Shown here one piece after another: positions 1-43,282 of a stretch of DNA of 43,282 nucleotides. The stretch's first letter is position 1, and each line of letters opens with the position of its first letter. Made by a program: the position numbers and the translations under genes. The stretch is from Ruminiclostridium sp. (GTDB lineage: Bacteria > Bacillota > Clostridia > Oscillospirales > Ruminococcaceae): positions 1-43,282 of the forward strand of contig JAGAWN010000127.1 of NCBI GenBank assembly GCA_017941355.1, read 5' to 3'. A model generated the notes under the pieces. It saw only the letters and a list, made by a program, of their open reading frames with translations. It did not search any database and was not told where the DNA came from.

Positions 1-140
1 ATGTCAAGCTCATTTCGTCCTTCGGACGAACAAAAGTGCAAGGAAAATTTTAAAAATGGGGAATTTTCCTTGCACTTTTGCAACCGTGAAAAGCCTTCAA
101 GCTGCGCTATGAAGACTTTTCGCGGTTGATGAGCAGACAT
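1..140. repeat. Type I cloverleaf repeat (four-way junction)
   Basis: The segment can pair almost completely. The closing stem is 1-13 with 129-140 (11 pairs, small AA/A internal loop). Arm A is 14-20/24-30 (7 bp, 3-base loop), arm B is 31-49/62-80 (19 perfect pairs), arm C is 81-99/110-128 (about 18 pairs with one mismatch). No base is left unpaired at the junction. Pieces recur at 27163-27176, 37181-37207 and 43263-43282, so it is a dispersed element. There is no room for a protein. It ends 36 bases before the TerB gene. The structure was read by eye; mobility and function are inference. Confidence 0.8.
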
Positions 141-176
141 TAATATAATTTATACGGCTGAAAGGGGGAACGATGA

Positions 177-1655
177 ATGGCGGATGCCAAAGAGATAATA
201 GAATCCGTTATGAAAGCGTCATTCACCGACAAGGTGTACGGTGACGTTCCCCTGCTGCGGGTGGCGTCGGAGCTGCCGAAGCCGGAACGTCCGGCTGAAC
301 CGGACAGAGTGATGCTTATGAAGCAGATGTCCTACTCCGACGACAGTATCGGGAAATCCAGAGAACAGATATTCTGCGAACAGGGCGAGTTCATGGCGGA
401 CTACGAAGATGACCGCGAATACACCGGAGACTTCACCATGTTTTATCCCTCCTATTCCGCAATGACGGCGGAGCAGCTTCACGGCTACTTCACATGGAGG
501 ACTGCCGTCAGAAAGGGAGAATACCGGAAAGCCCCGATGCCGTTCGTGCTTGTTTATGTGTATGAGATACTCAACGGCATCGGCATAAGCGATCCCGAGG
601 ACGGTTACCGCAGGCTCGACGCCGTTATAGAAAAGTATGGGAATTCCGATGTATATAACGGAAAGCTGAAACGTTGGAAGCATGATTATGTGATCTTCAA
701 CCGTTTGTCTCCCGCATATCTTTCGGAGAGCAGCGACGACAGCCTGCCGGTAATGAAGAACTGCGCGGAATACGATGACGAAAAGCTGTTCGCGGCACTG
801 GCGAAGCTGTCGCGCTACGACATTGCCGGATCCACGTTCTGCAAGGCGCAGCCCGACAAACTCCGCACTGTCGTCTGCTCGGCATTCAGAAAGCTGTCGG
901 AGCGCAGCAAAACTCCGCTGTACCTGCAAATGGGCGGGCGCAGACTGCGTCACAACTACTATATGTTCGGCTCTGCGCTGTTCTGGGACAAGCCCACGAG
1001 CGAAAGCTTCGACTATGAGGTGAACGAGCTGTACAGATACGAATGCAGGCGCGGCGTGTGGTATGTTGACAAGACGATCGTCAGCAGCGGCGGGAACGAG
1101 AAACTGGGGGATTTCCTGCGCGCTGTTGACGGTATCATGCGCAGTGAGTATGGCTTTCGCTTCAGACTCGGAGTCAAAGCCGTTTCAGACGAACAAAGAG
1201 CCTGCATAAACGAGAGCATTGCGGAACTGCGCGAATCGGAAAAACGCGCGCAGACCGCGAAGATCGAGATAGATGTCAGCAAGCTCGGCGGGATAAGAAA
1301 GGCTGCCGATATCACCCGCGGCAAGCTGATAGTTGACGATGATGAGGAATTGCAGCCGGAACCGCCGGTCACGGAAGCCGAGCCGGAGGAGACTCCCGCT
1401 CCGGAAGAAGTGTCCGGCGCTGCGGACGAAACTCCGCTGGACAGCGGGGAGTACGGGTTCCTGCGCTGTCTGCTGTACGGCGGGGATATAAACGCTGCCG
1501 CAAAGGCTGCGGGGACGATGCCGTCACTGCTTGCGGACGCCGTGAACGAGAAGCTGTTCGATATCTTCGGGGACACGGTGCTGGAGATAGGCGGCGGGGA
1601 ACCGAGAGTCATCGGAGATTACGAGGACGAACTGAAAGAACTGATACACAGGTAA
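177..1655 (+). CDS. TerB-N/TerB-C domain protein of a helicase-ATPase cassette
   Basis: This 492-residue protein carries a TerB-N type region (about 60-270), with the hallmark YFTWRTAVRKGEY at 104-116 followed by YVYEILNGIG at 127-136. An acidic Pro/Glu-rich linker (about 385-425) leads to a TerB-C type tail (about 425-492). TerB-N/TerB-C proteins are known from tellurite-resistance-linked stress and DNA-processing neighbourhoods; the molecular role is not settled. No signal peptide or membrane segment is seen, so it is likely cytoplasmic. The ATG at 177 follows a strong AAAGGGGG site. The helicase gene starts 12 bases downstream, so they are probably cotranscribed. A TATAAT-like box at 144-149 lacks a convincing -35. 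Domain call is firm, function unknown. Confidence 0.85.
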   Translation: MADAKEIIESVMKASFTDKVYGDVPLLRVASELPKPERPAEPDRVMLMKQMSYSDDSIGKSREQIFCEQGEFMADYEDDREYTGDFTMFYPSYSAMTAEQLHGYFTWRTAVRKGEYRKAPMPFVLVYVYEILNGIGISDPEDGYRRLDAVIEKYGNSDVYNGKLKRWKHDYVIFNRLSPAYLSESSDDSLPVMKNCAEYDDEKLFAALAKLSRYDIAGSTFCKAQPDKLRTVVCSAFRKLSERSKTPLYLQMGGRRLRHNYYMFGSALFWDKPTSESFDYEVNELYRYECRRGVWYVDKTIVSSGGNEKLGDFLRAVDGIMRSEYGFRFRLGVKAVSDEQRACINESIAELRESEKRAQTAKIEIDVSKLGGIRKAADITRGKLIVDDDEELQPEPPVTEAEPEETPAPEEVSGAADETPLDSGEYGFLRCLLYGGDINAAAKAAGTMPSLLADAVNEKLFDIFGDTVLEIGGGEPRVIGDYEDELKELIHR

Positions 1656-1667
1656 GGAGACTGCGGA

Positions 1668-3899
1668 ATGAACGTGTTTGAGAGATACGCGCCGTTTGTG
1701 CGGGATTTTATATACCGGAACAACTGGGAGTCCCTGCGGGCGATACAGGCTGCGGCGGGTGACGCGATATTCGGTACGGAGGAGAATGTGCTGCTGTCCG
1801 CTTCCACAGCCTCCGGCAAGACCGAAGCGGCGTTCTTTCCCATTCTCACGCTGTTCTCCGAGGACCCGCCGCGGTCGGTGGGCGCGATATACATAGGTCC
1901 GCTGAAAGCGCTGATAAACGATCAGTTCCTGCGGCTGAACGAACTGTGCGCGGAGGCAGATATACCCGTCTGGCACTGGCACGGCGATGTTTCGCAGTCC
2001 CACAAGGACAAGATGATGAAGCACCCGTCCGGGGTATTGCAGATAACTCCGGAATCCCTCGAAGCTATGCTTATACGCAAACATTCCGCGATACCGAAGC
2101 TGTTCGGTGATCTGCGGTTCATAGTGATAGACGAGGTACATTCGCTCATGCGCGGAGACAGGGGAGGGCAGACCCTCTGCCTTATCGAGCGGCTGTCGAA
2201 GCTTGCGGGGGTAAATCCGCGCCGTATCGGACTTTCCGCGACTATCGGGGATCTCGAAGCGGCGGGGGAGTTCCTCGCGGCAGGCTCCGGGCGCGGGACG
2301 GTCATTCCGCGAATCGAAGCGAAAGGCACGAAATGGCGGATTTCAATGGAGCATTTCTACATTTCCGACGTGCAGGCTGCCGACGGCAAGGAGACAGACG
2401 CGCTGCCGGAACTGGAACGCGCCACCGACTCAGCGCCGAAGAACGCGGATCCCGGTATGGGCTACATATTTGAACACACATTGGGCAAAAAGTGCCTTAT
2501 ATTCGTTAATTCCCGCGAGGAGTGTGAGGCTGTAACGACAACGCTGCGCTCCTACTGCGAAGCGAATAACGAACGTGACAGGTTCCTTATCCACCACGGC
2601 AACCTTTCCGCGTCATACCGCGAGACTGCCGAGGCTGCAATGAAAGACGAGGACGTGTACATGACGACGGTAACTACCGCGACTCTCGAACTCGGCATAG
2701 ATATCGGCAGGCTTGAGCGGGCGTTCCAGATTGACGCGCCGTTCACGGTATCGTCTTTTTTGCAGCGCATGGGACGGACCGGACGGCGGGAGCTGCCGCC
2801 GGAGATGTGGTTCGTGATGCGTGAGGAGATGCCGGAACCCCGGACTATGCTGCCGGAGACCGTGCCGTGGAAGCTGCTGCAGGGGATAGCGCTGGTGCAG
2901 ACATATCTTGAGGAACGCTGGGTGGAGCCGCCCCGTCTGGGCAAATACCCCTACAGCCTGCTTTACCACCAGACCATGAGCACGCTCGCGTCCTGCGGTG
3001 AACTTACTCCGGCGCAGCTTGCCAAACGCGTTCTCACTCTGCGGTATTTCGCCAATATCACGCAGGAGGATTACAAAGTCCTGCTGCGTCACCTGATAGA
3101 TACAGACCACATTCAGCGCACCGACGAGGGAGGGCTGATAGTGGGGCTTACGGGGGAGCGGATAGTCAATTCATTCCGCTTCTACGCGGTTTTTCAGGAG
3201 AATGAGGAATACACGGTGCGCTGTGAGTCGCAGGAACTGGGAACCATAGTTCAGCCGCCTCCCGTCGGTGACAAGATAGCGATAGCCGGTCATGTGTGGA
3301 TAGTCACGGAGGTGGATCACAAGCGGCATCTCGTGTACTGCGAGCAGGTAAAGGGAAAAGTCCCCGCATATTTCGGGGAATGTCCCGGCGATATCAACAC
3401 GAAGATACTTCTGCGTATGCGGCAGGCTCTGCGGGAGGATATGAACTACCCCTATCTGATGAAGAACGCGGTGCAGCGGCTCGCGGAAGCGAGGGCATCT
3501 GCGAGAACGGCGGGAGTCACCGAACTGCCGCTCATAAACCTCGGCGGTTCCGTGTGGGCGCTGTTCCCGTGGCTGGGGACTTACGCGTTTCTTGCTCTGG
3601 AACGGTTCCTGAAACTGCGCTGCGCCCCACGGCTCGGACTTAAAGGACTTGACCCGTTCCGCCCGTATTTCATGCAGTTCAGCATGAAAGCCGGAGCGCG
3701 GGAGTTCTTTGAGGTGCTTGCCGATGAAGCGCGAAAGCCGCTTGACCCAATGGAACTTGTGTATGAGGACGAGGTTCCGGTTTTTGAGAAGTATGACGAG
3801 TTCGTACCGGACGAGCTTGTGAGGAAAGGCTTCGCTTACGGTGTACTCGGGACTGACGAGATGAAAGCAAGGGTGCTTGACTGGGCGGAGCTGATATGA
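1668..3899 (+). CDS. Lhr/BrxHI-like superfamily 2 DEAD/DEAH helicase
   Basis: This 743-residue ATP-dependent nucleic-acid helicase has all main SF2 motifs: Walker A STASGKT (46-52), motif Ic-like ITPESLEAML (126-135), DEVH box (155-158), SAT (190-192), LIFVNS (277-282), ATLELGIDIG (338-347) and QRMGRTGR (366-373). The layout resembles Lhr-like helicases (COG1201), the group that includes BrxHI of some BREX phage-defence systems. The C-terminal half (about 400-743) is a helicase-associated region with no nuclease motif I can see. It sits between a TerB protein (12 bases upstream) and a BrxD-like ATPase (138 bases downstream), which suggests a joint DNA-processing complex. The start is supported by a GGAG site at about 1656-1660. 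Helicase call is firm; the BREX relation is by resemblance. Confidence 0.9.
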   Translation: MNVFERYAPFVRDFIYRNNWESLRAIQAAAGDAIFGTEENVLLSASTASGKTEAAFFPILTLFSEDPPRSVGAIYIGPLKALINDQFLRLNELCAEADIPVWHWHGDVSQSHKDKMMKHPSGVLQITPESLEAMLIRKHSAIPKLFGDLRFIVIDEVHSLMRGDRGGQTLCLIERLSKLAGVNPRRIGLSATIGDLEAAGEFLAAGSGRGTVIPRIEAKGTKWRISMEHFYISDVQAADGKETDALPELERATDSAPKNADPGMGYIFEHTLGKKCLIFVNSREECEAVTTTLRSYCEANNERDRFLIHHGNLSASYRETAEAAMKDEDVYMTTVTTATLELGIDIGRLERAFQIDAPFTVSSFLQRMGRTGRRELPPEMWFVMREEMPEPRTMLPETVPWKLLQGIALVQTYLEERWVEPPRLGKYPYSLLYHQTMSTLASCGELTPAQLAKRVLTLRYFANITQEDYKVLLRHLIDTDHIQRTDEGGLIVGLTGERIVNSFRFYAVFQENEEYTVRCESQELGTIVQPPPVGDKIAIAGHVWIVTEVDHKRHLVYCEQVKGKVPAYFGECPGDINTKILLRMRQALREDMNYPYLMKNAVQRLAEARASARTAGVTELPLINLGGSVWALFPWLGTYAFLALERFLKLRCAPRLGLKGLDPFRPYFMQFSMKAGAREFFEVLADEARKPLDPMELVYEDEVPVFEKYDEFVPDELVRKGFAYGVLGTDEMKARVLDWAELI

Positions 3900-4037
3900 A
3901 ACGGCGGAGCCGCCGAAAAAGAATGCCGTATGACCGGGGGAAATGACCGCTGCCGGAGACGGCAATTACAGATACGCGCTTGCCGGGTGAACGGAATATT
4001 CCGTACCCGCGGCTGAGATCGAGAAAGGAAGATAAGC

Positions 4038-5360
4038 ATGAAGATACCAAAGCGCATAGCTTCGGCAGTTATAAACTCGCTGAAAGGCGGAGTCGTGCCG
4101 AGAACGGGGCTGCCCTATATCACGGTGGGGCGTGAAACGGAGATAGACGCGCTGCTGCATGACGTGGATATCATCGCGGACGGCGGTGCGTCATTCAGGT
4201 TCATCGTAGGCAAATACGGCAGCGGCAAGAGCTTTCTGCTGCAAACCATACGCGCTCACGTCATGGACAGGAATTTCGTGGCGGTAGATGCGGATCTGTC
4301 GCCGGAGCGGCGTTTGCAGGGTACAAAAGGGCAGGGACTTGCTACATACAAGGAACTGATACGCAATATGTCAACGAAAACCTGTCCGGACGGCGGAGCG
4401 CTCACTCTGATACTTGACAGGTGGATAAGCGGGGTGCAGTCGGGAGTTGCTTCCGAAAGCGGTATTTCTCCCGATTCTCCGGATTTTGAGAAAGCCGTCG
4501 AGCGGAAGATCTTCGAGGTGATAAACTCGCTGAGCGAAATGGTACACGGCTTCGATTTCGCAAAGCTGCTCACCGTGTATTACCGCGCTTGCGTGGACGG
4601 CAATGACGAGAACAAGGCGAAAGTCGCAAAATGGTTCCGGGGTGAGTATGCCACAAAGACCGAGGCGAAGAACGAACTCGGCGTGAATATCGTCATAACC
4701 GACGATGACTGGTACGAGTACATAAAGCTGTTCGCGGCATTTCTGAAAATGGCGGGCTACAGCGGGCTTCTCGTGCTTATCGACGAGCTTGTGAACATCT
4801 ACAAGATACCCAACGCGATAACCCGGCAGTACAACTATGAGAAGATACTTACGATGTACAATGACACGCTGCAGGGCAAGGCAAAGCACCTCGGCATCAT
4901 CATGGGCGGCACTCCGCAGTGCATCGAGGACACGCGGCGGGGAGTATATAGCTACGAGGCTCTGCGTTCGAGACTCGCGGAGGGACGCTTCGGGCGCGAG
5001 GGTCTGAAAGATATGCTTGCGCCGGTGATACACCTGTCACCGCTGACTTATGAGGAAATGCTGGTGCTGACCGAGAAGCTTGCGGACATTCACGCGCAGC
5101 TTTTCGGCTATGAGCAGAGGATAACGCAGGACGACATGATCGTGTTCATAAAGACGGAATTCGGACGGATAGGCGCGGATTCCCACATCACGCCCCGCGA
5201 GGTGATACGCGACTTTATCGAACTGCTGGATATCATTTATCAGAATCCGGAACTTGACATTCCGGAGTTTATCTCTTCCGGCGGTATCAGCTATTCAAAG
5301 TCGGCAGCCGGAAGTGACGATGATGAGGACGCGGGAGATTTTGCGGAATTCGAGATCTGA
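4038..5360 (+). CDS. BrxD-like P-loop ATPase (DUF2791 family)
   Basis: This 440-residue protein begins with the typical BrxD-type N-terminus (a GRETE motif at 31-35), then Walker A GKYGSGKS (58-65) and Walker B LLVLIDE (244-250). This matches the BrxC/BrxD (DUF2791) ATPases, which in BREX type 2-like loci accompany a BrxHI helicase, as here. The C-terminus is acidic. An AAGGAAG site lies 9 bases before the ATG. The 138-base gap to the helicase holds a GC-rich palindrome (CGGCGGAGCCGCCG, about 3902-3915) and no credible ORF. The next gene starts 12 bases after the stop. No pglX, pglZ or brxC-type gene is in the window, so this is not a recognisable BREX locus, but the left edge is close. Confidence 0.85.
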   Translation: MKIPKRIASAVINSLKGGVVPRTGLPYITVGRETEIDALLHDVDIIADGGASFRFIVGKYGSGKSFLLQTIRAHVMDRNFVAVDADLSPERRLQGTKGQGLATYKELIRNMSTKTCPDGGALTLILDRWISGVQSGVASESGISPDSPDFEKAVERKIFEVINSLSEMVHGFDFAKLLTVYYRACVDGNDENKAKVAKWFRGEYATKTEAKNELGVNIVITDDDWYEYIKLFAAFLKMAGYSGLLVLIDELVNIYKIPNAITRQYNYEKILTMYNDTLQGKAKHLGIIMGGTPQCIEDTRRGVYSYEALRSRLAEGRFGREGLKDMLAPVIHLSPLTYEEMLVLTEKLADIHAQLFGYEQRITQDDMIVFIKTEFGRIGADSHITPREVIRDFIELLDIIYQNPELDIPEFISSGGISYSKSAAGSDDDEDAGDFAEFEI

Positions 5361-5372
5361 TGGAGGTGCGCT

Positions 5373-6209
5373 ATGCCGGCAGTGATAACGAAAAACAGCG
5401 GCAATGCCGTCGGGTGTGACAGCAGGGAAGTATTTGAAGATCTGATAAGAGCGGCGGAAGCGCGCGGGGAAGAGCGGATATGCGTTCTGCCTGTGCAGCC
5501 GTTTACTCTGCGGGAAGCGCTGAGAGCCGCTGCGGAAACGGATATAACGGCGGAGCTTGCCGCCGGGGAGCCGCCCGATATGCTGAGATATGCCGCTTTA
5601 CGCGAACATATCGACAGGATCTACAGCGAAGATATAATGTATACAATGCACGCGGCATTGGCGAGCAGTGCTTCTGATGACAGAATGTCGGCTCCCGAAA
5701 AGCCGGGTTCTAAGCATAAAAGCCTGCTCGGATTTTTTATGGGAGCCGGACGTAAGGAAGCGGGAGCCATAGATGCCGATGAAGCCTGCGGAGCCGCTCT
5801 GCGTGAAGAACCGGCGCTTATGCGCGCGGCGGCTGTTCCGCCCGGACTTGACAAGGCGCTGGGCTGCATCGACGAGAGCTTTGCGCAGATGCTGTTCCGC
5901 AAGATCGACGAGCGGGGAATGACTGACGCGCAGTGCTACAAGAAAGCCAACGTTGACCGGAAGCTGTTCTCGAAGATACGCGGAGATCTGAACTACCACC
6001 CGAAAAAGACTACGGCGATAGCGTTCGCGATAGCGCTGGAACTTGATCTTGAAGAAACACGGGAGATGCTGAAAAAGGCGGGGTTCGCCCTTTCGCACAG
6101 CAGCAAGTTCGACATTATAGTGGAGTATTACATAGAGAACGGTATCTATGATGTTTTCGAGATAAACGAGGCGCTGTTCGCGTTTGACCAGTCGCTCATA
6201 GGCGCGTGA
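5373..6209 (+). CDS. Unknown protein with macro-domain-associated C-terminal helical domain
   Basis: In this 278-residue protein, residues 169-278 form a compact helical domain with KANVDRKLFSKIRGD (192-206), ALELDLEETREMLKKAGFAL (221-240) and FEINEALFAFDQ (262-273). From memory the same domain occurs at the C-terminus of bacterial macro-domain (ADP-ribose hydrolase-type) proteins and near vWA genes; the first part resembles an XRE-like helix-turn-helix. The N-terminal 165 residues hold no macro-domain signature that I can see and are Ala/Glu-rich with low-complexity stretches. It starts 12 bases after the ATPase gene with GGAGG before the ATG, so it belongs to that operon. A short hairpin with T4 follows the stop. 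Function unknown; a DNA-binding or adaptor role is inference. Confidence 0.65.
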   Translation: MPAVITKNSGNAVGCDSREVFEDLIRAAEARGEERICVLPVQPFTLREALRAAAETDITAELAAGEPPDMLRYAALREHIDRIYSEDIMYTMHAALASSASDDRMSAPEKPGSKHKSLLGFFMGAGRKEAGAIDADEACGAALREEPALMRAAAVPPGLDKALGCIDESFAQMLFRKIDERGMTDAQCYKKANVDRKLFSKIRGDLNYHPKKTTAIAFAIALELDLEETREMLKKAGFALSHSSKFDIIVEYYIENGIYDVFEINEALFAFDQSLIGA

Positions 6210-6214
6210 AAAAT

Positions 6215-6236
6215 GTCGCTTCAAAAGCGACCTTTT
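6215..6236 (+). terminator. Short hairpin with T4 after the cassette
   Basis: A 7-bp stem (6215-6221/6225-6231) with a 3-base loop is followed by CTTTT. It is a weak intrinsic terminator that may separate the vWA gene from the four genes upstream. Confidence 0.5.
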
Positions 6237-6315
6237 ACCTGCGGGAATGTGGTATTATACAGTTACAGGGACAGAAAGCCCACAAAACCACTAAAGATTT
6301 CCGGAGGTACTTACT

Positions 6316-6993
6316 ATGAAAAAGAATGTCATCAACGAAACAGAGAAGAGAACAGGCAACGGCATCACAGAACTGGTGTTCATACTCGACAAGAGCGGTT
6401 CCATGAGCGGACTGGAAGCCGACACGATCGGCGGCTTCAACTCGATGATCGCCAAGCAGCGCAAGGAGCCGGGCAAGGTGTATGTATCGACCGTGCTGTT
6501 CAGCGACAGCAGCACCGTTGTCCATGACCGCGCCGATATTTCGGAGATCAGGGATATGACAGAAAACGACTATACGCCCTGCGGCTGCACCGCGCTTCTC
6601 GACGCCATAGGCGACAGCGTGAAGCATATCCGCAATATCCACAAGTACGCGCGCCCCGAGGACGTTCCGGAGCATACGATGTTCATAATCACTACGGACG
6701 GCATGGAGAACGCGAGTCACCGCTACGACTACGACAAGGTGAAGAAGCTCATAGAGAAGCGCAAGGAGAAGAACGGCTGGGAATTCCTGTTTATCGGCGC
6801 GAACATAGACGCTGTTTCGGTAGCGTCGAAAGTCGGTATCAGCAGGGAGCGCACCGCCAACTACCGCGCGGATTCCAGAGGTACGAAGAAAGTGTTCGAG
6901 GCGCTGTGCGCACCGATAAGAGATATGCGCTGCGGCTGTGCGCCGTCGGGAGAATGGGCAGAAGAGCTGGAAGCGGATCTTGCCTCCCGGTAA
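6316..6993 (+). CDS. TerY-like von Willebrand factor A domain protein
   Basis: A single vWA domain fills most of this 225-residue cytoplasmic protein. The MIDAS metal-binding site is complete: DKSGSMSG (25-32), a Thr in the CGCTALLDAIGD stretch (about 95-106) and Asp in TTDGMEN (about 138-144). There is no signal peptide. Similar vWA proteins (TerY-like) assemble complexes in Ter-type loci, and I recall them beside genes carrying the C-terminal domain found in the preceding protein. CCGGAGG precedes the ATG. The 106-base gap upstream contains a hairpin and a weak promoter (TTATAC at 6255-6260), so it may be its own transcript. Domain call is firm; partnership with the cassette is inferred. 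Confidence 0.85.
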   Translation: MKKNVINETEKRTGNGITELVFILDKSGSMSGLEADTIGGFNSMIAKQRKEPGKVYVSTVLFSDSSTVVHDRADISEIRDMTENDYTPCGCTALLDAIGDSVKHIRNIHKYARPEDVPEHTMFIITTDGMENASHRYDYDKVKKLIEKRKEKNGWEFLFIGANIDAVSVASKVGISRERTANYRADSRGTKKVFEALCAPIRDMRCGCAPSGEWAEELEADLASR

Positions 6994-7027
6994 TATGATT
7001 TGACAGCGAAACATTTTCAATATGTAG

Positions 7028-7057
7028 GGGCGCGGAGTGATCCGCGTCCTTTATTTT
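7028..7057 (+). terminator. Intrinsic terminator after vWA gene
   Basis: A 9-bp GC-rich stem (7028-7036/7041-7049) with a GTGA tetraloop is followed by TTTATTTT. It closes the left accessory block. Confidence 0.8.
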
Positions 7058-7164
7058 GAGCCGGAAAACTGTCGGACAGCTTATTATACAAGAAAATTGC
7101 TGCTTTTTTGTGTAATTGGTACAAATTCAGGATAAATTTTTTATATATTTATTAAAATTGGGAC

Positions 7165-7193
7165 TTGATTATTGTTTAACAATATGTTATAAT
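7165..7193 (+). promoter_or_regulatory. Sigma-A promoter for the acidic orphan gene
   Basis: TTGATT (7165-7170), a 17-base spacer and TATAAT (7188-7193) lie in an AT-rich stretch. Transcription would start near 7200, giving a leader of about 150 bases. The rest of the 6994-7349 gap holds the terminator above and that leader. Confidence 0.8.
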
Positions 7194-7199
7194 GTCAAA

Positions 7200-7349
7200 A
7201 ATAACAAAAGAAACGGTACCAACCGTTCAAAAAGTGAACCGGATCCTGCTCCGATCTTATGAGCATGAACCGGGACAGGCAGAACAAAAGACCGGCAATG
7301 CGGGGAGACCCGGATAATTGCCGCAAGCCTTGAACACAAGGAGGCACCT
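7200..7349 (+). promoter_or_regulatory. Candidate structured 5' leader
   Basis: The leader can form a hairpin AACGGT/ACCGTT (7212-7217/7222-7227), a hairpin TGCTC/GAGCA (7247-7251/7261-7265), and a longer hairpin CGGCAAT/ATTGCCG (7293-7299/7317-7323) enclosing CGGG-GAGA-CCCG (7301-7312) with a GNRA tetraloop and an asymmetric G/GATA internal loop. CCTT (7328-7331) can pair with AAGG (7338-7341) of the ribosome binding site. TGAACCGG occurs twice (7235, 7266). It does not match the c-di-GMP riboswitch consensus. A regulatory role is inference. Confidence 0.4.
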
Positions 7350-7817
7350 ATGGAATTTACTGGAACAACGAAAGATATCGGCACAAACTATGACCGCAGC
7401 GTAACGTTCGGCAGTGCCGGAACAAAGCAGTCCGGTGAAAACGGCGATAACATAAGATTCGGAGATGTGCTGCGCGATGCCGCGGCAGAGAACACAGACG
7501 GGAATAACTCGAATGTCCCGTTTCACAGTTCATTCTCCGCGGGTGCGGCGGTTGAGCGTCTCGGCGCGATGTCGCAGATAAAGGACGCTCTTTTTGACGA
7601 GGAGTTCGGCTCCGGCGAAACCGAGGATCTTGACGCGGATATCAGCTTCGACGAGATACAGGATCTTGATGTGATGACGGACATAGCTGCTGCCGAAAAG
7701 CCGCAGGAAGATGATACCGAAGAGGACGGGCTGTTCCTTGACAGCAGCATTTTCTCCGAGGATTTCATTCCCGCGGAAGAAATGCTTGCTTTCGGTACGT
7801 TTGAGGACGTTATCTGA
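7350..7817 (+). CDS. Acidic hypothetical protein
   Basis: I do not recognise this 155-residue protein. The N-terminal third is Gly/Thr/Asn-rich and polar, and residues about 85-155 are strongly acidic with few Lys or Arg. No signal peptide, membrane segment, Cys or catalytic motif is visible; it looks partly disordered. A perfect AAGGAGG ribosome site precedes the ATG, and the gene has its own promoter and its own strong terminator, so it is a real monocistronic unit. The long leader suggests regulated translation. Function unknown. Confidence 0.7.
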   Translation: MEFTGTTKDIGTNYDRSVTFGSAGTKQSGENGDNIRFGDVLRDAAAENTDGNNSNVPFHSSFSAGAAVERLGAMSQIKDALFDEEFGSGETEDLDADISFDEIQDLDVMTDIAAAEKPQEDDTEEDGLFLDSSIFSEDFIPAEEMLAFGTFEDVI

Positions 7818-7828
7818 TCGGTAAACTC

Positions 7829-7867
7829 GTACCCTGTGCGGCAGATGCCGTGCGGGGTACTTTTTTT
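7829..7867 (+). terminator. Intrinsic terminator
   Basis: A 14-bp stem with three wobble pairs (7829-7842/7847-7860) and loop AGAT is followed by seven T. It ends the acidic orphan transcript. Confidence 0.9.
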
Positions 7868-7887
7868 ATAAAATGCTCCCGCGGCTA

Positions 7888-7916
7888 TTGCTTTTATTGC
7901 CGGAATATGTTAAAAT
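7888..7916 (+). promoter_or_regulatory. Sigma-A promoter for orphan-galactokinase unit
   Basis: TTGCTT (7888-7893), a 17-base spacer and TAAAAT (7911-7916) lie 33 bases before the small orphan gene. Confidence 0.7.
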
Positions 7917-7949
7917 AGATTCATAATAAAATAACGGAGGTGCCGCACT

Positions 7950-8171
7950 ATGAGCAAGTACATGAAACTTTGGGATTATTTACGGGACAGCTGCATGAGT
8001 ACCAAAACGCTCACATTCGATGAGATCTATCGGATATGCGGCTGCGACGTGGATAATTCGTTTATGATCTGCAAAAAAGAGCTTGAGAATTACGGACTTT
8101 GCGTTATGAAAGTTGATCTTCGCAGCAGAACCGTTTCTTTTGCCCGAAACGCGGAAAAAAAGAGAAGATGA
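7950..8171 (+). CDS. Small hypothetical protein
   Basis: This 73-residue soluble protein has the pattern KLWDYL-LTFDEIYRI-SFMICKKELENYG-V-TVSFAR. I recall similar small proteins of unknown function in Clostridia, with a helical N-terminus and a short beta C-terminus, but can name no family with certainty. GGAGGTG precedes the ATG by about 7 bases. The galactokinase-like gene starts 13 bases after the stop, so the two are cotranscribed from the promoter at 7888. Whether it affects sugar metabolism is unknown. Confidence 0.75.
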   Translation: MSKYMKLWDYLRDSCMSTKTLTFDEIYRICGCDVDNSFMICKKELENYGLCVMKVDLRSRTVSFARNAEKKRR

Positions 8172-8184
8172 GGGGTAAACCGAA

Positions 8185-9459
8185 ATGAACATCAATGAAC
8201 TGAAATCGAAGATCGGATCCGGCGAGCTTGACGAAAAGCTTGCGGAACTGTACGGCGCGGAAGCTGTCGCTGCTCAGAAAGACAGATACCTTGACGCGTG
8301 CGGCAAATTTGCCGCGGAATTCCCGCAGGCGGGTGAAGTCAGCCTGTTTTCGGCTCCCGGACGCACCGAGATATGCGGGAACCATACCGATCATCAGCAC
8401 GGCTGCGTGCTTGCGGCAGCGGTGGATCTCGATGTCATCGCGATAGTTTCGTTCAATGACAGCAGCGTTATCCGTGTGAAGTCCGCGGGTTACGACATGG
8501 ACACTGTCGATATAAGCAGTCTCGATCCGAAAGAGGGCGAAAAGGGAAGTGCTGCGCTTATACGCGGCGTGGCTGCGGGATTCCCCAAGCGCGGACTCAG
8601 AGCGGGAGGCTTCGACGCGTACACGACATCGAACGTTCTCAGCGGCAGCGGGCTTTCTTCTTCCGCTGCGTTTGAGGTTCTTATCGGTACGATAATTGAC
8701 CGTCATTACAATGACGGCAAGGCGGGAGCGGTCGAGATCGCAAAAATGGGTCAGTACGCCGAAAACGAGTATTTCGGCAAAAAGAGCGGACTTATGGATC
8801 AGACCGTCTGCGCAGTCGGAAGCGCGGTTTTCATCGACTTCAAGGACACATCTGCGCCGGAAGTTACTTCGACAGCGTTTGATCTGGACAAGCACGGCTA
8901 CTCGCTGTTCATTACCGACACCAAGGGCAGCCATGCCGATCTTTCAGACGACTACTCGGCAGTTCCGTCGGAGATGTTCGAGGTGGCAAAGCAGCTCGGC
9001 AAGGAGTATCTTCGCGCCTGCGACGAGGATGAGTTTTACGGAAAGATACCGGAACTCCGCAAGACCTGCTCCGATCGTGCTATCCTGCGCGCCGGTCACT
9101 TCTTTACCGAAAACAAGCGCGCGAGTATCGCGGCAAAGGCGATAGAAAGCGGAGCCATAGCACACTTCCTCGACATAATCAAAAAGTCCGGACGTTCTTC
9201 CGCAATGTGGCTCCAGAACCTTTATTCCACCAAAAAGCCGTTTGAACAGGGTATCACTCTTGCTCTTGCCATGAGCGAAAAGACCCTCAAGGGTGCGGGT
9301 GCGTACCGCGTACACGGCGGCGGTTTTGCGGGAACTATCCAGGCTTTTGTTCCCAACGAGCTTGCCGACAACTATGCAAAAACGATGGATTCCCTGTTCG
9401 GTGAGGGAAGCTGCCATAAGCTTCGTATCCGCAACTGCGGCGGAATACAGATAATATAA
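8185..9459 (+). CDS. galK: Galactokinase-like GHMP sugar kinase
   Basis: Galactokinase phosphorylates galactose at C1 with ATP in the Leloir pathway. The 424-residue protein has the N-terminal galactose-site motif APGRTEICGNHTDH (57-70), the GHMP ATP-binding motif VLSGSGLSSSAAF (151-163), SGLMDQ with the predicted catalytic Asp (D205), and the C-terminal VHGGGFAGT motif. The signature differs from classical GalK (GEHTDY reads GNHTDH), a variant I know from clostridial proteins annotated as galactokinase, so the true sugar needs testing. No galT or galE is nearby. GAGGGG precedes the ATG. It converges on the next gene, with a shared hairpin just after the stop. Confidence 0.85.
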   Translation: MNINELKSKIGSGELDEKLAELYGAEAVAAQKDRYLDACGKFAAEFPQAGEVSLFSAPGRTEICGNHTDHQHGCVLAAAVDLDVIAIVSFNDSSVIRVKSAGYDMDTVDISSLDPKEGEKGSAALIRGVAAGFPKRGLRAGGFDAYTTSNVLSGSGLSSSAAFEVLIGTIIDRHYNDGKAGAVEIAKMGQYAENEYFGKKSGLMDQTVCAVGSAVFIDFKDTSAPEVTSTAFDLDKHGYSLFITDTKGSHADLSDDYSAVPSEMFEVAKQLGKEYLRACDEDEFYGKIPELRKTCSDRAILRAGHFFTENKRASIAAKAIESGAIAHFLDIIKKSGRSSAMWLQNLYSTKKPFEQGITLALAMSEKTLKGAGAYRVHGGGFAGTIQAFVPNELADNYAKTMDSLFGEGSCHKLRIRNCGGIQII

Positions 9460-9463
9460 AAGA

Positions 9464-9487
9464 CGGCAGTTCATTTCTGAACTGCCG
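9464..9487 (-). terminator. Intrinsic terminator between convergent genes
   Basis: A perfect 10-bp stem (9464-9473/9478-9487) has a 4-base loop. On the minus strand it is followed by TCTTTTATATTAT, so it best serves the minus-strand gene; it begins 4 bases after the galactokinase stop. Confidence 0.7.
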
Positions 9488-9512
9488 CTGTATCCGATAT
9501 CAATTTCCGCCG

Positions 9513-10238
9513 TCACAGCTTGCTGTTGAACAGGGAACCGCTCATTGCCGAGGTATAGCGGGAGAGCGTGGCTGCTGAGTAGGTGTCCGCGCTCATCTTC
9601 GACAACTGCTGAATACTGTCTGTCTCTTCCTTGATATGAGCGGCAAAAGAGGCTCTCTTCGCAAATATGCCTTTGAGGTCATCGACATCGGAACTCATGA
9701 ACCGCTCCTTGTCAACGGTGAGTTCGCCGTTTTTGTTCACACTCATTCCCGCCTTGTCAAGCGAACGTCCGTAGATGTCGGCAACCTTTGAAATGTAGTT
9801 CGCCTTGTTCGATACCCGGCTGTTGGAGGAGTTCCTGATCGACGCGTAGGTGTTATTGTAGCTTTCAGCGAATTTCACCGCTGCGTCATACGCCTTGCCG
9901 AAGTCAAATTCGTCCTCCCCGAACAGCTCAGCGAATGTGTCCGTGCTGTCCTCCATGCCGGAAATGCCGGTGTTGAACTTGCTGGCGGAGTTTTTGGACG
10001 AAGCAGCCTTGTTCGCGGAATACTTCGAGAGGGTGCGGGTGTGTCTGGTTTCCGTTTCTTCGGTGTTTTCGCTTTCGTTAAGATCGTCAAGCTGATTCTT
10101 TGTTTCCTGCAAATACTGCTTGAACTGCGAATTGCCAAGCTTGTAGGTGTTGCGGCGTCCTGCGGAACTGCGCTTGAAACCGCCGGCTCTGCCCATGTAA
10201 CGGCTAACTGCGGAACGATGGATAGTGAAATTTCTCAT
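9513..10238 (-). CDS. Hypothetical protein with FliD-like C-terminal segment
   Basis: This 241-residue protein has no signal peptide or membrane segment. The N-terminus is basic and Ser/Arg-rich, the middle is Ser/Asn-rich, and the part from about 125 on is helical. The segment AVKFAESYNNTY followed about 45 residues later by LDKAGMSVNKNGELTVD resembles the C-terminal core of the flagellar cap protein FliD (helix, then a 'G-hx-h-kdG-L-hD' turn). It lacks the FliD N-terminus and is far shorter, so it is not a standard FliD. GAGG lies 8 bases before the ATG. A MITE-like repeat (10258-10343) sits in its leader. It could be an exported filament-like or adhesin protein; this is inference. Confidence 0.6.
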   Translation of the reverse strand: MRNFTIHRSAVSRYMGRAGGFKRSSAGRRNTYKLGNSQFKQYLQETKNQLDDLNESENTEETETRHTRTLSKYSANKAASSKNSASKFNTGISGMEDSTDTFAELFGEDEFDFGKAYDAAVKFAESYNNTYASIRNSSNSRVSNKANYISKVADIYGRSLDKAGMSVNKNGELTVDKERFMSSDVDDLKGIFAKRASFAAHIKEETDSIQQLSKMSADTYSAATLSRYTSAMSGSLFNSKL

Positions 10239-10257
10239 TTTCTTTTCCTCTTTTCAG

Positions 10258-10343
10258 GGAACCGCTGATTGAATCTCTTATACAAAAATCAATACCGTGA
10301 AATTAATATTGAGATCTCTAATGTAGATTCAATCAGCGATTCC
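10258..10343 (-). repeat. MITE-like inverted-repeat element, copy 1
   Basis: The ends GGAACCGCTGATTGAATC (10258-10275) and 10326-10343 are inverted repeats with 17 of 18 pairs. On the minus strand the element aligns with 39574-39672 over its whole length, including the inner AGAGATCTCAAT block and the TIRs. It has no ORF, so it would need transposase in trans. It lies in the leader of the minus-strand gene. The remainder of 10239-10619 holds only the promoter at 10483 and AT-rich DNA. Confidence 0.75.
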
Positions 10344-10482
10344 TAAAATAGCTGCATAAAATACACTTTGAAATTATATCGGTTCCGGGAGTGACAAAAT
10401 TAAGCGTTTTTGCAGCTGCTTTACCGGGTTTGACACAAAAAACGTCGGATTGCACAAAAAGACGGCTGCTGAAAAATAAAAT

Positions 10483-10511
10483 TTGACATAATTTACAAAT
10501 GATCGCATAAA
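10483..10511 (+). promoter_or_regulatory. Probable promoter of secreted vWA gene
   Basis: A perfect TTGACA (10483-10488) is followed after 17 bases by CATAAA (10506-10511), a weak -10. A leader of about 100 bases would follow. Confidence 0.5.
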
Positions 10512-10619
10512 CAGAAATTTTTTCGGAAAATGCTGTCACTTTTTTGCTCCTTGCGGAGTTTTATATATAGAAAGGCAAGTGGAGAGCCACTTATTATTTA
10601 TAAAATAGGGAGGTCAAAA

Positions 10620-12617
10620 ATGAAAAAGTTAAGATCATTGTCAATTACTGCGGCAGTTCTTGCCGCGGCAACCCTCATGTCAACCGCAAGCTATGCCGAG
10701 GGCTTCTTCCCGCAGCTCGCGGAGATCGTGAATAATCCCGAAGCGTCGCAGAACACCTATGTTACCCCGATGACAAACAGCACCGCTTCCGCAAAGTACA
10801 AGAAATTTACGGCTGCGAAGCCCAAAGTGACTGCGGTATCCGACTGGTACGGCAGAGAGCTTGTGTGGAATCCTGTTGACAACGCACTGCTCTATTACGT
10901 TTATAAAAAGGGCAGCACGGGCTATTCGCTGTGCGGCAAGACGAGCGATACCTCGTTTTATACAGATGAGGACGGTTTCTATTATGTTCGCGCGGTGACT
11001 TACAACTACAACGACAAGCGCGTTTTCAGCAAGCGCTCCGACGTTGTGAAAATGGAATATTATTACGAATATGATTATTCGACCGATGATGTCGATTATG
11101 CTATGCCGGAGACTGTGAACAGTACAGCGGAATACGCGGAAGAGGACGGCGGAGTTTATGAAGAAGCGGGCTACTGGGGCGATGATGAAGTGTGGCTGGA
11201 CGACTCGGATCACGTTTATCCCGAAGATGCGCTGACCGGTGAGGAATACTCGCACTACGACGTTGACGGATTCAAGAAAGCTGCACAGACTCCGCTTTCC
11301 ACATTCTCAACCGATGTAGATACCGCTTCCTACGCGAACATACGCAGACTTGCGACTGACGGCTACTACATTCCCGAGGACGCGGTGCGTATCGAGGAAA
11401 TGCTCAACTACTTCGACTACAACTACAAGCGTCCGAGCAAGAGCAGTTTCAACGTTACCTACGAATACAGCGACTGCCCGTGGAACAAGGACGCGCGGCT
11501 TCTGTACATGGGCATACAGGCGAAGGACACAGCGACCGAACCGAACAACAACTATGTGTTCCTCATTGATGTCAGCGGCTCGATGTACTCCAAGGATAAG
11601 CTCCCGCTGGTGCAGGAAGCGCTGAAAAAGTTTGCGAACGAAATGACATCAAAAGACCGTATCTCGATCGTGACCTATTCCGGTATGGAGAAGGTCGTTG
11701 TAGCGGGTGCGCGCGGAAATATGAAGAACTGCATCTCCGACCTTGCGGACAGCCTCATTGCGGACGGCGTTACGAACGGTGAGCGCGGTATCACAATGGC
11801 GTATGAGATCGCGGCAAAATACTATATGAAGAACGGCAACAACCGTGTTATCATGGCTACCGACGGCGATCTGAACGTAGGCATCACCGACAAGGGCAGC
11901 CTGTCCGAGTTCATTTCGGAGAAGCGCGATACCGGCGTGTATCTGACTATCCTCGGCTTCGGCACCGGCAACCTCAAGGACGACAAGCTTGAAACTCTCG
12001 CAAAGGACGGAAACGGCAACTACCACTACATAGACTGCGCTGCGGAGGCGACAAAGGTACTGGTTGACGAGCGCAGAAAGACGATGATAACGGTTGCGGA
12101 CGATGTGAAGATACAGGTCGAGTTCAATCCGAACATAGTTGACAGCTACAAGCTGATAGGCTACGACGGACGCAAGCTTGCAAACGAAGACTTTACCGAC
12201 GACAAGAAAGACGCTGCCGATATGGGCGCGGGACAGAGCGTGACAGTTATGTATGAGATCATACCCGCGAAGAGCAGCAGCGGTTCTTCTCTTATCTACC
12301 AGACTTCCGGCAATAACAAGACGGATATCTGCACAGTCAAGATCAACTATAAGGAACCCGGCAAGACGAAGTCCTCAACAGCAAGCCTTGCTCTGAAAGC
12401 GGCGAATTACTGCAAATACTCAAAAACGGGTATCCGCTTTAAGTTCGCGGCGTGCGTTGCGGAAACCGCAATGGCACTGCGCGGTGACGAGCAGTACGGC
12501 AGCGTGTCTCTCGAAAGCGCTGCGAAGCGTTTCTCCAAGCTTAACGCAAAGGAGCTTGAAACGATCGGCTACAGTGACGATTTCGGAGCATTGCTGGAAA
12601 TGCTTACAAACCGATAA
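10620..12617 (+). CDS. Secreted YfbK-like von Willebrand factor A protein
   Basis: The ATG at 10620 is chosen because AGGGAGG stands 6 bases upstream and a clear signal peptide follows (KK, hydrophobic core, AxA-type site near ASYA-EG); an upstream in-frame ATG at 10530 would bury it. No lipobox is present. The 665-residue protein has an Fn3-like segment (about 50-110), a Tyr/Asp/Glu-rich linker, a YfbK-type N-terminal domain (STFSTDVDTASYANIRR), a vWA domain with full MIDAS (DVSGSM, Thr in GERGITMA, MATDGD), and a DUF3520-like C-terminal part. YfbK-family proteins are exported and of unclear role; adhesion or envelope scaffolding is plausible. It is monocistronic, ending in a hairpin. Confidence 0.88.
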   Translation: MKKLRSLSITAAVLAAATLMSTASYAEGFFPQLAEIVNNPEASQNTYVTPMTNSTASAKYKKFTAAKPKVTAVSDWYGRELVWNPVDNALLYYVYKKGSTGYSLCGKTSDTSFYTDEDGFYYVRAVTYNYNDKRVFSKRSDVVKMEYYYEYDYSTDDVDYAMPETVNSTAEYAEEDGGVYEEAGYWGDDEVWLDDSDHVYPEDALTGEEYSHYDVDGFKKAAQTPLSTFSTDVDTASYANIRRLATDGYYIPEDAVRIEEMLNYFDYNYKRPSKSSFNVTYEYSDCPWNKDARLLYMGIQAKDTATEPNNNYVFLIDVSGSMYSKDKLPLVQEALKKFANEMTSKDRISIVTYSGMEKVVVAGARGNMKNCISDLADSLIADGVTNGERGITMAYEIAAKYYMKNGNNRVIMATDGDLNVGITDKGSLSEFISEKRDTGVYLTILGFGTGNLKDDKLETLAKDGNGNYHYIDCAAEATKVLVDERRKTMITVADDVKIQVEFNPNIVDSYKLIGYDGRKLANEDFTDDKKDAADMGAGQSVTVMYEIIPAKSSSGSSLIYQTSGNNKTDICTVKINYKEPGKTKSSTASLALKAANYCKYSKTGIRFKFAACVAETAMALRGDEQYGSVSLESAAKRFSKLNAKELETIGYSDDFGALLEMLTNR

Positions 12618-12623
12618 TAAAAG

Positions 12624-12651
12624 ACGGGCGGTTCTTTTACGAACCGTCCGT
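12624..12651 (+). terminator. Terminator-like hairpin after vWA gene
   Basis: An 11-bp stem (12624-12634/12641-12651) with loop TTTTAC is followed by TCTGTTTG. Nearly the same hairpin recurs at 12811-12840. Confidence 0.65.
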
Positions 12652-12698
12652 TCTGTTTGTCAATAAAGCTGTATAGAGTGTTCTTTTTGCAGAGTTAC

Positions 12699-12808
12699 GA
12701 ATCTCCGTGAAACGGCATGGATCCAGCGTCACGCTGGCGCTGTCCAGCCGCGTAGGCTGGCACTGTCCGCGTAGGACGTCTGTCGAAAAAGTTCCTTTTT
12801 CGACAGAC
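12699..12808. repeat. Hairpin-cluster repeat, copy 1
   Basis: A 47-base core (12699-12745) matches the complement of 34655-34701 at 42 of 47 positions. Its hairpin CCAGCGT-C-ACGCTGG (12723-12737) becomes CCGGCGT-C-ACGCCGG in the other copy, a compensatory change. Here it is followed by three more hairpins: 12744-12749/12755-12760 and 12765-12768/12774-12777, both with loop GCGTA, and a perfect 13-bp stem 12778-12790/12796-12808. No ORF is credible. A structured mobile repeat is the likely nature. Confidence 0.7.
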
Positions 12809-12810
12809 TG

Positions 12811-12840
12811 AACGGACGGTTCTTTTACGAACCGTCCGTT
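12811..12840 (-). terminator. Hairpin after the coiled-coil gene
   Basis: A perfect 12-bp stem (12811-12822/12829-12840) with loop TTTTAC lies just beyond the minus-strand stop. It nearly duplicates the hairpin at 12624-12651, so the pair brackets the repeat cluster. It lacks a good T tract on the minus strand. Confidence 0.5.
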
Positions 12841-12844
12841 TATG

Positions 12845-13297
12845 TTATCTGATAGTGTTTTTGAGTGCGCTTCTTGCTTTCTTGACATCTATGATATCGT
12901 TGGAGAGCAGCTCCTCGACCTTTGTGAGCATATTATCGACATACTTGTTGGTCATGTCGCGCAGTTCCTTGGTCTGCTCCTGCGCGGCGGCATTGATCTC
13001 ATTCGCTTTCGCGGTTGCCTGACGGACTATCTCCTGCTGCGCTACAAGAGCGGCGGCGCGCTGCTCGGCTTTTGCGACGATCGCGGCAGCCTCGTTCTTT
13101 GCGTTGTTCAGGATAGTCTTGCGGTCATTCACAAGATCGTGCGCCTGCTTGATCTCCCTCGGCATATTCAGCCGTATCTCATCTACAAGCTCCCTCATCT
13201 TCTCAACGTCGATAAGAGATTTCTTGTTTGAGAACGGCACGTTCACCGCCTTGTCGAGCATATCGTCCATAAGCTCCAGAATTTCGTCAATGTTCAT
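12845..13297 (-). CDS. Coiled-coil protein resembling F0F1 ATPase subunit b
   Basis: This 150-residue protein is almost entirely helical and rich in Ala, Glu, Gln and Lys, with a long coiled coil (about 30-125; AKNEAAAIVAKAEQRAAALV within it). It looks like the stalk of ATP synthase subunit b but has no N-terminal membrane helix and no ATP synthase neighbours. Its start overlaps the end of coaD by 11 bases, so the two are translationally coupled. It is the last gene of the uvrC-rsmD-coaD unit. I recall similar small coiled-coil genes next to coaD in Clostridia; the function is unknown, possibly cell division or envelope scaffolding. Confidence 0.75.
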   Translation of the reverse strand: MNIDEILELMDDMLDKAVNVPFSNKKSLIDVEKMRELVDEIRLNMPREIKQAHDLVNDRKTILNNAKNEAAAIVAKAEQRAAALVAQQEIVRQATAKANEINAAAQEQTKELRDMTNKYVDNMLTKVEELLSNDIIDVKKARSALKNTIR

Positions 13298-13799
13298 CTG
13301 TGTTATCCTCCTGTTTTCCTGTTATGTCAAGTCTTTTTATGATATCTGTCTTTATAGCTTCCGGAACGAAAGGCGAGATGTCTCCGCCGAATGTCGCTAT
13401 CTGCTTCACCATGCTCGACGAGAGATATGTGCTTTGGCTGTCAGCGCAGAGAAAAACAGTTTCCGCACGGGGGCAGAGGTGCTTATTGACGTGCGCCATC
13501 TGAAATTCGTTCTCGAAGTCCGACATTGCGCGCAGCCCTTTTACTATCACGTCGCAGTCATGCTCCTTGAAATAATCCACGATAAGCCCGCTGCAGCTGT
13601 CTATTCTCACATTCGGTATGTCATAGCATACCCGTCTGAGCAGATCGGCGCGCTCGTTGACCGTAAAGCTTGAATGTTTGTTCGGATTCACCGAGATAAG
13701 CACGATGACCTGATCGAACATATCGGACGCTCTGCGGATTATTTCGATATGTCCGTTGGTTACCGGGTCAAAGCTTCCCGGATAAATTGCTTTTTTCAT
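13287..13799 (-). CDS. coaD: Phosphopantetheine adenylyltransferase
   Basis: CoaD joins 4'-phosphopantetheine and ATP to form dephospho-CoA, the penultimate step of coenzyme A synthesis. The 170-residue protein has normal length and the nucleotidyltransferase signatures: YPGSFDPVTNGH (6-17), the HxGH-equivalent TNGH, VKGLRAMSDFENEFQMA, and the SSSMVKQIA motif near residue 130 that replaces ISSTxVR. It overlaps the rsmD stop by 4 bases (ATGA), which gives translational coupling, an arrangement (rsmD-coaD) common in Firmicutes. The last 8 or so residues are an acidic tail overlapping the next gene. Confidence 0.96.
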   Translation of the reverse strand: MKKAIYPGSFDPVTNGHIEIIRRASDMFDQVIVLISVNPNKHSSFTVNERADLLRRVCYDIPNVRIDSCSGLIVDYFKEHDCDVIVKGLRAMSDFENEFQMAHVNKHLCPRAETVFLCADSQSTYLSSSMVKQIATFGGDISPFVPEAIKTDIIKRLDITGKQEDNTDEH

Positions 13800-14362
13800 A
13801 ACTGCTCCGTTTCCTCGCTTTCCTCCGGTCTCCGATATACCGTGAGAGCGATCTTTCCGTATTTATACTGTTTTGCGATCTTAAACCCGTTTTCTTCCTC
13901 CGGGAGCCTGCATTCCGCTTCATGCTCACATACAATGATCCCGTCCTGAGCCATTATCTGCGTCAGCGCGGGCAGCGAACGTTTTATCAGATCTTTCCCG
14001 TAGGGCGGGTCAAGAAACGCTATATCTATTTTGTCCCGTGCAGTGCGCAAAAATGCGGAGTTCGGCATATTTACGACTACCGCGTTTTCTTCAAGCTTTG
14101 TGTGCGCGAGGTTTTTCTTCACAACGTCGATCGACGCGCGGGAGCTGTCCACGAAATACGCCTTTTTCGCGCCGCGTGACAGCGCTTCGATGCCAAGCTG
14201 CCCCGAACCCGCGAACAGATCAAGCACTACCGCGTCCTCGATGTCGAACTGCACTATGCTGAACATCGACTCCTTTACCGCGTCGGCGGTAGGACGTATT
14301 ATATCTGTTCCCTCAAGCGAGATAAGCTTTGCGCCCCTCGCTTTTCCCGTAATGACTCTCAT
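13796..14362 (-). CDS. rsmD: 16S rRNA (guanine-966-N2) methyltransferase RsmD
   Basis: RsmD methylates N2 of G966 in 16S rRNA using S-adenosylmethionine. The 188-residue protein shows the class I fold: MRVITGKARGAKL start, RPTADAVKESMFSI (23-36), the SAM loop DLFAGSGQLGIEALSRGA, and the catalytic FLDPPYGKD motif. Length is typical. It lies 13 bases after uvrC in the same operon and overlaps coaD by 4 bases. Transcription most likely starts at the uvrC promoter. The C-terminal tail is Glu-rich. Confidence 0.95.
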   Translation of the reverse strand: MRVITGKARGAKLISLEGTDIIRPTADAVKESMFSIVQFDIEDAVVLDLFAGSGQLGIEALSRGAKKAYFVDSSRASIDVVKKNLAHTKLEENAVVVNMPNSAFLRTARDKIDIAFLDPPYGKDLIKRSLPALTQIMAQDGIIVCEHEAECRLPEEENGFKIAKQYKYGKIALTVYRRPEESEETEQL

Positions 14363-14375
14363 AGCTTCTCCTTTG

Positions 14376-16199
14376 TCAGAATGCGTCCTGCACGAAGATG
14401 TACAGCGCTTCCGCCGTTTCTCTGTTTATTTTTGCAGTCTCCATGAGCTGCTCGACCGTAGCGGCTTTGATGCCCTGCTTTGTCTTGTATTCTTTCAGCA
14501 GCGCGAGAGCCTTTTTCTCTCCGATACCCGGAACTTTTGTGAGATCAAGCTCGTACTGCGTCATTTTGTGTTTCTTTCGCTGGTAGTTTATCGAGTAGCG
14601 GTGAACTTCGTCCTGTATCTCGGTCAGCAGCCTGAACAGGTTCCGGTTCGCGTTCACCTGTATCTCTCCGCCGTCTGCGGCTATGGCACGGGTGCGGTGC
14701 TTGTCGTCCTTTACCAGTCCGAACAGCGGCACGTCTATCCCAATTTCGTCGAAAACCTCCCGGACTGCCGAAACATGACCCTGTCCGCCGTCCAGCAGTA
14801 TCAGATCCGGCTTTTCGGAAAATCCCTCATCTCCGTCCTGCAGGCGTGTGAAGCGTCTGCGCAGCACCTCCTGCATACAGGCATAGTCGTCTATCCCGAC
14901 AACTTCCTTTATGTTGAAGCGGCGGTAGCCTGCCTTGTACGGTCTGCCGTTCTTATAGGTAATCATTCCGGCAACGCGGGTCTGTTCGCCCATGTTGGAG
15001 ATATCGTAGCTTTCGATAAGCACCGGTATCTTTTTCAGCCCGAGAAGCTTCTGCAAGTCCTGCAATGCCGTTATCTCACGGCTTGTCCTGCCGACGCGCA
15101 GAGCAAGATATTCGTCCGCGTTGCTTTTTGCGAGTGTGGTAAGCACCAGATTCTCGCCGCGCTTTGGAACGGTAAGCTCTACCTTGTGACCGGCAATGCC
15201 GCGGAAATACTCTTCCAGCAGCGCATTGTCCTCGGTGTCGCCGTCTATGAGTATCAGCTTCGGTATCTCCCGCCCGTTCTCGTAGTAGCGCATGAGGAAC
15301 TCCGTGCGCATGAACGTGCTTTCGTACTCGTCGCCTATGAAGTAGTTTTCCTTGTCTATGAGCTGTCCGCTGCGGTATTTGACCACCGCCGCCGCCGTAA
15401 GCCCCGTATTGTGGGAAAGGGCGAACACATCGCAGCTGATGCCGCGCCCGGAGCGTATGGACTGCACATTGGCGGAGCGTTCGATCGCGGCGATCCTGTC
15501 GCGCAGCTTCGCGGCTTTCTCAAACTCCAGCGCCTCCGCGGCTTCGTTCATTTCGCGGGTAAGCTGTTCTACGCTTTCTTTGCTGCCGTTTCTGATGTAG
15601 TCAACAGCCTGTTTTATGGTCTCCGCGTATTCTTCTTTTGAGATGCAACCCCGGCAGACTCCCATGCAGCGCTTTATGTGGAAGTTCAGGCAGGGGCGTT
15701 CCTTCCCGAAGTCCCGCGGGAACTCCTTATTGCAGGTAGGGAGCATGAAGATGCGGTCGGCTTCCTCCACTGCCTGCTTTACCGTGTAGGCGCTCATGTA
15801 TGGTCCGATGTATGTCGAAGCGGGGTCGTCGTTTTTGAAGGAATGTTTTATGCGCGGGTAATCGCCGCCGGTAATGCGGAAGTAGCTGAACCCCTTGTCG
15901 TCTTTCAGCAGAATGTTGTATTTTGGGGAGTGCAGCTTTATAAGGCTCGCTTCAAGCACCAGCGCGTCAAGCTCGGTGTCGCAGACGATGAAATCGAAAT
16001 CGTATATGACCGATACCAGCCTGTAGGTTTTGGCGTTGTGGGCTTCAACCGCGTGAAAGTAAGATGTAACGCGGTTTTTCAGCAGCTTCGCCTTGCCGAT
16101 GTATATGATCTTCCCGGACTTGTCTTTCATCTGATATACGCCGGGACGCATGGGGAGTTTGTTTGATTTTTCTCTCAGATATTCGAGCCGTTCAAACAT
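14376..16199 (-). CDS. uvrC: Excinuclease ABC subunit C
   Basis: UvrC makes both incisions around DNA lesions in nucleotide excision repair, working with UvrA and UvrB. The 607-residue protein is full length. It has the GIY-YIG nuclease (about 17-95; PGVYQMKDKSGKIIYIGKA), a Cys cluster (CLNFHIKRCMGVC-CRGC type), a UVR motif (about 200-235), the RNase H-like UvrC endonuclease (about 245-520; IESYDISNMGE, LILLDGGQGHV) and a C-terminal helix-hairpin-helix (PGIGEKKALALLKEY). It is the first gene of a minus-strand operon with a clean sigma-A promoter 36 bases upstream. AAGGGTG precedes the ATG. Confidence 0.97.
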   Translation of the reverse strand: MFERLEYLREKSNKLPMRPGVYQMKDKSGKIIYIGKAKLLKNRVTSYFHAVEAHNAKTYRLVSVIYDFDFIVCDTELDALVLEASLIKLHSPKYNILLKDDKGFSYFRITGGDYPRIKHSFKNDDPASTYIGPYMSAYTVKQAVEEADRIFMLPTCNKEFPRDFGKERPCLNFHIKRCMGVCRGCISKEEYAETIKQAVDYIRNGSKESVEQLTREMNEAAEALEFEKAAKLRDRIAAIERSANVQSIRSGRGISCDVFALSHNTGLTAAAVVKYRSGQLIDKENYFIGDEYESTFMRTEFLMRYYENGREIPKLILIDGDTEDNALLEEYFRGIAGHKVELTVPKRGENLVLTTLAKSNADEYLALRVGRTSREITALQDLQKLLGLKKIPVLIESYDISNMGEQTRVAGMITYKNGRPYKAGYRRFNIKEVVGIDDYACMQEVLRRRFTRLQDGDEGFSEKPDLILLDGGQGHVSAVREVFDEIGIDVPLFGLVKDDKHRTRAIAADGGEIQVNANRNLFRLLTEIQDEVHRYSINYQRKKHKMTQYELDLTKVPGIGEKKALALLKEYKTKQGIKAATVEQLMETAKINRETAEALYIFVQDAF

Positions 16200-16234
16200 T
16201 CGCGCATCACACCCTTAAAAACATATACAAATAC

Positions 16235-16263
16235 ACTATACCACAAAATGTGCGAAATGTCAA
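16235..16263 (-). promoter_or_regulatory. Sigma-A promoter of the uvrC operon
   Basis: On the minus strand TTGACA (16258-16263) and TATAGT (16235-16240) are separated by 17 bases. No LexA-type box was recognised. Confidence 0.85.
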
Positions 16264-16342
16264 TTATTTTGACCGATATTGGTGCGGAGTTCGGAAAAGC
16301 GCAAAAAACAGGGCAGAGGATACGCCAAAATAAAAAAAACTC

Positions 16343-16371
16343 TTGCAAAAAAATCCGAAATGTAGTATAAT
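16343..16371 (+). promoter_or_regulatory. Sigma-A promoter of the DUF624 gene
   Basis: TTGCAA (16343-16348), 17 bases, TATAAT (16366-16371). It is divergent from the uvrC promoter and about 60 bases before the start codon. It may serve the long plus-strand series to 23452. Confidence 0.8.
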
Positions 16372-16434
16372 AAGATTGGTTTATTATAATTTTTTAGAAA
16401 AAGCGCTGAAACTGCGCTGTATGAAGGGATAGTT

Positions 16435-17295
16435 ATGGCATTCGGTCTATATAATTACAGAAAAACCGGCAGCGGCGTTCAGAAAGGGGCGCCGAAGAAA
16501 AAATCGTTCTTTCTTTTCTGGGAGATATTCGGAGCTAAATTCTGGAAGTTTTTTCAGGTAAATCTCATCTATGTATTGTTCTGCCTGCCGGTGGTCACTT
16601 TCGGACCCGCGACTGCCGCAATGACGCAGGTGATGCGGAAATTCGTCATCGGCGAGCCGATATTCGTTTTCCACGAGTTCTGGGAGGCTTTCAAAAAGAA
16701 TTTCAGACAGGCTTTCGCGGTGGGAATAATAGATCTGTTCCTGATATTCATTCTTGCGTACAACCTGAATTTCTACTCCGCGGCTCTCGAAAACACATCG
16801 GAAACATCAACGAAGATAATCCTCGCTTTATCCGTGGCAATGGGATTTTTCGTGATAATGATGCACTTCTACATCTATCCGCAGATAGTCGCGCTGAATC
16901 TCAAAGTAATGCAGATATTCAAGAATTCGTTCATACTGATGATAGTCGGATTCAAGAGAAGTTTCGCGGCATTCTTCACATGGTTTGCGATCATCGTGCT
17001 GGTGATACTCGGATTCCCGTATTCCATGCTGCTTCTGCCCGTCGTGCCGTTCGCGTGGCTGAATTTCGTCGCTACGTTCTGCGCTTACCCGGTGATACAG
17101 AAGTACATCATCGACCCGTACTATGAGGCGCGCGGTGAAAAGAATCCGGAGTATTCGCGCTACGATACCGCCGATGAAGCTGTATTCGAGGATATGGGCG
17201 GCTCCGAGGCTCCCACGGAGATACCTAAGGAGAAGAAACGTTCACATTCCGGCGAAAACGTGAAAGTTAAGACCAGGGGTAAGGTCATAAGATAG
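16435..17295 (+). CDS. DUF624 (YesL-like) membrane protein
   Basis: This 286-residue inner-membrane protein starts with a polar stretch, then the conserved WEIFGAKFWKFFQVNLIYVL-FCLPVVTFGPATAAMTQVM block typical of DUF624/YesL proteins. About five hydrophobic segments follow (roughly 42-62, 95-117, 130-155, 180-225). The C-terminal 55 residues are charged and probably cytoplasmic. YesL-type proteins are often near carbohydrate ABC transporters, which are absent here, so the role is open. AAGGGA lies upstream of the ATG. It leads the plus-strand gene series; 95 bases separate it from the PHP gene. Confidence 0.88.
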   Translation: MAFGLYNYRKTGSGVQKGAPKKKSFFLFWEIFGAKFWKFFQVNLIYVLFCLPVVTFGPATAAMTQVMRKFVIGEPIFVFHEFWEAFKKNFRQAFAVGIIDLFLIFILAYNLNFYSAALENTSETSTKIILALSVAMGFFVIMMHFYIYPQIVALNLKVMQIFKNSFILMIVGFKRSFAAFFTWFAIIVLVILGFPYSMLLLPVVPFAWLNFVATFCAYPVIQKYIIDPYYEARGEKNPEYSRYDTADEAVFEDMGGSEAPTEIPKEKKRSHSGENVKVKTRGKVIR

Positions 17296-17390
17296 CGCGT
17301 CTGCGCATAAGGGAAATTACCGTGCTTCTGTCTCCGATTTGCTTCGCAGGAGGGCGGAAAGGGATAAAATAAAGTATAGGAGAAAAGATC

Positions 17391-18245
17391 ATGAGAGCAG
17401 ATTTGCATTGTCACACAACTTTATCAAACGGCTCGCTCGGCATCGAGGAGGTCATCGCTCAGGCAAAGCGCAATAAGATCGACGTGCTTTCCATTACCGA
17501 TCACGACAGCCTTGCGTCAACGTCACGCGCGGTGATACTCGGACAGAGATACGGGATCCGCGTGCTGCCTGCGGTAGAGATATCCGCCGTTGACGGCAGC
17601 CGGGGAAGAAAAGTCCATGTGCTGTGCTATATGCCGCATAAGCCGGATCGGCTGGAGGGGCTGTGTCTCCGCAGCACCGAAGCCCGCAAGCAGCGCGGAA
17701 AGGCAATGGCTATGAAAGTCATAGAGCAGTACCCCATAGCGTTCGAGAACATTCTCCGGTACGCGGCGGGCGGCAAGACTATCTATAAATGCCACATCAT
17801 GCACGCGCTCATGGATTACGGCTATACCACAGAGCTGTACGGCGATGTTTATGACAAGCTGTTCAGCGCGGTTGACGGGCTTTGCGCCGAGGAAGTGCGC
17901 AAGGAGACAGAGCATAGCCCCGACGTGCGATTCGTTCTCGAACTGATCCATTCGGCAGGCGGAACCGCCGTTATCGCTCACCCGAAAGTATATAACAGCT
18001 TCGAGATTATCGAGGAACTTGCCGCGCAGGGAAAGATCGACGGTATCGAGGTCTATCACGAGAGCGCGGACGAGACCGAGGAGGAGCAGCTGCTCGATCT
18101 CTGCCAGCAGTACGGCGTGCTGCCTACCGGCGGTTCGGATTTCCACGGATTTTACAATCACTATGCGATCTCGCTGGGGTATAAGTTCACTCCGGAGCAG
18201 TCGGTGCGCGCTATCATAACGCGCGGGGAACATCTGAATGTGTGA
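17391..18245 (+). CDS. PHP-domain phosphoesterase (YciV/TrpH-like)
   Basis: This 284-residue cytoplasmic protein has the metal-binding PHP motifs: DLHCHTTLSNG (4-14), ITDHDS (36-41), PAVEIS (about 61-66), IAHPKV (about 186-191) and GGSDFHG near the C-terminus. This arrangement matches the YciV/RNase AM group, which hydrolyses 3',5'-nucleoside bisphosphates or trims short RNA 5' ends. The exact substrate cannot be told from sequence. AGGAG lies 9 bases before the ATG. The malic enzyme gene follows after 54 bases. Confidence 0.88.
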   Translation: MRADLHCHTTLSNGSLGIEEVIAQAKRNKIDVLSITDHDSLASTSRAVILGQRYGIRVLPAVEISAVDGSRGRKVHVLCYMPHKPDRLEGLCLRSTEARKQRGKAMAMKVIEQYPIAFENILRYAAGGKTIYKCHIMHALMDYGYTTELYGDVYDKLFSAVDGLCAEEVRKETEHSPDVRFVLELIHSAGGTAVIAHPKVYNSFEIIEELAAQGKIDGIEVYHESADETEEEQLLDLCQQYGVLPTGGSDFHGFYNHYAISLGYKFTPEQSVRAIITRGEHLNV

Positions 18246-18299
18246 TAAGAGGATAAGTGCGCGGTCAAAGTTCATAAAACAAGAAAAGAGGAACATTAA

Positions 18300-19454
18300 A
18301 TGGACATCAAAGAAGAAGCACTCAAAAAGCATTACGAATGGCAGGGCAAGATCGAGGTGATCTCCCGTGCGCCTATCAACACCCGCGAAGATCTGGCACT
18401 CGCTTACACCCCCGGTGTGGCGCAGGCTTGTCTGGAGATACAGAAAGACCCGGAGCTTTCCTACAAGCTCACCCGCAGAAAGAACCTTGTGGCAGTCATT
18501 ACAGACGGTACGGCAGTCCTCGGTCTCGGTGATATCGGCGGACTTGCGGGTATGCCGGTAATGGAGGGCAAATGCTGTCTGTTCAAGGAGTTCGCGGGTG
18601 TTGACGCTTTCCCGCTCTGCATAAAGAGCAAGGACGTGGACGAGATCGTTCATACGATAGAACTGCTGTCCGACAGCTTCGGCGGCATCAACCTCGAAGA
18701 TATCGCCGCTCCGCGCTGCTTCGAGATCGAACGCAGACTCAAAGAGAGCCTCGATATCCCCGTGTTCCATGACGATCAGCACGGTACGGCGGTCGTAGTC
18801 GGCTCCGCGCTTATCAACGCCGCGAAATGCGCAGGGAAGAAGCTTTCCGATCTGACAGTGGTAATCAACGGCGCGGGAGCTGCGGGCATTGCGATAGGAA
18901 CATTCCTGCTGAGCCTCGGTATCGGTGATCTTATCATGGTGGATCTCTGCGGTATCATCAATCGTGACGACACATATCAGAATCCCGCACATGAGGACAT
19001 CAAGAACAAGTCAAACAGGAATTGCCGCAAGGGTGCGCTTGCCGACGCTATGAAAGGCGCAGATGTGTTCATAGGCGTGTCAAAGCCGAACCTCGTTTCC
19101 GAAGAAATGGTGAAGAGCATGGCTGAAAAGCCCATAGTTTTCGCAATGGCGAATCCCACACCGGAGATAATGCCGGACAAGGCTAAGGCTGCCGGTGCGT
19201 ACATCGTCGGCACAGGGCGCAGCGACTTCCCGAATCAGATAAACAACGTGCTTGTCTTCCCGGGTCTGTTCAAGGGTGCGCTTTCCGTTCAGGCAAAGCG
19301 CATAACCGAGGAAATGAAGCGGGCTGCCGCATACGCGATAGCGTCTATCATTCCCGATAACGAGATAACGCCGGAGAACATTATAGCAAGTCCGCTTGAT
19401 AAGAGAGTTGCAGATACGGTAGCCAAGGCGGTCGCGGAGGCATACAAAGAATAA
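18300..19454 (+). CDS. NAD(P)-dependent malic enzyme
   Basis: The enzyme oxidatively decarboxylates malate to pyruvate and CO2. The 384-residue protein is the short bacterial form without the phosphotransacetylase-like tail of MaeB. It shows [14 protein letters not shown] with the catalytic Tyr (near 39), the [20 protein letters not shown] block with the Lys general base region, the metal-site [14 protein letters not shown] and [11 protein letters not shown], and a Rossmann [12 protein letters not shown] motif. NAD versus NADP preference cannot be read safely. GAGG precedes the ATG by 8 bases. In an anaerobe it would link C4 acids to pyruvate and reducing power. Confidence 0.94.
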
Positions 19455-19523
19455 TGTTCACAAAAAGATGCAGTGCGAACATTTGTTCCGGCAGGCATCG
19501 TCGGCAGCGTATAAAGGAGATAT

Positions 19524-19946
19524 ATGAAGATAGTATCGGTGGATTTCGGCGACAGTCACACGGGGATCGCGGAATGTGACAGGCTGGAAATGATAGCGAC
19601 ACCCGTGTGCATAATCGACGAAAAGCGGTTCGAGGTATGCGCCGACAAGGTGGCTGAGAAGATAAAGGAACTCGGCGCGGAACTTGCCGTTGTGGGCAAT
19701 CCGATCAACATGAACGGCACCCGCGGAGAGCGCAGCGAGAAGTGCTGCACATTCGCGGAACTGCTCAGGGAGCGGCTTGACATACCGGTTGAGATGTGGG
19801 ACGAGCGCAGTTCCACGGTGTCCGCGCACAACATAATGAACGAACTGAACCGGAGAGGAAAGAAGCGCAAGGCGGTCATAGACTCCGCGGCTGCGGCGAT
19901 AATACTTGAAAGTTATCTCGCGTACAGGAGAAACCATAATGTATAA
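19524..19946 (+). CDS. ruvX: RuvX/YqgF RNase H-fold nuclease
   Basis: YqgF/RuvX is a conserved RNase H-like nuclease implicated in pre-16S rRNA 5' maturation and, by fold, in Holliday junction resolution. This 140-residue protein has the first acidic motif VSVDFGDSHTGIA (with D7), VVGNPINMNGTRGERS in the middle, WDERSST, and a final acidic stretch KAVIDSAAAAIILESYL, all in the expected order and length. AAAGGAG precedes the ATG. Its last 8 bases overlap the start of a 41-codon membrane microprotein gene, so the two are coupled. Confidence 0.94.
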   Translation: MKIVSVDFGDSHTGIAECDRLEMIATPVCIIDEKRFEVCADKVAEKIKELGAELAVVGNPINMNGTRGERSEKCCTFAELLRERLDIPVEMWDERSSTVSAHNIMNELNRRGKKRKAVIDSAAAAIILESYLAYRRNHNV

Positions 19947-20064
19947 AAAGAAATATGATGCGGAAGAATCCAGAAAGAAAATGGAGCGGAGAAGAGTCAT
20001 AAACTGGGCGATAATGCTTATCTCGCTCGGTCTGATCGTATTCTGCTACTACTGCATCAAATGA
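19939..20064 (+). CDS. 41-residue single-span membrane microprotein
   Basis: The ATG at 19939 lies inside the end of ruvX, with AGGAG 7 bases upstream (19926-19930), and the frame runs to TGA at 20062. The product begins with a strongly charged segment (MYKKKYDAEESRKKMERRR), then one hydrophobic helix (about 21-39) and ends CIK. This is a typical N-in single-pass microprotein. It fits exactly between ruvX and cysS (16 bases before cysS). I do not recognise a family. A proper ribosome site, coupling and TM pattern support a real gene. Confidence 0.7.
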   Translation: MYKKKYDAEESRKKMERRRVINWAIMLISLGLIVFCYYCIK

Positions 20065-20080
20065 GCAAGGAGACAGATCA

Positions 20081-21490
20081 ATGTACATCTACAACAGCGC
20101 AAGCAGAAAAAAGGAAGAGTTTATTCCTCACACCGAGGGAAAGGTGAAAATGTACACCTGCGGACCCACGGTGTATCATTACGCGCATATCGGCAACCTG
20201 CGCACCTACATCATGGAGGACGTGCTGGAGAAGTACCTTCGCTTTTCGGGGTATGATGTCACGCGTGTAATGAACATCACCGATGTGGGGCATCTCACCA
20301 GTGACGGCGATACCGGCGACGACAAGATGCTCAAAGGCGCGAAGCGCGAACACAAGACCGTCATGGAGATAGCGAAGTTCTACACCGACGCGTTCTTTGC
20401 GGACTGCGCGAAACTGAACATCAAGACTCCCGATGTTGTGGAACCCGCCACGCACTGCATCGACGAGTTCATCAAGGTGATAACCGCGCTGCTCGAAAAG
20501 GGATATGCCTACGAAGCGGGCGGGAACATCTACTTTGACACCTCGAAGCTTGACAAATACTACATTTTCAACGATTTCACGGAAGACGATCTCGAAGTCG
20601 GAGTCCGCGACGGCGTTGAAGCCGACGGCAACAAGCGCAATAAGGCGGATTTCGTGCTGTGGTTCACGAAGTCGAAGTTCGACGATCAGGAGCTGAAATG
20701 GGAAAGCCCCTGGGGGGTCGGCTATCCCGGCTGGCATATCGAGTGCTCCTGCATCAGCATGAAGCACCTCGGCGAGTACCTCGATATCCACTGCGGCGGA
20801 ATAGACAACCAGTTCCCGCACCACACCAACGAGATCGCGCAGAGCGAGGCTTTCCTCGGACACCCGTGGTGCAGATACTGGTTCCACGTTCACCACCTCA
20901 ACACCGACGACGGCAAGATGAGCAAGTCGAAAGGCGAGTTCCTCACCGTGTCGCTGCTTGAGGAAAAGGGATATGATCCGCTGGTTTACCGCTTCTTCTG
21001 CTTACAGTCGCATTACCGCAAGAACCTTACGTTCAGCTGGGAGAACCTCGATAACGCAAAGGGCGCTTACGAGAAGCTGGTCTCCCGCATTGTTCCGCTG
21101 CTTGACGGAAAGGGCGGAGCGGTTGACGAAGCGAAGTACGGCGAGCTGATAAAGGGCTTCAAAGACGCTATGGACGGGGACATCAACTCCGCGCAGGCGA
21201 TAACGGCGGTGTATGATGTGCTTAAATCCGACGCGGACAGCGCAACGAAGCTGAAAGCGATAGCGGATATGGACACGGTGCTTGGCGTAGGGCTTATCGC
21301 GGCTGCCGGAAAGGCGGCGGAGAAGAAGGACGGCGAGCTTCCCGAAGAGATAAAGGAACTCGCGGAAAAACGCGCGGCTGCACGCAAGGCAAAGGATTTC
21401 GCGCTTGCGGACGAACTGAGAGCGAAGATAACCGAGATGGGCTACATTGTCGAGGAAACAAGACAGGGAACGGTGATACGAAAGGCATGA
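20081..21490 (+). CDS. cysS: Cysteinyl-tRNA synthetase
   Basis: CysS charges tRNA-Cys with cysteine. The 469-residue class I synthetase has YTCGPTVYHYAHIGNLRTY with the zinc Cys and the HIGH box (HIGN), the second zinc region WHIECSCISM, GGIDNQFPHHTNE, the KMSKSKG loop (about 283-289) and a DALR-type helical C-terminus ending in RQGTVIRKA. Length is normal. AAGGAG lies before the ATG. The downstream cyclophilin gene overlaps its stop by 4 bases (ATGA), a strong sign of cotranscription. Confidence 0.97.
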   Translation: MYIYNSASRKKEEFIPHTEGKVKMYTCGPTVYHYAHIGNLRTYIMEDVLEKYLRFSGYDVTRVMNITDVGHLTSDGDTGDDKMLKGAKREHKTVMEIAKFYTDAFFADCAKLNIKTPDVVEPATHCIDEFIKVITALLEKGYAYEAGGNIYFDTSKLDKYYIFNDFTEDDLEVGVRDGVEADGNKRNKADFVLWFTKSKFDDQELKWESPWGVGYPGWHIECSCISMKHLGEYLDIHCGGIDNQFPHHTNEIAQSEAFLGHPWCRYWFHVHHLNTDDGKMSKSKGEFLTVSLLEEKGYDPLVYRFFCLQSHYRKNLTFSWENLDNAKGAYEKLVSRIVPLLDGKGGAVDEAKYGELIKGFKDAMDGDINSAQAITAVYDVLKSDADSATKLKAIADMDTVLGVGLIAAAGKAAEKKDGELPEEIKELAEKRAAARKAKDFALADELRAKITEMGYIVEETRQGTVIRKA

Positions 21491-22239
21491 GCAGGTTAAG
21501 AAAAGCGGCTGCGGGATTGCTGGCTGCGGGCGTTCTTACGCTGTCCGGCTGCTTCGGATTCGGAAACACCGACGGCATGACCAAGAACCCGCTGTACGAG
21601 TACGACTATACGAAGATGCACCTTGTGCAGCTGGAAGAACCGGCTGAGGGGCAGCCCACGGCAGTCATCGAGACGACGCTCGGCACGCTGACCGCCGTGC
21701 TTTATCCGGAATACGCGCCGAACACGGTGCAGAACTTCATTGACCGCGCGAACGAGGGGTTTTACGACGGGCAGGATATCTACAACGTCATCGACAAGTC
21801 GATATTTATGACAGGTGCCGCGGATTCCAACAAGAACTCCGGGCGCACACCGGACGGTCAGCCGATACCCAACGAGTATTCGGTGGATCTCTGGCCTTTC
21901 AAGGGCGCTTTATGCTCGTTCAGCGGATACACGGGCTGCGGCGACAGCCGGTTCATGGTGCTGAACTCCCGCGAGCTTACCGAGGAGCAGATAAACGATC
22001 TGCGCAGCTTCAAGAACGAGAACGACGAGAAGCTGCTGCCGGATACGCTTATAGACTCCTTTGTGGAAAAGGGCGTTATTATCGACTTTTCCGCCGCATA
22101 TACGGTTTTCGGGCAGACTATCGACGGTTTTGACGTTATTGAAAAGATATGCGCGACAGAGGTGAGCGGAACTCTTTCCGTTCCGACAACGCCTGTATAT
22201 GTAAACAAAATAACCATAGGAGAATATCACAAGGCATAA
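21487..22239 (+). CDS. Cyclophilin-type peptidyl-prolyl isomerase lipoprotein 1
   Basis: This 250-residue protein begins with a lipoprotein signal peptide ending in the lipobox LSGC (lipidated Cys near 22). A cyclophilin-like domain covers about 55-245 (TTLGTLTAVLYPEYAPNTVQNFIDRANEGFYDGQ, AYTVFGQTIDGFDVIEKI). Cyclophilins isomerise X-Pro bonds and help exported proteins fold. The classical active-site FHR is altered: the equivalent after the NEGFYDG turn reads IYNVI, so catalysis may be weak or lost. It is coupled to cysS by ATGA. A related lipoprotein follows directly. Confidence 0.88.
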   Translation: MSRLRKAAAGLLAAGVLTLSGCFGFGNTDGMTKNPLYEYDYTKMHLVQLEEPAEGQPTAVIETTLGTLTAVLYPEYAPNTVQNFIDRANEGFYDGQDIYNVIDKSIFMTGAADSNKNSGRTPDGQPIPNEYSVDLWPFKGALCSFSGYTGCGDSRFMVLNSRELTEEQINDLRSFKNENDEKLLPDTLIDSFVEKGVIIDFSAAYTVFGQTIDGFDVIEKICATEVSGTLSVPTTPVYVNKITIGEYHKA

Positions 22240-22291
22240 GGAAATGCCTTTGCCGCACGGGCGGCGCGATATTACAAGGGACGGTGTAAAA

Positions 22292-23452
22292 ATGCAGAAT
22301 ATATTGAAAAAGGCGGCGGCTTTTGTTGCAGCCGCGGTTATGATCGTGACTGTCTCGTCCTGCGGCGGGGACGCGGTGATCGGCAATCTCGGCGAGGTCA
22401 AGCGCGAGGAGAACGCGAACGAGATCTACGCGGTGATCTCGGTGCGGGATTTCGGGGATATGACAGCGAAGCTGTTCCCGGGGGCTGCGCCGAACGCGGT
22501 GGAGAGGTTCACCGAGAACGCGGAGCGCGGGTATTACGACGGAACGACGATACACAGAATAATACAGGATTACGTTATACAGGGCGGCTCCCTCAATGGC
22601 GACGGCAGCGACGGAAATGTGCCGGATTCGCTGTATCTGCCGGTTGAAACGACAAATGTAACGTATAACTTTTACGGTGCGCTGTGTCTTGCGGCATCGA
22701 AGAAAGGCTGTTACTCCCAGTTCTACATTGTGAACAATCATGTCCCGCAGGACATCGACGGAGTTATCACGAAGCTCAGTGAACAGCTTGCGGACGAGGC
22801 ATTCTCGGCGCGGCTGCTCGAAGAGGACAAGAAGAAGTACCAGGAGTATCTCGACAAGCTGAAAGCTATCCCGGAGGAAGTCAAGGAGAAGTACAAGCGG
22901 GTAGGCGGTCTGTACGATCTCGACGGCACAAGCACGGTATTCGGGCAGCTTATAGACGGATTTGATGTGCTGAAAGCCATATCTTCCGTGGAAGTGGTGT
23001 CCGGCAACAAGTCGGACGATAAGGCGGGAATGCCGTCAAAGCCGCTGGATTCGGTGATAATAGATCATGTCGAGATAATCCGCATCGACTCCGCGGTCAC
23101 GGAAGAAACCACCGAGGAGACCAAGAAAACCGTAAAATCCAAGCCGAATACGGGCGACGAGATAAACGCGGAGACGCTTCCCACAGCGGAATCGGCGGAA
23201 GATACCACCGTCCTGTCAGATGAGGAAACAACCTCCGGTGAGGGAGCGGAAGATACCGGAACGGCACAGCAGGAGGATACCCCGGCGGAAACGGCTGAAC
23301 CGGCTGAAACACAGTCCGAAGCTGCGGAACAGACCCCGGCTGAATCCGCCGGAACGCAGTCCGAGGTCACGGAACAGCCTCAGGATACCGAGGAAATGGT
23401 GGAGATAGTAGAAAGCTACGATGACGAGGAAGTGGTAATAATAGAGGAATAA
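22292..23452 (+). CDS. Cyclophilin-type lipoprotein 2 with acidic Thr/Glu tail
   Basis: The ATG at 22292 is preferred over an in-frame ATG at 22244 because the signal peptide (MQNILKKAAAF...VSSC) starts there and CAAGGG lies upstream. The lipobox is VSSC. The cyclophilin domain (about 40-270) keeps GYYDGTTIHRIIQDYVIQGG, so here the catalytic Arg of the HR motif is present, unlike in the preceding paralogue. A long low-complexity tail (about 270-386), rich in Glu, Thr, Ala and Pro with repeated AETQSE-like units, follows and ends in acidic EEVVIIEE. It is likely surface-anchored with a flexible tail. It lies 52 bases after lipoprotein 1. Confidence 0.88.
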   Translation: MQNILKKAAAFVAAAVMIVTVSSCGGDAVIGNLGEVKREENANEIYAVISVRDFGDMTAKLFPGAAPNAVERFTENAERGYYDGTTIHRIIQDYVIQGGSLNGDGSDGNVPDSLYLPVETTNVTYNFYGALCLAASKKGCYSQFYIVNNHVPQDIDGVITKLSEQLADEAFSARLLEEDKKKYQEYLDKLKAIPEEVKEKYKRVGGLYDLDGTSTVFGQLIDGFDVLKAISSVEVVSGNKSDDKAGMPSKPLDSVIIDHVEIIRIDSAVTEETTEETKKTVKSKPNTGDEINAETLPTAESAEDTTVLSDEETTSGEGAEDTGTAQQEDTPAETAEPAETQSEAAEQTPAESAGTQSEVTEQPQDTEEMVEIVESYDDEEVVIIEE

Positions 23453-23819
23453 CATCATTGTGCATATTAGACAAAAACAAGCACATTTCCGGAAAACCCG
23501 TCTCTTTGAGCGGAAATGGGTGAATCTCCCAAAAATAACAGATCAATTCGTCACTTTCAATGTATAATCGGACTTGATTTTGTTAAAAATATATGTTGAA
23601 AATGTAGATTTTGTCAAAAAGGACTTTATTTTTGGGGCGAAATGTGATATACTTATTCTTACCGCCGATAAGACATCAATGGCGGGCATGATCTGAATTG
23701 ACGCTCGAACGGATTTGAACCGATATTCTTCCCCAAAACCTATTGCACCCGTGCGGTGCGGCAGGTTCATTCGGCTCCGCTTATGCGGTCCCGAAAATAC
23801 CGATCAAGAGGTTATTGTT
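23453..23819 (+). promoter_or_regulatory. Intergenic region and leader of murA
   Basis: The 367 bases hold a CATTTCCG/CGGAAATG hairpin near 23487-23518, AT-rich DNA, a probable -10 TATACT (23648-23653) with a poor -35 (TTTATT, 23625-23630), and then a leader of about 160 bases. The leader can form a nested hairpin: CCGA 23720-23723/TCGG 23771-23774, AACCT 23737-23741/AGGTT 23763-23767, GCACC 23745-23749/GGTGC 23755-23759. No ORF with a ribosome site is seen. A T-arm-like string on the minus strand was rejected as a tRNA. Confidence 0.4.
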
Positions 23820-25100
23820 TTGGAGAAATTTATTATAAACGGCGGAAACAGACTAACAGGTGAGGTTGAGATCAGCGGTGCAAAGAACGCTGCTGTCGCT
23901 ATTATCCCTGCCGTTTTGCTTGCGGACGAGCCTTGCGTGCTCGATAATGTACCCGAAATCAACGATGTGGCTATTGATTTCCGCATACTGAGAGAACTCG
24001 GTGCGGAGGTCAGAATGCTCGGCAAGAACACGGTAATGATAGATCCGCGCCCTGTGCGTGATCTGCCCGTTCCTTACGAACTGGCGCGCTCCATGAGAGC
24101 TTCCTATTACTTCCTTGCCACACTGCTCAGCAGATTCAGACACGCGCAGGTTCCTATGCCCGGCGGCTGCAATCTCGGCGACAGACCTATGGATCAGCAC
24201 CTCAAATGCTTCCGTACTCTCGGAGCCAACTACTCCATTGAACACGGCGTGGTTGACATAAGAGCGCAGGCTCTGTTCGGAACTCAGTTCTATTTCGATA
24301 AGGTGTCTGTCGGCGCTACCATAAATGCCATGCTCGCAGCGGTCAAGGCAGAGGGGCTTACGATACTCGAAAATGCAGCCAAGGAGCCGCATATCGTCGA
24401 TCTCGCTAACTTCCTGAACTCCATGGGCGCGGATATCATGGGCGCAGGTACGGACGTTATCAAGATCAGAGGCGTGAACCGCCTGCACGGCGCGGAATAC
24501 ACCATAATCCCCGATCAGATAGAAGCGGGAACATTTATGATAGCCGTTGCCGCAACAAAGGGTGATGCGCTGATAAAGAACGTTATCCCCAAGCATCTCG
24601 AACCCATTACTTCCAAGCTGCGCAAGATAGGCGTTGTGGTAATGGAGTACGATGACAGCGTCCGCGTTATCGGACAGGGCAATTACCACAGGATCATCGT
24701 AAATACAATGCCGCATCCGGGATTCCCCACAGATATGCAGCCGCAGCTTGCTGCTCTGCTCACCCTCGCAAAAGGGACAAGCATCATCACCGAGGGGATC
24801 TTCGACAATCGTTTCAGATACGCCGATGAACTCCGCAGAATGGGCGCGGATATCTCGGTTGACGGAAAGGTAGCGGTGATCGAGGGCGTCGAACGTCTTA
24901 CCGGCGCTCCCGTAAAAGCGACAGATCTCCGTGCAGGTGCGGCTCTTATCATAGCCGGTCTCAGCACCTACGGAGTAACAGAGATAGAGGACATCTATCA
25001 CATCGAGAGAGGCTATGACAATATGGACGGAAAACTCCGCGCAATGGGTGCGGATATCGTGAAGAGAACATTCACGGAAGGTATCAGGGAAGCTATATAA
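23820..25100 (+). CDS. murA: UDP-N-acetylglucosamine 1-carboxyvinyltransferase
   Basis: MurA transfers enolpyruvate from PEP to UDP-GlcNAc, the first committed step of peptidoglycan synthesis. The start is taken as TTG at 23820, because the conserved N-terminus EKFIINGGNRLTGEVEISGAK follows directly and AGAGG stands 8 bases upstream; earlier codons encode unrelated sequence. The 426-residue protein is full length and has SGAKNAA, the catalytic Cys loop MPGGCNLGDRPMDQH (fosfomycin target Cys present), and the DQIEAGTFMIA block. A TTG start and a long leader suggest tuned expression. An intrinsic terminator follows. Confidence 0.95.
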   Translation: MEKFIINGGNRLTGEVEISGAKNAAVAIIPAVLLADEPCVLDNVPEINDVAIDFRILRELGAEVRMLGKNTVMIDPRPVRDLPVPYELARSMRASYYFLATLLSRFRHAQVPMPGGCNLGDRPMDQHLKCFRTLGANYSIEHGVVDIRAQALFGTQFYFDKVSVGATINAMLAAVKAEGLTILENAAKEPHIVDLANFLNSMGADIMGAGTDVIKIRGVNRLHGAEYTIIPDQIEAGTFMIAVAATKGDALIKNVIPKHLEPITSKLRKIGVVVMEYDDSVRVIGQGNYHRIIVNTMPHPGFPTDMQPQLAALLTLAKGTSIITEGIFDNRFRYADELRRMGADISVDGKVAVIEGVERLTGAPVKATDLRAGAALIIAGLSTYGVTEIEDIYHIERGYDNMDGKLRAMGADIVKRTFTEGIREAI

Positions 25101-25130
25101 TTCAGAAAACTACATTGATATGAACGGGAG

Positions 25131-25159
25131 CCTGTGTGCGTTTGCGCACGGGTTCTTTT
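25131..25159 (+). terminator. Intrinsic terminator of murA
   Basis: A 9-bp stem including two wobble pairs (25131-25139/25144-25152) has a 4-base loop and is followed by TTCTTTT. Confidence 0.8.
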
Positions 25160-25343
25160 GATTTCCGGAAAAGCATGGAGCATTGACTGTGCAATACACA
25201 AAAAAGCAATATTGGATTGTTGCAAAATATACAAAATTATCGTTATTTGCTCATATTTGGCAAGATTTGCTTGATTTTTTTGGCTGTATGTGTTATTATT
25301 AACGTGTATAATGATAATATATTCCCGAAAGGAAAATTTAATA

Positions 25344-27161
25344 ATGAAAACGTCCATGAAGAAAAGAATGTTGAGACTGGGAATTCTCTGCGCAGGTATC
25401 GGCTCGTTCGCAGTTGCTATATTTGCCGCAATAGCCATGAATATTGTAGCCGCCGGTTTTGCGGAAAAACTCGGCAATACCGTGATCGACAGCGCTGTTT
25501 CATCTTTTAGAGAAGAGGTCACTTATCTTTCCGACGGGCTTCGTGATGCCGAACCGGGCGGTACGAGCGATATTTTTGATGAGCTGTTTCTCCTCGGAGA
25601 ACCGCAGAGCTATGATTACAGCGCGTTTGCGGAAGAATGTCGGCAGCTTTCCGCAGGTTCGGTTTCGTTCGCATACATAGGTTCAGCCGATATAAACCTC
25701 GTTGCCTTTAACAGAGGATCGGATATAATAGTCGGTACACTTGAGGGTACTTACTTCGATTATGCGATCAGTATCATGGGCAGCGCAGATACACACGGAT
25801 ACCTTGTAAATAACAAAAACGGCAAGGTGGTGTTAGCGACAAACAAGAACGAGTGCGGCAGCAGCATCGAGGGAAATTCTCTTTACACAAACATTCTTGC
25901 GGGCGTAAGAAACGGCAAGTCCGTACACGAGGGCGGCTCTTTCTCACAGTATGTCGTATTCGGCGCACCGTTAAGCTCATCCACGGATTACAGCGTTATA
26001 TATGTTTCGGATTCTTCTCTTATCTACCGCGGCGGCAAGATAGCCACGACGGCTATGATAGGCTGGGCGCTTGTGCTGACATTCACCGGCGTTGTGGTAT
26101 CTATCGGCGTAGCGAAGAAGATCACGGCTTCGATAGTTCCCACGGCGGAGTGCCTCGAAAAGTTCTCGCGCGGTGAGATAGACACATCGTTCAAGGCAAA
26201 CGACAGAGGGGACGAGACCGAAGTTCTTTCACAGGCTATGGAAAAGACTATCGGAAACCTCGGCACATACATCAGAGATATCGACTTCATGCTCTCGGAG
26301 ATATCTCAGGGCAATCTGACCGCGCAGAGCAGCTGCGAATACGCGGGCGATTTCAACAATATCAAGCGTTCTCTCGAAAGTATCGCATCTACGCTCAAAT
26401 CGACGATATCCGCTATCCGTGACGCGGGCGAGCAGGTAAGCAGCGGCGTAGGCTCCCTTGCGAGCGGCGCACAGAGCCTTGCGAACAACTCCAGCACAGA
26501 AGCGGGAACGCTTAAAGAGCTTGACGCGCTCGTTAAGAACATAAACGAGAATGTAACCGCAAACGCGGAAATGACTGACCGCATGAGAGGTCTTTCGGAG
26601 CAGACTGTCCAGAACGTCGAAACCGGCAACCGCAATATGCAGAATCTCAGCGAAGCTATCGAGGATATCAGAAAGGCTTCCGAGGAGATCCAGTCCATTG
26701 CGAAGCTCATTGACGACATCGCGTTCCAGACCAACATTCTTGCGCTTAACGCGGCAGTCGAAGCTGCACGCGCGGGTGAAGCGGGCAAGGGCTTTGCCGT
26801 TGTCGCAGATGAAGTCCGCAACCTCGCAAGCAAATCCGCAGAAGCCGCAAAGAACGCGGTACAGGTCATCGGACGCTGTGTGGCGGCAGTGGATCAGGGC
26901 GTTCAGCTCAACCAGTCGGCAAGCCAGTCCCTCGCTCAGGTAAGCGAGTCGGTGCAGGAATTCAGCGTTCTTGTGGGCAAGGTAGCGGATTCCTCAAGTC
27001 AGCAGGCACGGGACATCAGCACGGTCAACAGCGGACTTACCAGCATTACAAGCGTTGTTCAGAGCAATGCCGCAACAGCGGAGCAGTCGGCGGCAAGCTC
27101 GGAAGAACTTGCAAGCCAGGCACAGGTGCTCGAACAGCAGCTTCGTCATTTCAGAGTATAA
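25344..27161 (+). CDS. Methyl-accepting chemotaxis protein 1
   Basis: The ATG at 25344 has GAAAGGA about 10 bases upstream; an upstream in-frame ATG (25290) lies before the -10 box TATAAT at 25307-25312 and is unlikely. The 605-residue receptor has a TM helix (about 11-33), an extracytoplasmic cache-like ligand domain (about 40-225), a second TM (about 230-252), a HAMP region, and a long signalling coiled coil with the CheA/CheW tip (about 455-505; [20 protein letters not shown]). No CheR-tethering pentapeptide is seen. Ligand unknown. The stop abuts the cloverleaf repeat at 27163. Confidence 0.93.
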
Positions 27162-27162
27162 C

Positions 27163-27286
27163 TAATGTCTGCTCATCAAGGAATGTGTCCGTTGTTCCAA
27201 TGCGCCGCAGGTGCATTGGAACAACATCTGAAAGTCTGTTGACTTTCAGACAATAACTGCCAAAAGGCAGTTATTGAGGACACATT
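27163..27286. repeat. Type II cloverleaf repeat plus type I remnant
   Basis: 27182-27286 forms a four-way junction. Closing stem 27182-27190/27278-27286 (9 bp); arm 1 27191-27206/27210-27225 (16 pairs, triloop GCA); arm 2 27227-27236/27241-27250 (10 bp); arm 3 27251-27261/27266-27276 (11 bp, AAAA loop). Only two junction bases are unpaired (27226, 27277). The inverted copy is 43148-43257. 27163-27176 is the last strand of a type I closing stem, whose arms have been lost. It sits directly after the chemoreceptor stop. Confidence 0.85.
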
Positions 27287-27298
27287 AACTATCATGCC

Positions 27299-27322
27299 GC
27301 TCTCCTCGTTTTCGGGGAGAGC
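27299..27322 (+). other. Hairpin upstream of dtd
   Basis: A perfect 10-bp stem (27299-27308/27313-27322, one wobble) with loop TTTT lies 28 bases before the dtd start. There is no T tract, so it may be an RNA-stability or weak terminator structure. Confidence 0.4.
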
Positions 27323-27349
27323 AGCGCTTTGTTCATGGGAGATAATAAT

Positions 27350-27793
27350 ATGAAATTTGTTGTTCAGCGAGTGACTCACGCTTCCGTCACGGTTGACGGA
27401 AAGGTTGTCGGCAGTATCGGAAAGGGCTTCATGGTGCTTGTCGGAGTTGCGGAGGAGGATACGCGGGAGACTGCGGACAAGCTGGTAAAAAAGCTGCTGG
27501 CGCTGCGTATCTTCGACGATGAAAACGGTAAGACCAACCTTGCCCTCGCGGACGTGAACGGGGAACTGCTCATGGTATCGCAGTTCACACTGTTTGCGGA
27601 CTGTAGGCACGGAAACCGTCCGTCTTTCTTCAAAGCGGGCAATCCGCAGCTTGCGAATGAACTGTATGAGTACATCGTTTCGGAGTGCGCAAAGCATTTC
27701 CGTACCGAGAAGGGCGTTTTCGGTGCCGATATGAAAGTTGAACTTCTTAACGACGGCCCGTTCACCGTGATCCTTGACAGTGAACAATTATAA
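27350..27793 (+). CDS. dtd: D-aminoacyl-tRNA deacylase
   Basis: Dtd removes D-amino acids wrongly attached to tRNA. The ATG at 27350 is preferred because the family N-terminus [17 protein letters not shown] begins there and GGGAG lies 8 bases upstream; an in-frame ATG at 27329 adds seven non-conserved residues. The 147-residue protein has both signature motifs: [17 protein letters not shown] and the cross-subunit NDGPFT (Gly-cisPro) near the C-terminus. The SGNH hydrolase gene follows 15 bases later, so they form an operon. Confidence 0.95.
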
Positions 27794-27808
27794 TATCCGG
27801 AGGTATAT

Positions 27809-28573
27809 ATGGATTTCAGCAAGATGAATTTTGGAGTTGACGGAGACAGCATAACAGCGGGAGATCAGTGGTCGGCGCACGTTTACCGCAGGCTCGGCTT
27901 TGCTTCCCACCATAATGTCGCAGTCGGGAGCGCGGTATGGTACAAGCGCACGATAACTACCGCGCAGGGAAGCGTCACCACGCAGAGCTACGACGATCCC
28001 GGTTTTGCGGGGATCAGCGGCGGCTGGCTTGAAACGGACGATCTGAACGAGCTTCAGATGCGCGCCAACAACTGCGCGGTGGTTCACGTTCAGCATTTTC
28101 TCGCAGATGTACGAAGCGGCGCGGCACAGAAACCGGACGTGTTCGCTTTCGCAATGGGAACTAACGATGACCTGTCATGTCTCGGTGACCCGGAAAAAGC
28201 GCTGCGGGGAAAGCAGCTTGACGGGAACCCGGATATAGACCTGTTCACCGAGGCGGGAGCCATGCGCTGGTGCATACAGACGATCGGTGAGAATTTCCCG
28301 GACGCGCGGATCTTCGTTCTTACGCCGATACAGGCTGCCGATCCCCGTCACAACGCGAAGATCGAGCGGCAGATATCCGAGGTTTTCACAAAGATCGCCG
28401 GCGGAATGAGCGTACAGCTTATAGACTGCTTCCACGGCTGCGGGATCTGCGAAAAGTATGAGACCGAAAACGGAGAGGGAAGATACCTGCGCGACGGGCT
28501 GCACCCGAAAGAGAACGGACAGGCGCTTGAGGGCGCTTTTGCCGCTGTGGAGATAGGCAGAAGGCTTTATTGA
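27809..28573 (+). CDS. SGNH/GDSL-type hydrolase
   Basis: This 254-residue cytoplasmic protein has the SGNH blocks: VDGDSITAG (10-18, catalytic Ser in GDSI), a Gly in block II, MGTNDD (about 112-117, block III Asn) and DGLHPKENG (block V Asp and His). SGNH enzymes are esterases, lipases or carbohydrate deacetylases; the substrate cannot be inferred. No signal peptide is present. GGAGG precedes the ATG. It is the second gene after dtd and ends at a strong terminator. Confidence 0.88.
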   Translation: MDFSKMNFGVDGDSITAGDQWSAHVYRRLGFASHHNVAVGSAVWYKRTITTAQGSVTTQSYDDPGFAGISGGWLETDDLNELQMRANNCAVVHVQHFLADVRSGAAQKPDVFAFAMGTNDDLSCLGDPEKALRGKQLDGNPDIDLFTEAGAMRWCIQTIGENFPDARIFVLTPIQAADPRHNAKIERQISEVFTKIAGGMSVQLIDCFHGCGICEKYETENGEGRYLRDGLHPKENGQALEGAFAAVEIGRRLY

Positions 28574-28581
28574 CAAACGAT

Positions 28582-28616
28582 CCCCGCAGTTCCGGAAGGA
28601 ACCGCGGGGCTTTTGT
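28582..28616 (+). terminator. Strong intrinsic terminator
   Basis: A 12-bp stem with one mismatch or so (28582-28593/28598-28609) and GGAA loop is followed by CTTTTGTT. It lies between the convergent SGNH hydrolase and spoIVB genes. Confidence 0.88.
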
Positions 28617-28686
28617 TCCTGTTTGATAAGGCTGTGAACATATCGGGCATCGGAACGTTTTTTCGATGTACAAAGCGAAACCGTTC

Positions 28687-29748
28687 TTAACTCTCAGCCT
28701 CGCTGTACGCCGAAAGCATATTCTCCGCGAACACCGCGTATCCCATGCAGGAATCGTTCACAAGCACATGGGTGACCGCGCCCACAAGCCTGCCGTTCTG
28801 TATTATCGGGCTGCCGCTCATGCCCTGGACAATCCCGCCTGTACGGGAGAGCAGAGTCTCGTCGGTTATCCGGACTGTCATATTGCGCACGGGAGAGGTA
28901 CTGCTGCGGTCTATGCTGACGATCTCTATCTCATACTCCTCCGGCATCATACCGCCGGTGGTGGTGCGGATCACGGCTTTTCCCGCCGTTACCTCGTCAC
29001 GGTGCGCGATCTCAACAGGCTCCGAGAGGATCGGGGAAGTCTCGCAATGTCCGAATACGCCGAAGTCGCTGTTGAGCGTCAATGTTCCTATCTCCACACT
29101 GGATATGAACGCTCCGCACAGTTCACCCGGCGAGCCTGCGGATCCCCGGATAACGTCGGTCACGGTAACGGCGGTTATCTCCCCGCTGAGCAGCGGCATA
29201 CGAACGCCGGAAGCCGTGTCGCTCACGCCGTGTCCGAGTCCCGCGAAAACTCCCGAATCCGGGTCATAGTAGGTCATAATGCCGATTCCCGCCACGCTGT
29301 CCTTTGTCCACATTCCCAGCTTGTACTGCCCGTCCGACGCGGATTCGAGGGCATTGGCGGTGAACGTAAGCTCCTCGCTCCCGCGCAGCACATTGATAGT
29401 GCAGACGGGATCCTCCTGCACGGCTTCACTGACGGATATGCTGTCGGTTATGCTGATACCGTTGACGGATTTGATGATATCGCCCTTGCGGATCCCGGCT
29501 GCCTCGGCGGGGGACTGCTGGCTGAGCCTGCCGTTGACTGCGCCGAAATCGGTCACCACAACGCCGTCGGTCAGCATCTTGATACCGAACGGAGTTCCGC
29601 AGGGTATCACCTTTTTTCTGTCCGTGACCTCGGTGTAGCTTGCGGCGGGAAATGCGCGCGAAGCTTCGCCGTATGCCGCCGTACCGATGAAAAGCAGTGA
29701 CGCGAGCAGTGCCGCGGCTATGTTTACAAAAGCGGATATTTTCTTCAT
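28687..29748 (-). CDS. spoIVB: SpoIVB sporulation serine peptidase (S55)
   Basis: SpoIVB is exported from the forespore and cleaves SpoIVFA to trigger pro-sigma-K processing. The 353-residue protein has an N-terminal membrane anchor (about 5-26), a PDZ domain (about 75-130; SPAEAAGIRKGDIIKSVNG), the catalytic His in GLGHG (H173), an Asp in ITDETLL (D296), and the catalytic Ser in GMSGSP (S313). It is shorter than B. subtilis SpoIVB (about 425) mainly before the PDZ. AAGGAG precedes the ATG. No clear sigma-F/G promoter was recognised. Its presence suggests the lineage sporulates or descends from spore formers. Confidence 0.93.
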   Translation of the reverse strand: MKKISAFVNIAAALLASLLFIGTAAYGEASRAFPAASYTEVTDRKKVIPCGTPFGIKMLTDGVVVTDFGAVNGRLSQQSPAEAAGIRKGDIIKSVNGISITDSISVSEAVQEDPVCTINVLRGSEELTFTANALESASDGQYKLGMWTKDSVAGIGIMTYYDPDSGVFAGLGHGVSDTASGVRMPLLSGEITAVTVTDVIRGSAGSPGELCGAFISSVEIGTLTLNSDFGVFGHCETSPILSEPVEIAHRDEVTAGKAVIRTTTGGMMPEEYEIEIVSIDRSSTSPVRNMTVRITDETLLSRTGGIVQGMSGSPIIQNGRLVGAVTHVLVNDSCMGYAVFAENMLSAYSEAES

Positions 29749-29836
29749 TTCATACTTCTCCTTGCGTTTCGTTGCAAGCTTACTATTTGCAGAACGGACG
29801 GATATATCAGTGGAAAGTTTTGCGGAGAAAAAGCAG

Positions 29837-29865
29837 TTGCAATTTTTTTAAAAGTATGTTATAAT
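29837..29865 (+). promoter_or_regulatory. Sigma-A promoter
   Basis: TTGCAA (29837-29842), 17 bases, TATAAT (29860-29865). It drives the two membrane-protein genes and probably uridine phosphorylase. Confidence 0.8.
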
Positions 29866-29951
29866 CATAATTACGGCAGTGAACGGCTGTTCATACCGGA
29901 ATTTCCGAAAAATTGTTCACATATTATCTATATTCTGTACAGGTCACTATT

Positions 29952-30434
29952 ATGAAAGTTTTATCTGTTATTATGAAAATTGTTGAGACCGGGATAGTCT
30001 GTATCTGGGGCGTTGCTGTCGGTATATTCTTTCCCGTGTGCATCATGGCTGCCGGAGCGGAGATCGTTCCTGCGGATATCGCCGCGCGCACCGATATCAT
30101 GGTGGTTTGGCTGGTGACAGCGGGACTGTATATTCTTGCAGCCGCAATGGTGCTGGGAAAGCATTACCGGATCGCAGCGGGACTTGCGGCAGCGGGACTT
30201 GCGGGAGTGCTGACCGTGAACGGAATGTTCGGATCCCTCTACGCGCACATGACCGACAATCAGGGACCGAGAGAGCTGTATCTGCCGCTGATATTCGCAA
30301 CACTGCTTGATATATTCATTCTCGCGGTGGAGGAGCGTAAGAACATAGCGCGGCTGTTTGAAACCAAAAAAGCCGCGAAAGAGGAGATCGCGCCCTCGAT
30401 ACTTGCGGACGATCCCGATGAAAAACACTCGTGA
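29952..30434 (+). CDS. Four-span hypothetical membrane protein
   Basis: The ATG at 29952 with AGG 8 bases before is chosen over an upstream ATG (29913). The 160-residue product has four hydrophobic helices (about 10-35, 45-66, 70-92, 105-125), short loops and a charged, probably cytoplasmic tail rich in Lys, Glu and Asp. I do not recognise a family. The next gene, also a membrane protein, begins 18 bases later, so the products may work together. Confidence 0.7.
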   Translation: MKVLSVIMKIVETGIVCIWGVAVGIFFPVCIMAAGAEIVPADIAARTDIMVVWLVTAGLYILAAAMVLGKHYRIAAGLAAAGLAGVLTVNGMFGSLYAHMTDNQGPRELYLPLIFATLLDIFILAVEERKNIARLFETKKAAKEEIAPSILADDPDEKHS

Positions 30435-30452
30435 GACCGGAGACTGCTGAAA

Positions 30453-30953
30453 ATGGCTGAGGAAAAGAAGAAAATCAAACTTCCGCACTGGTTGCCGCTG
30501 GTGCTGTCGCTGTCAGGAGTTGCGGTGCTTATGGTGCTGTACGTCATATTCATGGGCTGGTGGCTCGGCGGCAGTATGATGACGGAGCAGGAGCAGTTCG
30601 CGCAGTTCACGGAGTATGTGAAAACCGCCGCTGAGGACATCACCGCGCTGTCGGAACTTGACGGCAGCGTTTTTGCAGCCGCGGGTGACGATAAGACCTA
30701 CGCTCTTGCGCCCCGGGGGAATGAACAGGAGCTTCGGGACAGGGTGTTCATAGGCGGAGCGTATGCCGCGGAATCCTATATGAGCGCCGCTTCGGGAAAA
30801 CGCTGTGTGCGTTATGTGTACTCATGGCACGATCTCGAATGTACGGTGATCTATGACAAGGGAAATGCCGCGCTGCATACGGACGGAACGGGGTTTTCGG
30901 CAATAATAGACGACGATATCGCCGCCGCTGTTGTCGGCAGTGAAATACTTTAA
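30453..30953 (+). CDS. Membrane-anchored hypothetical protein
   Basis: This 166-residue protein has a Lys-rich cytoplasmic N-terminus (MAEEKKKIKLPHW), one TM helix (about 14-40) ending in GWWLGG, and an outside domain of about 125 residues. The outside part has one Cys pair region (RCVRYVY and LECTV) that could form a disulfide and a beta-rich look. No family is recognised. It sits between the four-span protein and uridine phosphorylase (11 bases), in one operon. A GGAGA site lies before the ATG. Confidence 0.72.
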   Translation: MAEEKKKIKLPHWLPLVLSLSGVAVLMVLYVIFMGWWLGGSMMTEQEQFAQFTEYVKTAAEDITALSELDGSVFAAAGDDKTYALAPRGNEQELRDRVFIGGAYAAESYMSAASGKRCVRYVYSWHDLECTVIYDKGNAALHTDGTGFSAIIDDDIAAAVVGSEIL

Positions 30954-30964
30954 GGAGGTGCGGC

Positions 30965-31753
30965 ATGGCACTTATACATGACGATTTCAGATTTCACCTG
31001 AATATCCGCTTCGGCGATGTGGGAAAGTATGTTATACTCACCGGAGATCCGGGGAGAGTCCCGGCAATTGCGGCTCTGCTGGACGAGCCGACGCATATCG
31101 CGCAGAACCGGGAATACAACATCTATAACGGCAGTCTGGACGGCGAGCGGGTGACTGTATGCTCGACCGGGATAGGCGGTCCCTCGACTGCTATCGCGGT
31201 GGAGGAGCTGGTAATGAGCGGTTCCGACACCTTTGTGCGCATAGGAACCAGCGGCGGCATGGATATGAAAGTGATCGGCGGCGATCTTGTTGTGGCAAGC
31301 GGGGCTGTGCGCAGCGAGGGAACCAGCCGTGAGTATATCCCGATCGAGTACCCGGCGGTTCCGGATTATGACGTTATGTGCGCTCTGAAAACCGCAGGCG
31401 ACGCGCTTTCCACAAACGAGGACGGCAACCGCTGCCATGTGGGGGTAGTCCACTGCAAGGACAGCTTTTACGGCGAGATAGACCCGAACGGAGTCCCGGT
31501 ATCTTCGACGCTTGCACCGGCATGGGACGCTTATGTCAGCTGCGGCTGTCTGACAAGCGAAATGGAATCCGCGGCTTTGTTTGCAGTCGCGGCGGCGCGT
31601 CATGTACGCGCAGGCTCGGTGTTCACCGCGCTGTGGAACGTGGAACGCACAAAAGCGGGACTGCCCGACAAGGTAGTGGAAAGCAATGAACGCGCGATAC
31701 GCTGTGCGGTTGACGCGATAAGACTGCTGATAGAAAAAGACAGAAATTCATAA
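30965..31753 (+). CDS. udp: Uridine phosphorylase
   Basis: The enzyme splits uridine with phosphate to uracil and ribose-1-phosphate for salvage. The 262-residue NP-I family protein has YVILTGDPGRVPAIA (phosphate loop), CSTGIGGPSTAIAVEEL, RIGTSGGM, and the SEMESAALFAVAA motif with the ribose-binding Glu. The DSFY segment and spacing fit uridine rather than purine phosphorylase, though close relatives accept other nucleosides. AAGGAGG lies 6 bases before the ATG. It follows two membrane-protein genes in the same direction. Confidence 0.9.
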   Translation: MALIHDDFRFHLNIRFGDVGKYVILTGDPGRVPAIAALLDEPTHIAQNREYNIYNGSLDGERVTVCSTGIGGPSTAIAVEELVMSGSDTFVRIGTSGGMDMKVIGGDLVVASGAVRSEGTSREYIPIEYPAVPDYDVMCALKTAGDALSTNEDGNRCHVGVVHCKDSFYGEIDPNGVPVSSTLAPAWDAYVSCGCLTSEMESAALFAVAAARHVRAGSVFTALWNVERTKAGLPDKVVESNERAIRCAVDAIRLLIEKDRNS

Positions 31754-31845
31754 TTTTTCAAAATTGTGAACGCGAATTTTCAGGCTGTTTCCGCACATAC
31801 TGTTACTGCGGCGAACCGCGATAACAATGAACGGAGTGATTATCC

Positions 31846-32013
31846 ATGAGCACTGAGAGAGCCAATAAATGTATAGCGTGTACAGTGACGAACTGTGCGC
31901 ATCACTGCTGTGACAGCAACTATTGCAGTCTTGACAGGATACAGGTAGGCACCCACGAAAGCGATCCCGAAATGGATCAGTGTACAGACTGTCAGTCTTT
32001 CGTAATGCAGTAA
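31846..32013 (+). CDS. DUF1540 Cys-rich small protein
   Basis: The 55-residue product shows the DUF1540 pattern: CIACTVTNCAHHCCDSNYCS (9-28), then RIQVGTHESDP and QCTDCQSF. Nine Cys and two His suggest metal binding. DUF1540 proteins are short, common in Clostridia and Bacilli, and of unknown function. ACGGAGTG lies about 8 bases before the ATG, and a strong terminator follows 8 bases after the stop. The 92 bases after the udp stop hold a short inverted repeat and no clear promoter. Confidence 0.9.
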   Translation: MSTERANKCIACTVTNCAHHCCDSNYCSLDRIQVGTHESDPEMDQCTDCQSFVMQ

Positions 32014-32020
32014 TATATGA

Positions 32021-32085
32021 CCGGTGCGGCAGGCAATGCCCGGGATCTCCTGAAAGGCTCCCGGACTCTGCCGTGCCGGTTTTTG
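32021..32085 (+). terminator. Long intrinsic terminator
   Basis: A 12-bp outer stem with two G-T pairs (32021-32032/32068-32079) encloses an inner CGGGA/TCCCG hairpin and is followed by TTTTT. It ends the DUF1540 transcript. Confidence 0.85.
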
Positions 32086-32181
32086 TAACCGCAGGGAACC
32101 GTTTATTTTGCTTAATGCTGTAATATACTTTGACAGTGTTTGTTTTTTTGGCGGTTTTATACAGAAGGATCGGAAACAATA

Positions 32182-32210
32182 TTGACATTCGTGAAAAATT
32201 CGGATATAAT
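32182..32210 (+). promoter_or_regulatory. Consensus sigma-A promoter of the EAL gene
   Basis: TTGACA (32182-32187) and TATAAT (32205-32210) with a 17-base spacer: a perfect match. It implies strong, constitutive basal transcription of the EAL protein. Confidence 0.92.
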
Positions 32211-32257
32211 AGAGAGTGTGAAAATGTGTCGTCCGCAAGTCGGAACGGGGAACGGAA

Positions 32258-34570
32258 GTGCAGCTGATGAAAACAAATAAAACCAGCAAGTCGCAGATAT
32301 ATTTCGGTGTCAGGTGCGTGCTTATTGCACTCGCCATTCTTGTGATTTCGGCTTCGATAATATACGGGTATGTCGTTGAAGGCGGTATCGCGCCGGTGGA
32401 TCTCGGACTGCGCGGGGCGGCTATCGTCTGTTCATTCGCGGTGCTGTATTTTGAGATCACCACCTACGTCAAGCTGTACAACGAGGGCGTCCGTGAGATA
32501 TACCGCGAAAAGGACTTCGAGCTTGACAAGCTTGACAAGTTCAAGCAGCTTGTGAGCAGAAACGAATTTCTGTACAATTTCCAGCCTATAGTCGATGCGC
32601 GCAACGGTGAGATCTACGCCTACGAGGTGCTGATGCGCACATCGGACGATATCGGTCTGAAACCGCTGGAAGTGCTTAAATACGCAGAGATAAGCCATAT
32701 GCTGGACAACATCGAGAGAAGCACGTTCTTCAACGCGCTGAAATACTACAAGGACAACTACGACAAGTTCTGCGGAAAGAAGATCTTCATCAACAGTATC
32801 CCGAGCGTTATTCTTCCCGATGACGAACTTGCAAAGCTGCAAAGCCTGTATGCGGACATTTCCGAGAACATTGTCGTCGAGATTCTTGAGAACGACGATG
32901 ACGACGATACCACAATCGCCGCGTTTGACAACCTGCGCAATATCCTCAACTGCAATATCGCGGTCGATGACTACGGCAGCGGCTACTCCAACGATATGAA
33001 GGTCCTCAACAACAATCCGAACTTCATCAAGATAGATATGTCGCTGATAACATCTATCGACACCGACTCGAAGAAGCAGCTGCTTGTTTCAAACCTCATA
33101 AAGTTCGGCAAGAAATACAACATCAAGATACTTGCCGAGGGCGTTGAGACAAAGGAAGAACTTGCAAAGGTGATCGAGCTTGGTGTCGATCTCATTCAGG
33201 GCTTCTATACCGCCCGGCCGTCGAAAGATGTCGTACCGTCGATAGACCAGGAGATCAGCGAGTACATAGTTGAGGAGAATGTGCGCCTGTCGAAATATGA
33301 CAACGAGAAGCGCATTTACGAGGCTTCCGAGGGCGAGATCATCAACGTGTTCAATCTTTCGCTTGAAAAGTACGCGGGAGTTTTCGTTCCGCGGGGAACC
33401 GTCCGTTTCATCGGAACCAAAAGCACTATCGTCGATATGGTCATAAAGACTGCCGATGATGTGGAGACCATGCTCATCTTCGAGAACGTGAATATCAAGG
33501 GTGCAGTCGAAACCACGGTGCAGATAGGCGAGAACGCCAAGACCACGGTTGTTCTTGAGGGCGACAATACTTTCAACAAAGAAGGTATCTATGTTCCGCC
33601 GAACTCCGCGGTGATGATAACCGGCGAGGGAAATCTTACGATAAAGAACAACCGCAACGGCGGTGTCGGTATCGGTTCAAGCTTCGAGAAGCCCTACGGC
33701 AGCATAACTGTTGATGTCGGCGGCTGCGTGACCGTTGATTCCTCCGGCGACAAGGTAGTATGTGTGGGCGGCGGAGAAAAGGGAAGAAATTCGCAGATAC
33801 GCGTTCTCGGCGGCAAGCTGAACCTCATGGGCAGAGGAATTTACGCAATCGGTATCGGAAGTGCGTCCGGCGATACGGACGTTGTTATCGAGCGCGGCAC
33901 GGTTATGACGCAGTGCATAGCGAATGAAGCAGTCTCGATAGGAACCATGTACGGCACGGTTAACATCGTGACGGCAGGATATCTCGATCTTACCACCGAC
34001 GGTGAGCGCGTTACCGGAATCGGAGTTCTCAACGGCGGCAGCGGCGAGATCGAGTTCAGAAGCGGTGAAGCGAACTCGGTAATACACGGCGACATCGGAA
34101 CGGCTATCGGCTCGCTGGGCGGCAGAGTGAACGTAAACTGCGTAGGCGGACGCGTTCACGGTCATGCCGAGGGAACGAGAGTGTGCGGTATCGGCGCTCT
34201 CGATGCCGGCGGAACGGTGCATATCTCCGGCGGTGTGGTGACTGTCGGTATCAAGTCGGCTGAGCCTATTTGGATAGGAAGCGCGGAAAAGGATCCGATC
34301 ATAACCGGCGGAAACGTAGTGCTTGAGGACAACGGAACGATAAGAGCGGTGAATTCGGCGGGCGAGGAGCTTGTGCTGTACCGCATGGAAAAGCTTCCCA
34401 CTTACAACGAGAACATCACCACGGTAAACGGCAGCTACACCTATCGCGCGCAGCGTGACGAGCGTTCCGGACAGCTTTGCGTGTATGTTCCCGAGCGTGT
34501 GCGTGAGCGCATAGCACAGCGCATTGCCCTTGAAAATCAGACTGCCGATCCCGGAACCATGAGTCTGTAA
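32258..34570 (+). CDS. EAL-domain c-di-GMP phosphodiesterase fused to predicted beta-helix
   Basis: EAL domains hydrolyse c-di-GMP to pGpG. The 770-residue protein has two TM helices (about 16-38, 50-68), a short coiled linker and an EAL domain (about 100-330) whose catalytic set is complete: EVLMR (123-127, EAL variant), N179, E208, E211, D237-D238 (VDDYGSGYS), K258, E294, E297 and Q314. Residues about 375-690 are repeating Gly/Val/Asn-rich beta units (GIGS, GGxVxI) typical of right-handed beta-helix or carbohydrate-binding repeats. By topology this part is cytoplasmic, which is odd. The GTG at 32258 and the ATG at 32267 (GGAAG 8 bases before) are both possible starts. Confidence 0.9.
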   Translation: MQLMKTNKTSKSQIYFGVRCVLIALAILVISASIIYGYVVEGGIAPVDLGLRGAAIVCSFAVLYFEITTYVKLYNEGVREIYREKDFELDKLDKFKQLVSRNEFLYNFQPIVDARNGEIYAYEVLMRTSDDIGLKPLEVLKYAEISHMLDNIERSTFFNALKYYKDNYDKFCGKKIFINSIPSVILPDDELAKLQSLYADISENIVVEILENDDDDDTTIAAFDNLRNILNCNIAVDDYGSGYSNDMKVLNNNPNFIKIDMSLITSIDTDSKKQLLVSNLIKFGKKYNIKILAEGVETKEELAKVIELGVDLIQGFYTARPSKDVVPSIDQEISEYIVEENVRLSKYDNEKRIYEASEGEIINVFNLSLEKYAGVFVPRGTVRFIGTKSTIVDMVIKTADDVETMLIFENVNIKGAVETTVQIGENAKTTVVLEGDNTFNKEGIYVPPNSAVMITGEGNLTIKNNRNGGVGIGSSFEKPYGSITVDVGGCVTVDSSGDKVVCVGGGEKGRNSQIRVLGGKLNLMGRGIYAIGIGSASGDTDVVIERGTVMTQCIANEAVSIGTMYGTVNIVTAGYLDLTTDGERVTGIGVLNGGSGEIEFRSGEANSVIHGDIGTAIGSLGGRVNVNCVGGRVHGHAEGTRVCGIGALDAGGTVHISGGVVTVGIKSAEPIWIGSAEKDPIITGGNVVLEDNGTIRAVNSAGEELVLYRMEKLPTYNENITTVNGSYTYRAQRDERSGQLCVYVPERVRERIAQRIALENQTADPGTMSL

Positions 34571-34611
34571 AGATATGTAATTGAAAGCTGTGACCCATTC
34601 AAAACAACAGC

Positions 34612-34645
34612 AGCCCCGGTAACTTATCTTACCGGGGCTTTCTTT
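34612..34645 (+). terminator. Intrinsic terminator of the EAL gene
   Basis: A perfect 11-bp stem (34612-34622/34629-34639) with a 6-base loop is followed by TTCTTTG. Confidence 0.85.
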
Positions 34646-34654
34646 GTCTTACGC

Positions 34655-34701
34655 GGACAGCACCGGCGTGACGCCGGATCCGTGCCGTTTCTCGGAGATT
34701 C
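34655..34701. repeat. Hairpin-cluster repeat, copy 2 (core only)
   Basis: The complement matches 12699-12745 at 42 of 47 positions. The hairpin is 34663-34669/34671-34677 (CCGGCGT-G-ACGCCGG). The extra hairpins of copy 1 are missing. Confidence 0.7.
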
Positions 34702-34753
34702 AAGCATCTGCTAAAAGATAACAGATATATCGGACAACAGCGGTGACATAACA

Positions 34754-34787
34754 AAAGGGCAGGGGATCCGAAGATCTCCTGCCCTTT
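34754..34787 (-). terminator. Intrinsic terminator of chemoreceptor 2
   Basis: A 15-bp stem with one wobble (34754-34768/34773-34787), loop CGAA, is followed on the minus strand by TTTTGTTATG. Confidence 0.88.
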
Positions 34788-34797
34788 AATATTGATC

Positions 34798-36738
34798 TTA
34801 CTGATTGATCTTGAATCTTGCTACCTGGTCTTTCAGCATCTTCGACTGACCGGAAAGCTCTTCGCACGAAGCGGCGGTTTCCTCGGCAGTAGCGGAGTTT
34901 GTCTGAATAACCTGCGATATCTGCTCCACGCCGGAAGTGATCTGCTTGATAGATTCGTTCTGTTCCTGGCTTGCGGAAGCGATCTCGGTGATAAGTTCCG
35001 CGGTCTGAGAGGACATTTCCTTGACTTCCTTCATGGACTCTGCCGTTGAGAGGGCTATCTTCGAGCCTTTACCTACAGCCTCGATAGAAGCTGTGATGAG
35101 AGAAGTTGTGGAGCTTGCTGCCTCTGCGGATTTGCTTGCAAGGTTGCGGACTTCATCTGCAACTACCGCAAATCCCTTGCCTGCGTCGCCCGCGCGTGCA
35201 GCCTCAACAGCAGCGTTGAGCGCGAGGATATTTGTCTGGAATGCGATATCTTCGATAGTCTTGATGATCTTCTCGATCTCCTGCGATGTGGAGCTTATCT
35301 CGTTCATCGCCTGAACCATGTTCTGGATCTCTCTGTCCTGTTCGTTTACTCTGTCCTGGGTCTGCTTGGACAGGTTGCCCGCCTGAGCGGCGTTCTGAGC
35401 GGTATTTGCGATCTGTGTGGATACTTCCGCGATAGTAGCGGAGATCTCCTGAATAGCCGAAGCCTGACGTGTCGTGCCGTCCGCAAGCGACTGAGAACCT
35501 TCTGCCATCTGATTTGAACCTGTGAGTACCTCGTCGGAGGAAATGTTCATTCTGCTGAGTGTCTGACCGAGATCGTCCTCGATCTTCAGTATGTTATGCT
35601 CGATCTCTTCAAATACGCCGGGGTATCTAACACTCGGAGTCTCGGTGAAGTCGCCGCTCGCCATTGCCGCGAGGATCCTTGACGAATCGCCTACAACGTC
35701 GTTCATGCCGTGCTTCGCGCTGCGGAGCGTTTCGACGAATGTACCGATCTCGTCATCTGCAAACTTGTATGTAACGTTTGTTGTGGCAAGCTGACCTTCC
35801 AGCATCTCTTTCGCGTAATCTTCCGCGTGTGAGAGCGGCTGAGTAACGCGTTTCATGCAGAAGATGAAGATGAACAGCGCAATGCCTATCGCACCTACAA
35901 CACCGATGATAACAGCGATCGCGGTGACCATACCGAATTCGCTGTCTGCTTCACGCGCGTCCGCGCCTGCCCAGTATGCACCGACGATCTTTCCGTCGTA
36001 GTCGGTCATTGTCTGGTAAGAAACATAGTAGTGTCTGTCAACAACGTCGTGCTGTCCCTCGTACTTGCCGTTCTTCTGGAGGACTGCTTCCGCAACATCT
36101 TCGTTGAGGTCTGTTCCTGTTGCGCGTTCACCGTTGTCTCTCTTAAGTGTCGTTGCGTATCTGATGTTCCAGTTCCATACTGTCGCGTCACAGTTGGAGG
36201 TTTTCATTACCTCGTCGAGCCAGTCGGTAGCTTTCATTGTGAAGCCGAGACAGAGCATGAATTCCTGACCGTCCTGGTCTTTTACATAAGAAGCGTACAT
36301 AGCAACAAGCTCTTCGTCGCATCTTGCAATACCCTTTATGGTCTTGCCGTTTGAAACCTGTGCATAATCGAAGGATTTCAGCGGGTAGTTGTCCGATTTG
36401 TAAGTGATCGCGCCGGTCTTATCTCCGACTACCATGTAGAAGTCCTCGCCCGGGAGCTGCTTCTGCATATAGGCTTTCAGAACATCTGCGTTGGCAGCTT
36501 CTGCGGCATCGCGGAAATCTCCGTCCTCCTTGAACATGGAATACGCGTCCTGAAGATCGTTGATCTCGCTGTTGACCTTATCTTCGAGTACCTGCATACC
36601 TACGACAGCACGGTCAAGCATTATACTGTCATTGTAGCTGCGGAATGTGAGAATCGTCACTACCAGCATAATAGCGACAACTGCCGCAATACAGATCGTT
36701 GTTATCAGCACGATCTGCATACCGAGTTTTTTGAACAT
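34798..36738 (-). CDS. Methyl-accepting chemotaxis protein 2
   Basis: The 646-residue receptor has TM1 (about 8-32), a large extracytoplasmic cache domain (about 40-275; [18 protein letters not shown]), TM2 (about 278-300), HAMP (about 300-355), and a signalling coiled coil with the conserved tip (about 490-540; [20 protein letters not shown]). It is a second, distinct receptor: the sensor half has no obvious similarity to receptor 1. GGGAGG precedes the ATG. A sigma-A promoter lies about 245 bases upstream, giving an unusually long leader. The adjacent c-di-GMP enzyme suggests a motility-lifestyle link, which is inference. Confidence 0.94.
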
Positions 36739-36983
36739 GGTTTTTGTCCTCCCAGTTGATAAATTGCATTACTATATTTAAAGAGGAAACGTCCTCTTCA
36801 GATATCAATTCTGTTCACAGCGAATCAAAATGCGAACGGTCAAAACTGAAAGCATCAGAGCAATTTTGAGTTTTTCCTTAAAAAAACAGGCGATTGATCC
36901 GTGCTGCGGCAGGGGTGGGAAAAGGCTTGCGAGAGCCGGAATGCAACCGTCAGAATATAACATATTATCTCTGATACTTTTTT

Positions 36984-37012
36984 AGTATAACACATTTCGA
37001 CATATAAGTCAA
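36984..37012 (-). promoter_or_regulatory. Sigma-A promoter of chemoreceptor 2
   Basis: On the minus strand TTGACT (37007-37012), 17 bases, TATACT (36984-36989). Transcription would start near 36977. No sigma-D type box was seen. Confidence 0.8.
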
Positions 37013-37180
37013 TATTCTAATGAAAAAATATCTATAATATGGTGAAATGCCCAATTTTATACATCTGTTTTTATGAATATGAATGAAAAGCCGGGCAGGA
37101 TCTTTAACGATAACGGGGTTTTGCAAAAAGAAATGCCCCTTTTGATATCGGCGGAGACGGGGGATTATTCGTGATTTGTA

Positions 37181-37207
37181 ATTAATGTCTGCTCATCAAC
37201 CGCGAAA
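37181..37207 (-). repeat. Decayed type I cloverleaf fragment
   Basis: 27 bases identical to the complement of 118-144: the last strand of the closing stem and the end of arm C. The rest of the element is missing. It ends 6 bases from the stop codon of the minus-strand LysR gene. Confidence 0.85.
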
Positions 37208-37212
37208 TTATA

Positions 37213-38133
37213 TCATTCCTGATGATTGTAAGATCTGTGGACTTCGTCGATAAAAAGTCTGTCATTTCCGCTGAAAGCGGAATCTTTGCGGTAAAGAAGC
37301 ACATCACGGTGATATTTGGCATTGACCGGGCATCTGATCTGTATAAGTCCGTAGCTGTCGAGAATGTGCTTTGAGAGCGGCTCGAGCCACAGATATGTAT
37401 TGATGTCATGTGACAGGATAATGACACGGCTTGCGTGTTCAAAAACACGGATATGCCTGCCGTTCTGTGCGCTGCGGGGCTTGTCCTTCAGTCCATAGAC
37501 GATTTCGGACAGATTATTCTGCTCTTCAAGTATTATTTCGGTGTAGCAGTTCAGGATCTCTTCCGTTATCTCGGGGCATTGCGCTAACGGCGAACTGCGG
37601 CTGACCGTCAGCATATCTTCATACTCGGACAATGTTTCGTAGGTAAGACCGAGCTTGCTGTAATACAGATTATAGGTATCGTTGTATTCCGAATTGTTTC
37701 TCACGATCCCGAATTTATACTTTCCTGAGGAAACGTAACGCATGGTATCGCCGGCATTGCCGTTGCGGTAAACAATTTCGTACTTCTCGTTTTCGAGTCT
37801 CTGAGAGAACTGTGATATTGCGCACAGAGCATTGCTTGATTCCGGCGCGCATACTGATAATCTGTACGGCTCGTCCTTACCGAGCTTGTACATATTTTCG
37901 AGGCTGTCGAGGCGGTCAAGTATCTTCTGCGAACGGGCGATGAATTCTTCACCTTCGGGTGTGAGCTTTACGCCGGTCACGGTACGCTCGAATATTTCTA
38001 TTCCTATGTCGTTTTCAAGATCCTTGATCGCTCTGCTGAGGTTTGGCTGTGCGACATGAAGCGAAGCGGAGGCTTTCCCGAAGGAGCCTTGTCTTGCTAT
38101 TTCCGCTGCATATCTCATGTAAGTAATGTTCAT
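37213..38133 (-). CDS. LysR-family transcriptional regulator A
   Basis: The start is ATG at 38133 (MNITYMRYAAEIARQGSF), with a modest GGTGA 5 bases upstream; extension to an upstream TTG adds non-family residues. The 306-residue protein has the N-terminal winged helix-turn-helix (about 2-62; SFGKASASLHVAQPNLSRAI) and a periplasmic-binding-like effector domain (about 85-295). It shares exact length and the C-terminal pattern YxW...LDSYGL...CPVN...Y-DVLLYR...D-LFIDEV with regulator B, so the two are paralogues. Effector unknown. Its leader contains a 15-bp terminator-like hairpin 19 bases before the ATG. Confidence 0.88.
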   Translation of the reverse strand: MNITYMRYAAEIARQGSFGKASASLHVAQPNLSRAIKDLENDIGIEIFERTVTGVKLTPEGEEFIARSQKILDRLDSLENMYKLGKDEPYRLSVCAPESSNALCAISQFSQRLENEKYEIVYRNGNAGDTMRYVSSGKYKFGIVRNNSEYNDTYNLYYSKLGLTYETLSEYEDMLTVSRSSPLAQCPEITEEILNCYTEIILEEQNNLSEIVYGLKDKPRSAQNGRHIRVFEHASRVIILSHDINTYLWLEPLSKHILDSYGLIQIRCPVNAKYHRDVLLYRKDSAFSGNDRLFIDEVHRSYNHQE

Positions 38134-38152
38134 TGGGGTCACCGGGGGAAAA

Positions 38153-38191
38153 GACAAAAAACAGTCCTATGAGTCCGGACTGTTTTTTGTC
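38153..38191 (-). terminator. Terminator-like hairpin in the leader of LysR A
   Basis: A perfect 15-bp stem GACAAAAAACAGTCC (38153-38167) pairs with 38177-38191 around a 9-base loop. On the minus strand it lies between the promoter and start codon and is followed by TTTT; the stem itself ends in a T6 run. Early termination (attenuation) of LysR A is possible. Confidence 0.6.
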
Positions 38192-38250
38192 CGCATAAAT
38201 TGGAGGTATATCGGGGAGAATGTCCGTACACGCACACTCTCTCATTTAGT

Positions 38251-38279
38251 ATTATAGCACGTTACGGCGTTTTTTTCAA
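38251..38279 (-). promoter_or_regulatory. Sigma-A promoter of LysR A
   Basis: On the minus strand TTGAAA (38274-38279), 17 bases, TATAAT (38251-38256). It gives a leader of about 110 bases. Confidence 0.85.
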
Positions 38280-38339
38280 TTATAAATTACGCAACCCACC
38301 ATATAAAAAATGATAAACTCACCGCGCGGATCTGTTTGT

Positions 38340-38370
38340 GAAGCGGAAATGCAACGTTTATACCCGCTTC
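38340..38370. promoter_or_regulatory. Inverted repeat, candidate LysR operator
   Basis: GAAGCGG (38340-38346) and CCGCTTC (38364-38370) are inverted repeats with a 17-base centre, placed 20 bases before the -35 of the LysR B promoter and between the two divergent promoters. LysR regulators bind such dyads to control divergent promoters. Confidence 0.45.
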
Positions 38371-38389
38371 CGGAGCAAATTGATTTGTC

Positions 38390-38418
38390 TTGACATATAC
38401 GGATAAAGATGATAAAAT
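38390..38418 (+). promoter_or_regulatory. Sigma-A promoter of LysR B
   Basis: TTGACA (38390-38395), 17 bases, TAAAAT (38413-38418), 30 bases before the ATG. Confidence 0.85.
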
Positions 38419-38447
38419 ACAAATGAATACTGAATACCGGAGGAACT

Positions 38448-39368
38448 ATGAATATTCTTCATCTCAAATATGCAGCCGCAGTCGCGGAAACGGGTTCGCT
38501 TACGAAAGCGGCGGAACAGATGCTTGTGGCGCCGCCGAATATGAGCCGTGCTATACAGACTCTTGAAAAAGATATCGGCATAAAGCTGTTCAGACGCACC
38601 GCAAAAGGAATGGCTCTCACTCCAAAGGGAGAGAACTTCATCTCTGACGCAAGGGAGATCCTGGATCAGCTTTCGGAAACCGAGGGTTACTATAAAAGCC
38701 GCAGCTCCGAAAAAGTCAGTTTTTCCGTGTCGGTGCCGAGAGCGGGGTACATATCCGGCGCGTTCTCGGAATTCTCGAATAAACTTGAAGTCGGCAGCAA
38801 ACTGCATTACGCGGAGACTAACTCTTACGGCGCAATAGACAATGTTCTGAACTGCAATTTCAATCTCGGTATAATCCGCGCTCCCACGGAGTACAGGCAG
38901 CATTTCACGGAGCTTCTCGACAAGGAAAAGCTTGTGCATAAGGTCATCACCGAGTTCAGGTATGAGGTCATAGCCAATGCCGACAGCCCCATAGGAAAGC
39001 TTGACACGGTGCGTTATTCCGATCTTGAGCAGCTTATCGAGATCGCCTATGCGGATCCGTATGTGCCGACTGTCCCGATCAGTACGGTTCGGTACAACGA
39101 GCGGGCTGTGAGGGGCAGCAGGAAGATATATGTGTTTGACCGTTCAAGTTCCCTGTTTCTCATGCAGGAAAACAAAAACACATATATGTGGGTATCTCCC
39201 ACTCCTCAGAAGCACCTGACGTTCTACGGGCTGTGTCAGAAGAAATGCCCGGATAACACGCGCTCCTACACCGATGTTCTGATCTATCGCCAGAACTATA
39301 AGCTTACCGAGACAGATAAAATGTTTATCGCGGAGGTATGCAGGAGCGCGGGAGAATGCGGGTTCTGA
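38448..39368 (+). CDS. LysR-family transcriptional regulator B
   Basis: The 306-residue regulator has the winged helix-turn-helix (about 2-62; GSLTKAAEQMLVAPPNMSRA) and an effector domain ending YMWVSPTPQKHL-FYGLCQKKCPDN-YTDVLIYRQ-DKMFIAEV. It is divergent from regulator A and of the same length. No metabolic gene stands beside the pair; the SulP transporter 436 bases downstream is the nearest candidate target. CCGGAGG lies 7 bases before the ATG. A textbook terminator follows, so it is monocistronic. Confidence 0.9.
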   Translation: MNILHLKYAAAVAETGSLTKAAEQMLVAPPNMSRAIQTLEKDIGIKLFRRTAKGMALTPKGENFISDAREILDQLSETEGYYKSRSSEKVSFSVSVPRAGYISGAFSEFSNKLEVGSKLHYAETNSYGAIDNVLNCNFNLGIIRAPTEYRQHFTELLDKEKLVHKVITEFRYEVIANADSPIGKLDTVRYSDLEQLIEIAYADPYVPTVPISTVRYNERAVRGSRKIYVFDRSSSLFLMQENKNTYMWVSPTPQKHLTFYGLCQKKCPDNTRSYTDVLIYRQNYKLTETDKMFIAEVCRSAGECGF

Positions 39369-39373
39369 AAGAG

Positions 39374-39406
39374 AAGCGCTGCCGATTTCAGGCAGCGCTT
39401 TTTTTA
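39374..39406 (+). terminator. Intrinsic terminator of LysR B
   Basis: A perfect 10-bp stem (39374-39383/39391-39400) with a 7-base loop is followed by six T. The rest of 39369-39804 holds an unassigned stretch (39407-39573), the MITE-like repeat and the SulP promoter. Confidence 0.92.
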
Positions 39407-39573
39407 TCGCAAATCAGCAGAATATGCCGCTGAATCCGGTCGTGTCCATTATCGCTTTCACGGCATCGCTCATATTTTCCATATAGTAAAAAAAGAACGT
39501 GACATGACAGCTTTCGCGGCGGGGCGTTCCCCGCTGATAACATATCCTTGGCAATAAACCGAGCGGATACTAT

Positions 39574-39672
39574 GGAACCGCTGATTAAATCGACATCAGA
39601 GATCTCAATGTTGATATTATATGCCTTTCGCGGTGCCGGTTTTTGGGTAAAAGCGATTTAATCAGTGGTTCC
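39574..39672 (+). repeat. MITE-like inverted-repeat element, copy 2
   Basis: The terminal repeats GGAACCGCTGATTAAATCG (39574-39592) and 39654-39672 pair at 18 of 19 positions. CTAT lies on both outer sides (39570-39573 and 39673-39676), a possible 4-bp target duplication. It aligns with the complement of 10258-10343, with a short internal insertion. No ORF. Confidence 0.75.
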
Positions 39673-39743
39673 CTATTTTTTTCAACAAGACTTGTCAAAA
39701 AATGTTAAAACATACGAAAATCATTCTCCCCGTAAAATAATGC

Positions 39744-39772
39744 TTGATTATATATTTATATGGTAGTATAAT
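39744..39772 (+). promoter_or_regulatory. Sigma-A promoter of sulP
   Basis: TTGATT (39744-39749), 17 bases, TATAAT (39767-39772), 32 bases before the ATG. Confidence 0.85.
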
Positions 39773-39804
39773 ATGAAACGCATTCTAAAAGGAGATATGG
39801 ATCT

Positions 39805-41478
39805 ATGGAAACAGCATCAAAGAAACCTACGGAAGAAAAACTGAAACCGAAACTTTTCTCGGTCATCAGACACTACTCAAAAGAACAGCTCATAAAGGAC
39901 ATAACCGCCGGTATCATCGTGGCGATAATCGCGCTCCCGCTTTCTATCGCGCTTGCACTCGCTTCGGGTGTAAACCCCGAGCAGGGACTCTATACCGCAA
40001 TGATAGCAGGATTCATCGTCGCGTTCCTCGGCGGCAGCCGCGTTCAGATAGCGGGGCCTACCGCCGCGTTCGCAACTATCGTTGCCGGTATCGTGGCAAG
40101 ACAGGGCATGAACGGACTGATAATATCCACCGTCATGGCGGGGCTTATTATGGTGGTAATGGGCTTCTGCCGCTTCGGAAGTCTGATAAAGTACATACCC
40201 GGAACTATCACAACAGGCTTCACGTTCGGTATCGCAGTTACTATCGCTATCGGTCAGCTCAAGGATTTCCTCGGTCTTACCTTTACGAACTCGCCTATCG
40301 AGACTGTGGATAAGCTTGCCGAAGTCGTGAACTGCATCGGCACGTTCAACTGGCAGGCGCTTCTTGTCGGCGCGGTATCGCTTGCTATCCTCATCTTCTG
40401 GCCTAAAAAGCTGGACAAGATACCCGCCTCGCTTATCGCGGTGATCGTGGGTTCGGCGGGCGTTGCTCTGCTGAACCTCAACGTAAACACTATCGGCGAC
40501 CTGTACACAATTTCCTCCGATCTTCCCTCGCTGACGCTCCCGGAGGTAACGTTCGACAACGTGAGAGCGCTTATCCCGGACGCATTTACTATCGCGATAC
40601 TCGCCTCTGTGGAATCCCTGCTTTCCTGCGTCGTTTCGGACGGTATGATCGGTTCAAAGCACCGCCCGAACATGGAGCTTATAGCTCAGGGCTGCGCAAA
40701 TATCGGTTCGGCGCTCTTCGGCGGTATTCCCGCTACCGGTGCGATAGCGCGTACAGCGGCGAATGTCCGCAACGGCGGCAGGACTCCCATAGCGGGAATG
40801 GTACACTCGGTTGTGGTGCTGATAATAATAATCGCGCTCATGCCCTACGCTTCGCTTATCCCTATGCCGACTATGGCAGCGATACTTTTCGTTGTGGCAT
40901 ACAATATGTGCGGCTGGAGAAATATCCGGAATATGTTCAGGACTGCACCCAAAAGCGATATATTCGTGCTTATCGCAACTATCGTTCTCACGGTGGTATT
41001 TGACCTTGTGGTTGCAATAGGTGTCGGCATGGTTCTGGCTTCCATTCTGTTTATGAAGCGCATGGCAGATGTTACGGAAGCTCACGCGTGGGTCGATGTA
41101 GATGACGAGGAGACAGACGCCGATAACATTCTCCGCAAGAAGATACCCCCGCATACCCGCGTTTACGAGATAAACGGACCCATGTTCTTCGCGGCTTCCG
41201 AGAGATACAAGTATATGCTTGATGACACGGATATCAGTGTTCTGATTATACGAATGAGAAACGTTCCCGCTATCGACGCGGCGGGCGTTGAGGCTCTTTC
41301 CCGGATAGTTAAGCGCTGTGAGCGCGAGGGAGTAAAGGTGGTGTTCTCCCACGTCAACGAGCAGCCTATGCACGCGATGCGCAAAGCGGGGCTTACAGAT
41401 GAAGTGGGCGAGGAGAATTTCTGCACCCATATAGATACCGCGCTTATCCGTGCGGACGAGCTTGCTGCCGCCGACTGA
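39805..41478 (+). CDS. SulP-family anion transporter with STAS domain
   Basis: SulP (SLC26) proteins carry sulfate, bicarbonate or other anions across the inner membrane. The 557-residue protein has an N-terminal cytoplasmic stretch, then the signature region DITAGIIVAIIALPLSIALALASG (about 32-55, here split by its start), VQIAGPTAAFATIVAG, about 12-14 TM helices to about 410, and a C-terminal STAS domain (about 440-550; VLIIRMRNVPAIDAAGVEAL). Substrate not determinable. AAAGGAG lies about 10 bases before the ATG. It follows a MITE-like repeat and is divergent from nothing; the MATE gene is 150 bases downstream. Confidence 0.93.
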   Translation: METASKKPTEEKLKPKLFSVIRHYSKEQLIKDITAGIIVAIIALPLSIALALASGVNPEQGLYTAMIAGFIVAFLGGSRVQIAGPTAAFATIVAGIVARQGMNGLIISTVMAGLIMVVMGFCRFGSLIKYIPGTITTGFTFGIAVTIAIGQLKDFLGLTFTNSPIETVDKLAEVVNCIGTFNWQALLVGAVSLAILIFWPKKLDKIPASLIAVIVGSAGVALLNLNVNTIGDLYTISSDLPSLTLPEVTFDNVRALIPDAFTIAILASVESLLSCVVSDGMIGSKHRPNMELIAQGCANIGSALFGGIPATGAIARTAANVRNGGRTPIAGMVHSVVVLIIIIALMPYASLIPMPTMAAILFVVAYNMCGWRNIRNMFRTAPKSDIFVLIATIVLTVVFDLVVAIGVGMVLASILFMKRMADVTEAHAWVDVDDEETDADNILRKKIPPHTRVYEINGPMFFAASERYKYMLDDTDISVLIIRMRNVPAIDAAGVEALSRIVKRCEREGVKVVFSHVNEQPMHAMRKAGLTDEVGEENFCTHIDTALIRADELAAAD

Positions 41479-41628
41479 CGGGAACGGTGCGGGTGAGTTT
41501 ATCCGCTTGCGGGGGAGAGTTTGCGCAACACATCAGATTTGTCAAAAAATATGACGGAAATCCAAAAATCGTGCTGTACAACCGATGAGATTTGTGCTAA
41601 TATTGTAACCCGAAAGAGGGGATAGATA

Positions 41629-42999
41629 ATGAAAACATCTACATTGAAAATGACAGAGGGCAGCATACTTAAAAACCTTATATACTTCGCTGTCCCGATT
41701 CTTATAGGAAACATCTTCCAGCAGCTTTACAACGTTGCCGACACCGCGATAATAGGCAATATCCTCGGTGACGGAGCGTTCGCCGCCGTCGGAGCGGCAG
41801 CCCCGGTTTACGGGCTTATAATAGGCTTTGCCGGAGGACTCACCAACGGTTTTGCGGTAATAATCGCGCGATTCTTCGGCGCGAACGATATGCGGCGGCT
41901 GAAAAAGGCTGTTGCACTGACATACGTTCTGTCCGCGGCGATAGCGCTGGTTCTGACAGTTACCGGTCTTGCCGCCATGCACCCGCTTATGGCATCGCTT
42001 CAGACCCCCGACGAGATAATCTCGGATACCGAGAGCTACATGGGGATAATCCTGCTGTTCTCGGCAGTCACGATCGCGTACAATATGCTCGCGGGAATGA
42101 TGCGCGCAGTGGGGAATACCAAGGCTCCGCTGTACTTCCTGATAGTATCGGTGCTTGTGAACATAGTCCTCGACTTCCTGTTCGTCAGCGGCTTCGGCAT
42201 GGGCGTTGCGGGAGCGGCGTATGCAACCGTGATATCACAGGCGGTATCGGTGGTGCTGTGCTTTATCTACGCGGCTAAGAAATGCGGTTTTCTTGTATTC
42301 GACAGATCCTGCCTTGAAATGAACAGACCGCTGCTTGCGGATCTGAGCATGACCGGACTTTCAATGGGACTGATGTACGCGATAGTTTCGGTAGGCTCGG
42401 TGGTATTGCAGGGGGCTGTGAACTCCCTCGGCACCGCTGTGATAACAGCGCATACCGCTGCACGGAAGATAGACGATATATTCATGCTCACTCTCGGTAC
42501 GATAGCGATGGCATCATCAACATTCGCAAGTCAGAATTACGGCGCAGGCAGGCTTGACCGCGTTAAAAAGGGAATAAGATACGGCATACTGCTGTCGTTC
42601 GGCTGGAGCGCGTTTTCGGTATTGTGCGCGGTGCTTTTCAGAGTCCCGCTGATAGCGGCGCTTACCGGTACGAACGACGAAACGGTCATTGATACCGCGT
42701 CGCAGTATATCATAATCAACATATCGTTCTTCTTCGTTCTCGGAATTCTGCTTGTTCTGCGCAGCAGCTTACAGGGCGTCGGCAGAAAGCTCGTACCTGT
42801 CTGCGGGAGCGGTATCGAGCTTTTGATGAAAGTTATCGCTGCCGCAGTTATAGCGCCGCATTTCGGCTACTTCGGCATCTGCATACTCGAACCCGCGATA
42901 TGGTGCGTATGCGCGGTGATAGTCGTGATAGACTATGCGGTGTTTATCAGAAGCACGGAAAAGGAACACTCGCTGCGTAAGGCTGCCGCGGTCAACTGA
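41629..42999 (+). CDS. MATE-family efflux transporter
   Basis: MATE proteins export drugs or cationic compounds by sodium or proton antiport. The 456-residue protein begins MKTSTLKMTEGSILKNLIYFAVPILIG and has PILIGNIFQQLYNVADTAIIGN, typical of the DinF/NorM-type clostridial MATE group, with 12 hydrophobic segments and an internal repeat (second half from about 235). AAAGAGGGG lies about 9 bases before the ATG. A weak promoter (TGTACA 41575-41580, 17 bases, TAATAT 41598-41603) could serve it. A CTCTC/GAGAG hairpin near 43047-43075 may terminate it. Substrate unknown. Confidence 0.93.
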   Translation: MKTSTLKMTEGSILKNLIYFAVPILIGNIFQQLYNVADTAIIGNILGDGAFAAVGAAAPVYGLIIGFAGGLTNGFAVIIARFFGANDMRRLKKAVALTYVLSAAIALVLTVTGLAAMHPLMASLQTPDEIISDTESYMGIILLFSAVTIAYNMLAGMMRAVGNTKAPLYFLIVSVLVNIVLDFLFVSGFGMGVAGAAYATVISQAVSVVLCFIYAAKKCGFLVFDRSCLEMNRPLLADLSMTGLSMGLMYAIVSVGSVVLQGAVNSLGTAVITAHTAARKIDDIFMLTLGTIAMASSTFASQNYGAGRLDRVKKGIRYGILLSFGWSAFSVLCAVLFRVPLIAALTGTNDETVIDTASQYIIINISFFFVLGILLVLRSSLQGVGRKLVPVCGSGIELLMKVIAAAVIAPHFGYFGICILEPAIWCVCAVIVVIDYAVFIRSTEKEHSLRKAAAVN

Positions 43000-43117
43000 G
43001 GATCCGTGCTGTCAACGCGGCGATAAAACGGTTTGACTTTAAGTTCTCTCTCACGCCGTCGGCGGGGGAGAGATCATAATATATCAGCCGGTTATCTGAT
43101 TGCCGCAGTGATTATGT

Positions 43118-43146
43118 TTGACATTTGTGTTATTTGATGTTATAAT
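43118..43146 (+). promoter_or_regulatory. Consensus sigma-A promoter facing the cloverleaf
   Basis: TTGACA (43118-43123), exactly 17 bases, TATAAT (43141-43146). Its predicted start (about 43153) falls inside the closing stem of the type II element, so the transcript would begin with the cloverleaf and leave the window. The rest of 43000-43117 shows only the hairpin mentioned above. Confidence 0.85.
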
Positions 43147-43147
43147 A

Positions 43148-43282
43148 AATGTGTCCTCAATAACTGCCTTTTGGCAGTTATTGCCTGAAAGTCTGTAAAA
43201 CAGACTTTCAGATGTTGTTCCAATGCACCTGCGGCGCATTGGAACAACGGACACATTCCTTGATGTCAAGCTCATTTCGTCC
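43148..43282. repeat. Type II cloverleaf followed by start of type I
   Basis: Closing stem 43148-43156/43249-43257; arms 43158-43168/43173-43183, 43185-43196/43200-43211 and 43214-43229/43233-43248. It is the inverted copy of 27182-27286, differing mainly by a longer middle arm that stays paired. After CCTTG (43258-43262) the first 20 bases of type I follow (43263-43282) and the window ends in its first arm. The order type II-CCTTG-type I is also seen, decayed, at 27163-27286. Confidence 0.85.

Follow-up and report, generated by a model that had tools for sequence, protein, structure and literature searches.

The cloverleaf repeat reported at 27182-27286 of the window (the whole 43,282-nucleotide stretch of DNA analyzed here) is probably the right half of a MITE-like element of approximately 254 bp. 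This element carries no transposase gene. Its predicted fold is a pair of mirror-image cloverleafs, target duplications of 6-7 bp bound it, and a cut-or-copy-and-paste (DDE-type) transposase encoded elsewhere likely mobilizes it in trans. A first-pass annotation of the window had described a 105-base unit with a 9-bp closing stem, arms of 16, 10, and 11 pairs, and 2 unpaired bases at the junction, along with an inverted copy at 43148-43257. This architecture was borne out. Folded alone, the 27182-27286 sequence reaches -45.7 kcal/mol against a mean of -11.55 for shuffled sequences (z = -14.0), a value equaled by 0 of 200 shuffles and one that excludes a chance origin of the palindrome, and the inverted copy shows the same kind of predicted fold (z = -13.9). 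The limits had been placed wrongly, however, since in the outermost pair a linker base (27182) is matched with the base that opens the target duplication (27286). The true short-form limits are 27165-27285 (121 bp) with TAACTA on either side, putting the left terminus 17 bases outside the reported start, and the cloverleaf taken for a complete unit is instead the right half of a 254-bp twin-cloverleaf element. A difference in middle-arm length between the 2 copies, which had been offered as a sign of selection on structure, is real but makes weak proof of selection because one 5-nt hairpin-tip deletion in the 27182 copy can explain it.

The whole unit of 254 bp emerged when copies from the same assembly were lined up and found to have more sequence in common on one side. 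Cloverleaf I consists of ATGTC-T-GCTCAT, three arms, and ATGAGC-TT-GACAT; it is followed by the six-base linker CAAGGA and by cloverleaf II, which consists of ATGTGTCC, three arms, and GGACACAT. In the predicted fold, the two cloverleafs are mirror images, with each terminus able to pair with its own inverted copy approximately 100-140 bp inside, and both were recovered unprompted by RNAalifold from 47 genus copies. Copy lengths range from 85 to 323 bp, full-length copies being 250-258 bp, and across 49 full-length copies the longest ORF is at most 85 aa (median 64 aa), so that a transposase-sized ORF is absent. Four copies in 2 genomes (L123, L124, L125, and L126 in G002 and G055) represent a variant of 322-323 bp with arm 1 of cloverleaf II expanded to approximately 100 nt; their predicted folding energies are -160.9 to -179.5 kcal/mol.

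The short form in the window (plus strand) comprises the left terminal repeat, the linker, and cloverleaf II, without the arms of cloverleaf I. Its left terminal inverted repeat and joint, ATGTCTGCTCATCAAGG, lie at 27165..27181, and cloverleaf II lies at 27183..27285, with a predicted closing stem of 8 bp (ATGTGTCC paired with GGACACAT) and arms at 27191-27225, 27227-27250, and 27251-27276 (limits taken from the fold). The left target-site duplication (27159..27164) contains the TAA stop codon of the gene immediately upstream, a chemotaxis receptor by Pfam (PF00015); the right one is at 27286..27291, and a D-Tyr-tRNA deacylase gene (PF02580) lies downstream. The Pfam comparison covered four proteins of the window. 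The joint falls between CATCAA repeats, and the identical deleted joint is found in 2 other copies, L011 and L016. It is likely that this short form arose by deletion between the CATCAA repeats, and that the element either transposed in its reduced form or was reduced only once it had inserted.

Three further parts of the element were located in the window. A longer copy on the minus strand is represented by its right part (43149..43282), with cloverleaf II at 43149-43256, the 6-nt linker at 43257-43262, and the start of cloverleaf I at 43263-43282, where it is truncated by the contig end; its right-terminus flank at 43143..43148 reads TTATTA on the element strand, and its opposite flank is outside the contig. 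Cloverleaf I, the left half of a full-length copy, occupies 1..140 of the minus strand with its left terminus at 140 and is truncated by the contig start. A solo left end on the plus strand, ATGTCTGCTCATCAACCGCGAA at 37185..37206, is likely a copy remnant. The window begins (1-20) and ends (43263-43282) with the same 20 bases on the same strand, and as a circle it would complete one full element; contigs C265, C240, C130, and C133 also end at these 20 bases, which makes an assembly break likelier than a circle. Many copies are truncated at contig ends, probably because the assembly breaks in this repeat.

Other repeats were also seen. A second palindromic family at 10258-10343 and 39574-39672 of the window has the ends GGAACCGCTGATTNAATC and differing interiors and is possibly another MITE. 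The sequence GGAACCGCTGATT (at most 1 mismatch) has 2 occurrences, in 1 of 410 loci. Near-identical 29-nt palindromes of the ACGGACGGTTCTTTTACGAACCGTCCGTT type, at 12624-12652 and 12812-12840, surround a hairpin-rich 159-nt stretch, and the predicted fold of 12600-12865 has an energy of -118.8 kcal/mol. On the minus strand from L153:979 onward (G000 C179), the left end and first arm of the element lead directly into a direct-repeat array, whose repeats of approximately 105-110 bp start with GGCAGAAAAA-TGCCCG.

The assembly from which the window derives (4.52 Mb, 300 contigs) contains 25 full-span cloverleaf copies of at least 86% identity, one decayed full-span copy (72%), and fragments. A whole-unit search of this genome returned 40 places (40 of 73 candidates scored, the 27165 copy not among them), a figure that includes halves at contig ends, so the true copy number may be lower. 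Across the genus, matches at E <= 0.001 were obtained in 21 of 71 genomes, counting this one, and not in the other 50, in a search that scored 10 candidates per genome and that decayed or diverged copies could escape.

Exact flanking repeats accompany most copies. Repeats of 5-7 bp were found at 44 of 61 sequence-distinct copies from 15 genus genomes, again including this one and counting identical sequences at different sites once. Setting aside 2 copies with short flanks leaves 59, of which 43 have an exact 6-7-bp repeat; 2000 right-flank shuffles gave 10.5 on average and never more than 20. The repeats vary by insertion (TTATTA, TAATTA, TATTTA, TACTTA, TAACTA, GAATTA, TATCTTA, and others) and mostly take the form TA-NN(N)-TA. 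The exact duplication is 6 bp in 31, 7 bp in 4, and absent in 13 of 48 genus copies; 6 bp in 15 and absent in 6 of the 21 g19/g65 copies; and 7 bp in 8, 6 bp in 2, and absent in 3 of the 13 f14 copies. Among diverged copies, a duplication-like repeat of at least 6 bp was present at 22 of 36, versus 5 of 720 random placements. The site of the window copy is empty in all 15 loci of other species that hold both neighbor genes (19 loci examined; 71 genomes searched), and position is not conserved at this, the one locus tested. By these sequence comparisons the element is mobile DNA, and the suggestion in the first-pass annotation of a non-autonomous palindromic element is well supported by its multiple copies, target duplications, empty sites, and lack of a transposase-sized ORF.

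Arm 1 is mispaired and recombinant-looking in L093 and L094, which may be assembly chimeras, and duplications are still present at both. Because these copies and the short forms without cloverleaf I keep their duplications, perfect pairing is either not strictly required or was lost later. No lone moving cloverleafs were seen among the copies inspected, while tandem copies with a common duplication-like joint occur at L086, L103, L159, and L168. Gene context was determined for 55 of the 61 copies with a home-made gene caller and, in many loci, short flanks; 13 of the 55 had no gene call and 0 lay inside a predicted gene. The left neighbor gene reads away in 28 of the 42 copies having a left gene call, too weak a signal to use, and an orientation bias relative to genes was rejected.

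We examined how the fold is kept in an alignment (A1) of 47 of the 49 full-length genus copies, L033 and L034 being omitted. Paired bases fill 97.8% of cells, compared with 36-42% in slid controls; double changes occur in 38 of 95 pairs versus 23.4 when shuffled (0 of 500 shuffles reach it), and covariation is 0.255 versus 0.107 shuffled. A covariance model (R1) built from 21 genus copies found matches in 20 of 396 genomes (13 of 126 genera) at the family level, 15 of 394 genomes (10 of 168 genera) at the order level, and 8 of 391 genomes (8 of 222 genera) at the class level. These tallies are rough, as they count the genome of origin, overlap in part, and include a few weak hits that are probably not members, and they lose copies because five candidates per genome were scored. 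Matches in f14, f20, f17 (G553), f36, f43, f82, and f87 are convincing by sequence, predicted fold, and length (the f87 copy, L405, holds a run of N). Weak R1 hits were not counted as members, namely L379, L380, and L408, which were folded, and the partial hit L409. A covariance-model search, the kind of check that had been proposed for the cloverleaf, thus reached diverged copies elsewhere in Clostridia, in genera, families, and orders other than those of the window, and the outcome named in advance as counting against it, an absence of further copies or a loss of pairing in them, is the reverse of what was found, as further copies exist and their pairing is kept.

In an alignment (A4) of 25 copies of other genera, none used for R1, 90.3% of 2241 cells are paired, double changes occur in 85 of 99 pairs versus 65.8 shuffled, and covariation is 0.578 versus 0.155 shuffled and at most 0.097 in slid controls; the slid controls weigh most because this alignment was fitted to the model. 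The 25 are matches at E up to 3e-16, a cut-off chosen against antisense matches, and 11 of them fall within a 44-row match table. Their closing stems are weaker (helix 2 paired at 61.9%, helix 6 at 78.9%), the best-kept sequence lies in the ends and the GTGCAAG hairpin, and the order and number of arms are preserved in the diverged copies inspected. Most copies bounded by exact duplications in G120 and G691 measure 253-257 bp, although duplications also accompany forms of only 115-179 bp, and G326-type copies are approximately 242 bp. Records matching an internal 21-base motif are, among the matches listed, Clostridia assemblies, several of them titled rumen or abomasum. On the evidence of the alignments, the predicted shape is kept across the class while most of the sequence has been replaced.

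Pairing of this kind could also be maintained without selection, if template switching during replication corrected one arm from the other and the arms themselves had no function. Two-sided changes far exceed wobble or A-C in the 25 diverged copies, with 580 double-change cells versus 79 and 58, and entire stems have been swapped with their loops retained, both of which this process would explain. Between near-identical copies, however, single changes dominate (320, of which 158 are G-T, 61 A-C, and 101 other, versus 51 double changes, with 5 other double differences), as expected for ordinary mutation followed by compensation. The closing stems, which span approximately 100-140 bp across three arms, covary too, though less well, and the preserved number and order of arms in the diverged copies also argues against such correction, which we consider an unlikely but live rival.

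A second alternative is that the repeat is a structured noncoding RNA gene, Clostridia-wide and spread around genomes, whose fold works as RNA. The strong covariation in both the genus and the diverged sets, a length near 254 nt in many copies, and the near-invariance of the GTGCAAG hairpin in diverged copies would fit such a gene. For a fold acting as RNA, G-T is expected to outnumber A-C on one strand. This was so in the genus set (48 versus 23 inferred events, p = 0.004) and in near-identical copies (158 versus 61, from non-independent comparisons), but G-T did not exceed A-C in the G326-type set (10 versus 14 cells) and did not do so significantly in the 25-copy set (79 versus 58, p = 0.087; G-T making up 79 of 2241 cells). 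With the data sets mixed, a one-strand G-U excess was rejected as proof of RNA; the excess thus favors the structured RNA raised in the first-pass annotation in one data set, is absent in another, and is not significant in a third. No Rfam family reached its gathering score in the window, and 13 loci gave nothing beyond miRNA matches below threshold. At the single locus tested, the position is not conserved, and a strong orientation bias to neighbors is absent. An RNA gene seems quite improbable to us; we lean toward a fold that acts at the DNA level and disfavor an RNA-level function.

The ends of the element bear on the type of enzyme that moves it. Terminal inverted repeats in the genus of the window are imperfect (ATGTCTGCTCA versus ATGTGTCCTCA), and in G120 both termini fit ATGYCYRCTRAACAA, with a terminal inverted repeat of approximately 15 bp. 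One 254-bp element of that genome (L340:1503-1756) has a perfect 15-bp terminal repeat, a TAGCTA duplication, and a different interior; its predicted fold is not clearly a twin cloverleaf, and the GTGCAAGG hairpin is still present. Two 44-bp elements in G691 (L390:398-441 and L391:367-410) consist of two identical facing ends with unmatched flanks.

Hairpin ends are the substrates of Y1/HUH transposases, and hairpins are predicted at both ends here, as they would be in a REP/PATE-like element if a hairpin-reading enzyme of this class transferred it as single-stranded DNA. Target duplications and terminal inverted repeats are unexpected in Y1/HUH elements such as REP/RAYT and IS200/IS605. Insertion without target duplication, their hallmark, is contradicted by 43 of 59 copies, and the combination of exact 6-7-bp duplications with inverted terminal repeats leaves the earlier proposal of a REP-type enzyme substrate unsupported and the whole reading very improbable. 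It is similarly hard to credit a recombination cassette of a tyrosine recombinase, in which the 6-7-bp repeats would be crossover (coupling) sequences like the A+T-rich ones of Tn916-type elements, which they match in size, because that mechanism brings one flank from the previous site and should leave flanks that differ, whereas here they are identical in 43 of 59 copies yet vary between insertions.

The duplications and terminal repeats lead us to propose a DDE-type transposase acting in trans, and we searched for the copy or helper that would encode it. Pairing ends 0.35-7 kb apart with equal flanks gave no gene-bearing copy in 284 loci (approximately 1.0 Mb), and the left-end pattern gave no autonomous copy in G000, G060, and G002 (20 stretches around chosen ends inspected). 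In G120, a genome of 2 contigs, and in G620, G691, and G753 (20 stretches inspected in the latter three), the end pattern likewise revealed no gene-bearing copy at no more than 3 mismatches, a setting that more mismatched partners would escape in genomes where solitary ends do occur. Two wide convergent end pairs were discarded, one of 1.5 kb in G120 that lies in ORFs identified by eye as an ABC-transporter operon and one of 24 kb in G691 with unlike flanks. One pattern searched in viral contigs had 0 matches, and the neighboring ORFs in five G326 stretches look, by eye, like ordinary chromosomal genes.

In three groups, the linker between the cloverleafs is as long as most of the target duplications. 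All 49 of the 49 genus copies have a linker of 6 nt, by a pattern admitting 6 or 7 nt only, and in 21 diverged copies, for which 4-10 nt were admitted, it is 7 nt in 9 of 9 from f14 and 6 nt in 5 of 5 from g19/g65. Linker and duplication length agree in genus g1 (6), in g19/g65 (6), and in f14 (7, as in most duplications there). L404 has a 7-nt linker without an exact duplication, and in the remaining 6 of the 21 (L264, L268, L270, L307, L309, and L369) no linker stands out clearly, the best fits ranging over 4-10 nt. Because the spacer has duplication length in the groups where both are measurable, we infer that the center of the element imitates a circle junction or goes back to a pair of units fused at a common duplication. 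The linker sequence is CAAGGA in 41 of 49 genus copies, and this conservation argues against a junction renewed at each move.

These features suggest how a MITE-like transposon with cloverleaf ends, likely mobilized in trans, might move. At each end, a helper enzyme would bind the terminal repeat ATGYSTRCT-AA-AA, and the palindromic arms, as DNA hairpins or cruciforms, would serve to mark the end or protect it. The center, made up of an inverted end, a spacer of 6-7 nt, and a second inverted end, would imitate the junction of abutted ends in a circular intermediate of transposition. With more doubt than confidence, we put forward the broader idea that the element may represent a class of mobile DNA in which DNA cloverleafs form the two ends and a permanent end-to-end junction with a duplication-length spacer makes up the entire body. 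Such an element would be read by its shape and end sequence, and not by its body, would move as a small circle or a folded strand via an unlinked helper, and would have held its architecture across Clostridia with most bases replaced.

Bacterial MITEs are usually regarded as young, host-specific sequence families; here, the composite shape, arm order, and target rule are recognizable between families of a class despite mostly different sequence. Since the shape can be recognized after the sequence has been replaced, it becomes directly testable whether palindromic repeats are selected, corrected, or tolerated. The element also points to a helper enzyme for which both the end sequence (ATGYSTRCT-AA-AA) and the target (TA-NN(N)-TA) are defined, and the match between linker and duplication length in three groups offers a concrete, falsifiable hypothesis for the reaction intermediate.

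Among known systems, the element works like a MITE, and its twin-cloverleaf form is not matched to a described family. The first-pass annotation knew of no named family, consistent with the Rfam result for the window and with the open-licence literature, where no cloverleaf MITE, transposase, or intergenic repeat like this one was described among the matches listed (titles and abstract starts). REP sequences and their RAYT transposases offer a likeness in being short intergenic palindromes in many copies; the duplications, terminal repeats, and composite twin cloverleaf set the present element apart from them. The circle junctions of the IS3, IS30, IS21, and IS256 families resemble its center in having inverted ends around a duplication-sized spacer, and in insertion sequences that form circles the spacer at the junction is about as long as the direct repeat, IS2 being an exception (PMC3299598). 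In those families, however, the junction is a transient intermediate of a whole insertion sequence, while here the junction-like center is permanent in a 254-bp element. Another likeness is to BOX of Streptococcus pneumoniae, which, with RUP and SPRITE, belongs to the modular structured interspersed repeats; in the excerpted description, BOX and RUP carry terminal repeats and duplications, BOX being composed of boxA and boxC around a variable tandem boxB array and almost absent from other streptococci except close relatives and a related set (PMC3049150). The fixed twin-cloverleaf layout (47 aligned copies) and class-wide distribution distinguish our element from BOX by description. The same excerpt defines MITEs as short sequences without a transposase gene that have terminal inverted repeats, a target duplication, high self-pairing, and many copies (PMC3049150), and the element has the MITE features that were tested (length and lack of a transposase gene, terminal inverted repeats, and duplication). 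It differs from bacterial MITEs in that no autonomous relative with the same ends was found in the few genomes searched at no more than 3 mismatches, and in its two three-armed cloverleafs, set in a fixed order and recognizable in several families despite mostly different sequence.
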